From the NCBI GenBank assembly GCA_903918315.1, contig CAIXEA010000011.1, positions 1 to 37,236 on the forward strand: a DNA stretch of 37,236 nt. The letters run 5' to 3'. The notes beneath the pieces were generated by a model. The model did no database searches, was not told the origin of the DNA, and worked only from the letters and a program-made list of their open reading frames with translations. Origin of the DNA: an uncultured Acetobacteraceae bacterium. Its GTDB lineage: Bacteria; Pseudomonadota; Alphaproteobacteria; Acetobacterales; Acetobacteraceae. This document shows positions 1 to 37,236 of this stretch, in pieces. The position numbers and the translations under genes are program-made. How positions within the stretch are numbered: the first letter of the stretch is position 1; every line of letters begins with the position of its first letter.

Positions 1-134
1 CCGTGGTTGCTGACCCGCAGCGCATGGTGCAGGGAGATCGCGTGCGACTGGCCGCTCTGGTCATGTTCCGGGGCGACGACCCAGACTTCCCGCGCGCCGG
101 TGGAGGCACCGGCGGTCGTCGCCCCGCGACCCCA
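1..134 (-). pseudogene. surE: SurE 5'-nucleotidase remnant (5'-damaged, cut by window edge)
   Basis: Reading leftwards from about position 89, the minus strand encodes EVWVVAPEHDQSGQSHA followed by SLHHALRV. This is the characteristic N-terminal segment of SurE, the survival-protein 5'/3'-nucleotidase. The frame is open from 134 to the left edge, but it has no ATG, GTG or TTG upstream of this segment and is closed by a stop at 135-137. The normal first 28 or so residues, including the metal-binding NDDG motif, are absent from this frame. A neighbouring frame starting at the minus-strand ATG 155-157 reads VLVADGV, which faintly resembles the SurE start ILVTNDDGI, so deletions and a frameshift are possible. 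I infer a decayed gene. The rest lies outside the window, so the downstream part cannot be judged. Confidence 0.6.
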
Positions 135-155
135 TCAGCGACCAGGACCCAGGCC

Positions 156-986
156 ATGACCCCCACTCTGCGCGACCGGATCGGCATCGATATCGGCCGC
201 AAGCTGCGCCTGGAAGATGCGATCGAATGGGCCGCCCGGCATGATGTCGGCCTGATCGACGTCCAGCTCGACACCGGGGCAAATGCCGTCACGACCTTCG
301 ACGCGGCGCGGGCCCGCCCGGTCCGGGACGCCTGCGCCCGCCATGGCATCCAGCTCGGACTGCATACGCTCTCGGCGGTGAACGTGGCCGAATACGCGCC
401 TTTGGTGGGGGAGGCGGTGGACGCCTATCTGAAGGCCTATATCGACGCCGCCGCCCTGCTGGGGGCGGGCTGGATCGTCGTGCATGCCGGGTTCCATTTC
501 ACCGCCGACATCCCGATGCGGATGCAGACCGGCCTGGACCGGCTGCGGCGCATGGTGGCCTACGCGGAAACCCGCGGCGCCCGCCTGCTGCTGGAAAACC
601 TGAACAAGGAACCGCGCGATGCGGAGGTCCATTACCTCGCTGCCACGCTGGAGGAATGGCGCTGGTATTACGACCGGATCGACAGCCCCGCCTTCGGCCT
701 GTCCTTCACCGCGAACCACGCGCATCTGGTGCCGGAGGGGGTGGACGGCTTCCTGGCCGCGATGCCGCTCGACCGTGTGGCGGAAGTGCGGTTGGCGGAT
801 TGCTTCCGCAATGGGATCGAGGAGCATCTGGTGCCCGGCCAGGGCGACTTCGACTTCCCGGGCCTGTTCGCCGCTCTGGAGACCCGAGGCTATCGTGGCC
901 ATTACACCAACGCCTTCGGTTCACTCGACGACATGCTCCGCGCGCGTGACCGCTTTGGCGCCTATGGACCCGGATCCGCCGCATAG
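156..986 (+). CDS. Sugar phosphate isomerase/epimerase-like TIM-barrel protein
   Basis: A 276-residue protein of the xylose-isomerase-like / AP-endonuclease-2 TIM-barrel superfamily, probably cytosolic and metal-dependent. Visible support is the string of barrel-strand signatures: DRIGIDIG at the N-terminus, LGLHTLSAVNVAEY, WIVVHAGFHF, RLLLENLN with the typical metal-ligand Glu, FTANHAHLVPEG, and a late strand EVRLADC. The start at 156 is chosen because the first barrel strand begins a few residues later. An open frame extends upstream to the window edge, but it reads as low-complexity Arg/Pro-rich sequence. The start overlaps the damaged surE fragment on the other strand. Substrate is unknown; family members act on sugars, inositols or hydroxypyruvate. 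Confidence 0.8.
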   Translation: MTPTLRDRIGIDIGRKLRLEDAIEWAARHDVGLIDVQLDTGANAVTTFDAARARPVRDACARHGIQLGLHTLSAVNVAEYAPLVGEAVDAYLKAYIDAAALLGAGWIVVHAGFHFTADIPMRMQTGLDRLRRMVAYAETRGARLLLENLNKEPRDAEVHYLAATLEEWRWYYDRIDSPAFGLSFTANHAHLVPEGVDGFLAAMPLDRVAEVRLADCFRNGIEEHLVPGQGDFDFPGLFAALETRGYRGHYTNAFGSLDDMLRARDRFGAYGPGSAA

Positions 987-1001
987 GCGGTGACAGCCGG
1001 C

Positions 1002-1022
1002 GCGGGGCCGTTTATGCCCCGC
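1002..1022 (+). other. Hairpin directly before the sulfotransferase start
   Basis: GCGGGGC (1002-1008) pairs perfectly with GCCCCGC (1016-1022) around a 7-base loop. It ends two bases before the ATG at 1025 and there is no T-tract. It could terminate transcription of the upstream gene or mask the next start codon, which has no visible ribosome binding site. Confidence 0.4.
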
Positions 1023-1024
1023 TG

Positions 1025-2023
1025 ATGCCGCCGCCCATCCCAACCACCCACGATCCGATCGACACCGCGATCATCATCGTCGGCGCGCAGCGGTCGGGCA
1101 CGACCTGGCTGGGCAAGATTTTCGATAGCCACCCGGATGTGCTGTACCGGCATGAACCCGATGAGGCCCATCCGTTGCCCCCGAATGCCGCCCCGGAGGC
1201 GATCCGCGCCGGTGTCGCCGCCTGGGCGGCCGAGCGCGGCGCCCGCGCGGCGGGGAAGCGGCCGTTCTTCCGCAAGTCCTGGCAGCCGGCGCGGCTCCAT
1301 TGGCTGCGCAATGCCATCGCGGCCGGTCTGGCCGCCGCGTCCCGGCTGCCGGTGATCGGGCGGGTGGCGGCGGGCGTGCCGCTGCCCGACTTTGTCCAGG
1401 CCGCCGGCCGCCCCCGGTTGCGATTCGTGCTCAAATCCGTGGCGCTGTGCCACTCCGTGGGGGATCTGGCGCGGGCGCTGCCGGACAGCCGGGTGGTGGT
1501 GATCCTGCGCCATCCCTGCGGCCAGGTTCATTCCGTGATGCGGGGCAACGCGCATCGGCGGTTCGATCTGCGGGCGGCTGGCACGGATATGCCCTATGAT
1601 GAGGTCATGGCCCTGCGCGCCGCGGCGGAGCGCGGGATCGATGACGCCGGCTTTCAGGCGCTGGCGGACGCGGCCAAATATGCCTGGGGCTGGGTCGCCT
1701 TCAATGAGGCGGCCCTGGCCTCGGCGCGGGCACTGCCGAACGTCCGGACGATCCTGTATGAGGATTTGTGCGCCGCCCCGCAGGCGCAGGCGCGCGCGCT
1801 GTTCGCTTTCGCCGATCTGGGATGGGCGGCGCAGACGGGGGATTTCCAGGCGCGCAGCAGCAGCGGCGGGGATGCGGACAGTTATTACGCGGTGTTTCGC
1901 GACTCGGCGGACGCCGCGGAGCGTTGGCGGACCCGCATGCCGGCGGCGGATCAGCAGGCCGTGCGCGCGGTGGTCCGTCTGTCCTGGCTGGCGTCGCTTT
2001 GGCCCGACCTGGCGGCGCCATGA
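1025..2023 (+). CDS. Sulfotransferase family protein
   Basis: A 332-residue PAPS-dependent sulfotransferase-domain protein. The 5'-phosphosulfate-binding loop is GAQRSGTTWL at residues 20-29. The 3'-phosphate-binding segment is RVVVILRHPCGQVHS at about 156-170, with the expected Arg162 and Ser170. This family moves a sulfuryl group from PAPS to a hydroxyl or amine on a carbohydrate, lipid or other small molecule; the acceptor cannot be predicted here. No signal peptide or membrane segment is evident. The gene follows the TIM-barrel gene by 38 bases and lacks a clear Shine-Dalgarno; a hairpin sits immediately upstream. The next in-frame ATG is far downstream and would remove the P-loop, so 1025 is the only reasonable ATG start. 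Confidence 0.85.
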   Translation: MPPPIPTTHDPIDTAIIIVGAQRSGTTWLGKIFDSHPDVLYRHEPDEAHPLPPNAAPEAIRAGVAAWAAERGARAAGKRPFFRKSWQPARLHWLRNAIAAGLAAASRLPVIGRVAAGVPLPDFVQAAGRPRLRFVLKSVALCHSVGDLARALPDSRVVVILRHPCGQVHSVMRGNAHRRFDLRAAGTDMPYDEVMALRAAAERGIDDAGFQALADAAKYAWGWVAFNEAALASARALPNVRTILYEDLCAAPQAQARALFAFADLGWAAQTGDFQARSSSGGDADSYYAVFRDSADAAERWRTRMPAADQQAVRAVVRLSWLASLWPDLAAP

Positions 2024-2065
2024 TATCCGCGTGACAACTCAGACCGGCCGGGCCAGAATTGCCCC

Positions 2066-2734
2066 GTGAATGTTCTCGCGCCCCCCAAAGCCCGCCTGCC
2101 GATTGAGATCGTGCTCGATCTGATATGCCCGTGGTGTTACCTCGGCGTGCGCCGGCTGATGCGCACGATCCGCCGGCGGCCGGATCTGCTGTTCGATCTG
2201 ACCTGGCGGCCGTTTCTGCTGAACCCGGACATGCCGCGGCTCGGCATGGCGCGGCCGGATTATGTGGTGCGCAAGTTCGGCGGGGAGGATCGGGCCCGCC
2301 GGCTCTACGCCTCCATCTCCGAGATCGGATTGGCGGAGGGTATCCAGTTCCGCTTCGATCGCATCCGCCGCACCCCGTCATCGGTCGATGCGCACCGTCT
2401 GGTTCGCCATGCCGCGCGGTTCGGGCGGGCGGACGGGATGGTCGAAGCCTTGTTCTCCGCCCATTTCACCGATGGGGCCGATATCGGCGACCACGGCGTG
2501 CTGATCGCCGTCGCGACGGCGTGCGGCCTCGATCCGCTGAGCGTGCGCCGCTACCTCATGAGTGATGAGGACGCCGATCTGGTGCATGGCGACAATCTGC
2601 GGGCCCACCGGCTGGGGATCAACGGCGTGCCCTGCTTCGTGATCGGGGAGCGTCACGCCATCGCCGGGGCTCAGGAACCGGAAGTGATCGAACGCCTGCT
2701 CGATGTCGCGGCGTTGGAGGCGTTGGAGGTTTAG
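2066..2734 (+). CDS. DsbA family (FrnE-like) thiol oxidoreductase
   Basis: A 222-residue member of the thioredoxin-fold DsbA/FrnE/2-hydroxychromene-2-carboxylate isomerase family. The strand LPIEIVLDLICPWCYLG places a CPWC redox motif at residues 21-24. The helical insertion follows, and the conserved cis-proline region is in INGVPCFVIG near residue 190. There is no signal peptide, so a cytosolic enzyme is likely, as in FrnE. The start is a GTG at 2066 with a poor ribosome binding site; the CPWC strand begins about ten residues later, so there is little room for a later start. It lies 42 bases after the sulfotransferase gene in the same direction. The CxxC favours a disulfide oxidoreductase over the GST-kappa-like isomerases. 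Confidence 0.85.
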   Translation: MNVLAPPKARLPIEIVLDLICPWCYLGVRRLMRTIRRRPDLLFDLTWRPFLLNPDMPRLGMARPDYVVRKFGGEDRARRLYASISEIGLAEGIQFRFDRIRRTPSSVDAHRLVRHAARFGRADGMVEALFSAHFTDGADIGDHGVLIAVATACGLDPLSVRRYLMSDEDADLVHGDNLRAHRLGINGVPCFVIGERHAIAGAQEPEVIERLLDVAALEALEV

Positions 2735-2782
2735 CATCAGCGGGCTTTGAGTCCGCCGCGGTGACCGGCTAAACACCCTCTT

Positions 2783-3913
2783 ATGCGTATCGCCGCCATC
2801 CTCGTCGCCGCCGGGTCCGGAAGCCGCTTCGGCGCACCGACCCCCAAACAGTTCCTCACCGTCGCCGGGCAGCCGGTGATCCGCCATGCCGCGCGGTCCC
2901 TGGCCGCGGAGGTCGCCTTGCTGCAGCCCGTTGGTGACGAGGCGGCCATCCGCGCCGCGCTGGACGGCCTGGCACATTTGCCGGTGGTGCCTGGCGGGGC
3001 CACCCGCCAGGACAGCGTCAAGGCCGGGCTGGAGGCGCTGGTGCCGCATGCCCCCGATGTCGTGCTGGTCCATGACGCCGCCCGGCCGGTGATCCCCGCC
3101 GGCACCGTCGCCGCCTTGCTGCGCGCGCTCGACCATGCCCCTGGCGCCATCCCGGGGATGCCGGTGGCCGATACGCTCAAGCGCGTCGCCGGCGATGCGA
3201 TCGTCGCGACCGTCCCGCGGGACGGTCTGTATCGTGCCCAGACCCCGCAGGCCTTCCGCTTCGCAGCCCTGCTCGCCGCCCATCGGTCCGGGCTCATCGG
3301 CGCGACCGATGATGCGTCCTTGCTGGAAGCGGCGGGCCAGACGGTCGCGATCGTCGCGGGCTCGGACGACAACATCAAACTGACCTACCCCGAGGACCTC
3401 GCCCGGCTGGAGCGCATCATGACCGTGCCTTTATATCCGCGGACCGGCACCGGGTTCGACGTCCATGTCATACAGGCCGGCCGGCCGATGATCCTGTGCG
3501 GGGTCACGGTGCCGCATGACCAGGGCCTGGCCGGGCATTCCGACGCCGATGTCGGGATCCACGCGCTGTGCGACGCGATCTATGGCGCCCTGGCAGAGGG
3601 CGATATCGGCCGCCATTTCCCGCCGTCCGAGGCCAGCTGGAAGGACGCCGACAGCGCCCGCTTCCTGGCCCATGCCGCGTCCCGCATCGCCGCGCGCGGC
3701 GGGCGCCTGGCCAATGCCGATGTGACCCTGATCTGCGAACGCCCCAAGATCGCCCCGCACGCGGCGGCGATGATGGCGCGGCTGGCCCAGATCCTCGGCG
3801 TCGATACCGGCCGGATCTCGGTGAAGGCGACCACCACCGAAAAGCTCGGTTTCACCGGCCGCGGCGAAGGCATCGCCGCCCAGGCGGTGGCGACGGTTCT
3901 GCTCCCGGATTAG
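2783..3913 (+). CDS. ispDF: Bifunctional IspD/IspF (MEP cytidylyltransferase and cyclodiphosphate synthase)
   Basis: A 376-residue fusion carrying two steps of the non-mevalonate isoprenoid pathway. Residues 1 to about 215 are IspD, which converts MEP plus CTP to [16 protein letters not shown] (8-18) is the nucleotide-binding loop, and VHDAARP and the late [10 protein letters not shown] are typical. Residues from about 220 are IspF, which cyclises CDP-ME-2P to MEc[11 protein letters not shown] supplies zinc ligands Asp226 and His228, and [10 protein letters not shown] supplies His260. Fused ispDF genes are characteristic of alphaproteobacteria and some epsilonproteobacteria. The protein is cytosolic, both active sites look intact and length is normal for the fusion. 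The stop codon abuts a palindromic repeat element. Confidence 0.96.
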
Positions 3914-4011
3914 AGCATGATCGCCATAGGTGGAACCACGCGGCGGCGTGAATCATGCGATCAAACAAAGAGTTCTACAGCACGATTGGGTCAACTTGAC
4001 CCAGTCGTGCT
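3912..4011 (+). repeat. Two-hairpin palindromic intergenic element
   Basis: The element begins at the ispDF stop codon. First stem: GCATGAT (3915-3921) with ATCATGC (3952-3958). Second, much stronger stem: 3979-3994 with 3996-4011, 16 pairs including one G-T, around a single central base. The second arm ends three bases before the Shine-Dalgarno of the next gene. I recall similar two-part palindromic elements, with GAGCATGAT ends and a central AGTTCTA, dispersed in alphaproteobacterial genomes. Only one copy is present here, so repeat status is an inference. It may also end ispDF transcription. Confidence 0.55.
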
Positions 4012-4013
4012 TT

Positions 4014-4020
4014 AAGGAGG
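4014..4020 (+). promoter_or_regulatory. Strong ribosome binding site for the lipoprotein gene
   Basis: AAGGAGG lies five bases before the ATG at 4026 and is one of the strongest Shine-Dalgarno sequences in the window. It fixes the start of the lipoprotein and rules out the longer in-frame start upstream. Confidence 0.75.
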
Positions 4021-4025
4021 TTTCC

Positions 4026-4337
4026 ATGCGGCGTTTACGGTTCGCGATGGCGGTCACGGCTCTGATGGCCTTGGCCGGCTGCACGTCTGGCGGGGTGGCG
4101 ACGCCGCCTTATCCGCCCGTGCCCGCGCCCCTGCCGGAAATCATGCCCAAACCCCCCGTGACCCCGGACGCGCTGATCTGGCAGCCCGGCCATTGGGACT
4201 GGAATGGCGCCGGTTATGTCTGGCAGCCCGGCCAATATGTGCCGGCCGCCGGTCATGGCGCCTGGTGGCAAACCGGCTGGTGGAGCCTGCGGAATGACGA
4301 ATGGCGCTGGGAACCGGCGCATTGGGCGGGCGGCTGA
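4026..4337 (+). CDS. Small Trp-rich (YXWXPG-repeat) lipoprotein
   Basis: A 103-residue predicted outer-membrane or periplasmic lipoprotein. The N-terminus is a lipoprotein signal peptide with basic MRRLR, a hydrophobic core and the lipobox LAGC, giving lipidated Cys19. A Pro-rich linker (about 25-48) follows. The mature domain has imperfect Trp-Pro-Gly repeats: IWQPGHWDW, YVWQPGQYV and WRWEPAHW. Such repeats occur in small surface lipoproteins of proteobacteria annotated as YXWGXW-repeat proteins, whose function is not known to me. It has its own strong ribosome binding site and is separated from ispDF by a palindromic element, so it may be an independent unit. It precedes the lipid A operon, consistent with but not proof of an envelope role. 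Confidence 0.8.
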   Translation: MRRLRFAMAVTALMALAGCTSGGVATPPYPPVPAPLPEIMPKPPVTPDALIWQPGHWDWNGAGYVWQPGQYVPAAGHGAWWQTGWWSLRNDEWRWEPAHWAGG

Positions 4338-4422
4338 CGGCGGGGCTGCGTCACACATGCCCTTGCGGCACCCGGGGCCGGGGTGTTAGTGCCCCGCGCT
4401 AATCTTCGTAGGGGCCCCGCTT

Positions 4423-4704
4423 ATGTCGTCCACCTTTGAGACGGTTGCCGGAATCATCGCCGATACCTGTGATATCGACCGTGACAAGATCACGTCCGAA
4501 AGCCATGCCATCAACGATCTGGGCATCGACAGCCTGGATTTCCTCGACGTCGCCTTCGCCATCGACAAGGCGTTCGGCATCAAGATGCCGCTGGAGCAAT
4601 GGACCCAGGAAGTGAACGACTCGAAGGTCTCGTCCGACGAGTATTTCGTTCTGTGCAATCTCTGCACCAATATCGACAAGCTGGTGGCGGCGAAGTCGGC
4701 CTGA
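4423..4704 (+). CDS. acpXL: Acyl carrier protein AcpXL
   Basis: A 93-residue specialised acyl carrier protein. The phosphopantetheine site is GIDSLDF with Ser37. The sequence closely follows rhizobial AcpXL as I remember it, particularly the C-terminal stretches EQWTQEVN and [12 protein letters not shown], which ordinary AcpP lacks. AcpXL carries the growing very-long-chain (C26-C28, omega-1 hydroxylated) fatty acid that LpxXL places on lipid A. It is the first gene of a co-directional run through lpxXL (4423-11106), and fabZ begins four bases after its stop, so it is probably the operon leader. The 85 bases upstream contain no convincing promoter that I can identify. Confidence 0.94.
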
Positions 4705-4708
4705 TCCC

Positions 4709-5182
4709 ATGCGCCTCGAATACTTCCAGATGGTGGATCGGATCGTCTCCCTCGATCCGGTCGCCCGCACCATCCGGATGGAGGGGCTGGTGCCCGAGCA
4801 AAGCCCGATCTTCGAGGGGCATTTCCCGGGCCATCCCATCCTGCCCGGTGTGCTGATGATCGAGACCATCGCCCAGACGGGCGGCTGGCTCGTGCTGGCG
4901 ACGCTGCGCTTTGCCGCCATGCCCTTCCTGTTGCAGGTCAAGGAAGCCAAAATGCGGAGCTTCGTCGTCCCCGGCCAGCATCTGGAAACCGAGGCCCGCC
5001 TGATCCACGACGGATCAGGCTATGCGGTGATCGAGGGCAGTATCACGTCCGACGGCAAAAAAGTCGCGGACGCCGAAATCCGCTACCGCGTCGTCCCTTT
5101 CCCGAATGAGACCTTGCGCGCCCAGATGCTCGAAACGGCGCGGCGCATCGAAGTGCCGGAGGCGTATTTCCATGCCGCATGA
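4709..5182 (+). CDS. fabZXL: FabZ-like 3-hydroxyacyl-ACP dehydratase of the VLCFA operon
   Basis: A 157-residue hot-dog-fold dehydratase. The active-site helix region reads EGHFPGHPILPGVLMIE; His38 and Glu52 match the catalytic His/Glu pair of FabZ. It should remove water from 3-hydroxyacyl-AcpXL during elongation of the lipid A very-long-chain acyl group. It is slightly longer at the C-terminus than housekeeping FabZ (YRVVPFPNE onwards), as is usual for copies in this cluster. The gene starts four bases after acpXL, and its last codons overlap the start of the next ketosynthase gene (ATG at 5172, stop at 5180-5182). Cytosolic. The operon context, not the sequence alone, distinguishes it from the housekeeping fabZ. 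Confidence 0.9.
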   Translation: MRLEYFQMVDRIVSLDPVARTIRMEGLVPEQSPIFEGHFPGHPILPGVLMIETIAQTGGWLVLATLRFAAMPFLLQVKEAKMRSFVVPGQHLETEARLIHDGSGYAVIEGSITSDGKKVADAEIRYRVVPFPNETLRAQMLETARRIEVPEAYFHAA

Positions 5183-6353
5183 CCGCGACGCCCTGATCAC
5201 CGGGGTCGGACTCGTTTCCTGCCTGGGGGAGGGCCTGGACGCCCACTGGGATGCCTTGAACGCATTCAGCCCGGTGCTGGACACGACCAGTTTCCCAGGC
5301 TTCCCGGTCCATCCCATGACCGCCCTCGCCCTCGATCGGCAGATCCCCAAACGCGGCGATCAGCGGCAGATGGAAGCCTGGCAGCGTATCGGCACCTATG
5401 CCGCCGGCGCCGCCCTCGATTCCGCCGGCGTGAAGGGCGACGCGGATCTGCTGTCACGCATGCACATGATTGTCGCGGCCGGCGGTGGTGAGCGGGACTA
5501 TGCCGTTGATTCGGCCCTGCTGTCCGCTTTGCCGAAGGCGGAGAATCCGGGCGCATACCTGAATGAGCACCTGCTGAGCGACCTGCGGCCAACCCTGTTT
5601 CTGGCGCAGTTGTCCAATCTTCTGGCCGGCAATATCTCATTGGTGCACGGCGTCGTGGGCTCGTCGCGGACCTTCATGGGGGAGGAATCCGCGGGCGCGG
5701 ATGCCGTCCGCATCGCCTGCGCGCGCATCGCGGCCGGGCAGGGGGACCTGTTCCTCGTCGGCGGTTCCTACAACGCGCAACGGCCCGATGTTCTCGTGCA
5801 TTTCGAGATGGGGCGGCTGCTGTGGAAGCAGGATTTCGCCGGTGTCTGGCAGCGCCAGGAAGCCGGTGGCGGGCTCCTGCTGGGCTCCCTCGGATGTTTC
5901 CTGGTGATCGAAAGCCGGGCGCATGCGGCGGCCCGCGGCGCGGCCCCATTGGCCCGGATCGCCTCGGTGGCGACCGACCGGTGCCGGCGTGATGCCGGGG
6001 TTGCCACCGCCGTTGCCCGCCGCCAGATGGCGGCCTTGGACGGGACCTATGATGCCGCTGGCGCGGCGGTCATCTCCGGTGCCTCGGGCGCGGCCGCCGC
6101 GACGGTGGAGGAGCGGGCCTTCCTCGACACTCTCGGCCTGCCGGTGCGTGCGGGTGCGACCGCGCTTGGCCATAGTTTAGAACCGGCGTTTCCGGCCAGT
6201 GTGGCGCTCGCGGCGATGGCGCTGGCGCGCGGAACATTGTTCCCGCCGCTGGAACCGGCGGAAACCCCGATGACCGCACCGTTACGCGATGTCCTCGTCA
6301 CTGGCTGGGGCCACTGGCGCGGCGAAGCGCTGGCCCACCTCACCGCGGAATAA
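5172..6353 (+). CDS. fabF2XL: Degenerate beta-ketoacyl-ACP synthase (FabF2XL-like, active-site Cys absent)
   Basis: A 393-residue thiolase-fold ketosynthase. The fold is clear from ALITGVGLVSCLG at the N-terminus, GDLFLVGGSYN, GGGLLLGSLGCFLVIESR and LGHSLEPAFPAS. By ungapped alignment with the neighbouring intact ketosynthase, the nucleophile position (STAC) is occupied by Glu172 within FMGEESAGADAV. The HGT motif is replaced by ISGASGAA, with Ala304 where His should be, while the second His (His334 in LGHS) is kept. The protein therefore probably cannot condense acyl chains alone. By analogy with chain-length factors, where Gln replaces Cys, it may pair with the next gene product. The start at 5172 is chosen over an upstream in-frame ATG at 5106 because it overlaps the fabZ end in the usual way and begins just before the first core strand. 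Confidence 0.85.
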   Translation: MPHDRDALITGVGLVSCLGEGLDAHWDALNAFSPVLDTTSFPGFPVHPMTALALDRQIPKRGDQRQMEAWQRIGTYAAGAALDSAGVKGDADLLSRMHMIVAAGGGERDYAVDSALLSALPKAENPGAYLNEHLLSDLRPTLFLAQLSNLLAGNISLVHGVVGSSRTFMGEESAGADAVRIACARIAAGQGDLFLVGGSYNAQRPDVLVHFEMGRLLWKQDFAGVWQRQEAGGGLLLGSLGCFLVIESRAHAAARGAAPLARIASVATDRCRRDAGVATAVARRQMAALDGTYDAAGAAVISGASGAAAATVEERAFLDTLGLPVRAGATALGHSLEPAFPASVALAAMALARGTLFPPLEPAETPMTAPLRDVLVTGWGHWRGEALAHLTAE

Positions 6354-6362
6354 GAGGCGAAG

Positions 6363-7646
6363 ATGCAGGATACCGACCATCTTGGCAGGCCGATCATCGT
6401 CGTGACGGGGGTGGGGCTGATCACGTCGCTGGGGCAGGGGACGGACGCCAATTGGCGGGCCTTGACCGCCGGGAAATCCGGGATCCACCGCATCACCCGC
6501 TTCCCGGTCGATGGCATGAGGACCACCATGGCGGGAACCGTCGATTTCATTCCGGTCGCCGTGCCCTCCGCCCCCGCGATGTCCGAACGCCTGGCAGAAC
6601 TGGTGATCGAGGAAGCCGTCACCCAGGCAGCCATCGGCCAGCCTGGCGATTTCCCCGGACCGCTGTTCCTGGCCCTGCCGCCGGTGGAGATGGAATGGCC
6701 GCAGCGCCTGGCGCTCGCCGCTGAATCCGGTGCGCGCGACACCGTCACCTATGATGATCTGCTCCGCGCGGCCGGGTCCGGCGATCATCATGCGTATTAT
6801 GAGCGGTTCCTGTTCGCGTCTGTCGGCGAAAATCTGGCTTCGCGCTTCGGCACCAGGGGCACGCCGATCGCGACCTCGACCGCCTGCGCGTCGGGCGGCA
6901 CCGCGATCCAGTTGGGGGTCGAGGCGATCCGCCGTGGCGAAACCGAATCAGCCCTGGTCGTCGGCACCGATGCCTCGGTGAACCCGGAGAGTCTGATCCG
7001 CTTCTCGCTGCTGTCGGCCCTGTCGACCCGCAATGACTCACCAGAAACCGCGTCGCGTCCCTTCGCCAAGGATCGCGATGGGTTCATCATGTCCGAAGGC
7101 GCCGGTGCGCTGGTGCTCGAAAGCCTGACCCATGCCCGGGCGCGCGGGGCGACCATCCTCGGTGTCATCGAAGGCTGTGGGGAGGCCGCGGATGGCTTCC
7201 ATCGCACCCGGTCGTCGCCGGATGGCAAGCCGATCATCGCCTGCATGCGCAATGCCCTGGACGATGCCGGGCTGACCCCGGATGATGTCGGCTACATCAA
7301 TGCCCATGGCACCAGCACGCCCGAGAACGACAAGATGGAATGGGTTGGCGTATCGGCGGTGTTTGGCGCGCGGGCGTCGTCGATTCCGATCTCCTCCAAC
7401 AAATCGATGATCGGGCATACCTTGACCGCCGCGGGCGCGATCGAGGCGATCTTCACCCTGCTGACCGTCCGGCACGGCCTTCTGCCGCCGACGATCAACT
7501 ACGACACGCCCGACCCCGCCGTGCCCGTCGATTGCGTGCCGAACGTGGCGCGGGCGGCGGTTGTGTCGCACGCGATTTCCAACTCATTCGGGTTTGGCGG
7601 GCAGAATGTGTGCGTGGTGATCGGGGCGGCGCCGGGGCGGTCATGA
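6363..7646 (+). CDS. fabF1XL: Beta-ketoacyl-ACP synthase (FabF1XL-like, intact)
   Basis: A 427-residue FabF-type condensing enzyme. The catalytic triad is complete: Cys175 in IATSTACASGG, His315 in NAHGTSTP and His352 in SMIGHTLTAAG. The C-terminal SNSFGFGGQN is canonical. Compared with housekeeping FabF there is an extra segment around residues 100-150 (PPVEMEWPQR through HHAYYERF), which may shape the acyl pocket for long chains. It should condense malonyl units with acyl-AcpXL during VLCFA synthesis. It follows the degenerate ketosynthase by nine bases, with a purine-rich ribosome binding site (AAGAGGCGAAG) and overlaps the next SDR gene by four bases (ATGA). The pair with the preceding gene is likely translated together. 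Confidence 0.93.
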   Translation: MQDTDHLGRPIIVVTGVGLITSLGQGTDANWRALTAGKSGIHRITRFPVDGMRTTMAGTVDFIPVAVPSAPAMSERLAELVIEEAVTQAAIGQPGDFPGPLFLALPPVEMEWPQRLALAAESGARDTVTYDDLLRAAGSGDHHAYYERFLFASVGENLASRFGTRGTPIATSTACASGGTAIQLGVEAIRRGETESALVVGTDASVNPESLIRFSLLSALSTRNDSPETASRPFAKDRDGFIMSEGAGALVLESLTHARARGATILGVIEGCGEAADGFHRTRSSPDGKPIIACMRNALDDAGLTPDDVGYINAHGTSTPENDKMEWVGVSAVFGARASSIPISSNKSMIGHTLTAAGAIEAIFTLLTVRHGLLPPTINYDTPDPAVPVDCVPNVARAAVVSHAISNSFGFGGQNVCVVIGAAPGRS

Positions 7647-8365
7647 CCCAGCCCCGCGCCCTCGTCATCGGCGGCCGGCGCGGCATTGGCGCCGCGGTCG
7701 TCGAAACCCTGGCTGAGCGCGGGTTCGCGGTCACCTACACCTATCGCACCGATCCGGGCACCTTCGATCCGGCCATCACCGGCCTGCCGCTCGACCTCGC
7801 GGATCGCGCCGGGGTGGAGGCGTTCGCGGTGGCGCAGGAGGACGCGCCCGCCTGGGATGCGCTGGTGCAGGTCGGCGGCACCACCTACGACGCGCTGGCG
7901 GCGATGATGGATCAGGGTGCGGCCGAGACGGTGATGCAGGTCAACTACTTCGCCTTCGCCCGCATCGCCCGCGCCGTGGTGCGCCCGATGATGCGGGCCC
8001 GGTCCGGGCGGATCGTGGCCATCGGATCGGTGATCGGGCAGATCGCCAGCCAGGGCAATGCCGCCTATGGCGCGACCAAGGCGGCGCTGCTGTCCTATGT
8101 CCGCAGCCTCGCGATCGAGAGCGCGAAGCGCGGCGTGACCGTGAATTATGTCGCGCCCGGCTTCGTCGATACCGAGATGATGGCCCCCTTCGCGGCCTAT
8201 CGGGGCCCGACCGAGGGGCGGATCCCGGCGGGCCGCTTTGCCAGACCGAAAGAAATCGCGGCGGTGGTCGGTTTTTTGGTCAGCCCGGATGCCAGCTACG
8301 TGAATGGGGCCTATATTCCGGTGGACGGGGGCCTGACCGCCTCCGCTGGCATACCCCGTAGCTGA
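7643..8365 (+). CDS. SDR family 3-oxoacyl-ACP reductase (FabG-like) in the VLCFA operon
   Basis: A 240-residue classical short-chain dehydrogenase/reductase. The nucleotide-binding loop is GGRRGIGA (10-17). The tetrad is complete: Asn101, Ser129 (IAIGS-like context), Tyr142 and Lys146 (YGATK). APGFVDTEM and IPVDGG follow as in FabG. In this operon it is the obvious candidate for reducing 3-ketoacyl-AcpXL to the hydroxy form. The six-gene rhizobial VLCFA cluster, as I know it, has no such gene, so here the operon carries its own ketoreductase. Its ATG overlaps the fabF1XL stop. The start is fixed by that overlap; upstream codons in frame are shadows of fabF1XL. The substrate is inferred from context only. 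Confidence 0.87.
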   Translation: MTQPRALVIGGRRGIGAAVVETLAERGFAVTYTYRTDPGTFDPAITGLPLDLADRAGVEAFAVAQEDAPAWDALVQVGGTTYDALAAMMDQGAAETVMQVNYFAFARIARAVVRPMMRARSGRIVAIGSVIGQIASQGNAAYGATKAALLSYVRSLAIESAKRGVTVNYVAPGFVDTEMMAPFAAYRGPTEGRIPAGRFARPKEIAAVVGFLVSPDASYVNGAYIPVDGGLTASAGIPRS

Positions 8366-8379
8366 TTGGATACCCCGCC

Positions 8380-9138
8380 ATGAGCAACTCTTTGAACACC
8401 ATGATCGAGGATTTCTGGCAAGCGCGTGAGCGCGGTGAGTATTTCCCGGCCGCCTATTTCGACAAGCTGACGCAGGATCAGGCCTACCGGATCCAGTTGG
8501 CCATCGTGGAACGCCGCGCCGATCGCGGGGAGTATCAGCTGGGCTGGAAGGTCGGCCTGACCTCGGAAGCCATCCAGCAGCAGTTTGGCTGTCATGAACC
8601 GGTGTTCGGCTGCATCCTCAGCAATGTCACGTCAGGTCACGAATTTTCCGCCTCCGAGCTGATCGCCCCGGGATTCGAGAGCGAACTGTGCATGCGCATC
8701 GAGCGTGATCTCCCGTCGGATGCGACCATTGAAGAGATCCGGCACGCGATCTCGGTCGTCTATCCGGCGCTGGAAATCATTGAAACGCGCGGCCCGTTCA
8801 CCGAGCAGCTCGCCCTCGCACTGGCCGACAATGCGCAGCAGAAGACGGTCGTGATGGGGCAGGCAACCGGCTTGCCGCGTTCGCTGGAGATGCTGACCGC
8901 GACGGTGACCATCAACGGCGTGGAGGTCGCGAAGGGGTACGGCAAGGCGGTGCTGGGCAATCCCCTGAATTCGATCCACTGGCTGGTCCGCAAGCTGGCG
9001 GAATTCGGCTATTCGCTGAAGGCGGGCGACATCGTGATGACCGGCTCCTTCACCCGCCAGTTCCCCCTGGCGGCGGGTGACCGGGTGCGGGTCAGCTTCT
9101 CGGGCATCGGGGATGTCGAAATCTCGGTCAAGGTGTAG
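8380..9138 (+). CDS. 2-keto-4-pentenoate hydratase-like (FAH superfamily) protein
   Basis: A 252-residue protein of the MhpD/HpaH hydratase branch of the fumarylacetoacetate hydrolase superfamily. GWKVGLTSEAIQQQFG and EPVFGCIL are typical of 2-hydroxypenta-2,4-dienoate hydratases. The divalent-metal ligands appear as Glu100 and Glu102 (GFESEL) and Glu132 (ALEIIETR). The C-terminal GDIVMTGSFT with RVSFSGIG completes the fold. Known relatives hydrate 2-keto-4-enoic acids in aromatic meta-cleavage pathways. Such chemistry is not part of known VLCFA synthesis, so its position between the SDR and adh2XL (14 bases after one, 42 before the other, same strand) is unexpected. It may act on a different substrate or simply be co-transcribed. 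Confidence 0.88.
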   Translation: MSNSLNTMIEDFWQARERGEYFPAAYFDKLTQDQAYRIQLAIVERRADRGEYQLGWKVGLTSEAIQQQFGCHEPVFGCILSNVTSGHEFSASELIAPGFESELCMRIERDLPSDATIEEIRHAISVVYPALEIIETRGPFTEQLALALADNAQQKTVVMGQATGLPRSLEMLTATVTINGVEVAKGYGKAVLGNPLNSIHWLVRKLAEFGYSLKAGDIVMTGSFTRQFPLAAGDRVRVSFSGIGDVEISVKV

Positions 9139-9180
9139 AAGCGCGGCGTCGATCCTCGTTTCGGAAGCACAGTTCGCCCC

Positions 9181-10212
9181 ATGGCCCAGATTCGCGCGTT
9201 GCAATTGATCTCCGACCGGGTGCTGGACCTGGTGTCATGTGCCGCCCCGCCGCCGCCGGCGCCGGGGGAGGTGCAGATCCGGATCCGCTTCGTCGGTCTG
9301 AATCATATCGACGTCTGGGGCCTGCGTGGCATGGCCTTCGCCAAACGGCTGTATCCCTTGTCGGTGGGGGCGGAAGCGTCCGGCGAAATCCTCGCGGTTG
9401 GGGCGGGGGTTGTCGGCCTCACCCCGGGGGATCGCGTGGTGCCGTTCTCGGCGCTGACCTGCGGCGTCTGCCGGCAATGCCAGCGCGGGCGCGACAATCT
9501 GTGTGAGAATGTGGGCGGTGTGCGCGGTTTCCATGTGAATGGCTTCGGGCAGGAGATCACCAATCATCCCGCGCGCCTGGTGGTCAAGATCCCCGATGGC
9601 GTCGCCCTTGAAGACGCCGCCTGTGTCGCGGTCGCCTATTCCACGGTCGAACATATGCTGTTCGACAATGCCCAGCTGGAACCGGGGGAGACCGTGCTGG
9701 TGCATGCCGGCGGCTCGGGCATCGGCACCATCGCGATCAAGATCGCCAAATCCATCGGCTGCACGGTGATCACCACCGCCGGGTCCGATGAGAAATGCGC
9801 CCGCACCCTGGCCTTGGGCGCGGATCATGCCATCAATTACCGCACCGACCGGTTTGAGGGCGTGGTGCGCAAGCTGACGGGCAAGAAGGGCGTGGATGTG
9901 GTCTTCGAGCATGTCGGCGCCGACACCTGGGCGGGCTCGCTGCTGTCGATGAAGCGGGGCGGGCGGCTGGTGACCTGCGGCGCGACGTCAGGCCCCTCGG
10001 CGACAATGAATCTGATGCAGCTGTTCCAGCAGCAATATCGCATCATCGGCTCGTTCGGATCACCCTTGTCGGCCCTGACCCGGGCATTGGACCGCATCGC
10101 CTCGGGCGTGCGGCCGGTGATCGACACGGTCTACACGCTGGAAGAGTTCCGTGACGGCGTCGCCCGGCTGGAACATCGCGACGTGTTCGGCAAGCTGCTC
10201 GTCACGCTCTAG
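9181..10212 (+). CDS. adh2XL: Zinc-type alcohol dehydrogenase / enoyl reductase-like MDR protein (Adh2XL)
   Basis: A 343-residue medium-chain dehydrogenase/reductase. GLNHIDVWGLRG and GAEASGEILAVG mark the GroES-like N-terminal domain. Four cysteines (94, 97, 100, 108 in CGVCRQCQRGRDNLC) form a structural zinc lobe. The Rossmann loop is HAGGSGIG at 175-182. The NHxD motif in place of the catalytic Cys/His pattern resembles quinone-oxidoreductase-like MDRs, so an enoyl-reducing role in the VLCFA cycle is plausible. An adh2XL gene occupies the same position in rhizobial acpXL clusters. Its stop directly abuts the lpxXL ATG with no intervening base. The actual substrate is not shown by the sequence. 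Confidence 0.87.
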   Translation: MAQIRALQLISDRVLDLVSCAAPPPPAPGEVQIRIRFVGLNHIDVWGLRGMAFAKRLYPLSVGAEASGEILAVGAGVVGLTPGDRVVPFSALTCGVCRQCQRGRDNLCENVGGVRGFHVNGFGQEITNHPARLVVKIPDGVALEDAACVAVAYSTVEHMLFDNAQLEPGETVLVHAGGSGIGTIAIKIAKSIGCTVITTAGSDEKCARTLALGADHAINYRTDRFEGVVRKLTGKKGVDVVFEHVGADTWAGSLLSMKRGGRLVTCGATSGPSATMNLMQLFQQQYRIIGSFGSPLSALTRALDRIASGVRPVIDTVYTLEEFRDGVARLEHRDVFGKLLVTL

Positions 10213-11106
10213 ATGCGGCGTCAATTCGCGCTCTATGGCGACCGTATCCTCGGGCGTCTGGTCAAGTGGTCCATCCACCTGCTGCGCCGGGCCGATCCGG
10301 ATCGGACCGCGGATTTTTGCGGCTGGCTGGCGCGGGCGGTGGGGCCGCTGCTGCCGGCGCATCGCATCGGGCGCGCCAATATCCAGGCGGCCTTTCCGGA
10401 TCAGGATGCGGCCTGGGTCGAGAAGACCCTGAAAGAGGCGTGGGACAATCTCGGGCGGGTCGCGGGTGAATACGTGCATATGGCGCGTATCTGGGATTTC
10501 GACACGGCGAATCCCAATAGCGGGCGCATCCTGGCCGAGAATACGGATCTGTTTGAAACCCTGCGCGACGATGGTCAGCCCGCTTTATGCTTCGCGGCCC
10601 ATCTGGCGAACTGGGAGCTGCCGGCCGTGGCCGCCGCCGCGCATGGCATGGCCTCCGCCGTGGTGTACCGGATGCCCAACAACAAGGCCGTCGCGCGGGA
10701 GATCACGCGCATCCGGGCGCCGTTGATGGGACGCCTGATCCGCACCCGGGCCCAGGCCGCGCTGCAGATGGCGGCGGCGCTGGAGGCGGGGGAGCATCTG
10801 GGCATGCTGGTGGATCAACATTTCTCGCGCGGGGTTGATGTCACCTTCTTCGGGCGGACCTGCAAGGCCAATCCCTCAGTGGCGCGCCTGGCCCGGCGTT
10901 TCGAATGCCCGGTCGTGGGCGTGCGGGTGGTGCGCACGCCCGATCGGCGGTTTCGCATCATGGGGGAGGGGCCCTTCGATCTGCCCAGGGACTCCGCGGG
11001 TCTGATCGATGTGCAGGCGGCCACGCAGATGATGACCAGCGTCGTCGAACGCTGGGTCCGGGACAATCCCGGCCAATATCTCTGGTTCCATCGCCGTTGG
11101 CGGTAA
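10213..11106 (+). CDS. lpxXL: Lipid A VLCFA acyltransferase LpxXL
   Basis: A 297-residue LpxL/HtrB-family late acyltransferase. The catalytic HX4E motif is His130-Glu135 in AAHLANWE. The acceptor-binding segment MLVDQHFSRGVDVTFFGR and the Arg/Phe-rich C-terminus (YLWFHRRWR) are typical. Residues around 12-25 could form a short membrane-associating helix. It should transfer the very-long-chain acyl group from AcpXL to the lipid A precursor at the inner-membrane cytosolic face. It starts immediately after the adh2XL stop codon and ends the operon. The strict operon position, after acpXL-fabZ-fabF-fabF-adh, distinguishes LpxXL from ordinary LpxL, which would use laurate or myristate. Confidence 0.92.
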   Translation: MRRQFALYGDRILGRLVKWSIHLLRRADPDRTADFCGWLARAVGPLLPAHRIGRANIQAAFPDQDAAWVEKTLKEAWDNLGRVAGEYVHMARIWDFDTANPNSGRILAENTDLFETLRDDGQPALCFAAHLANWELPAVAAAAHGMASAVVYRMPNNKAVAREITRIRAPLMGRLIRTRAQAALQMAAALEAGEHLGMLVDQHFSRGVDVTFFGRTCKANPSVARLARRFECPVVGVRVVRTPDRRFRIMGEGPFDLPRDSAGLIDVQAATQMMTSVVERWVRDNPGQYLWFHRRWR

Positions 11107-11175
11107 GGCGTAGGTGGTTTCCGACCCTACTTGGGTCCGGTTGGTGGCCTGTATGGGTTCGGTTTTGGAGGATCC

Positions 11176-11718
11176 ATGCCTGACCTCGACCCGCCGCTTG
11201 TCATCGTGCCCGACCATATCGACCAGACCATCCAATCCGTCGCCCAGCTGCGCCAGGAGCATCACACGCGCGCGCCGCGGCTGCAGCGGATGATGGATGG
11301 TATCATCGCGCGTATGGCATCGCCGGAATTCCTGGTTATTGCCTCTTGCATCATCGCCGCCTGGATTGCCGCGAACCTGACGGTGTCCGCCTGGGGCTGG
11401 GTGGCGCTTGATCCCCCCCCTTTCGTCGGGTTGGCCAGCGCGATGGCTTTGGTTTCATTTTATGTCGTGCTGATGATCTTCGCGGCCCAGAACCGGGAGG
11501 ATCAGCTGGCGCAGCACCGCGAATTGCTGATCATGGAACTGGCGATCGTCAGTGAACAGAAGATCGCCAAGGTGATCCAGCTTTTGGAAGAATCCCGGCG
11601 GGATAATCCCTTGATCAGGAATCGGGATGATTCGGAGGCTGAAGCCATGGCCCTGCCGGCGGACCCGCATTCGGTGTTGGGCGCCATCGCGGAGGCGCAG
11701 GGTCAGGCGCTGGCCTGA
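11176..11718 (+). CDS. DUF1003 family membrane protein
   Basis: A 180-residue protein with two membrane segments: about residues 51-70 (FLVIASCIIAAWIAANLTV) and 85-105 (GLASAMALVSFYVVLMIFAA). The second ends in AQNREDQLAQHRELLIMELAIVSEQKIAKV, a pattern I associate with DUF1003 proteins, where an asparagine-arginine pair follows the second helix. The start at 11176 has a good ribosome binding site (GGAG, 11167-11170); an in-frame ATG at 11131 would add 15 Gly-rich residues and is less likely. Family function is not established. It follows lpxXL after 69 bases and could be read through from the VLCFA operon. The gene end carries a small perfect hairpin. Confidence 0.75.
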   Translation: MPDLDPPLVIVPDHIDQTIQSVAQLRQEHHTRAPRLQRMMDGIIARMASPEFLVIASCIIAAWIAANLTVSAWGWVALDPPPFVGLASAMALVSFYVVLMIFAAQNREDQLAQHRELLIMELAIVSEQKIAKVIQLLEESRRDNPLIRNRDDSEAEAMALPADPHSVLGAIAEAQGQALA

Positions 11719-11742
11719 CGCTGTCTCGGCCGATCCGGGCCG
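11702..11742 (+). terminator. Possible terminator hairpins at the end of the DUF1003 gene
   Basis: GTCAGGC (11702-11708) pairs with GCCTGAC (11713-11719) across a 4-base loop and spans the stop codon. A second stem, CGGCC (11727-11731) with GGCCG (11738-11742), is followed by TTTGGCTT. Neither has a proper T-tract, so this is a weak candidate for the end of the preceding transcription unit. Confidence 0.35.
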
Positions 11743-11784
11743 TTTGGCTTATTGTCCGATCAGGACCAATAAATAAACCGATTC

Positions 11785-12018
11785 TCAACGAATGAGTGCG
11801 ACGGCCGCCTGTGGCAGAGGGCTGCCCGCCAGAAAGGCCATCTGCGCCTTACCGATCGCGCCGGCGTCTTCGTTCAGTTCCATGGTGGAGGCTTCTTGCA
11901 GAAGCTGAGGCAGCACGCGGCTAAATGCACCGCTATACTGGTCCAATGCGAAACCGGAAGTCATCAAAGCCAGGGCGAATACCGCGCAGCTGAGCTTGTG
12001 TTCTTGACGATACCGCAT
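11785..12018 (-). CDS. Small secreted hypothetical protein
   Basis: A 77-residue open frame. The N-terminus (MRYRQEHK, then LSCAVFALALMTSGFALDQ) looks like a signal peptide. The mature part is mildly acidic and helical in character (LPQLLQEASTMELNEDAGAIG) with no recognised domain. A G-run (GGGGG, four bases before the ATG) could serve as the ribosome binding site, and an AT-rich stretch upstream could hold the promoter. It is read opposite to its left neighbour and in the same direction as ruvX. No family is recognised; the gene call rests on the signal-like start, and it could be spurious. Confidence 0.5.
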   Translation of the reverse strand: MRYRQEHKLSCAVFALALMTSGFALDQYSGAFSRVLPQLLQEASTMELNEDAGAIGKAQMAFLAGSPLPQAAVALIR

Positions 12019-12165
12019 AGTGCCCCCGATCTTTCGAGAGACTTATATCAAATGAACGCGGGATTCCCAGAGGCTTTCTCTGTCGGGAATGAATTATGTT
12101 TCATAATATAATTATTTTTTAGACGATCTTTGTGAAAGTAAATCGTAGTAAAATCGCGATGGTCA
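12019..12165 (-). promoter_or_regulatory. AT-rich non-coding region with inverted repeats, upstream of the small secreted gene
   Basis: This 147-base stretch between ruvX and the small secreted gene is unusually AT-rich for the window, especially 12090-12155. It contains ATTATG (12093-12098) and CATAAT (12102-12107), a perfect 6-bp stem with a 3-base loop, followed on the plus strand by ATAATTATTTTTT. A second imperfect hairpin lies at 12063-12090 (ATTCC-CAGAG / CTCTG-TCG-GGAAT). It probably holds the promoter or 5' leader of the minus-strand small gene, and possibly the ruvX terminator. No clear -35/-10 pair could be assigned. Confidence 0.4.
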
Positions 12166-12654
12166 CTATGCCCGCACGCCGGCCCAGCCGCCGCCGGCGT
12201 CCAGGGCCCCTTGCAGCATCCAGGCCGCCGCCGCCCGATCCACCGCCTCCGCCCGGCGCTTGCGTGTCAGATCGGCCTCCCCCACGAGGAACCGGTTCAC
12301 CGCCGCGCTGGACAGGCGCTCATCCCAGAGTGTGGCGGGCAAGCCCGTGGCCTCCGACAAGGCCAGGGTCCAGTCCTTGGCCGCCTGGGCGGCCGGGCCC
12401 GCGGTTCCATCCATCGACAGCGGGAGGCCGACAACCAGGCCGCCGGCGCCCTCCTTGCGGGCGATGGCCAGCACTTCGGCGGCGTTGACCTTCAACTTGC
12501 CCCGCTTCAACGCGCCATAGGGCGAGGCCACGGTCAGCAACACATCCGACAACGCCACGCCAATGGTCTTGCTGCCAGGGTCGAGCCCGATCAGCCGCTG
12601 TTCGCGGGTCAGGAGGGTTCGTAAGTCCGTCAGGTTGAAGAGCGCCATGCGCAT
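12166..12654 (-). CDS. ruvX: Putative pre-16S rRNA nuclease RuvX/YqgF
   Basis: A 162-residue RNase H-fold protein. The first strand reads RLIGLDPGSKTIGVALSD, containing the catalytic Asp. VVGLPLSMDGTAGPAAQAAK is the conserved middle motif, LWDERLSSAAVNR supplies the Glu-containing helix, and VDRAAAAWMLQGALD ends with the last acidic residue. YqgF/RuvX is an essential nuclease thought to mature the 16S rRNA 5' end; it was first proposed as a Holliday-junction resolvase. Start choice is between 12654 (MRMALF) and 12648 (MALF); a longer frame to 12819 overlaps gatC antisense and is rejected. It is divergent from gatC, with 45 bases between starts that must hold both promoters or leaders. Confidence 0.92.
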   Translation of the reverse strand: MRMALFNLTDLRTLLTREQRLIGLDPGSKTIGVALSDVLLTVASPYGALKRGKLKVNAAEVLAIARKEGAGGLVVGLPLSMDGTAGPAAQAAKDWTLALSEATGLPATLWDERLSSAAVNRFLVGEADLTRKRRAEAVDRAAAAWMLQGALDAGGGWAGVRA

Positions 12655-12699
12655 CGGTATGGTCCGCGCCTTCCGTTCAGCCAAGGCAGAAAATCCATC

Positions 12700-12987
12700 A
12701 TGTCGCTCGATCCCGCGACCATCCGCCGTATCGCCTCCCTCTCCCGCATCCGGGTGGAGGAGGATCAGGTGGAATCCCTGCAACACGAGCTCAATTCCAT
12801 CCTCGGCTGGATCGAGCAACTCAATGAAGTGAACGTCGATGGCATCGAGCCGCTGACCGGCGGCGCCCAGATGGCCATGCGCATGCGCGATGACGTCGTC
12901 ACCGATGGCGGCTATCCCGAGCAGATCCTGTCCAACGCCCCCGACCGCAACGGGGAATTTTTCGCGGTGCCGAAGGTGGTGGAATAA
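12700..12987 (+). CDS. gatC: Asp/Glu-tRNA amidotransferase subunit C
   Basis: A 95-residue Gat[16 protein letters not shown] at the start and [29 protein letters not shown] form the helical belt that wraps the GatA-GatB interface; the C-terminal [19 protein letters not shown] and FFAVPKVVE are family signatures. With GatA and GatB it converts misacylated Glu-tRNA(Gln) or Asp-tRNA(Asn) to the amide form. It is the first gene of the run; its TAA shares one base with the gatA ATG (TAATG), indicating translational coupling. Length is normal. Confidence 0.96.
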
Positions 12988-14480
12988 TGGCCAACTCTGG
13001 ATCCCTCACCGATCTGACCATCGCCGAGGCCCGGGACGGGCTGCGCGCCGGCCGCTTCTCCGCCGTGGACCTGACCATGGCGCATCTGCATGCGATCGAG
13101 GCGTTGAACCCGCGCCTGAACGCCTTCATCACCGTCAGCCACTCCAAGGCGCTGGCGCAGGCCCAGGCCGCCGACGCGGCGCTGGCCAAGGGCGACTATG
13201 GGGCGCTGACCGGCATCCCGCTGGCGATCAAGGACCTGTTCTGCACCGCCGGCATCCGCACCACCGCCGCCAGCCGCATCCTGGAACCCTTCGTGCCGCC
13301 TTATGAAAGCACGGTCACCGCGAACCTGCTGCGTGATGGCGCGGTGTTCCTGGGCAAGGCGAACCTTGATGAATTCGCGATGGGTTCGTCCAACATGACC
13401 TCGGCCTTCGGACCGGTGGAAAACCCTTGGAAGCGGCTGCAGGACCAGGACGCGGTGCTGGTGCCCGGCGGCTCCTCCGGCGGGTCCGCCGCGGCCGTGG
13501 CGGCACGGCTGGCGATGGGGGCCACGGGCACCGATACCGGCGGCTCGATCCGCCAGCCGGCGGCCTTCTGCGGCCTGGTCGGGGTGAAGCCGAGCTACGG
13601 CCGCTGCTCCCGCTGGGGGGTGGTGGCCTTTGCCAGTTCGCTCGACCATCCCGGCCCCTTCGCCCGCACCGTCCAGGACAGCGCCATCATGCTCGGGTCC
13701 ATGGCCGGATTCGACCCCAAGGACTCCACCAGCGCCGAACGCCCGGTGCCGGACTACGAAGCCGCCTGCAAGCGCGGGGTCAAAGGCCTGCGCATCGGTG
13801 TGCCCAGGGAATACCGCGCCGACGGCATGCCGGCGGAGATCGAGGCGCTGTGGCAGCAAGGCCTGACCTGGCTCCGGGAGGCAGGGGCGGAGATCGTCGA
13901 TGTCTCCCTCCCACACACCAAATACGGGCTGGCGACCTATTATATCGTCGCGCCGGCGGAGGCATCGTCCAACCTCGCCCGCTATGACGGCGTGCGCTTC
14001 GGCCTGCGGAAAGACGGCGGCGAACTGGCCGAGATGTACGGCAACACCCGCGCCGCCGGCTTCGGACCCGAAGTCCGCCGCCGCATCATGATCGGCACCT
14101 ACGTCCTGTCGGCGGGCTATTATGATGCGTATTACCTGCGGGCGCAGAAAATCCGCGCGCTCATCCTGCGCGATTTCAACGATGTCTTCGCCCAGGTCGA
14201 TGCCCTGCTGACCCCGACGGCGCCGAACGCGGCGTTTGCGCAGGGGGAGAATATGGACGACCCGATCAAGATGTATCTGAACGACGTCTTCACCGTCGGC
14301 GCCAATCTGGCCGGGGTGCCGGCGATTTCGGTTCCCGCCGGGCTGGATGCGAATGGCCTGCCACTGGGCCTGCAGATCATCGGGAAGGCCTTCGACGAGG
14401 AAACCGTCTTCGCGGTCTCCGCCGCGATCGAGCGCGCGGCGGGCTTCACCGCCCTGCCACAAATCCGCGCGGGCCAATGA
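12987..14480 (+). CDS. gatA: Asp/Glu-tRNA amidotransferase subunit A
   Basis: A 497-residue amidase-signature enzyme that hydrolyses glutamine and passes ammonia to GatB. The Ser-cisSer-Lys triad is visible: Lys82 in AIKDLF, Ser163 in [11 protein letters not shown] and Ser187 in [14 protein letters not shown]. The C-terminal [10 protein letters not shown] and [13 protein letters not shown] are standard. Full length and intact. It is coupled to gatC by a TAATG overlap. Its TGA overlaps the ATG of an SDR gene (ATGA) rather than being followed directly by gatB, which is unusual for this operon. A very long open frame on the opposite strand is a GC-driven shadow. Confidence 0.97.
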
Positions 14481-15271
14481 CCATGGGAAACCGTTTGGCC
14501 GGCAAGGTCGCGATCGTAACCGGCGCGGCCTCCCGCGGGGAGGGTGTCGGCAACGGCGCCGCGACCGCGATCCTCTTCGCGCGGGAGGGTGCGAAGGTCG
14601 TGCTCGTCAACCGCGACCCGGCGCGGGGGGAGGCTCTGGCCGAACAGATCCGGGCCGAGGGCGGTCAAGCGGTGGCCTTCGCCGCCGATGTCTCCGACCA
14701 GGCCGGCGCGGAGGCCATGGCGGGGTTTGCCATGGACCGCTTCGGCCGGTTGGATATCCTTCACAACAATGTCGGTATCGGCAGCGCCGGCACGCCGGAG
14801 ACGCTGGATCTGGCGGAATGGAACGCGGTGTTCCAGGCCAACCTGACCTCGCTGCTCATGAGCTGCAAAGCCTGCCTGCCGCGGATGCGCCAAAGCGGGG
14901 GCGGCGCGATCATCAACGTCTCCTCCACCGCCGGGGCCATCGGCCTGTCTGGCACATCGGGCGCGGTGGCCTATGCGACGACCAAAGCGGGGATGCACGG
15001 CTTCACGCTGTCGATCGCCGCCGATTACGCGGCGCACGGCATCCGCGCCAATGGCCTGGTGGTGGGCACGGTGCACACGCCCATGGTCGCGCGCCTGGGC
15101 GAAGCCGGGCGGGAGCGGCGGCGCCTGTCGGTCCCGTTGCAGACCGAAGGCACGGGTTGGGATGTCGCCCATGCGGCGGTGTTCCTGGCCAGCGACGAAT
15201 CGCGCTGGATCACAGGGGTGATGCTGCCGATCGATGGCGGATTTCTGGCGGTGAGGCCGTGGCCGCGGTGA
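14477..15271 (+). CDS. SDR family oxidoreductase inserted between gatA and gatB
   Basis: A 264-residue short-chain dehydrogenase/reductase. The cofactor loop is [16 protein letters not shown], an expanded form of TGxxxGxG; HNNVG replaces the usual NNAG. Catalytic Ser is in [12 protein letters not shown], with Tyr and Lys in YATTK. It ends with [15 protein letters not shown]. The Asn of the tetrad is in the helix FQANLTSL. A complete NAD(P)-dependent oxidoreductase is expected; the substrate is unknown. The ATG at 14477 overlaps the gatA stop; an internal ATG at 14483 is an alternative. It lies on the same strand as gatA and gatB, so it is probably co-transcribed. Nothing in the sequence connects it with tRNA amidation. 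Confidence 0.87.
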
Positions 15272-15289
15272 GGGGACGGACAGCGCCCA

Positions 15290-15316
15290 CCGTCCTCCCC
15301 GGCGCTGGCCCGGGGA
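15290..15316 (+). repeat. Degenerate copy of a GC palindromic repeat
   Basis: Begins CCGTCCTCCCCGG and forms a stem TCCCCGG (15296-15302) with CCGGGGA (15310-15316) around a 7-base loop. It resembles the half-unit of the inverted repeat at 33498-33579 and the element at 37198-37223. It lies between the inserted SDR gene and gatB. Confidence 0.5.
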
Positions 15317-15362
15317 CCGGTTTCGGCAGCACCAAAGGCGCACGATTCCAAAGGGAATGGCA

Positions 15363-16817
15363 ATGACGATATATGCGATTGAAGGCAGCACGGGTCCCTG
15401 GGAAGTCGTGGTGGGCCTGGAAGTCCACGCCCAGGTGATCAGCAACGCGAAACTGTTCAGCGGCTCCGCCACCACGTTCGGGGCGGAGCCCAACACGCAG
15501 GTCAGCTTCGTTGACGCGGCCTTCCCGGGCATGCTGCCGGTGATCAACCGGGAGGCGGTGGCCCAGGCGGTGCGCACCGGCCTCGGGCTGAACGCGGTGA
15601 TCCACAAGGTCAGCCGCTTCGACCGCAAGAACTATTTCTACGCCGATCTGCCGCAGGGCTATCAGATCAGCCAGTTCGAGCATCCGATCGTCGGCACCGG
15701 CGTCATCGAGGTTGAACTGTCGGACGGTTCCACGAAATCCATCGGCGTCACCCGCCTGCATCTGGAACAGGACGCCGGCAAGTCGCTGCACGACCAGCAT
15801 CCGACCAAGACCTTCATCGACCTCAATCGCTCTGGCGTCGCGCTGATGGAAATCGTGTCGGAGCCCGATATTCGTTCACCGGAGGAAGCGGGCGCCTATC
15901 TGCGCAAGCTGCGGTCCATCCTGCGCTACCTCGGCACCTGCGACGGCAACATGGAAGAAGGGTCCATGCGCGCGGATGTCAACGTCTCGGTGCGCAAACA
16001 TGGCGAACCGTATCGCACGCGGTGCGAGGTCAAGAACGTCAACTCCATCCGGTTCGTGATGCAGGCGGTGGAGGCAGAGGCCGCACGCCAGGTCGAGGTT
16101 TGGGAGAGCGGCGGCACGGTGGTGCAGGAAACCCGCCTGTTCGACAGCAACCGCGGCATCACCCGGCCGATGCGGTCCAAGGAAGACGCGCATGATTACC
16201 GCTATTTCCCGGACCCCGACCTGCTGCCGTTGGTGCTGGATGAGGATTGGATCGCCGGTCTGAAAGCGGCGCTGCCCGAACTGCCGGACGCCAAGCAGGC
16301 CCGGTTCAGGGCCGAATACGGCCTGACTCCCTACGACGCCGGCGTGCTGGTGGCCGAAAAAGCGACGGCGGCGTTCTTCGAAACCGTCGCCAGGGGCCGC
16401 GATGCCAAGATCGCCGCCAACTGGGTGACCGGCGATTTCTTCGCCGCGCTGAACCGGACCGGGGCCACGATCGAGACCTCCCCCGTGAGCGCGGACAATC
16501 TCGGCGCGCTGCTGGACCTGATGGCGGATAAAACCATCAACGGCCGCATCGCCAAGGACGTGTTCGAGGCGATGGTGGAAACCGGCAAGACCCCCGCCGA
16601 AATCGTCGAGGAAAGGGGCCTCAGGCAGGTCACCGACACCAGCGCGATCGACGCCGCGGCGGCCGCCATTCTCGCGGCCAACCCGGACAAGGTGGCGGAT
16701 TACCGGTCCGGCAAGGACAAGCTGTTCGGATTCTTCGTCGGTCAGACGATGAAGGCGATGGCCGGGAAGGGGAACCCGGCTTTGATCAATGAGACGCTGA
16801 AGCGGCTGCTTGGTTAG
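15363..16817 (+). CDS. gatB: Asp/Glu-tRNA amidotransferase subunit B
   Basis: A 484-residue GatB, the subunit that binds the misacylated tRNA, activates the side-chain carboxylate with ATP and accepts ammonia from Gat[14 protein letters not shown] at the start, [45 protein letters not shown] and EVKNVNS are strong family blocks; the C-terminal YqeY-like helical domain is present through [15 protein letters not shown]. Start 15363 is preferred over ATG 15357 because the AGGG at 15352-15355 is then 7 bases away; for 15357 it would be too close. An 85-base gap with a palindromic repeat separates the inserted SDR gene from gatB. Confidence 0.97.
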
Positions 16818-16849
16818 ATGTTACGCATACAGTAGTGTTCCGCCAGGCA

Positions 16850-16886
16850 GGGAGCAGGCCAGACCTTTTGATCTGGCCCTTCTCCC
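16850..16886. terminator. Hairpin between gatB and the small membrane peptide gene
   Basis: GGGAG (16850-16854) and GGCCAGA (16857-16863) pair with TCTGGCC (16872-16878) and CTCCC (16882-16886), making a 12-pair stem with a small internal loop. It lies between the gatB stop (plus) and the stop of the minus-strand small gene, and begins right after the latter. It suits a shared bidirectional terminator, although neither side has a clear T-tract. Confidence 0.5.
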
Positions 16887-16967
16887 TTAGCGTTTCACAA
16901 TGATCTTGACAACGAAAGTCAGTATCACGATGATCCGCTTCGGAAGCTTGAGATGGGTTGTTGACAT
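16887..16967 (-). CDS. Candidate 26-residue hydrophobic cationic membrane peptide
   Basis: A 27-codon frame (with stop) encoding MSTTHLKLPKR, then a hydrophobic core IIVILTFVVKIIV, then KR. The core could span or insert in the membrane, and the ends are basic. Support for translation is a strong Shine-Dalgarno, AAGGAGA (complement of 16974-16980), six bases before the ATG. A strong 12-bp hairpin (16990-17016) lies upstream and another hairpin directly downstream, so the gene is a compact unit of its own. Size and composition recall type I toxin or small membrane-protein genes, but no known family is recognised and no antisense RNA can be shown. The same frame is open much further upstream, but the strong binding site argues for this start. 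Confidence 0.55.
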   Translation of the reverse strand: MSTTHLKLPKRIIVILTFVVKIIVKR

Positions 16968-16989
16968 CTCTTGTCTCCTTGCCTGGTGA

Positions 16990-17016
16990 ACGGCGGTCGG
17001 ACCATCCGGCCGCCGT
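16990..17016. promoter_or_regulatory. Strong hairpin in the leader of the small membrane peptide gene
   Basis: Arms 16990-17001 and 17005-17016 pair over 12 positions with one mismatch or wobble, around a 3-base loop. On the minus strand it lies 9 bases upstream of the Shine-Dalgarno of the 26-residue peptide gene, where it could act as a leader structure. On the plus strand it is followed by CTTCCGTTT, so it might also stop transcription from gatB. The remaining bases 17017-17137 contain nothing I can identify. Confidence 0.45.
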
Positions 17017-17137
17017 CTTCCGTTTAAGGCCTGAATGGTTGAGAAACGGTTAACAGAATTGAAAAAGGTACGGTTTGACCTTCGCCGGCCCGAACCGGGC
17101 GGAACGCTCGCCCGCGTTCCCACACGATCAACGCGAC

Positions 17138-17170
17138 GTGACGGTGTTGCACCATGGCCGAGACCGTCAC
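17138..17170. other. Inverted repeat upstream of mscL
   Basis: GTGACGGT (17138-17145) and ACCGTCAC (17163-17170) form a perfect 8-bp inverted repeat separated by 17 bases, 44 bases before the mscL start. The arm spacing would suit a dimeric regulator or an RNA hairpin; no regulator is identified. Confidence 0.35.
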
Positions 17171-17214
17171 CGCCCTGTATGCTCAACCGAACACCATCGG
17201 ATGAGGATCTCATT

Positions 17215-17667
17215 ATGCTCGCTCCCAAACCGCCGACATGGGTCGGGGACTTCAAGGCGTTCATCATGCGCGGCAATGTGGTCGACCTCGCGGTCGGTAT
17301 CATCATTGGCGCCGCCTTCACCGGTGTTGTCGGCAGCCTGGTCAAGGACGTCATCAACCCGCTGATCGGGCTGCTGACCGGTGGGGTCGATTTCTCCAAC
17401 GTCTTTGTCGCCCTGAACGGCCAGCATTATGCGACGTTGGAGGAGGCTAAGAAGGCCGCCGCGCCGACGGTGAACATCGGTCTGTTCCTCAATGCGATCA
17501 TTCAGTTCGTGATCGTCAGCTTCTCGGTCTTCTGGCTGGTGCGGGTGCTGACGCATCTCAAGGTGCGCGAGGATGCCGCGCCCGCGGCCCCGCCGGCGCC
17601 GTCCAAGAGTGAGGTCCTTCTGGAGGAAATCCGCGATCTTCTGAAAGCCCGGTCCGAGCAGGGCTGA
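17215..17667 (+). CDS. mscL: Large-conductance mechanosensitive channel MscL
   Basis: A 150-residue homopentameric inner-membrane channel that opens under hypo-osmotic stress. The N-terminal amphipathic stretch FKAFIMRGNVVDLAVGIIIGAAF leads into TM1 with the Gly/Ala-rich pore lining; VVGSLVKDVINPLIGLL is canonical. A periplasmic loop follows (FVALNGQHYATLEEAKKA), then TM2 (LFLNAIIQFVIVSFSVFWLV). The C-terminal bundle is in SEVLLEEIRDLLK. Start 17215 is set by GAGG eight bases upstream and by the fit to family length; the same frame is open further upstream but unlike the family. The last base of its stop is the first base of the cobW-type ATG. Confidence 0.96.
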   Translation: MLAPKPPTWVGDFKAFIMRGNVVDLAVGIIIGAAFTGVVGSLVKDVINPLIGLLTGGVDFSNVFVALNGQHYATLEEAKKAAAPTVNIGLFLNAIIQFVIVSFSVFWLVRVLTHLKVREDAAPAAPPAPSKSEVLLEEIRDLLKARSEQG

Positions 17668-18656
17668 TGATCCCGGTCTCGGTCGTCACCGGGTTCCTCG
17701 GCAGCGGCAAGACCACGCTCATCGGCCGTATTCTGCGTGATCCCGGCTTCAATCGCACCGCCGTCATCGTCAACGAGTTCGGCGAGATCGGTCTGGATCA
17801 CGATCTGATCGCCAGCAGCGACGAAACCTTGCTGGCCCTTACGACCGGCTGCCTCTGCTGTGCCGTGCGCGGCGATCTGGTGGAGACATTGCTCGACCTG
17901 CGCCGCCGCCGGGCTGCCGGGTCCGCTGTGTTTGATCGGGTGTTGATCGAAACCTCGGGCCTGGCCGATCCGGCACCGATTCTGCACGCGCTGATGACGG
18001 ATGGCGGGGTGACGGAAGCGTTCGTCATCGATGGCGTGGTGACGGTGGTCGATGCCATGCACGGTGACGCCGCCCTCGACAGTCATCCCGAGGCCCGGCG
18101 CCAGGCGGCCCTGGCCGATCGGCTGGTGATCAGCAAGTTGGATGTGGTTGGGGATAATGCGGCGCTGATGGCGCGTCTCGCGGCGCTGAATCCGGGCGCC
18201 GATATCATTCCGGCCGCGGCGGTGACGGCGGCGTCGTGCTTCGCCCCCTCCGACCCCGAGGCGCGGGCCTTGCGTTTGGCGTCGGTGCCGGACCAGCGGG
18301 GTGGCGCCCCCTTTTCGACGGCGCGGCACACCGACGGGATCGAAACGTTCAGCCTGGTCCGGGACAGGCCGGTGCCGGCCTTGGCCCTGACGATGCTGTT
18401 GCAGGCTCTGACCGAACATTGCGGGTCACGGTTGCTGCGGGTGAAGGGGCTGGTGGAGGTGGCGGAAATGCCCGGCCAACCGGCGGTCATCCATGGCGTG
18501 CAGCATGTCTTCACACCGCCGTCGTTTCTGCCGCGGTGGCCGTCAGCGGATCATTCCACGCGGATGGTCTTTATCGCGCGCGATGTCCCACGGTATTTCC
18601 CCGCCCGTTTGCTGGCGGCGATTGAGGCGGAAGTGTTGGACACCACGGTTCGGTGA
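17667..18656 (+). CDS. CobW/COG0523 family G3E GTPase
   Basis: A 329-residue P-loop GTPase of the CobW/YjiA/ZNG1 family of metal-insertion chaperones. Walker A is GFLGSGKTT (9-17), NEFGE (36-40) is the switch region, the metal-binding CxCC motif is GCLCC at 61-65, and ETSGLADPAP follows. The guanine-specificity motif reads SKLD instead of the usual NKxD. The C-terminal CobW domain (LLRVKGLVEVAEMPGQPAVIHGVQHVF) is present. There is no His-rich metal-storage loop, so the metal is not predictable. It overlaps mscL by one base, implying translational coupling, but no functional link between them is evident. Confidence 0.93.
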   Translation: MIPVSVVTGFLGSGKTTLIGRILRDPGFNRTAVIVNEFGEIGLDHDLIASSDETLLALTTGCLCCAVRGDLVETLLDLRRRRAAGSAVFDRVLIETSGLADPAPILHALMTDGGVTEAFVIDGVVTVVDAMHGDAALDSHPEARRQAALADRLVISKLDVVGDNAALMARLAALNPGADIIPAAAVTAASCFAPSDPEARALRLASVPDQRGGAPFSTARHTDGIETFSLVRDRPVPALALTMLLQALTEHCGSRLLRVKGLVEVAEMPGQPAVIHGVQHVFTPPSFLPRWPSADHSTRMVFIARDVPRYFPARLLAAIEAEVLDTTVR

Positions 18657-18688
18657 TCGCGCCCCCACCCTCAACCCCCACCCTGACC

Positions 18689-18703
18689 CCCGGGCTGCCC
18701 GGG
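18689..18703 (+). other. Short GC hairpin before the solute-binding protein gene
   Basis: CCCGGG (18689-18694), a 3-base spacer and CCCGGG (18698-18703) can form a six-pair stem in the gap between the GTPase gene and the solute-binding protein gene. There is no T-tract. It may mark the end of the mscL-cobW unit. Confidence 0.25.
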
Positions 18704-18760
18704 TACTGGCCCCAGGCGCGCCAGGATCGTACACTTTCCGGCAAGAACGGGAGGATGACC

Positions 18761-20341
18761 ATGCGAAGACGTAGCCTCATGCTGGCCGCCGCCGCCGCCC
18801 CGCTGGCGCGCCCGGCGCTGGGCGGGGCCTCATCGACCCTGCGTTTCGTGCCGCAATCGCCCTTGGCCAGCCTCGATCCGGTCTGGACCAGTGCCATGAC
18901 GACCCGCAACGTCGGGTTCATGATCTATGACGTGCTGTTCGGGCGCGATGAGACCATGACCCCAAAGCCGCAAATGCTCGCGGGCTACACGATCGAGGAT
19001 GACGGCAAGCGCTGGGTGATGACGCTGCGGCCGGATCAGTGGTTTCACGATGGGGAGCCAGTACTGGCCCGTGACTGCGTGGCATCCCTGAAGCGCTGGA
19101 TGCAGCGCGATCCCGGTGGCGCCACCCTGGCCGCGCGGCTGGACGCGATCGAGGTGACCAATGACCGCACGTTCACCATCCGCCTCAAGAAACCCTTTCC
19201 CGCATTGCCGACGCTGCTGTCGAAGTTTCAGACCGCGGCGATCATGGTGCCCCAGCGCATCGCCGAGGGCACCGATCCTTTCAAGCAGATGACGGAGAGT
19301 ATCGGCAGCGGGCCGTTCCGCTTCCTGCCCGATGAATATGTCATCGGCAGCCACGCCGCGATGGCGCGGTTCGATCGATACGTACCCCGCGACGAACCCG
19401 CCAGCTTCACCGCCGGCGGGCACCGGGTGCTGGTCGATCGGGTTGAATGGAAAATGATTCCCGACGCCGCCACCGCCGCCAATGCCCTGATCACGGGGGA
19501 GGTGGATTGGCTGGAAATGCCGATGCCCGATCTGCTGCCCATGCTGAAGAAGGCACCCAATGTCGTCCTCGGTCGGCTCGACGAATGGGGCTTCATCAGC
19601 CAGCTCCGTCCCAACCATCTCAATCCGCCGACGAACCAGGTGCTGTTCCGCCGGGCCCTGCTGGCCGCGATCAATCAGCGGGAGGTGATGGATGGTATGA
19701 TGGGCGGTGACCCCGAGGGAACCGTCGTCCCGCAGGGATATCTGACCACCGGCAAGCCCGAGGTCGATCGCGCCGGCATCGAAGCGCTGACAACCCCCAA
19801 GAGCACCGAGGCGGTGAAGGCGATGCTGGCGGAGTCGGGTTACAAGGGTGAGAAGATCGTCCTGCTGCATACCTCCGACCAGCCTTTCTACAATGCCGCC
19901 ACCCTGGTCGTCGCCGATGCGCTCACCCGGGTCGGGATCAATATTGACGACCAGGTGATGGACTGGGGCACGGTGTTGCAACGCCGGGCGAGCAAGAACC
20001 CGCTCGATAAAGGCGGCTGGTCGCTGTTTGTCAGCGTCACCCCGGTGCCGGAATACCGCGATCCCCTGCTGGGTTCCCTGCTGCGGGGCAACGGCAAGGA
20101 TGCCTGGATCGGATGGCCGGACAATCCGCGGATCGAAGCGGCCTATAACACCTGGCTCGATACCGCGGACGAGGCGGAAAAGACCCGGCTGGAGCGGGAG
20201 ATTCAGCTGGCGGCGTTCGACGCCGTGCCGTTCATCCCGCTCGGCCGTTATATGCCGCGCGCGGCCTGGGCCAAAGGTGTCAGCCACCCGCTGAAGGGGC
20301 CGGCGCCGGTGTTCTGGAATGTCAGCAAGGATGAGAAATAG
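18761..20341 (+). CDS. ABC transporter substrate-binding protein, family 5 (SBP_bac_5)
   Basis: A 526-residue extracytoplasmic solute-binding protein of the peptide/nickel/opine family. The signal MRRRSLMLAAAAAPLARPALGG resembles a Tat signal (twin Arg, Ala-rich core). LDPVWTSAMTTRNVGFMIYDVLFGRD, WVMTLRPDQWFHDGEPVLARDCVAS and SIGSGPFRF are standard family blocks. The start at 18761 is favoured because GGGAGG ends six bases before it; ATG 18755 sits directly on that binding site. No permease or ATPase gene is nearby, so it is an orphan binding protein that must rely on components elsewhere. It faces the frameshifted SMP-30 gene with only three bases between stop codons. The ligand is unknown. 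Confidence 0.92.
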   Translation: MRRRSLMLAAAAAPLARPALGGASSTLRFVPQSPLASLDPVWTSAMTTRNVGFMIYDVLFGRDETMTPKPQMLAGYTIEDDGKRWVMTLRPDQWFHDGEPVLARDCVASLKRWMQRDPGGATLAARLDAIEVTNDRTFTIRLKKPFPALPTLLSKFQTAAIMVPQRIAEGTDPFKQMTESIGSGPFRFLPDEYVIGSHAAMARFDRYVPRDEPASFTAGGHRVLVDRVEWKMIPDAATAANALITGEVDWLEMPMPDLLPMLKKAPNVVLGRLDEWGFISQLRPNHLNPPTNQVLFRRALLAAINQREVMDGMMGGDPEGTVVPQGYLTTGKPEVDRAGIEALTTPKSTEAVKAMLAESGYKGEKIVLLHTSDQPFYNAATLVVADALTRVGINIDDQVMDWGTVLQRRASKNPLDKGGWSLFVSVTPVPEYRDPLLGSLLRGNGKDAWIGWPDNPRIEAAYNTWLDTADEAEKTRLEREIQLAAFDAVPFIPLGRYMPRAAWAKGVSHPLKGPAPVFWNVSKDEK

Positions 20342-20344
20342 GCA

Positions 20345-21207
20345 TTAACCCCGGGTCTTGTACCACGGCACCGGCATGCCGGCTGTCCGGGTGCGCAGCG
20401 TATAGACCGAGGTGCTCGCGGTCAGCATCAGGGTGCGCAGGTCCGGCCCGCCAAAGGCGATATTGGCGCAGACTTCGGGCGTTTCGATGATGCCGATCCG
20501 GCGGCCGTCGGGAGTGAACACCCAGACACCGGTGGCGCCGGTGCAATAGACCCGGCCCAGCTGATCCACTTTCATCCCATCCGGCACGCCGTTGGTGGCG
20601 TCGATGGACATGTCGGCGAATATCCGCCGGCGCAGCATCTGGCCCGCGGCGTCCAGTTCGATCGCGTGGATATACTGCGTCCAGCGTGTGTTGGCGACGT
20701 AGAGGGTCTTTCGTCCGGCGAGAGCGCCAGGCCATTGGGATATTCGACCCAGGCAACCCGATGGCACGCCCCGTCCGGGGTCAGCCGGTAGACGGCGCCC
20801 TCACCCACATCGCGGTTCCGGATGGGCACGCGCAGCGCCGGATCGGTAAAAAACAGCGTGCCATCGCTGCGGCAGATGACGTCATTCGGGCGATTCAGCC
20901 GCTGACCCTCGTGCTGATCGAGCAGGATGGTGACGGCGCCATCCGCCTCGGTGCGGGTCAGGCGGCGGCTGTCGCCCTCGCAGTTGATCAGACGCCCTTG
21001 CAGATCGAAGGTCGTGCCGTTGCCGCCGCCGGTGACACGGACCAGTTCATGTTTATGGCCAGGTTCAATGCGGAACAGCTTGTTGTCTCGGACATCGACG
21101 AAATAGAAGAACCCATCGGGGTGCCAGACCGGCCCCTCGGTGAAGACAAAGCCGCCGGCAATTTTGTCGAAGACAGTTGTTTCCAGAATGTCGTCGAGCG
21201 TTTCCAT
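20345..21207 (-). pseudogene. SMP-30/gluconolactonase-like protein, frameshifted
   Basis: The 5' part (21207 down to about 20712) encodes METLDDILE and then FTEGPVWHPDG, RLNRPNDVICRSDGTLFFTDP and YPNGLALSPDE, classic six-bladed propeller motifs with the metal ligands Glu and Asn. After SPDE the frame runs into Ser/Pro-rich nonsense. The true continuation, KTLYVANTRW to the C-terminus (NGVPDGMKVDQLG, CANIAFGGPDLRTLMLT), is in another frame, ending at 20345. One missing base in the A-run of the coding strand (TTT at 20709-20711, plus strand) explains the break: GAC GAA AAG would restore the reading. Total span 863 bases, about 288 codons, is normal for the family. It is a recent pseudogene or a sequencing error. 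Intact relatives hydrolyse sugar lactones. Confidence 0.85.
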
Positions 21208-21308
21208 GGTAATTCTTCCCCCGGCCCGGTTGGGCGTCACCGTGATAAAATGATACTTGGTTATAAAGCAGTATGCGAGGCCAATCACCATCGGCGCCCC
21301 GCCTCTGG

Positions 21309-21335
21309 TTCGACCCGGCGGCAATCCGCTATAAT
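21309..21335 (+). promoter_or_regulatory. Putative promoter of the cyclase gene
   Basis: A perfect TATAAT lies at 21330-21335, 25 bases before the ATG at 21361. A weak -35 (TTCGAC, 21309-21314) is 15 bases upstream of it. The ribosome binding site CAGGAGA (21347-21353) follows. The 153-base region between the divergent SMP-30 and cyclase genes is relatively AT-rich at 21240-21275, where the opposite promoter may lie. Confidence 0.45.
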
Positions 21336-21360
21336 ACGATCACAGCCAGGAGACTGACGG

Positions 21361-22050
21361 ATGGAACTGATCGATCTGAGCCGAGAGCTCTTTCACCGCA
21401 CCCAGGCGCATCCGTCGCATCCGCCCGTCATCATCACCGTCTGGGGCGATCATTCAGAAAAGAAGGTCGCCGGGAACACGGTCTTTACGTCGAAGGCCTT
21501 GTCACTGGCGATGTCGGATCACGCTGGCACGCATGTCGACGCGCCCGTGCATTTCGATCCACGGCCAGGGGCGGCCTCGATCGACGAAATGCCGCTGGAG
21601 AAATTCTATACGTCGGCCATCTGCCTCGACCTGTCGCATGTGCCGCTCAAGGGCGCGGTGACGGTGCCGGAGATGGAAGCCGCGCTCGCTGCCTCCGGCC
21701 AGGAGATCAGGCCTGGCGACACGGTGCTGCTGTATATGGCGACCAATGAGCGGCTGCTGGGCAAGCCGGGCTATCTGCATGATTTTCCGGGTCTGGCGCT
21801 TGAATCCGTGCACTGGCTGGCCGATCGCGGTATCGGCATGTTTGGGGTCGAGGCGATCAGTCCCGCGCCGGAAGGCGAACTGAATTTCCAGGCCCACATG
21901 GCCTGCGCCGAACGGGGCATCACCCATATCGAATGCCTGGCCAATCTCGAAAAGCTCATCGGCCGCGGCCGGTTCCGCTTCATCGGGTTCCCCCTCAGGA
22001 TCCGCGGCGGCACCGCGAGCCCGATTCGCGCGGTCGCGCTGTTCGACTGA
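21361..22050 (+). CDS. Metal-dependent cyclase-family hydrolase (kynurenine formamidase-like)
   Basis: A 229-residue member of the cyclase/KynB fold. The metal-binding motif HxGTHxDxPxHF is present as HAGTHVDAPVHF at residues 54-65, and the start MELIDLSREL is typical. Later blocks VLLYMATNE, GVEAISPAP and THIECLANLEKL fit family members that hydrolyse N-formylkynurenine, isatin or cyclic and aromatic amides. Physiological substrate is not predictable. A good ribosome binding site (CAGGAGA) and a consensus -10 precede it. The next gene, an SRPBCC protein, begins at the base after its stop codon, so the two are co-transcribed. Divergent from the frameshifted SMP-30 gene. Confidence 0.88.
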   Translation: MELIDLSRELFHRTQAHPSHPPVIITVWGDHSEKKVAGNTVFTSKALSLAMSDHAGTHVDAPVHFDPRPGAASIDEMPLEKFYTSAICLDLSHVPLKGAVTVPEMEAALAASGQEIRPGDTVLLYMATNERLLGKPGYLHDFPGLALESVHWLADRGIGMFGVEAISPAPEGELNFQAHMACAERGITHIECLANLEKLIGRGRFRFIGFPLRIRGGTASPIRAVALFD

Positions 22051-22524
22051 ATGCAGATCGAGGTCAAAGTCGCGATCACCATCCGCCGATCACGGGCGGA
22101 CATCGCTGAGGTGATGTTCGATCCGCTGCTGGCCCCGGCCTGGATGGGCGATGTCATGTATTCAGAGGTATCCGCCCCCGCCGCCGTGCCGGTCGGGGGC
22201 ACCTTTGAGTGGGTGCGCGTCTTCGCGGGCAATGAAATGACGGAAGTGGTGGAAGTGCTGGAACGCAAGCCCAACGTCACCCTGTCCTGGCGCACCCGCG
22301 GCAGCCTGCGCACCACGATCCGCTTCGCGCTGGAGGGCATTCCCGAAGGCGCGGTGGTGCGGTGCTGGACGAAGGTGGAAGTCAGCGGATTCTGGTGGCT
22401 GCTGCTGCCGGTCCTGTCCACGATGCTCAAACGTGCCATGACCCGCGATCTGCGTGACCTCAAGCAGTTCATGGAATCGGGCGAATATCGGACCTGGTGG
22501 CTGGAGAACGGCAGCACCCTCTGA
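22051..22524 (+). CDS. SRPBCC (START/polyketide-cyclase-like) protein
   Basis: A 157-residue small helix-grip protein. The opening strand QIEVKVAITIRRSRADIAEVMFDP, the WMGDV turn, a central GGTFEWVRVFAGNEMTEVVEVLERKPNVTLSW sheet and a long C-terminal helix (STMLKRAMTRDLRDLKQFMES) are characteristic of the SRPBCC/Bet v1-like fold that encloses a hydrophobic ligand pocket. No catalytic residues can be assigned. Aromatic-rich WWLLLPVL before the last helix could line the pocket or contact a membrane. It begins directly after the cyclase stop codon, suggesting a paired function. It converges on the EEP gene, with nine bases between the stops. Confidence 0.75.
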   Translation: MQIEVKVAITIRRSRADIAEVMFDPLLAPAWMGDVMYSEVSAPAAVPVGGTFEWVRVFAGNEMTEVVEVLERKPNVTLSWRTRGSLRTTIRFALEGIPEGAVVRCWTKVEVSGFWWLLLPVLSTMLKRAMTRDLRDLKQFMESGEYRTWWLENGSTL

Positions 22525-22533
22525 CCCCTTGTG

Positions 22534-23235
22534 TCAGCGCAGATCCAGCCGGAGCATCGAATGATCCGATAGCCCGGCCTCCCGCACGGTATGGACGTAG
22601 CCGATATCGGCGGTGCGGCGCGCGATGCGGGGGGAGGCGAAGGCGTGGTCGATCCGGAACCCGTTGCGGCGGTGGCTATACCAGCTGAACTCCCGCCCCT
22701 CCGGATAGCGGTCGCGCCACAGGTCGCGGAACCCCGCCTCCTGCACGGTATCCATGAACCGGGCGGTGACGTCGAAACTGCCGGGTTCGTCGACAAAGGC
22801 GCGGCAGGTGTTGAAATCACCGATGGCGACGGCGGAGGTTTGCGTGCGCTGCGACAGGGACGCGATCAATGCCTCCCAATAAGGGATCTTGGCGCGCAGA
22901 TTGGGCATGTAGACACCAATCAGGTGCACGCGGCCGATGCTTGTGTGCAACAGGCGCCAGGGCTCCGGCAGCGTGGAGCTGATCGGTCCGTGCTCGCGGA
23001 TCGGGCGCTTGGAGGCGATCAGCACGCCGTTGCGCCCGGGCGGCGGGCGGTGCGCGGTCAACCAGCGATAGCCCAGGTCCGCCAGGGCGTCCCGCAATGG
23101 CGGGCCGGACGGACCATCGCGGTATTCGGTCAGCACCAGCACGTCGGCCGCCTGCTCCGCCAAGGCCGCGGCGATGCGGGGGACGCGTGCGCCCCCGCCG
23201 GCGCGGATGTTCCAGGTGACGATGCGCAGCGTCAC
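22534..23235 (-). CDS. Endonuclease/exonuclease/phosphatase (EEP) family protein
   Basis: A 233-residue EEP-fold phosphoesterase. TLRIVTWNIRAGGG gives the Asn9 metal/phosphate motif, LVLTEYRDG the catalytic Glu37, IGDFNTCRAF the Asp-x-Asn pair, YSHRRNGFRIDHAFAS the RIDH motif and GLSDHSMLRLDL the final Asp-His. All catalytic blocks are present. The family includes DNA-repair nucleases, sphingomyelinases and inositol phosphatases; WYSHRRNGFRIDH is suggestive of an exonuclease III-like enzyme, but the substrate is open. The start is a GTG at 23235 that overlaps the SDR stop by four bases (GTGA); no in-frame ATG lies near the first strand. It is co-directional with the SDR upstream and probably coupled to it. 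Confidence 0.85.
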   Translation of the reverse strand: MTLRIVTWNIRAGGGARVPRIAAALAEQAADVLVLTEYRDGPSGPPLRDALADLGYRWLTAHRPPPGRNGVLIASKRPIREHGPISSTLPEPWRLLHTSIGRVHLIGVYMPNLRAKIPYWEALIASLSQRTQTSAVAIGDFNTCRAFVDEPGSFDVTARFMDTVQEAGFRDLWRDRYPEGREFSWYSHRRNGFRIDHAFASPRIARRTADIGYVHTVREAGLSDHSMLRLDLR

Positions 23236-24005
23236 ACCGCCGTCCGCCCGCCATCGACGAACAGATTGACCCCGTTGATATAGCGCCCGGCGTCGGAGCA
23301 CAGCAGCATCGCCGCGCCCGTCAGATCGTCGGGCGTGCCCAGCCGGCCGGCGGGGATGCGCTGGATGATGCCCGCGGCCTCGGTCTGCATCTGCACCTTG
23401 TTGCGCGCGGTCAGGATCGCCCCAGGGGCGAGGTTGTTCACCGTCACGCCCTGACCGCCGAATTGCCGCGCCAGGCTGAGGGTCCAGTTCAACTGGGCAG
23501 CCTTGGTGCCGGCATAGACCAGCATGGCGGGGTGTGGACGTTCCTGCTGCACGCTGCCGATGGTCACCACCCGGCCCCAGCCGCGTTCGGCCATCGGCGG
23601 GACCAGGGCCTGCAGCAATTCCATCGTGGTGCGCAGGTTGACCGCGATCTGCCGATCGAACCGGTCGCGGGTGATGGTGCGGAAATCCTCCACCAGCTCG
23701 ATGGAGGCATTCAGCACCAGAATGTCGATCGGGGCCCAGGCGGTCACACAGGCGGCGAGGTGGTGGCCGGCATCGTCGAGGGCGAAATCCTGCCCGAAGG
23801 CCGCCGCCTGTCCGCCCATGGCGTGGATTTCGGCAACGACGGCGCTGGCGTCGGCGGCTTCCTCCGCCGTGCCGGCGTGATGCACCGCGACCCGTGCACC
23901 CGCCCCGGCCAGGCCCAACGCGATGGCACGGCCGATTTCCCGGCGGGCTCCGGTCACCAGAGCGGTGCGCCCGGTCAGGCGGAAGGTGGCGAAGGGATCG
24001 GACAT
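23232..24005 (-). CDS. SDR family oxidoreductase
   Basis: A 257-residue classical SDR. The cofactor loop is VTGARREIGRAIA (18-30), with Arg-Glu where GIG usually has Gly-Ile. LNAS replaces NNAG. Catalytic Ser lies in VTIGSVQQ, Tyr and Lys in YAGTK and Asn in AVNLRTTM. The ending RYINGVNLFVDGG is canonical for FabG-like enzymes. Substrate unknown. The start at 24005 has AGGAG seven bases upstream on the minus strand. It is coupled to the downstream EEP gene through a four-base overlap and diverges from the carboxymuconolactone-decarboxylase-like gene with 90 bases between the starts. Confidence 0.88.
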   Translation of the reverse strand: MSDPFATFRLTGRTALVTGARREIGRAIALGLAGAGARVAVHHAGTAEEAADASAVVAEIHAMGGQAAAFGQDFALDDAGHHLAACVTAWAPIDILVLNASIELVEDFRTITRDRFDRQIAVNLRTTMELLQALVPPMAERGWGRVVTIGSVQQERPHPAMLVYAGTKAAQLNWTLSLARQFGGQGVTVNNLAPGAILTARNKVQMQTEAAGIIQRIPAGRLGTPDDLTGAAMLLCSDAGRYINGVNLFVDGGRTAV

Positions 24006-24095
24006 GGATGGGCTCCTGCTTGGCGTTTGCCGTCACTCTGGACGGGATCGGATCGCTCGGCCAGGATCGGGCTATTGAAACACAAGGAAACCATC

Positions 24096-24644
24096 ATGGC
24101 GCGCGTTCCCTATCTGGAAGTCTCCGACCTCGCGGAGGAGGATAAAGACCTGCTGAAGCGGCCGATCTGGCTGTTCAAGGCGCTGGTGAATTCGCCCAAG
24201 GCGGCGCGGGCGTTTTCGGGCCTGGGGCAATATATCCGCTATGGCAGCAAACTCGACTCCCGCCTGCGCGAACTCGCCATTCTCCAGGTCGGCTGGCTGG
24301 CGAAGTCGCCCTATGAATGGTCGCATCATGTGAAGCTCGGGCATGATTTTGGCGTCACCGATGCCGATGTGCAGGCGCTGATCGACGACACCGATGGCAA
24401 GCCCACGAACCTGGACGCGATGTCGCTGCTGGTGCTGAAAGCGGCGCGGGAGATCACCGCCGGTGGCGAAATGACCGCCGAGACCTTCGCCGCCGTGCAG
24501 GCCGCATTGGGCAACGAGCTGGCGGTGGATCTGACGCTGACGATCGCGTTCTACAACGCGGTGGTGCGGGTGCTGGGCACGCTCAAGATCGATGTCGAGC
24601 CGGATTACCAGCCCTATCTGGATCAGTTCCCGCTGCGTCCGTAA
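24096..24644 (+). CDS. Carboxymuconolactone decarboxylase/AhpD-like protein
   Basis: A 182-residue all-helical protein of the CMD superfamily. SRLRELAILQVGWLAKSPYEWSHHVKLG carries the typical Arg-Glu and Glu-Trp-His pattern of the active-site region. There is no CxxC motif, so it belongs to the decarboxylase-like rather than the AhpD peroxidase type. Relatives include 4-carboxymuconolactone decarboxylase and many uncharacterised proteins of aromatic and steroid degradation clusters. The start at 24096 has AAGGA about seven bases upstream; an upstream in-frame extension overlaps the SDR antisense and is rejected. Its C-terminus faces a CoA-transferase gene across a 10-bp hairpin. Confidence 0.85.
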   Translation: MARVPYLEVSDLAEEDKDLLKRPIWLFKALVNSPKAARAFSGLGQYIRYGSKLDSRLRELAILQVGWLAKSPYEWSHHVKLGHDFGVTDADVQALIDDTDGKPTNLDAMSLLVLKAAREITAGGEMTAETFAAVQAALGNELAVDLTLTIAFYNAVVRVLGTLKIDVEPDYQPYLDQFPLRP

Positions 24645-24655
24645 CGGCGCAGTGT

Positions 24656-24687
24656 TTCCTCCACCGTCTGGCGGGATGGTGGAGGAA
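24656..24687. terminator. Bidirectional terminator-like hairpin between convergent genes
   Basis: TTCCTCCACC (24656-24665) pairs perfectly with GGTGGAGGAA (24678-24687) around a 12-base loop. It sits between the CMD-like gene (plus, ends 24644) and a CoA-transferase gene (minus, ends 24694). No long T-tract, but the position and perfect 10-bp stem fit a shared terminator. Confidence 0.6.
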
Positions 24688-24693
24688 GCCGGA

Positions 24694-25893
24694 TCAAATC
24701 ACCCCGTCGGCTTTCAGGCGCGCCAGCTCCGTGCCCGACAGGCCCAGCCATTCGCCATAGACCGCTTCGTTATGTTCACCCACATGCGGGCTTAATGTGG
24801 TGGGCACTTTGTCGGTCCCGTGGAAGCGCAGGGCGCTGTTGGGGACGACGATCGGATAATCGTAGTCGTAATGATCCACCCATTCCAGGGTGCCGCGGCC
24901 GTGCATGTGCGGGTCGTTCATGACCTCTTCGATGTCGCGGACGGGGGCGCAGGGGACCTTGGCCTTGCTGGTGGCGGCGAAGATGGTGGCGCGGGTATTG
25001 GCATTGGTCCAGGCGTTCACCACCGCTTCCGTCTGGTCGTAATTTGCCACCCGGGCGGTGTTGGTCAGGAACCGGGGATCGTCCTTCAAATCCTCCCGCC
25101 CCATGGCGCGCAGCAGGTTCTGCCACTGGTTTTCCGTCACCAGAATGATCGCCACATGGCCATCGGCGGCTTTGTAGACATTGTACGGTGCGCGGTTGTG
25201 GTTGGCGAAGGCATTGCCGGTGCGCGGCGGGATGGTGCGTCCGGCGCGATGATACTGATCCAAAACGGTGGCGAGGCAGGGATACACCGCCTCCACCATG
25301 GCCACCTCGACAAGCCGGCCGATGCCCGTGCGTTCGCGTTCCAACAGGCCGGTCATGAGCGCGCCATAGAGATGCGCGCCGCCGAGGATATCGACATAGG
25401 GCGCGCCGGTCCGCAGCGGCGGGCCGTCGGCGTAGCCGGTGGTGCTCATGACGCCCGACGCCGCCTGCACGGTGAAATCCATCGCGAGGTTATCGCGATC
25501 CGGTCCCGACAGGCCGAACCCGGTGGCGGAGGCATAGACCATGCGCGGATTGATCTCGTGCAGCACCGAGAACCCGACGCCGAGACGGTCCATCACCCCG
25601 GGCGCATAATTCTCCACCAGCGCATCGGCTTTCAGGACCAGCTTGCGCAGGATCGCCTTCCCTTCCTCGGCTTTCAGATTGAGCGTGATGCCGCGCTTAT
25701 TGGCGTTCAGCATCGCCACGGGCATGGAGGTTTCCTTGCCCGGCGGCGCCATCAGCCGCAGGCTTTCGCCGCCCGGCGGCTCGATCTTGATGACATCGGC
25801 GCCGGCCTTGGCCGCCATCATGGTGGCGTAGGGCCCCTGATAGAACTGCGTGAAATCAAGGATGGTGTATCCCGCCAAAGGCACGTTCAACAT
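24694..25893 (-). CDS. Family III (CaiB/BaiF) CoA-transferase, copy A
   Basis: A 399-residue formyl-CoA transferase/CaiB-type enzyme. ILDFTQFYQGPYATMMAAKAG and ADVIKIEPPGGE form the N-terminal CoA-binding Rossmann half. The catalytic Asp that forms the acyl anhydride is Asp139 in NLAMDFTVQA, aligned with Asp169 of formyl-CoA transferase. NGHGRGT-like DPHMHGRGTLE near residue 335 is standard. It should move CoA between two carboxylic acids. It is preceded by a paralogous copy on the same strand (three bases between stop and start), so the two are probably one operon and may form a heteromer or act on different acids. Confidence 0.92.
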   Translation of the reverse strand: MLNVPLAGYTILDFTQFYQGPYATMMAAKAGADVIKIEPPGGESLRLMAPPGKETSMPVAMLNANKRGITLNLKAEEGKAILRKLVLKADALVENYAPGVMDRLGVGFSVLHEINPRMVYASATGFGLSGPDRDNLAMDFTVQAASGVMSTTGYADGPPLRTGAPYVDILGGAHLYGALMTGLLERERTGIGRLVEVAMVEAVYPCLATVLDQYHRAGRTIPPRTGNAFANHNRAPYNVYKAADGHVAIILVTENQWQNLLRAMGREDLKDDPRFLTNTARVANYDQTEAVVNAWTNANTRATIFAATSKAKVPCAPVRDIEEVMNDPHMHGRGTLEWVDHYDYDYPIVVPNSALRFHGTDKVPTTLSPHVGEHNEAVYGEWLGLSGTELARLKADGVI

Positions 25894-25896
25894 GGC

Positions 25897-27084
25897 TCAG
25901 ATCACTCCGTCATTTCGTAACGAATCCAGTTCTGCCTGGGACAGGCCGAGCCAGCCGCCATATACCTCATCATTATGCTGACCGATCCGCGGGCTTGGCC
26001 GCGTCGGCGCCACGTCCTGGCCGTGCAGACGCAGCGGCGTCGTTGGCATCACGACATGGCCGAGGTCGGGGTGATCGATCCATTCCAGCATGCCGCGGCC
26101 GTGCATGTGTTCATCGCGCATCACTTCGGTCACATCGCGCACCGGGGCGAGCGGAATACGGTGCTTCTGCGCCTGGGCAACGGCTTCGTCCTTGGTCAAA
26201 GACCCGGTCCAGGCGCCGACGATGGCATTGACTTCCTCAGCATGGGCGGAACGGTCGTGCATGGTGCGGTAGCGCGGATCCTGCTTGAGTTCCGGCTTGC
26301 CGGCGGCGTCGAGGATATTATGCCAATGGCCTTCCGTGCCGGTATGGATGGCGACGAAACCATCCTTGGCGGGGTAGACACCGAACGGCGCGATGGCGCC
26401 GGTGCCCTCATTGCCGGTGCGGCCAGGAACCTTGCCGGTTCGATTATATTGCTCCAGCGATCCCGCGAGGGTGTAGTAAACCGCTTCCTGCATCGCGATT
26501 TCAACCAGGCAGCCCTTGCCGCTACGATGGCGCTCATGCAGCGCGGTCAGAATGCCACCGTAGAGATGCGTCCCGCCCATGAAGTCAGCGACCGTCACAC
26601 CCGCGCGCACCGGCGGGCCGCCGGCGAAACCGGTGATGCTCATGATCCCCGACGCGGCCTGCACCGTCATATCCATGGCCAGATTGTCGCGGCTCGGCCC
26701 GCTGAGGCCGTAGCCGGTGCCGGAGGCATAGATCAGGCGCGGATTGATCGCGCGCAGCACCTCATAGCCAACGCCGAGACGGTCCATCGCGCCGGGGCCG
26801 AAATTTTCCAGCAGTACGTCGGCGCGCCTGACCATGTCGAACAGCAGCGCCCGGCCTCGTTCGGTTTTCAGATTGAGCGTGATGGCGCGTTTGTTGGCGT
26901 TCAGCATGGCGAACGACATGGTTGTCTTGGCGCCGGGCGGCGTTCGATGGCGCAACGGCTCCCCGCGCGGCGGCTCGATCTTGATGACATTGGCGCCGGC
27001 CTTCGCCATCAGAACGGTGGCGTAGGAGCCTTGGAAAATCTGGCCGAAGTCGAGCACGGTGATGTCGGAAAGGGGCATGGACAT
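25897..27084 (-). CDS. Family III (CaiB/BaiF) CoA-transferase, copy B
   Basis: A 395-residue paralogue of the gene that follows it. The two share long identical blocks, for example AMLNANKR and NLAMD, with the catalytic Asp here at residue 138. VIKIEPPRGEPLRHR and EHMHGRGMLEW are typical. Catalytic residues look complete in both copies, so neither is an obvious non-catalytic subunit. The start at 27084 gives MSMPLSD; ATG 27078 is an alternative. The 55-base gap upstream of it holds AAGGA, a TATAAT-like element close to the ATG and a perfect 12-base palindrome, so a local promoter is possible. The crotonase gene upstream is on the same strand. Confidence 0.92.
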   Translation of the reverse strand: MSMPLSDITVLDFGQIFQGSYATVLMAKAGANVIKIEPPRGEPLRHRTPPGAKTTMSFAMLNANKRAITLNLKTERGRALLFDMVRRADVLLENFGPGAMDRLGVGYEVLRAINPRLIYASGTGYGLSGPSRDNLAMDMTVQAASGIMSITGFAGGPPVRAGVTVADFMGGTHLYGGILTALHERHRSGKGCLVEIAMQEAVYYTLAGSLEQYNRTGKVPGRTGNEGTGAIAPFGVYPAKDGFVAIHTGTEGHWHNILDAAGKPELKQDPRYRTMHDRSAHAEEVNAIVGAWTGSLTKDEAVAQAQKHRIPLAPVRDVTEVMRDEHMHGRGMLEWIDHPDLGHVVMPTTPLRLHGQDVAPTRPSPRIGQHNDEVYGGWLGLSQAELDSLRNDGVI

Positions 27085-27116
27085 GAGGATTATAGGGTCC
27101 TTATTAGGAATAACTG

Positions 27117-27128
27117 ATCGTGCACGAT
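27117..27128. promoter_or_regulatory. Perfect 12-base palindrome upstream of the CoA-transferase pair
   Basis: ATCGTGCACGAT at 27117-27128 is self-complementary. It lies 33 bases upstream of the copy B start and 12 bases after the crotonase stop on the minus strand. It could be an operator half of a small regulator or chance; only one copy was noticed. Confidence 0.25.
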
Positions 27129-27139
27129 TTCGACCGCTT

Positions 27140-27928
27140 TCAGCGCCCTTTGAACACCGGCCTGCGGCGTTCCCGCCAGGCCTGGTGGCTTTCGGCCTTG
27201 TCCTCGGTCATTTCCAGAACGGCGAAGCGGTAGAGATCGCCGAGCACGGCCTCCGATAGTGGGCTGTCGTAACCGGATCGGAGCGACTCTTTCGTGACCC
27301 GGGCGGCCAATGGCGGTTGATCCGCGATATGCAGCGCGACCTCCATCGCTTTGTCCAGCAGCTTGTCCGGCGGCACCAGCCATTGCGCGAGGCCGATGCG
27401 GAACGCTTCCTCGGCTTGCAGCGGGAAGCCGTAGGCCAGCCGCATGGCCATGCCCTTGCCGACCCAGCGGGCGACGCGAATGGTGCCGCCCTGGGCGGGC
27501 ATGATGCCGAGGCGGCTTTGCGGCAGGCGCCACTCCGCGGCCTCGGAGGCGACGATCATGTCGCAGCAATAGGTGACGATGCAGCCGATGCCGATGGCAT
27601 ATCCGTTCACGGCGGCGATGATGGGTTTGGAGAAGTCGGTGACCAGCGTGATCGCGCTGCGGCGGCGGCGCTCCGGCAGTTCATCGAGGAAATCCGCCAT
27701 GGAATCATGGGCATGCGTCTTTGGGTTCTTCAGATCCGCGCCGGCGCTGAAGGCATTGCCGGCGGGGTCGCCGGTCAGGATGACGCTGCGTATGTCCTTG
27801 TCGGCTTCCAGCTTCGGCAGGATATCGATGAAGCCTTCGTTATAGGCCTCACACCAGGCGTTGCGCGCCTCCGGGCGGCTGAGTGTCAGAATCGCGACCT
27901 GGCCGCGCTTCTCGCAGAGCAATGGCAT
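27140..27928 (-). CDS. Crotonase-family protein lacking both hydratase glutamates
   Basis: A 262-residue enoyl-CoA hydratase/isomerase-fold protein. The oxyanion-hole segments NAFSAGADLK and NGYAIGIGC are present. At the positions of the two catalytic Glu of classical enoyl-CoA hydratase (Glu144 and Glu164 in the rat enzyme) it has Gln137 (LPQSRLG) and Arg163 (GMAMRLAYG). It therefore probably does not hydrate enoyl-CoA in the usual way; isomerase, hydrolase, decarboxylase or C-C lyase chemistry are known alternatives in the fold. It is upstream of the two CoA-transferase genes on the same strand, which suggests an acyl-CoA substrate, and diverges from an intact crotonase gene. A purine-rich ribosome binding site precedes the ATG. 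Confidence 0.85.
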   Translation of the reverse strand: MPLLCEKRGQVAILTLSRPEARNAWCEAYNEGFIDILPKLEADKDIRSVILTGDPAGNAFSAGADLKNPKTHAHDSMADFLDELPERRRRSAITLVTDFSKPIIAAVNGYAIGIGCIVTYCCDMIVASEAAEWRLPQSRLGIMPAQGGTIRVARWVGKGMAMRLAYGFPLQAEEAFRIGLAQWLVPPDKLLDKAMEVALHIADQPPLAARVTKESLRSGYDSPLSEAVLGDLYRFAVLEMTEDKAESHQAWRERRRPVFKGR

Positions 27929-28033
27929 TGTTCACGTCCCCCTTCGTCTTGTTGTCCCGCGCGTTCCGGCGCAGGCTTGAGGCGACACAGGCTAGACCCG
28001 AACGGGGCGCCTGTCAGGTGGCAGGAGGGAACG

Positions 28034-28834
28034 ATGGCTGAGACTGATGAACGCCAATATGTTGACTATGAATGCAAGGACCACATCGTCACGATCGCGA
28101 TGAACCGTCCGGAGAAACTGAACGCCGTCAGCGATGAGGTCGTTCGTCAATTGATCGCGGCGATGCGTCGATTCGATGCCGATCCAGATGCGTTCGTGGC
28201 GATCCTGTGCGGGCGGGGGAGGGCGTTTTGCAGCGGCGCCGATGTGTTACAACGGCAACTACGCTCGCGGGAGGAGTTCGAACGCCTCGGCGGCCCGCAG
28301 GGGCACGGCGCCAATTCCGGTGATCTGCTGACCCAGTCGGTCAACTACAAGCCCGTGATCTGCGCCGTCCATGGCTACGTGTTAGGCCTGGGTCTTGGCA
28401 TGATGCTGGACTGCGATCTGATCGTCGCGGAAGAGGGAACGAAATTGCAACTGACCGAAACTTCCCGCGGGTTGGGCGCGGCGAAGCATTGGGCACAGTT
28501 CCATTTCCGCAATGCCGGCGCGTTTGGCGATGAGGTCGCGTTGACCGGCCGTTATTTCACCGCCGAGGAAGCGCATGCCGCCAACGTGATCAACAAGCTG
28601 GCGCCAAAGGGCCAGGTGATGGATGTCGCATGGGCGTTGGCGCGGCAGGTGGCGTCAAACCCGCCGCTCTCGGTGCGGGCGACGGTGCGCACACGGCGGT
28701 TTACACTGGCGCAATATACGCGGGAAGCCGCGTTCCAGATGGCGCCGATGAAGCTCTATCTGACGGAGGATTTCCACGAGGCGGCACTGGCTTTTAAAGA
28801 AAAGCGCAAGCCGCGGCCGTTCACGGGAAAGTGA
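28034..28834 (+). CDS. Enoyl-CoA hydratase/isomerase family protein with intact glutamates
   Basis: A 266-residue crotonase. MNRPEKLNAVS, RAFCSGAD (oxyanion hole, about 64-70) and HGYVLGLGLGM are standard. Both catalytic glutamates are at the expected sites: Glu142 in QLTETSRGLG and Glu167 in GDEVALTG. It should hydrate or isomerise an enoyl-CoA. The start at 28034 is set by AGGAGGGA (28023-28030); an open frame extends far upstream but is antisense to the divergent crotonase gene. The 105 bases between the two divergent starts must contain both promoters; no clear consensus was seen. A strong bidirectional terminator follows it. Confidence 0.92.
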   Translation: MAETDERQYVDYECKDHIVTIAMNRPEKLNAVSDEVVRQLIAAMRRFDADPDAFVAILCGRGRAFCSGADVLQRQLRSREEFERLGGPQGHGANSGDLLTQSVNYKPVICAVHGYVLGLGLGMMLDCDLIVAEEGTKLQLTETSRGLGAAKHWAQFHFRNAGAFGDEVALTGRYFTAEEAHAANVINKLAPKGQVMDVAWALARQVASNPPLSVRATVRTRRFTLAQYTREAAFQMAPMKLYLTEDFHEAALAFKEKRKPRPFTGK

Positions 28835-28836
28835 AC

Positions 28837-28872
28837 AAAAAAGGTCCTGGCGCACCCACGCCAGGACCTTTT
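28837..28872. terminator. Strong bidirectional intrinsic terminator
   Basis: An A-run (28837-28842), the stem GGTCCTGGCG (28843-28852), a 6-base loop, the perfect complement CGCCAGGACC (28859-28868) and TTTT (28869-28872). It is located between the convergent crotonase gene and the mucR-type gene and works for both strands. Confidence 0.9.
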
Positions 28873-28877
28873 CAGGC

Positions 28878-29312
28878 CTAGTCCTGGCCGCGGCGCGGGC
28901 CGGGCTTACGTCCGCCGCGCTTGACCTGTGCTGAACGCCCCAGGCCCATTTGCTTGGCCAGGGCGGAACGGGTTTCCGCGTAATTCGGCGCCACCGTCGG
29001 ATAATTAGCGGGCAAATTCCATTTCGCCCGGTATTGTTCGACAGTCATATTATGTTCGGTCATCAGGTGGCGCTTCAGCATCGTCATTTGCTTGCCGTCT
29101 TCCAGGCAAACGATGTGATCGGCGAACACCGACTTGGTGATGGGAACAGCCGGTTTCAGTTCTGGTTCTGGAACCGATGCGACTTCACCCAGTGAAGCAA
29201 GCGTTTGATAAACTTCCCGGATCAGTGCGGGTAGCGCTTCGACCGCGACGGGGTTGCGCTGAACATGCGCGCTTACGATTTGGGCGGTGAGGCCCAGTAC
29301 GTCTTCAGCCAT
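28878..29312 (-). CDS. Ros/MucR family transcriptional regulator
   Basis: A 144-residue zinc-finger-like DNA-binding protein. The MucR core runs from VCLEDGKQMTMLKRHL to EQYRAKWNLPANYPTVAPNYAETRSALAKQMGLG, with Cys69, Asp72, His82 and His87 at the four ligand positions; Asp in the second place is a known variant of this family. The N-terminal half (LTAQIVSAHVQRNPVAVEALPALI) is the oligomerisation region. The C-terminal tail is basic (KRGGRKPGPRRG). MucR proteins act as H-NS-like silencers of AT-rich promoters controlling exopolysaccharide, motility and virulence genes in alphaproteobacteria. A long T/A-rich region lies upstream of the gene. It is separated from the crotonase gene by the terminator and transcribed alone. 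Confidence 0.93.
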   Translation of the reverse strand: MAEDVLGLTAQIVSAHVQRNPVAVEALPALIREVYQTLASLGEVASVPEPELKPAVPITKSVFADHIVCLEDGKQMTMLKRHLMTEHNMTVEQYRAKWNLPANYPTVAPNYAETRSALAKQMGLGRSAQVKRGGRKPGPRRGQD

Positions 29313-29459
29313 GGTTGTCGTCCCAACAGATTATCCGCGTTCTGGTAACCCATTCGTGCGGCTTTGGCTATATCCTTCCGATTTGACTTTTTTTTGAGGG
29401 AATTTGCTCTTGGCGATCTGTCTCGGCATAATAGAGGAATCGCTAAATGGGATTCGGTC

Positions 29460-30242
29460 ATGGAACTCGGCTTAAACGGTAAAGTTGCTTTGGTAACGGG
29501 CGCGAGCCGCGGAATAGGTGCCGCGATCTGCGCCGAACTGGCGCGGGAAGGAATGGATATTTGTCTTGTCGCGCGCGATGCCGCGGCCATGGCGGATGTC
29601 GCCGCGAGCCTCGGCAATAGCGCCATAAAGACACATATCCACACGGCTGATTTGCGGCAAACAGACGCCGCGCAAAGCGCGGTGGACGCCGCAATCGCCA
29701 GATTTGGCCGCCTGGATCTGGTCGTTAATAACGCCGGTGCGACCAAACGCGCTGATTTCTTCACCCTGACCGAAGATGACTGGCAGGACGGTTTCGCGTT
29801 GAAATTCCACGGTTATGTGCGGATGACGCGGGCTGCCTGGCCGCATCTGCGCGCCACCAAAGGCTCGGTCGTCAACATCGTCGGGATCGGCGCCCGCGGT
29901 GGTTCGGCCGAATTTACAATCGGCGGTTCGGTCAACGTCGCTTTGCTCAATTTCACCAAGGCAATGGCCGATATTGGTATCGAGCAGGGCGTGCGCGTGA
30001 ACGCGATCAACCCAGGATTGATAGAAACAGATCGCTTTTCACGAAATGTTGAACGCACCATGCGCGAACGCGGAATCGAAAGAGAATCGGCGTTGAAATT
30101 CCTTCTCAGTACCTCGCGCACGAACCGCGTTGGCCGTCCGGATGAAATTGGCGCCCTGGTTGCGTTCCTTGCTTCGGAGAAATCCGATTTTATGCAAGGT
30201 TCGATTGTGGATATTGATGGCGGTTCCAACCGCGCGTTGTAA
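29460..30242 (+). CDS. Divergent SDR family protein without the catalytic tetrad
   Basis: A 260-residue SDR. The cofactor loop VTGASRGIGAAI (12-23) and NNAG (90-93) are perfect, and it ends DFMQGSIVDIDGG. By eye alignment, however, the catalytic Asn, Ser, Tyr and Lys are replaced by Lys115, Gly142, Gly155 and Asn159; the usual YxxxK region reads GGSVNVALLNFTK. I recall a group of SDRs with a similar GGAANAAL-type stretch, so this is probably a subfamily trait and not decay. The enzyme may use another mechanism or bind cofactor without reduction. Codon use appears a little less GC-rich than in its neighbours. It follows the divergent mucR-type gene and precedes the MmgE/PrpD gene by 17 bases. 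Confidence 0.85.
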   Translation: MELGLNGKVALVTGASRGIGAAICAELAREGMDICLVARDAAAMADVAASLGNSAIKTHIHTADLRQTDAAQSAVDAAIARFGRLDLVVNNAGATKRADFFTLTEDDWQDGFALKFHGYVRMTRAAWPHLRATKGSVVNIVGIGARGGSAEFTIGGSVNVALLNFTKAMADIGIEQGVRVNAINPGLIETDRFSRNVERTMRERGIERESALKFLLSTSRTNRVGRPDEIGALVAFLASEKSDFMQGSIVDIDGGSNRAL

Positions 30243-30259
30243 TCAGGGACGTTCCTGCC

Positions 30260-31615
30260 ATGCGTTTCGCCGAATCAGACATCACCGCCCGTCTGGCAGC
30301 TTATGCCGTCGAAACGCAGCCGGACGATCTTCCCAACCCCGTCCGGCAGGAGGCGTTGCGTTCGCTGTTCAATATCGTTGGGTGCACGATCGGTGGGGCG
30401 CGGCATGAGATCGTCGACATAGCGGACCAAAGCCTGGGCCCGTTCAGTGGGCCTTTGCAAGCAACATTGTTTGCCCGCGGCCGCCGATCGGACGGGCTTC
30501 ATGCAACGATGATCAACTGCCTGGCGTCGAGTGTCTTCAGTTTCGATGACACCCACGAACAGGCGGTCGTGCATCCCAGCGGCCCGGTCGCGGCGGCGGT
30601 GCTCGCCTTCGCGGAAATGCGCGCGGTGACGGGGGCGGACCTGCTGGCCGCCTTCGCGCTGGGCATCGAGTTGGAATGCAGGCTGGCCAAAGCCATCTCC
30701 GTCCCACCCGCCAAGGGCTCCATGGCCTGGTCCGGCACCGGCATCACCGGCGGCTTCGGCGCCGCCGCGGCGGTCGCCCGGCTGATGCGGCTGGATGAAA
30801 CCGGCATGCGGCGGGCGCTGGGCATCGCTCTGGCGCAGGCCGCGGGGTTTCGTGCCATGCATGGCACGATGATGACGCCGATGATGCCGGCCCAGGCCGG
30901 GCAGTCGGGCTTCCGGGCCGCGCTGCTGGCCGAGCGGGGCTTCACCGCCGGGCAGACGGCGCTGGAAGGGCGCTATGGTTTTTTGAGCGTGTTCTGTGAA
31001 CAACCCGATCTGGCCACGCTGGCGGGTGATCTCGGCACGCGGTTCGAGCTGCTGCGGAATACCTATAAGCCGTATCCCTGCGGTATCGTCATTCACCCGA
31101 TCATCGATGCGTGCCTGCAACTCCGCCGTGAACGGAGCATCAGCGCGGGGGCGATCGCCAAGGTCGCGATCCAGGCGTCGCCCGGCACGATGGCGCTGTG
31201 CAACAACCGCAATCCCGCCGATGAAATGCAGGCCCATGTCAGTCTGCATCACTGGACGGCCGTGGCGTTCATCCGTGGCACCGCGCGCATCCAGGATATG
31301 GACACCGAAACGGCGGTGAAGGATCCGGCGCTCCGGTCGTTCCAGGATAAGGTGGAAGCGACGCTCAACCCGGCGCTCGCCGGCGACGCCGCAATCGTAA
31401 CGGTCACCCTGACGGACGGATCGCGGCACGAATGCGCGATCCTGCACGGCATCGGCAGTGCATCGAACCCAATGAGTAACGGCGACCTCGAACGGAAATT
31501 CGTCGATTTGTCGGAACCCGTGGTCGGACCGGCGCGGACGCGCGAACTGGTCGACAAGACCTGGGGCCTTCCCGCATTAGCGGATGCGGGCGACCTGGCC
31601 AGGGCCGCGGCCTGA
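30260..31615 (+). CDS. MmgE/PrpD family protein
   Basis: A 451-residue all-helical plus alpha/beta protein of the 2-methylcitrate dehydratase/immune-responsive-gene-1 family. SSVFSFDDTHEQAVVHPSGPVAAAVLA is the family hallmark block; IELECRLAKA, ALGIALAQAAG and KPYPCGIVIHPIID follow. Known members dehydrate methylcitrate, isomerise or decarboxylate aconitate, or act on other tricarboxylic and organic acids. No propionate-cycle genes (prpB, prpC) are present here, so 2-methylcitrate is unlikely to be the substrate. It starts 17 bases after the SDR gene and is separated from the AtuA gene by 123 bases with a hairpin. Confidence 0.9.
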   Translation: MRFAESDITARLAAYAVETQPDDLPNPVRQEALRSLFNIVGCTIGGARHEIVDIADQSLGPFSGPLQATLFARGRRSDGLHATMINCLASSVFSFDDTHEQAVVHPSGPVAAAVLAFAEMRAVTGADLLAAFALGIELECRLAKAISVPPAKGSMAWSGTGITGGFGAAAAVARLMRLDETGMRRALGIALAQAAGFRAMHGTMMTPMMPAQAGQSGFRAALLAERGFTAGQTALEGRYGFLSVFCEQPDLATLAGDLGTRFELLRNTYKPYPCGIVIHPIIDACLQLRRERSISAGAIAKVAIQASPGTMALCNNRNPADEMQAHVSLHHWTAVAFIRGTARIQDMDTETAVKDPALRSFQDKVEATLNPALAGDAAIVTVTLTDGSRHECAILHGIGSASNPMSNGDLERKFVDLSEPVVGPARTRELVDKTWGLPALADAGDLARAAA

Positions 31616-31643
31616 CGGTCATCCGCGCCCGGCCCCATCGTTG

Positions 31644-31671
31644 CCACGCGGGGCTGCGTCCCCTGGCGTGG
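31644..31671 (+). terminator. Possible hairpin terminator after the MmgE/PrpD gene
   Basis: CCACGC (31644-31649) and GGGG (31650-31653) pair with CCCC (31660-31663) and GCGTGG (31666-31671) with a 2-base bulge. It is followed by ACTTTCCG, so there is only a weak T-tract. It lies 28 bases after the stop and 68 before the next start. Confidence 0.4.
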
Positions 31672-31738
31672 ACTTTCCGAGGGAAGGCTGTACTGGGATA
31701 GTCCGCGCGGGCCACGCCGCCGGAGGAAACCAACCACC

Positions 31739-33109
31739 ATGCCGCCAAAGGAAATCCGCCTGCTCTCGACGAGCGCCATCCTGGGATACGGCTTCCCCGA
31801 AGCCTCGCTCGCCGCCGGGATGGCCCGCAAGCCCGATATGATCGGTGTCGACGGCGGCAGCGTTGATCCGGGCCCGCATTACCTCGGCGTCGGCAAGCCC
31901 TTCTGTTCCCCGATCGCGATCCGCCGCGACCTCCGGCTGATGCTGCACGCGGCCATCGGCGCCGGCATTCCCCTGGTCATCGGCACCTGCGGCGGCGCGG
32001 GCGGGGCGCCGCATCTGGATCTGGTGGCCGCCATGGCCCGCGAAATCGCGCGGGAAGACGGGCTGCATTTCAAAATGGCGCTGATCCAGTCCGAGCAGGA
32101 CAAAGCCAGCATCAAGCGCCGCATCGCCGCCGGCGGCATCCATCCGCTGGCGCATCAGCCCGATCTGACCGACGCGGTGGTTGATCGCTCCACCCGCATC
32201 GTCGGCATGATGGGACCGGAACCCTTCATGGAGGCGCTGGATAACGGCGCCCAGGTCGTGCTGGCCGGGCGCAGCAGCGATCCCGCGCCCTGGGCCGCCG
32301 CCTGCATCCGCGCCGGCCTGCCGCCCGCCCCGGCCTGGTATGCCGGCAAGATGCTGGAATGCGGCGCCACGCCGTCCATCCCCAAGGGCCATGACTGCCT
32401 GTTCGTGACCGTGCGCGAGGACCATATGGAGTGTGAGCCGACGAATCCGGCCCGCCGCTGCACGCCGCTGTCGATCGCCAACCACTCCCTGCATGAAAAT
32501 TCCAGCCCGATTCACCATATCGAGCCCGGCGGCATGCTCGACACCTCCGGCTGCCGCTTCGATGCGGTCAGCGACCGGGCGGTGCGGATTTCCGGCATGA
32601 CCTGGACGCCGGCCTCGCAATACACGGTCAAGCTCGAAGGCGTGGAACTCGCCGGCTACCGCGCGATCTGCGTCGCCGGCACCCGCGACCCCCTGCTGAT
32701 CGGGCGTCTCGACAGTTTTCTGGACTCCGTGCGGGCCGAGGTCGCCACCAAGGCCGCCGCCTTCGGCGCCGCGCCCGACACCTATAAGCTCGGCTTCCGC
32801 GTCTATGGCCGCGACGGTGTCATGGCCGCGCGCGAACCCGTCCGCGACGCGGTGCCGCACGAAGTGGGCTTCGTGATTGAGGTCGTGGGCCAGCAGTCTC
32901 AGGAAATGGCCAGCGCCGTGCTGGGGGTGGCGCGCGCCAATATGCTGCACACCGATTTCCCCGGCCGCTTGTGCCGTGAGGGCAATATGGCCTTCCCCTT
33001 CTCGCCTTCGGACATCGAAGTCGGCCCCGTCTACCGTTTCAGCGTCTACCATGTCGCCGACGTGGCCGATCCGCGTGAGATGTTTCCAATCGAATATGAG
33101 ATGGTGTGA
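31739..33109 (+). CDS. AtuA family protein (DUF1446, acyclic terpene utilisation)
   Basis: A 456-residue protein of the AtuA/DUF1446 family. IGVDGGSVDPGPHYLG, PLVIGTCGGAGGAPHLD, VVLAGRSSDPAPWAA, MLECG and the C-terminal GREGN-like LCREGNMAFPFSPSDIEVG are the conserved blocks I recognise. In Pseudomonas, atuA lies in the citronellol/geraniol degradation cluster, but its biochemical role is undetermined, and related genes are widespread outside terpene pathways. The following gene is its usual DUF4387 partner. A ribosome binding site (GGAGGA) precedes the start. No geranyl-CoA carboxylase genes are in the window, so a terpene substrate is not supported. Confidence 0.88.
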   Translation: MPPKEIRLLSTSAILGYGFPEASLAAGMARKPDMIGVDGGSVDPGPHYLGVGKPFCSPIAIRRDLRLMLHAAIGAGIPLVIGTCGGAGGAPHLDLVAAMAREIAREDGLHFKMALIQSEQDKASIKRRIAAGGIHPLAHQPDLTDAVVDRSTRIVGMMGPEPFMEALDNGAQVVLAGRSSDPAPWAAACIRAGLPPAPAWYAGKMLECGATPSIPKGHDCLFVTVREDHMECEPTNPARRCTPLSIANHSLHENSSPIHHIEPGGMLDTSGCRFDAVSDRAVRISGMTWTPASQYTVKLEGVELAGYRAICVAGTRDPLLIGRLDSFLDSVRAEVATKAAAFGAAPDTYKLGFRVYGRDGVMAAREPVRDAVPHEVGFVIEVVGQQSQEMASAVLGVARANMLHTDFPGRLCREGNMAFPFSPSDIEVGPVYRFSVYHVADVADPREMFPIEYEMV

Positions 33110-33110
33110 G

Positions 33111-33422
33111 ATGGCTCTGATCCGCGATGCCGCCCGCGTCTGCAAAAGCAAGAACGCCGGGCCGTTCGAACTGACCATCGACGTGGTGTTCGACGATGCC
33201 GCGATTTTCGAAAAGGTGAAAGCAACCGGCGTGCTCTGCCCGGCGCTGTTCGCCCGCCTGTATAGCGTGCCGGAAGAGCACGTCTTGTTCACCCCCTACG
33301 ACGCGGCCTTCGCCTTCAAGGCGACGTTCCCCCGCCTCGTCCCGGCGGGTGAGTTTGGGGACACAGATGTCTACGGTTGCCAGCAGCACGCCCCGCTGCT
33401 GGACGTCGATCTTCCCATCTGA
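33111..33422 (+). CDS. DUF4387 family AtuA-associated protein
   Basis: A 103-residue small protein. ALIRDAARVCKSKNAGPFELTIDVVFDD and PGAEFGDTDVYGCQQHAPLL-like GEFGDTDVYGCQQHAPLLDVDLP are the conserved ends of DUF4387, which is normally encoded next to, or fused to, AtuA-family proteins. It starts one base after the AtuA stop, so the two are co-translated and presumably form a complex. There is no catalytic motif I can name. The start at 33111 is the only ATG giving the family N-terminus; a longer frame upstream is the antisense-like shadow of the AtuA gene. Confidence 0.85.
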   Translation: MALIRDAARVCKSKNAGPFELTIDVVFDDAAIFEKVKATGVLCPALFARLYSVPEEHVLFTPYDAAFAFKATFPRLVPAGEFGDTDVYGCQQHAPLLDVDLPI

Positions 33423-33497
33423 TAGCGGGACCGTTGACTTTGACCCACCGGCTCCAACCCTATGGGTGCTACTGTAAGCAACGACGGCCTCTCTTCC

Positions 33498-33579
33498 CCG
33501 TCATCCCCGGGCTTGTCCCGGGGATCAGTCGCGGCAGTGGCGGAAACCTTGGTCCCCGGGACAAGCCCGGGGATGACGG
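33498..33579. repeat. Perfect 27-bp inverted repeat (GC palindromic element), probable terminator
   Basis: The arms 33498-33524 and 33553-33579 are exact reverse complements over 27 bases, with a 28-base spacer. Each arm (CCGTCATCCCCGGGCTTGTC onwards) also contains its own 8-bp palindrome, TCCCCGGG/CCCGGGGA around CTTGT. TTTTT follows the right arm. It resembles REP/BIME-like elements common in alphaproteobacterial intergenic DNA; half-copies occur at 15290 and 37198. It fills the 278-base gap between the DUF4387 and LLM genes; the rest of that gap contains nothing I can identify. Confidence 0.8.
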
Positions 33580-33700
33580 TTTTTGCGACCATCTCTCGTT
33601 ATGTTAGCGCCCATGAATTCCAACCCGTGCCCGCATGATGGGTGCGCGAGGTCGAGGGTCTTTATCAACCCCCGCCGCAATCAATAGCGAGAGAACCGCC

Positions 33701-35083
33701 ATGAACCGCCAAATGACGCTGATCGCCTTTTTGCAGGCACAGAACTGCTCCAACCTGCCGGGCTCGTGGCGCCACCCGTCGTCGATGCTGGATTTTCTGA
33801 CCCCGGAATATTACCAGCGCATCGCCCGCACCCTCGAAGACGGCAAGATCCACATGGCCTTCTTCGACGACCGCCTGGCGCTGCCCGACCTCTATACCGG
33901 CCATCATGCCGAAGCCATCGGCGCTGGCGTGCGCGCGGTGAAGATGGACCCATCCACCATCATGATGGCGATGGGCATGGCGACGACCAGGCTCGGCCTC
34001 GGCACCACCTATTCCACCACCTATTATGAGCCGTACCATGTCGCCCGCGTCTTCGCGACCATGGACCTGATGCTGAAAGGCCGCGCCGCCTGGAACATCG
34101 TGACCTCGCTCAACAGCGCCGAGGCCAAGAACTTCGGCCGTGGCGAGCACATGGAGCATGACGCCCGCTACGACCGCGCCGATGAGTTCATGGACGTGGT
34201 CATGGGCCATTGGAACACCTGGGAAGACGATGCGCTGATCCTGGACAAGGCGAACAACCGCTTCGCGGATCCAACCAAAGTGCACCGGCTGGATCATGTC
34301 GGACATTATTTCCAGTCGCGCGGGCCGTTCAGCGTGCCGCGCTCCCCGCAGGGCCATCCGGTGCTGATCCAGGCCGGCCAGTCCGGCCGCGGCCAGGCTT
34401 TCGCCGCCAAATGGGCGGAGCTGGTCTTCGTGATTTACCACAGCCTGGAAGAGGGCAAGCGCCAATATGCCGCGTTCAAGGCCGCCGTGGCGGCGGAAGG
34501 CCGCGACCCCGCCTCGGTCAAGGTCGCCCCCGCCTGCTACGTCATCGTCGGCGGGTCGGAGGCCGAGGCCCAGGACAAGCGCGCGATCGTGGAGGCGACG
34601 GCCCGTGACGTCGATGCGCTGGTGCTGATCTCCGAAGTGCTGAACTACGACTTCGGCGCCAAACCGATTGATGAGCCGTTTTCGGACGAAGAACTGGCGG
34701 AATTCAGCTGGCATGGGTTCCGCGATCGGGTGGTCAAATACTCCGGCAAGAAGAACCCGACGGTGCGCGATTTCATCAACGTCTCCGGCCGCGGCACGAT
34801 CAAGGAGCATGTGACCTTCTGCGGCACGCCGAAGCAGGTGGCGGATCAGATGGAAGAATGGTTCACCGCCCCGGTGTGCGATGGCTTCGTCCTCGCGGCC
34901 TCGGCGCTGCCGGGCACGCATGACGACGTGGTGCGGCTGCTGGTGCCGGAACTGCAACGCCGCGGCCTGTTCCAAAAGGAGTACGCCGGCACCACCCTGC
35001 GGGAGAATCTGGGCCTGGCGACGCCACGCGCGGCCGATTGGCACGCCCGCCGGAAGGCAGCGCAAGGGAAGGCCGGGCAATGA
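33701..35083 (+). CDS. LLM-class flavin-dependent monooxygenase (NtaA/SnaA/DszA type)
   Basis: A 460-residue luciferase-like FMNH2-dependent monooxygenase. QNCSNLPGSWRHP near the N-terminus, the HMAFFDDRLAL strand, GLGTTYSTTYYEPYHVARVFATMDLMLKGRAAWNIVTS and GEHMEHDARYDRADEFMDVV, then PVLIQAGQSGRGQAFAAKWAE, are hallmarks of the NtaA/DmoA/SnaA branch. These act with a separate flavin reductase on chelating acids, sulfides, ketones or long alkanes; no reductase gene is in the window. The start 33701 follows a purine-rich GAGAG; an upstream in-frame ATG at 33635 would add an unlikely leader. Its stop overlaps the next gene by four bases (ATGA). Confidence 0.92.
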   Translation: MNRQMTLIAFLQAQNCSNLPGSWRHPSSMLDFLTPEYYQRIARTLEDGKIHMAFFDDRLALPDLYTGHHAEAIGAGVRAVKMDPSTIMMAMGMATTRLGLGTTYSTTYYEPYHVARVFATMDLMLKGRAAWNIVTSLNSAEAKNFGRGEHMEHDARYDRADEFMDVVMGHWNTWEDDALILDKANNRFADPTKVHRLDHVGHYFQSRGPFSVPRSPQGHPVLIQAGQSGRGQAFAAKWAELVFVIYHSLEEGKRQYAAFKAAVAAEGRDPASVKVAPACYVIVGGSEAEAQDKRAIVEATARDVDALVLISEVLNYDFGAKPIDEPFSDEELAEFSWHGFRDRVVKYSGKKNPTVRDFINVSGRGTIKEHVTFCGTPKQVADQMEEWFTAPVCDGFVLAASALPGTHDDVVRLLVPELQRRGLFQKEYAGTTLRENLGLATPRAADWHARRKAAQGKAGQ

Positions 35084-35937
35084 GCGCGCTGCGCAGCCTG
35101 CTGTTCGCCCCGGGCAACCATGCCCGCCGGGTAGAAAAGGCGCTGACCCTGCCGGCGGACGGCGTGATCCTCGATCTGGAGGACGCGGTCGCGAATACCG
35201 AGAAAGTCGCCACCCGCCCGATCGTGGTGGGGGCGTTCAATGCGCCCCGGCATGGGAAGCTGTTCGTGCGGGTGAACGCGCTGACCACCGATTGGTGCTA
35301 TGGCGATCTGGTGGCGGTGGTGCGGGCGGGGCTGGATGGCATCATCCTGCCCAAGACCGAAAGCGCCGACGAACTCCGCACCGCGGATTGGGTCATCACC
35401 TCGTTGGAGCGCGAACGCGGCCTGAAGCCCGGCGGCATCGACCTGATCCCGATCATCGAAACCGCGCGCGGCATTGCCGCCCTGCCGGCGATTACCGGGG
35501 CTGGCACGCGGGCGCGGACGGTGGCGTTCGGGGCCGGGGATTTTACCCTCGACATGGGCATGGTCTGGTCGCGCGACGAAAGCGAGCTGCTGCCGCACCG
35601 CGCCGCCTGCGTCGTCGCCTGCCGCGCCGCCGGGATGGAACCGCCGCTCGATACGGTCTGGGCCGATCTAAGGGATGCGGAAGGGTTTGAGCGGTCGGCG
35701 CGGCACGCGGCGGCTTTGGGCTTCCAGGGCAAGATGTGCATCCATCCGGATCAGGTGGTGGTGACCAATGCCGCCTTTACCCCCGACGCGGCGACCGTCG
35801 CGAAAGCACGCCGGGTGGTGGAAGCCTTCGACGAAGCCGAGAAGAATGGCCTGGCATCGATCCAGTTGGACGGCCAGTTCATCGACTACCCGATTGTACA
35901 ACGCGCCCGCCAGGTACTGGCCCGAGGAGGCTTCTGA
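35080..35937 (+). CDS. CitE-like CoA-ester lyase (HpcH/HpaI family)
   Basis: A 285-residue TIM-barrel lyase of the citrate-lyase beta/malyl-CoA lyase group. SLLFAPGNHARRVEKAL, ILDLEDAV (metal site region), GIILPKTESADELR, IPIIETARGI with the metal-ligand Glu, FGAGDFTLDMG with the metal-ligand Asp and MCIHPDQVVVTNAAF are canonical. It should cleave or form a C-C bond in a 3-hydroxyacyl-CoA such as malyl-, citramalyl- or methylmalyl-CoA. It is coupled to the LLM gene by ATGA, and its TGA shares one base with the CoA-transferase ATG. With a CoA-transferase next to it, a transferase-then-lyase sequence like itaconate/citramalate degradation is plausible but unproven. Confidence 0.93.
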   Translation: MSALRSLLFAPGNHARRVEKALTLPADGVILDLEDAVANTEKVATRPIVVGAFNAPRHGKLFVRVNALTTDWCYGDLVAVVRAGLDGIILPKTESADELRTADWVITSLERERGLKPGGIDLIPIIETARGIAALPAITGAGTRARTVAFGAGDFTLDMGMVWSRDESELLPHRAACVVACRAAGMEPPLDTVWADLRDAEGFERSARHAAALGFQGKMCIHPDQVVVTNAAFTPDAATVAKARRVVEAFDEAEKNGLASIQLDGQFIDYPIVQRARQVLARGGF

Positions 35938-37139
35938 TGCTCGACGTCCAGGCGCTGGAGGGCTGCCGCGTCCTCGATATCTCCACCTTCCTGGCCGGGC
36001 CGTTCTGCGCCACGCAGCTGGGGGAGTTCGGGGCGGACGTGATCAAGGTCGAACTGCCCGGTGTCGGCGATGCCACGCGGCGGTTCGGCACGATGACGGA
36101 GTGCGGTGATTCGCTGCCCTGGCTGTCGGAGTCCCGTAACAAGCGCTGCATCACGCTCGATCTGCGCAAGCCCGACGGCGTGGCGCTGATCAAGCGGCTG
36201 GTCGAGAACGCCGATGTGCTGGTGGAGAACTTCCAGCCCGGCACGATGGAGCGCTGGGGCCTGGGTTGGGATGTTCTGTCGGCGGTGAACCCGCGCCTGA
36301 TCATGGTGCGCATCTCCGGCTACGGGCAGACCGGGCCCTACAAAGACCGCCCCGGCTTTGGCCGGATCGGCAACGCGTTTGGCGGCCTGTCGTTCCTGGC
36401 CGGCTACCCCGACCGTGCGCCCGTCACGCCGGGTTCGGCCACCATCCCCGACTACATGGCCGGGCTCTATGGCGCATTGGGCACGCTGCTGGCGATGCAG
36501 GCGCGGGAGAAGACCGGGCGCGGGCAGGTGGTCGATATCGGCCTGTACGAGCCCATCTTCCGCATCCTCGACGAACTCGCCCCGGCGTTTCAGAAAATGG
36601 GCTATGTCCGCCAGCGCATGGGGCCGGGCACGGTGAATGTGGTGCCGCACAGCCATTACCCCACCAAGGATGGCCGCTGGATCGCCATCGCCTGCACCAG
36701 CGACAAGATTTTCGCGCGCCTGGCCGAAGCCATGGAGCGCCCCGATCTGGCGGGTCCGGAACGCTGGGGGCCGCTGGCGCATCGGGAACGGGATCGCGCT
36801 CTGGTCGATGAAACCGTGGGCGCCTGGACGTCGCGCTTCGACCGCGCCGACCTCATGCGCCGATGCGAGGAGTCGCAGGTGCCGTGCGGGCCTGTCTATG
36901 CGATCGATGAGATTTTCGAGGATCCGCATTACGCCGCCCGCGGCAATATCCTGCATGTGCCGGATTCCCGTGTCGGTGAACTCGCCGTCGCCAATGTCGT
37001 GCCGCGGCTGAGCGAAACCCCGGGATCGGTGAAGTGGCTGGGTGAAGCGCTGGGCGCGCATAATGACGAGATCTACCAGGGCATGCTGGGCCTGGACGCG
37101 GCGGAGATGGCGCGGCTGCGCGATGCCGGGGTGATCTGA
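35937..37139 (+). CDS. Family III CoA-transferase, copy C (catalytic Asp position altered)
   Basis: A 400-residue CaiB/BaiF-type protein. VLDISTFLAGPFCATQLGEFG, ADVIKVELPGVGDATRRF and DVLVENFQPGTMERWGLG are standard. At the position of the catalytic Asp (PGYD/PGFD in active enzymes) it reads RPGFGRIGNAFGG, with Gly142. I believe a sizeable CaiB-like subfamily has this form with PGFGRI, so it may be a natural variant with another nucleophile. Otherwise the enzyme is full length. It begins on the last base of the CitE-like gene stop codon. The likely role is transfer of CoA to the acid that the lyase then cleaves, but the altered site makes this uncertain. Confidence 0.9.
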   Translation: MLDVQALEGCRVLDISTFLAGPFCATQLGEFGADVIKVELPGVGDATRRFGTMTECGDSLPWLSESRNKRCITLDLRKPDGVALIKRLVENADVLVENFQPGTMERWGLGWDVLSAVNPRLIMVRISGYGQTGPYKDRPGFGRIGNAFGGLSFLAGYPDRAPVTPGSATIPDYMAGLYGALGTLLAMQAREKTGRGQVVDIGLYEPIFRILDELAPAFQKMGYVRQRMGPGTVNVVPHSHYPTKDGRWIAIACTSDKIFARLAEAMERPDLAGPERWGPLAHRERDRALVDETVGAWTSRFDRADLMRRCEESQVPCGPVYAIDEIFEDPHYAARGNILHVPDSRVGELAVANVVPRLSETPGSVKWLGEALGAHNDEIYQGMLGLDAAEMARLRDAGVI

Positions 37140-37143
37140 TCGC

Positions 37144-37167
37144 GGGTCAGGGCGCCGGGCCTGACCC
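37144..37167 (+). terminator. Hairpin after the last CoA-transferase gene
   Basis: GGGTCAGG (37144-37151) pairs perfectly with CCTGACCC (37160-37167) around an 8-base GC loop, five bases after the stop codon. There is no T-tract, but placement fits the end of the LLM-CitE-CoA-transferase operon. Confidence 0.55.
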
Positions 37168-37197
37168 AGTGGTTTCACCGATCACCCCCCGCCCCAA

Positions 37198-37223
37198 CCG
37201 TCATGGCCCGGCTTGTCCGGGCC
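37198..37223 (+). repeat. GC palindromic repeat, single unit
   Basis: CCGTCAT followed by GGCCCGG (37205-37211), the loop CTTGT and CCGGGCC (37217-37223). It shares the CCGTCAT lead and CTTGT loop with the inverted repeat at 33498-33579, so it belongs to the same family. It may continue past the right edge of the window. Confidence 0.65.
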
Positions 37224-37236
37224 AACGCCGCCCGCA

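Follow-up and report, generated by a model that had tools for sequence, protein, structure and literature searches.

Clusters for the very long-chain fatty acid (VLCFA) of lipid A carry two ketosynthase genes side by side, fabF2XL and fabF1XL, and the locus analysed here raises the question of why two are present when one of them encodes Glu where the other encodes the nucleophile Cys. In the parts of the fabF2XL and acpXL literature available to us, we found neither an explanation of how rhizobia and related bacteria make the 26- to 30-carbon fatty acids of lipid A or of why the ketosynthase genes are paired, nor mention of a missing Cys or of a dimer for FabF2XL (earlier mention in work on Sinorhizobium meliloti cluster mutants is possible); the literature searched also showed no link of acpXL or the lipid A VLCFA ketosynthases to a chain-length factor (CLF). 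The available portion of a report on Agrobacterium fabrum describes a fabF2XL mutant, with an insertion within the operon, that had no VLCFA and was partly restored by its own gene in trans (PMC11901934), and the corresponding portion of a study on Bradyrhizobium ORS278 states that neither a fabF1XL nor a fabF2XL mutant could be obtained (PMC5613085). We consider it likely that FabF2XL has lost its ketosynthase activity and forms, together with the active FabF1XL, an obligate heterodimer that functions like a pair of ketosynthase (KS) and CLF of separate origin.

Results and Discussion

The ketosynthase pair lies within an acpXL cluster

The DNA analysed (the window) is a stretch of 37,236 nucleotides from an uncultured Acetobacteraceae bacterium, and its acpXL cluster contains the following genes:

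4423..4704, + strand: acpXL, specialised acyl carrier protein of 93 aa (NCBIfam NF005079, 164 bits, cut-off 83; PF00550)
4709..5182, + strand: fabZXL, dehydratase of 157 aa (PF07977, FabA-like; under the FabZ equivalog cut-off; named by operon position)
5172..6353, + strand: fabF2XL, ketosynthase-fold protein of 393 aa, proposed non-catalytic, CLF-like subunit (NF005084; residue conservation; models)
6363..7646, + strand: fabF1XL, ketosynthase of 427 aa, proposed catalytic subunit (NF005076, 719 bits, cut-off 629)
7643..8365, + strand: SDR family, FabG-like reductase of the cluster (PF13561; FabG-type models under cut-off)
9181..10212, + strand: zinc-type dehydrogenase at the adhA2XL position (PF00107, PF08240)
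10213..11106, + strand: lpxXL, acyltransferase that attaches the very long acyl chain to lipid A (NF005120, 391 bits, cut-off 273)

In window coordinates, the 3' end of fabZXL and the 5' end of fabF2XL share 11 bases. FabF2XL scores 537 bits against NF005084 (PRK06519.1; curated cut-off 320) and its gene sits between fabZXL and fabF1XL, as membership in this family requires; the neighbour order acpXL-fabZXL-fabF2XL-fabF1XL is the same as for the family, which comprises the FabF2XL proteins of acpXL clusters. While the family name, "beta-ketoacyl-ACP synthase", implies a catalytic synthase, catalytic residues are missing from the 118 distinct members examined.

The catalytic residues are lost in FabF2XL and kept in FabF1XL

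The residues on which the comparison of the two proteins turns are encoded as follows (all counts are over distinct sequences, identical ones being counted once):

5583..5681, + strand: residues 138-170 of FabF2XL (LRPTLFLAQLxNLLAGNIS...RTFMG), the most conserved block, ahead of the nucleophile elbow
5682..5687, + strand: codons of Glu171 and Glu172 of FabF2XL, with Glu172 at the nucleophile position (E in 118/118 at both sites)
6081..6083, + strand: Ala304 of FabF2XL, at or beside the lost His of HGT (His in 0/118; the register shifts by at most 2 residues either way)
6156..6158, + strand: Ala329 of FabF2XL, at the catalytic Lys site (G 73, A 41, Q 2, S 1, N 1; Lys in 0/118)
6171..6173, + strand: His334 of FabF2XL, the last catalytic His (H in 108/118; W 4, S 2, and A, T, Q and N 1 each)
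6885..6887, + strand: codon of the nucleophile Cys175 of FabF1XL (TACASGG begins at residue 173)

An earlier reading of this DNA from the sequence alone had placed Glu172 of FabF2XL opposite Cys175 of FabF1XL in a gap-free alignment. Both open reading frames were found at the positions given above, the active-site region aligned without gaps, and E172 and C175 were paired; FMGEES begins at residue 168 of FabF2XL, which makes its second Glu residue 172 (codon 5685-5687). A structural model of the joined proteins, described below, has the same register, with Glu172 and no Cys at the nucleophile position. The helices that follow the nucleophile position in this model span 172-187 in FabF2XL and 571-587 in the part corresponding to FabF1XL (C175 becomes residue 572), and each stops 15 residues past the paired position.

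Conservation of the substitution, which the earlier reading had suspected, was borne out, as E171 and E172 were invariant and no Cys-bearing FabF2XL was found among the 118 distinct rows. Both Glu codons are used at each site (codon 171, GAG 88 and GAA 30; codon 172, GAA 72 and GAG 46). The contig scan, which contributed 80 of 585 candidates, was biased towards E171 because one of its two search patterns included E171; at loci found by HMM alone, all 47 distinct contexts had EE (L144 stops short of the site, which left 66 of 67 loci to read). Comparison of these sequences confirms that E171/E172 conservation is more than chance. In a survey of the phylum, 35 of 398 genomes had FabF2XL among the matches listed to E 1e-30, and each of them belongs to the class of the window. 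In the class survey, scores dropped from 371 to 94 bits with none listed between, and the 94-bit protein (L013) has a normal Cys, so no intermediate turned up in this survey.

Scoring of the Cys, His and His columns across many acpXL clusters found the catalytic set lost in FabF2XL and kept in FabF1XL. The latter retains Cys175, His315, Lys347, His352 and NSFGFGG, with Cys in 117/117 rows and H315, K347 and H352 in all 115 rows reaching that region; three weak matches (L153, L163 and L164) to proteins other than FabF1XL were included in 120-row counts and left out of the 117-row conservation, distance and residue sets. In FabF2XL, loss of the HGT His held up, as the stretch contains no His; Ala304 as its exact counterpart depends on the alignment, sequence alignments giving S302 or S305 and matching of strand ends in the model giving A304. 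Two changes go beyond the earlier reading: the catalytic Lys is also lost (A329 lies opposite K347 of FabF1XL), and GWGHWRG stands where the NSFGFGG motif would lie near the C-terminus. With the nucleophile Cys, the first His and the Lys absent in 118/118, FabF2XL does not qualify as an active FabF-type synthase. H334, by contrast, is present as had been reported. Its retention in most sequences is not required of a purely structural subunit and counts against the heterodimer reading.

Invariance of E171 and E172, together with frequent retention of H334, would also fit a homodimeric enzyme in its own right that uses E171/E172, along with H334, for a new reaction, e.g., a KSQ-like malonyl-AcpXL decarboxylase. 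We regard such an enzyme as unlikely. KSQ domains decarboxylate with Gln replacing Cys and keep both His, whereas FabF2XL has Glu at this site and neither the first His nor the Lys in any of the 118 sequences; the 10 of 118 sequences without H334 still belong to a fabF2XL-fabF1XL pair; residue 171 is acidic in 8/8 CLFs too, which is more in keeping with a structural role than with a common chemistry; and FabF2XL distances correlate best with those of FabF1XL, as shown below.

The two proteins co-occur, show correlated evolutionary distances and are conserved in complementary regions

At the thresholds used, fabF2XL and fabF1XL had one and the same distribution: 31 of 150 genomes from the order and 9 of 190 from the class had both, and none had either gene alone; the two surveys overlap in a few genomes. 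The genes adjoin on the same strand in 127 of 128 loci (median gap 22 nt), a set that includes the window and some overlapping duplicates and whose sole non-adjacent locus lies at a contig end. Shared occurrence is expected anyway of any two genes in one operon. Evolutionary distances of FabF2XL and FabF1XL showed the best correlation of the 10 pairs formed by five operon genes (r 0.921, partial 0.647; 56 loci).

Conservation of the two proteins is complementary and reciprocal. FabF2XL peaks at residues 141-170 (blocks 0.97/0.91/0.91), and at residues 141-150 the value of 0.97 compares with 0.41 in FabF1XL, among the weakest blocks of that protein; from the N- to the C-terminal part, conservation drops in FabF2XL (0.696 to 0.587) and climbs in FabF1XL (0.697 to 0.763). 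FabF2XL is also the more diverged protein (mean distance 0.664 vs 0.462; 56 loci), and the Pfam C-terminal domain went undetected at E 0.1 in FabF2XL of the window, both of which would suit a functionless, decaying paralogue retained by operon context. That explanation is highly improbable given that 40 FabF2XL positions are essentially invariant, that neither gene was seen without the other in the 150- and 190-genome surveys, and that the A. fabrum mutant is described, in the part of the report cited above, as lacking VLCFA.

An N..G interface motif, kept in 22/22 FabF-type rows and absent from FabF1XL, was considered as a heterodimer marker and dropped, since FabB is also without it. The G at position 153 is kept by FabF2XL, CLFs and FabF-type KSs and is missing in FabF1XL and KS-alpha; FabB, which is a homodimer, has A at this position in 9/9 aligned sequences from 12 FabB loci, the other three loci having yielded no ORF under the filter applied. 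Loss of the motif in FabF1XL is therefore no proof of heterodimerisation by itself.

FabF2XL as a proposed analogue, not a relative, of type II PKS chain-length factors

The likeness to a KS-CLF pair that the sequence-only reading had drawn is supported by the reciprocal catalytic residues, co-occurrence, adjacency, complementary conservation, distances and model, as analogy and not as kinship. Like the type II polyketide synthase (PKS) systems (actinorhodin, 1tqy; actinomycete plasmid clusters), in which an active KS gene adjoins a Cys-less paralogue, FabF2XL is a Cys-replaced KS paralogue encoded beside an active KS (eight actinomycete pairs compared), and it shares with these CLFs the fold and an acid before the nucleophile position. 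Several features differ: the KS gene comes first in the PKS clusters and second here; the nucleophile site holds Q in 6, G in 1 and H in 1 of 8 CLFs and E in 16/16 FabF2XL rows of the same alignment; all 8 CLFs retain the Lys and carry Arg in place of the last His, whereas FabF2XL has lost the Lys and mostly keeps the His; and FabF2XL serves the synthesis of a fatty acid destined for lipid A.

Descent of FabF2XL from type II PKS CLFs via gene transfer could explain the common fold (TM 0.76 against 1tqy_B) and the acid at -1 beside a non-Cys nucleophile site in both. In a tree of 70 rows, with CLFs solely from actinomycete plasmids, FabF2XL did not join the CLFs; FabF2XL, CLF and KS-alpha formed separate clades with support of 100/100 each. 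Deep placement of FabF2XL is uncertain given the great length of its branch (2.29). The tree and the opposite pattern of Lys and last His led us to reject this descent, which we rate as very unlikely, and because FabF2XL is a separate lineage with a different loss pattern, we treat it as a CLF analogue.

Two further systems invite comparison. In the PfaC KS-CLF didomain the KS comes first, and the two domains form one polypeptide within a PUFA megasynthase, whereas FabF2XL and FabF1XL are stand-alone type II enzymes. The aryl polyene KS-CLF ApeO-ApeC is, according to the available part of its description, a Gram-negative heterodimer whose partner subunit is nearly without the second thiolase domain (PMC8358021); compared by description, its pathway is fatty acid-like, as is that of FabF2XL, and the C-terminal part of FabF2XL is likewise the weaker one.

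A heterodimer is feasible in structure models

Modelled singly, FabF2XL had FabF (KAS II) structures as its nearest solved relatives (TM by query about 0.77). FabF homodimers share the fold with FabF2XL, and FabF1XL has all of the catalytic residues; the pair differs from FabF in that FabF2XL is without Cys, His and Lys and FabF1XL without the N..G motif. AlphaFold2 modelling of FabF2XL and FabF1XL as one chain (stop between them read as Gly; joined alignment from 23 of the 28 loci at which the two genes share a frame) gave a confident KS-CLF-like arrangement of the joined chains (pTM 0.91, pLDDT 91.1). FabF2XL blocks 101-120, 131-150 and 161-170 gained 9-18 pLDDT points over the single-chain model, which was built from a different alignment; block 271-280 also rose (76 to 85), and blocks 1-10 and 181-190 fell. 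The joined model superposed on both halves of PfaC KS-CLF (6riw; 947 columns, TM 0.74 by query and 0.66 by target, rmsd 6.8, 14% identity). A KS-type dimer of FabF2XL and FabF1XL is thus feasible as modelled; a preference over homodimers is not implied.

Proposed mechanism and control of chain length

In the mechanism that we propose, the Cys-His-Lys-His set of FabF1XL would catalyse all of the condensations on chains bound to AcpXL, and FabF2XL would supply the adjoining half of the dimer interface, where the acyl pockets of ketosynthases are located. As FabF2XL has no nucleophile of its own, its vacant site could receive the far end of a chain too long for an ordinary homodimer pocket. FabF2XL probably completes the pocket holding the growing chain; we infer that the heterodimer forms in the cell and that the chain crosses into FabF2XL. 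More tentatively, and with slightly less than even confidence, we suggest that FabF2XL may be a Glu-marked ruler whose vacant site takes the chain end from FabF1XL and which thereby encodes the C26-C30 length of the lipid A VLCFA.

A heterodimer without a ruler departs from this proposal in the last step only. FabF2XL could stabilise FabF1XL or dock AcpXL, with length set by the FabF1XL pocket, LpxXL selectivity or AcpXL. The pair evidence (residues, adjacency, co-occurrence, models, distances) is silent on length control, and a precedent exists in the cispentacin protein AmcG, which is without functional motifs, insoluble alone and soluble as a heterodimer with AmcF, with a proposed role in cyclisation and not length in the part of the study available (PMC10698177). 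The most conserved FabF2XL block, 138-170, would nevertheless, judging from the KS fold, lie at the interface and elbow and not on the outer surface. In addition, a review describes the KS-CLF unit of PUFA synthases as acting on medium (C10) and very long (C20) chains, the C20 step being its task, and reports that exchanging the KS-CLF switched the main product (PMC9702510). We see the arrangement without a ruler as possible, with a substantial minority share of our confidence.

Conclusions

FabF2XL with its proposed ruler function may represent a second, separately evolved KS/CLF system, in the stand-alone type II fatty acid synthesis of Alphaproteobacteria, an interpretation that we hold at a little under an even chance. 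If FabF2XL is a non-catalytic partner, the family label "beta-ketoacyl-ACP synthase" would mislead, results from studies of one gene of the pair would have to be reinterpreted, and chain length would become testable by a one-gene swap. If true, the arrangement of a KS with a dead KS would have evolved more than once, and the lipid A pair would provide a comparison case for the polyketide and PUFA systems.

Ketosynthase genes of the acpXL cluster

The acpXL cluster, whose genes make the very long chain fatty acid (VLCFA) of lipid A, occupies the following positions in the window, which is part of a 5.0 Mb genome:

4423-4704, + strand, acpXL
4709-5182, + strand, fabZXL
5172-6353, + strand, fabF2XL (NCBIfam NF005084, 537 bits; cut-off 320)
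6363-7646, + strand, fabF1XL (NCBIfam NF005076, 719 bits; cut-off 629)
7643-8365, + strand, SDR reductase gene
8380-9138, + strand, FAA-hydrolase-family (FAA-hydrolase/2-keto-4-pentenoate-hydratase-like) gene, within the cluster between the SDR reductase and dehydrogenase genes
9181-10212, + strand, zinc-type dehydrogenase gene
10213-11106, + strand, lpxXL

Among the collected relative loci, only L034 and L156 carry a strong match to the FAA-hydrolase-like gene in this position; weak matches lie at other places in L045, L046, L048, and L159. Immediately 5' of acpXL, 3930-4337 (+) encodes a small protein whose N-terminus resembles that of a lipoprotein and which contains WQPGHW/WQPGQY motifs in repeated form. 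Among the best 80 of 585 candidates, the closest named relatives by FabF2XL identity (70-77%) are mostly Acetobacteraceae-type records (e.g., Rhodopila and Acidisphaera).

Conserved loss of catalytic residues from FabF2XL

The sequence-only reading had set Glu172 of FabF2XL opposite the nucleophile Cys175 of FabF1XL, with the HGT His lost and the last His retained; a gap-free alignment reproduced this placement, the HGT His was missing, and His334 was present. Beyond these residues, the catalytic Lys is also gone from FabF2XL, its C-terminal loop is rewritten relative to NSFGFGG in the alignment, and Pfam (E 0.1) recognized both ketosynthase domains in FabF1XL and the N-terminal one only in FabF2XL.

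Relatives came from two sources: a contig scan using an alignment of nine sequences, from which the best 80 of 585 candidates were kept, and HMM surveys of genomes. Across 118 distinct FabF2XL sequences, R166, T167, G170, E171, E172, G333, and E337 were invariant, bearing out the suspicion that the Glu is conserved; A304, the likely place of the HGT His, varied (A 98, M 13, T 3, C 2, L 1, S 1), as did the catalytic Lys place (G 73, A 41, Q 2, S 1, N 1) and the last His (H 108, W 4, S 2, A 1, T 1, Q 1, N 1). FabF1XL had the nucleophile Cys in 117 of 117 rows and His315, Lys347, and His352 in all 115 rows that cover these positions (the other two are cut off). Because one contig-scan pattern included E171, HMM-found loci were checked separately, and EE was present in 47/47 distinct contexts; across all loci, both kinds of Glu codon are in use at 171 and at 172. 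The substitution is thus an old feature under protein-level selection, not a lone variation. In one draft genome (G265), FabF2XL is divided between the ends of contigs C85 and C9 (loci L143 and L144), apparently through a break in the assembly and not in the gene itself.

Pairing and complementary conservation

FabF1XL adjoins FabF2XL on the same strand in 127 of 128 loci (a total that counts the window and includes some overlapping loci), the sole exception being truncated by a contig end; the gap between the genes is -19 to 918 nt (median 22). The two proteins occurred in the same 31 of 150 genomes in the order survey (neither in 119) and in the same 9 of 190 in the class survey, at thresholds set after the score gap was known and with a few genomes common to both surveys. 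The order survey accepted FabF2XL at E up to 1e-40 (30 of the 31 exceed the curated cut-off) and FabF1XL at E up to 1e-120 (14 of the 31 exceed its cut-off); the class survey used the curated cut-off for FabF2XL and E up to 1e-110 for FabF1XL. In a phylum survey, FabF2XL was found in 35/398 genomes, all in the window's class. At L058 and L060, lpxXL and the dehydrogenase gene lie upstream on the opposite strand and fabF2XL-fabF1XL are still together, which fits an inseparable unit.

Conservation peaks at residues 141-170 in FabF2XL (block means 0.97, 0.91, 0.91); in FabF1XL, block 141-150 scores 0.41 and peak segments include 211-220 (0.92), 311-320 (0.91), and 351-360 (0.93), the latter two containing the catalytic His. 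From the N- to the C-terminal part, conservation drops from 0.696 to 0.587 in FabF2XL and climbs from 0.697 to 0.763 in FabF1XL. Both residues of the FabF-type motif N149...G153 are present in 118/118 FabF2XL; of 117 FabF1XL, none has the N and two have the G. Type II polyketide synthases (PKS) are similarly split at G153 (chain-length factor (CLF) 8/8, KS-alpha 0/8); however, FabB, a homodimer, also lacks the motif (9/9 aligned), and its loss from FabF1XL should thus not be over-read. Of the ten pairwise comparisons possible with five operon genes, FabF2XL and FabF1XL gave the top correlation of evolutionary distances (r 0.921; partial 0.647; 56 loci), reported without a probability because such distances are not independent. 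FabF1XL residues 156 (6828-6830; E 47, D 40) and 160 (6840-6842; E 46, D 42) are often acidic in the 117 rows, at positions held by Gly and Ile, respectively, in FabF-type rows; the window's own FabF1XL has E156 but S160. These acidic residues could possibly be partners of the invariant FabF2XL Arg residues.

Structure models

Since both genes share one frame, they could be joined into a single 824-residue chain by treating the intervening stop as Gly; AlphaFold2 (54 aligned rows) modelled this chain at pLDDT 91.1 and pTM 0.91, a value that would not be expected from two unplaced 400-residue halves. The helix following the nucleophile position ends 15 residues on in both halves. Compared with FabF2XL modelled alone (pLDDT 91.2), confidence rose with the partner at 101-110 (69 to 87), 111-120 (80 to 95), 131-140 (72 to 88), 141-150 (68 to 78), and 161-170 (81 to 90), segments that make up the dimer interface and the acyl pocket in ketosynthases, and also at 271-280 (76 to 85); it fell at 1-10 (88 to 79), 181-190 (96 to 90), and the joined C-terminus. 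Differing alignments (54 vs 35 rows) may account for part of these changes. The joined model matched single ketosynthase chains at TM about 0.45 (half of the query) and the PfaC KS-CLF didomain 6riw, at rank 14, over 947 columns (TM 0.74 query/0.66 target, rmsd 6.8). For FabF2XL alone, the nearest structures were those of FabF (TM about 0.77), followed closely by ishigamide KS 6kxd_A (0.77) and actinorhodin CLF 1tqy_B (0.76).

Relation to chain-length factors

In a 70-row tree, FabF2XL (100/100), FabF1XL (98/95), CLFs (100/100), KS-alpha (100/100), and other ketosynthases (91/98) formed separate groups; the CLFs were all from actinomycete plasmids, and the deepest neighbour of FabF2XL is not fixed because its branch is very long. 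At the Cys site, type II PKS CLFs have Q 6, G 1, and H 1 (n=8), whereas FabF2XL has Glu; CLFs (8/8) have Asp at the first His and Arg at the last His and keep the Lys, whereas FabF2XL has lost the first His and the Lys and, in 14/16 rows of the shared alignment, kept the last His. Both have an acid immediately before the Cys site. By the evidence here, FabF2XL is CLF-like in its working but not a member of the CLF family.

Functional context

An Agrobacterium fabrum fabF2XL insertion mutant has no VLCFA, partly restored by plasmid-borne fabF2XL (PMC11901934), although the operon context makes a polar effect conceivable. In Bradyrhizobium ORS278, acpXL, fabZXL, fabF1XL, and fabF2XL mutants were unobtainable (PMC5613085), and Sinorhizobium meliloti mutants in the cluster's other genes, including fabF1XL and fabF2XL, were at a growth disadvantage in that study's medium (PMC5539429). 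Word searches found no mention of heterodimer or active site in the first two papers, or of heterodimer or chain length factor in the third; the open-access literature searched yielded no description of FabF2XL as catalytically dead. According to a review (PMC9702510), conserved active residues are missing from the CLF domain of PUFA synthases, and the KS-CLF didomain elongates chains of medium and very long (C20) length.

We consider it likely that FabF2XL is non-catalytic and forms a heterodimer with FabF1XL; that it controls chain length is a more tentative proposal, which we hold with some doubt. All 31 of the 150 order-survey genomes with both proteins are listed in the window's own family, so that VLCFA-lipid A may have a wider distribution among Acetobacteraceae-like bacteria than is implied by the mostly rhizobial papers considered here.
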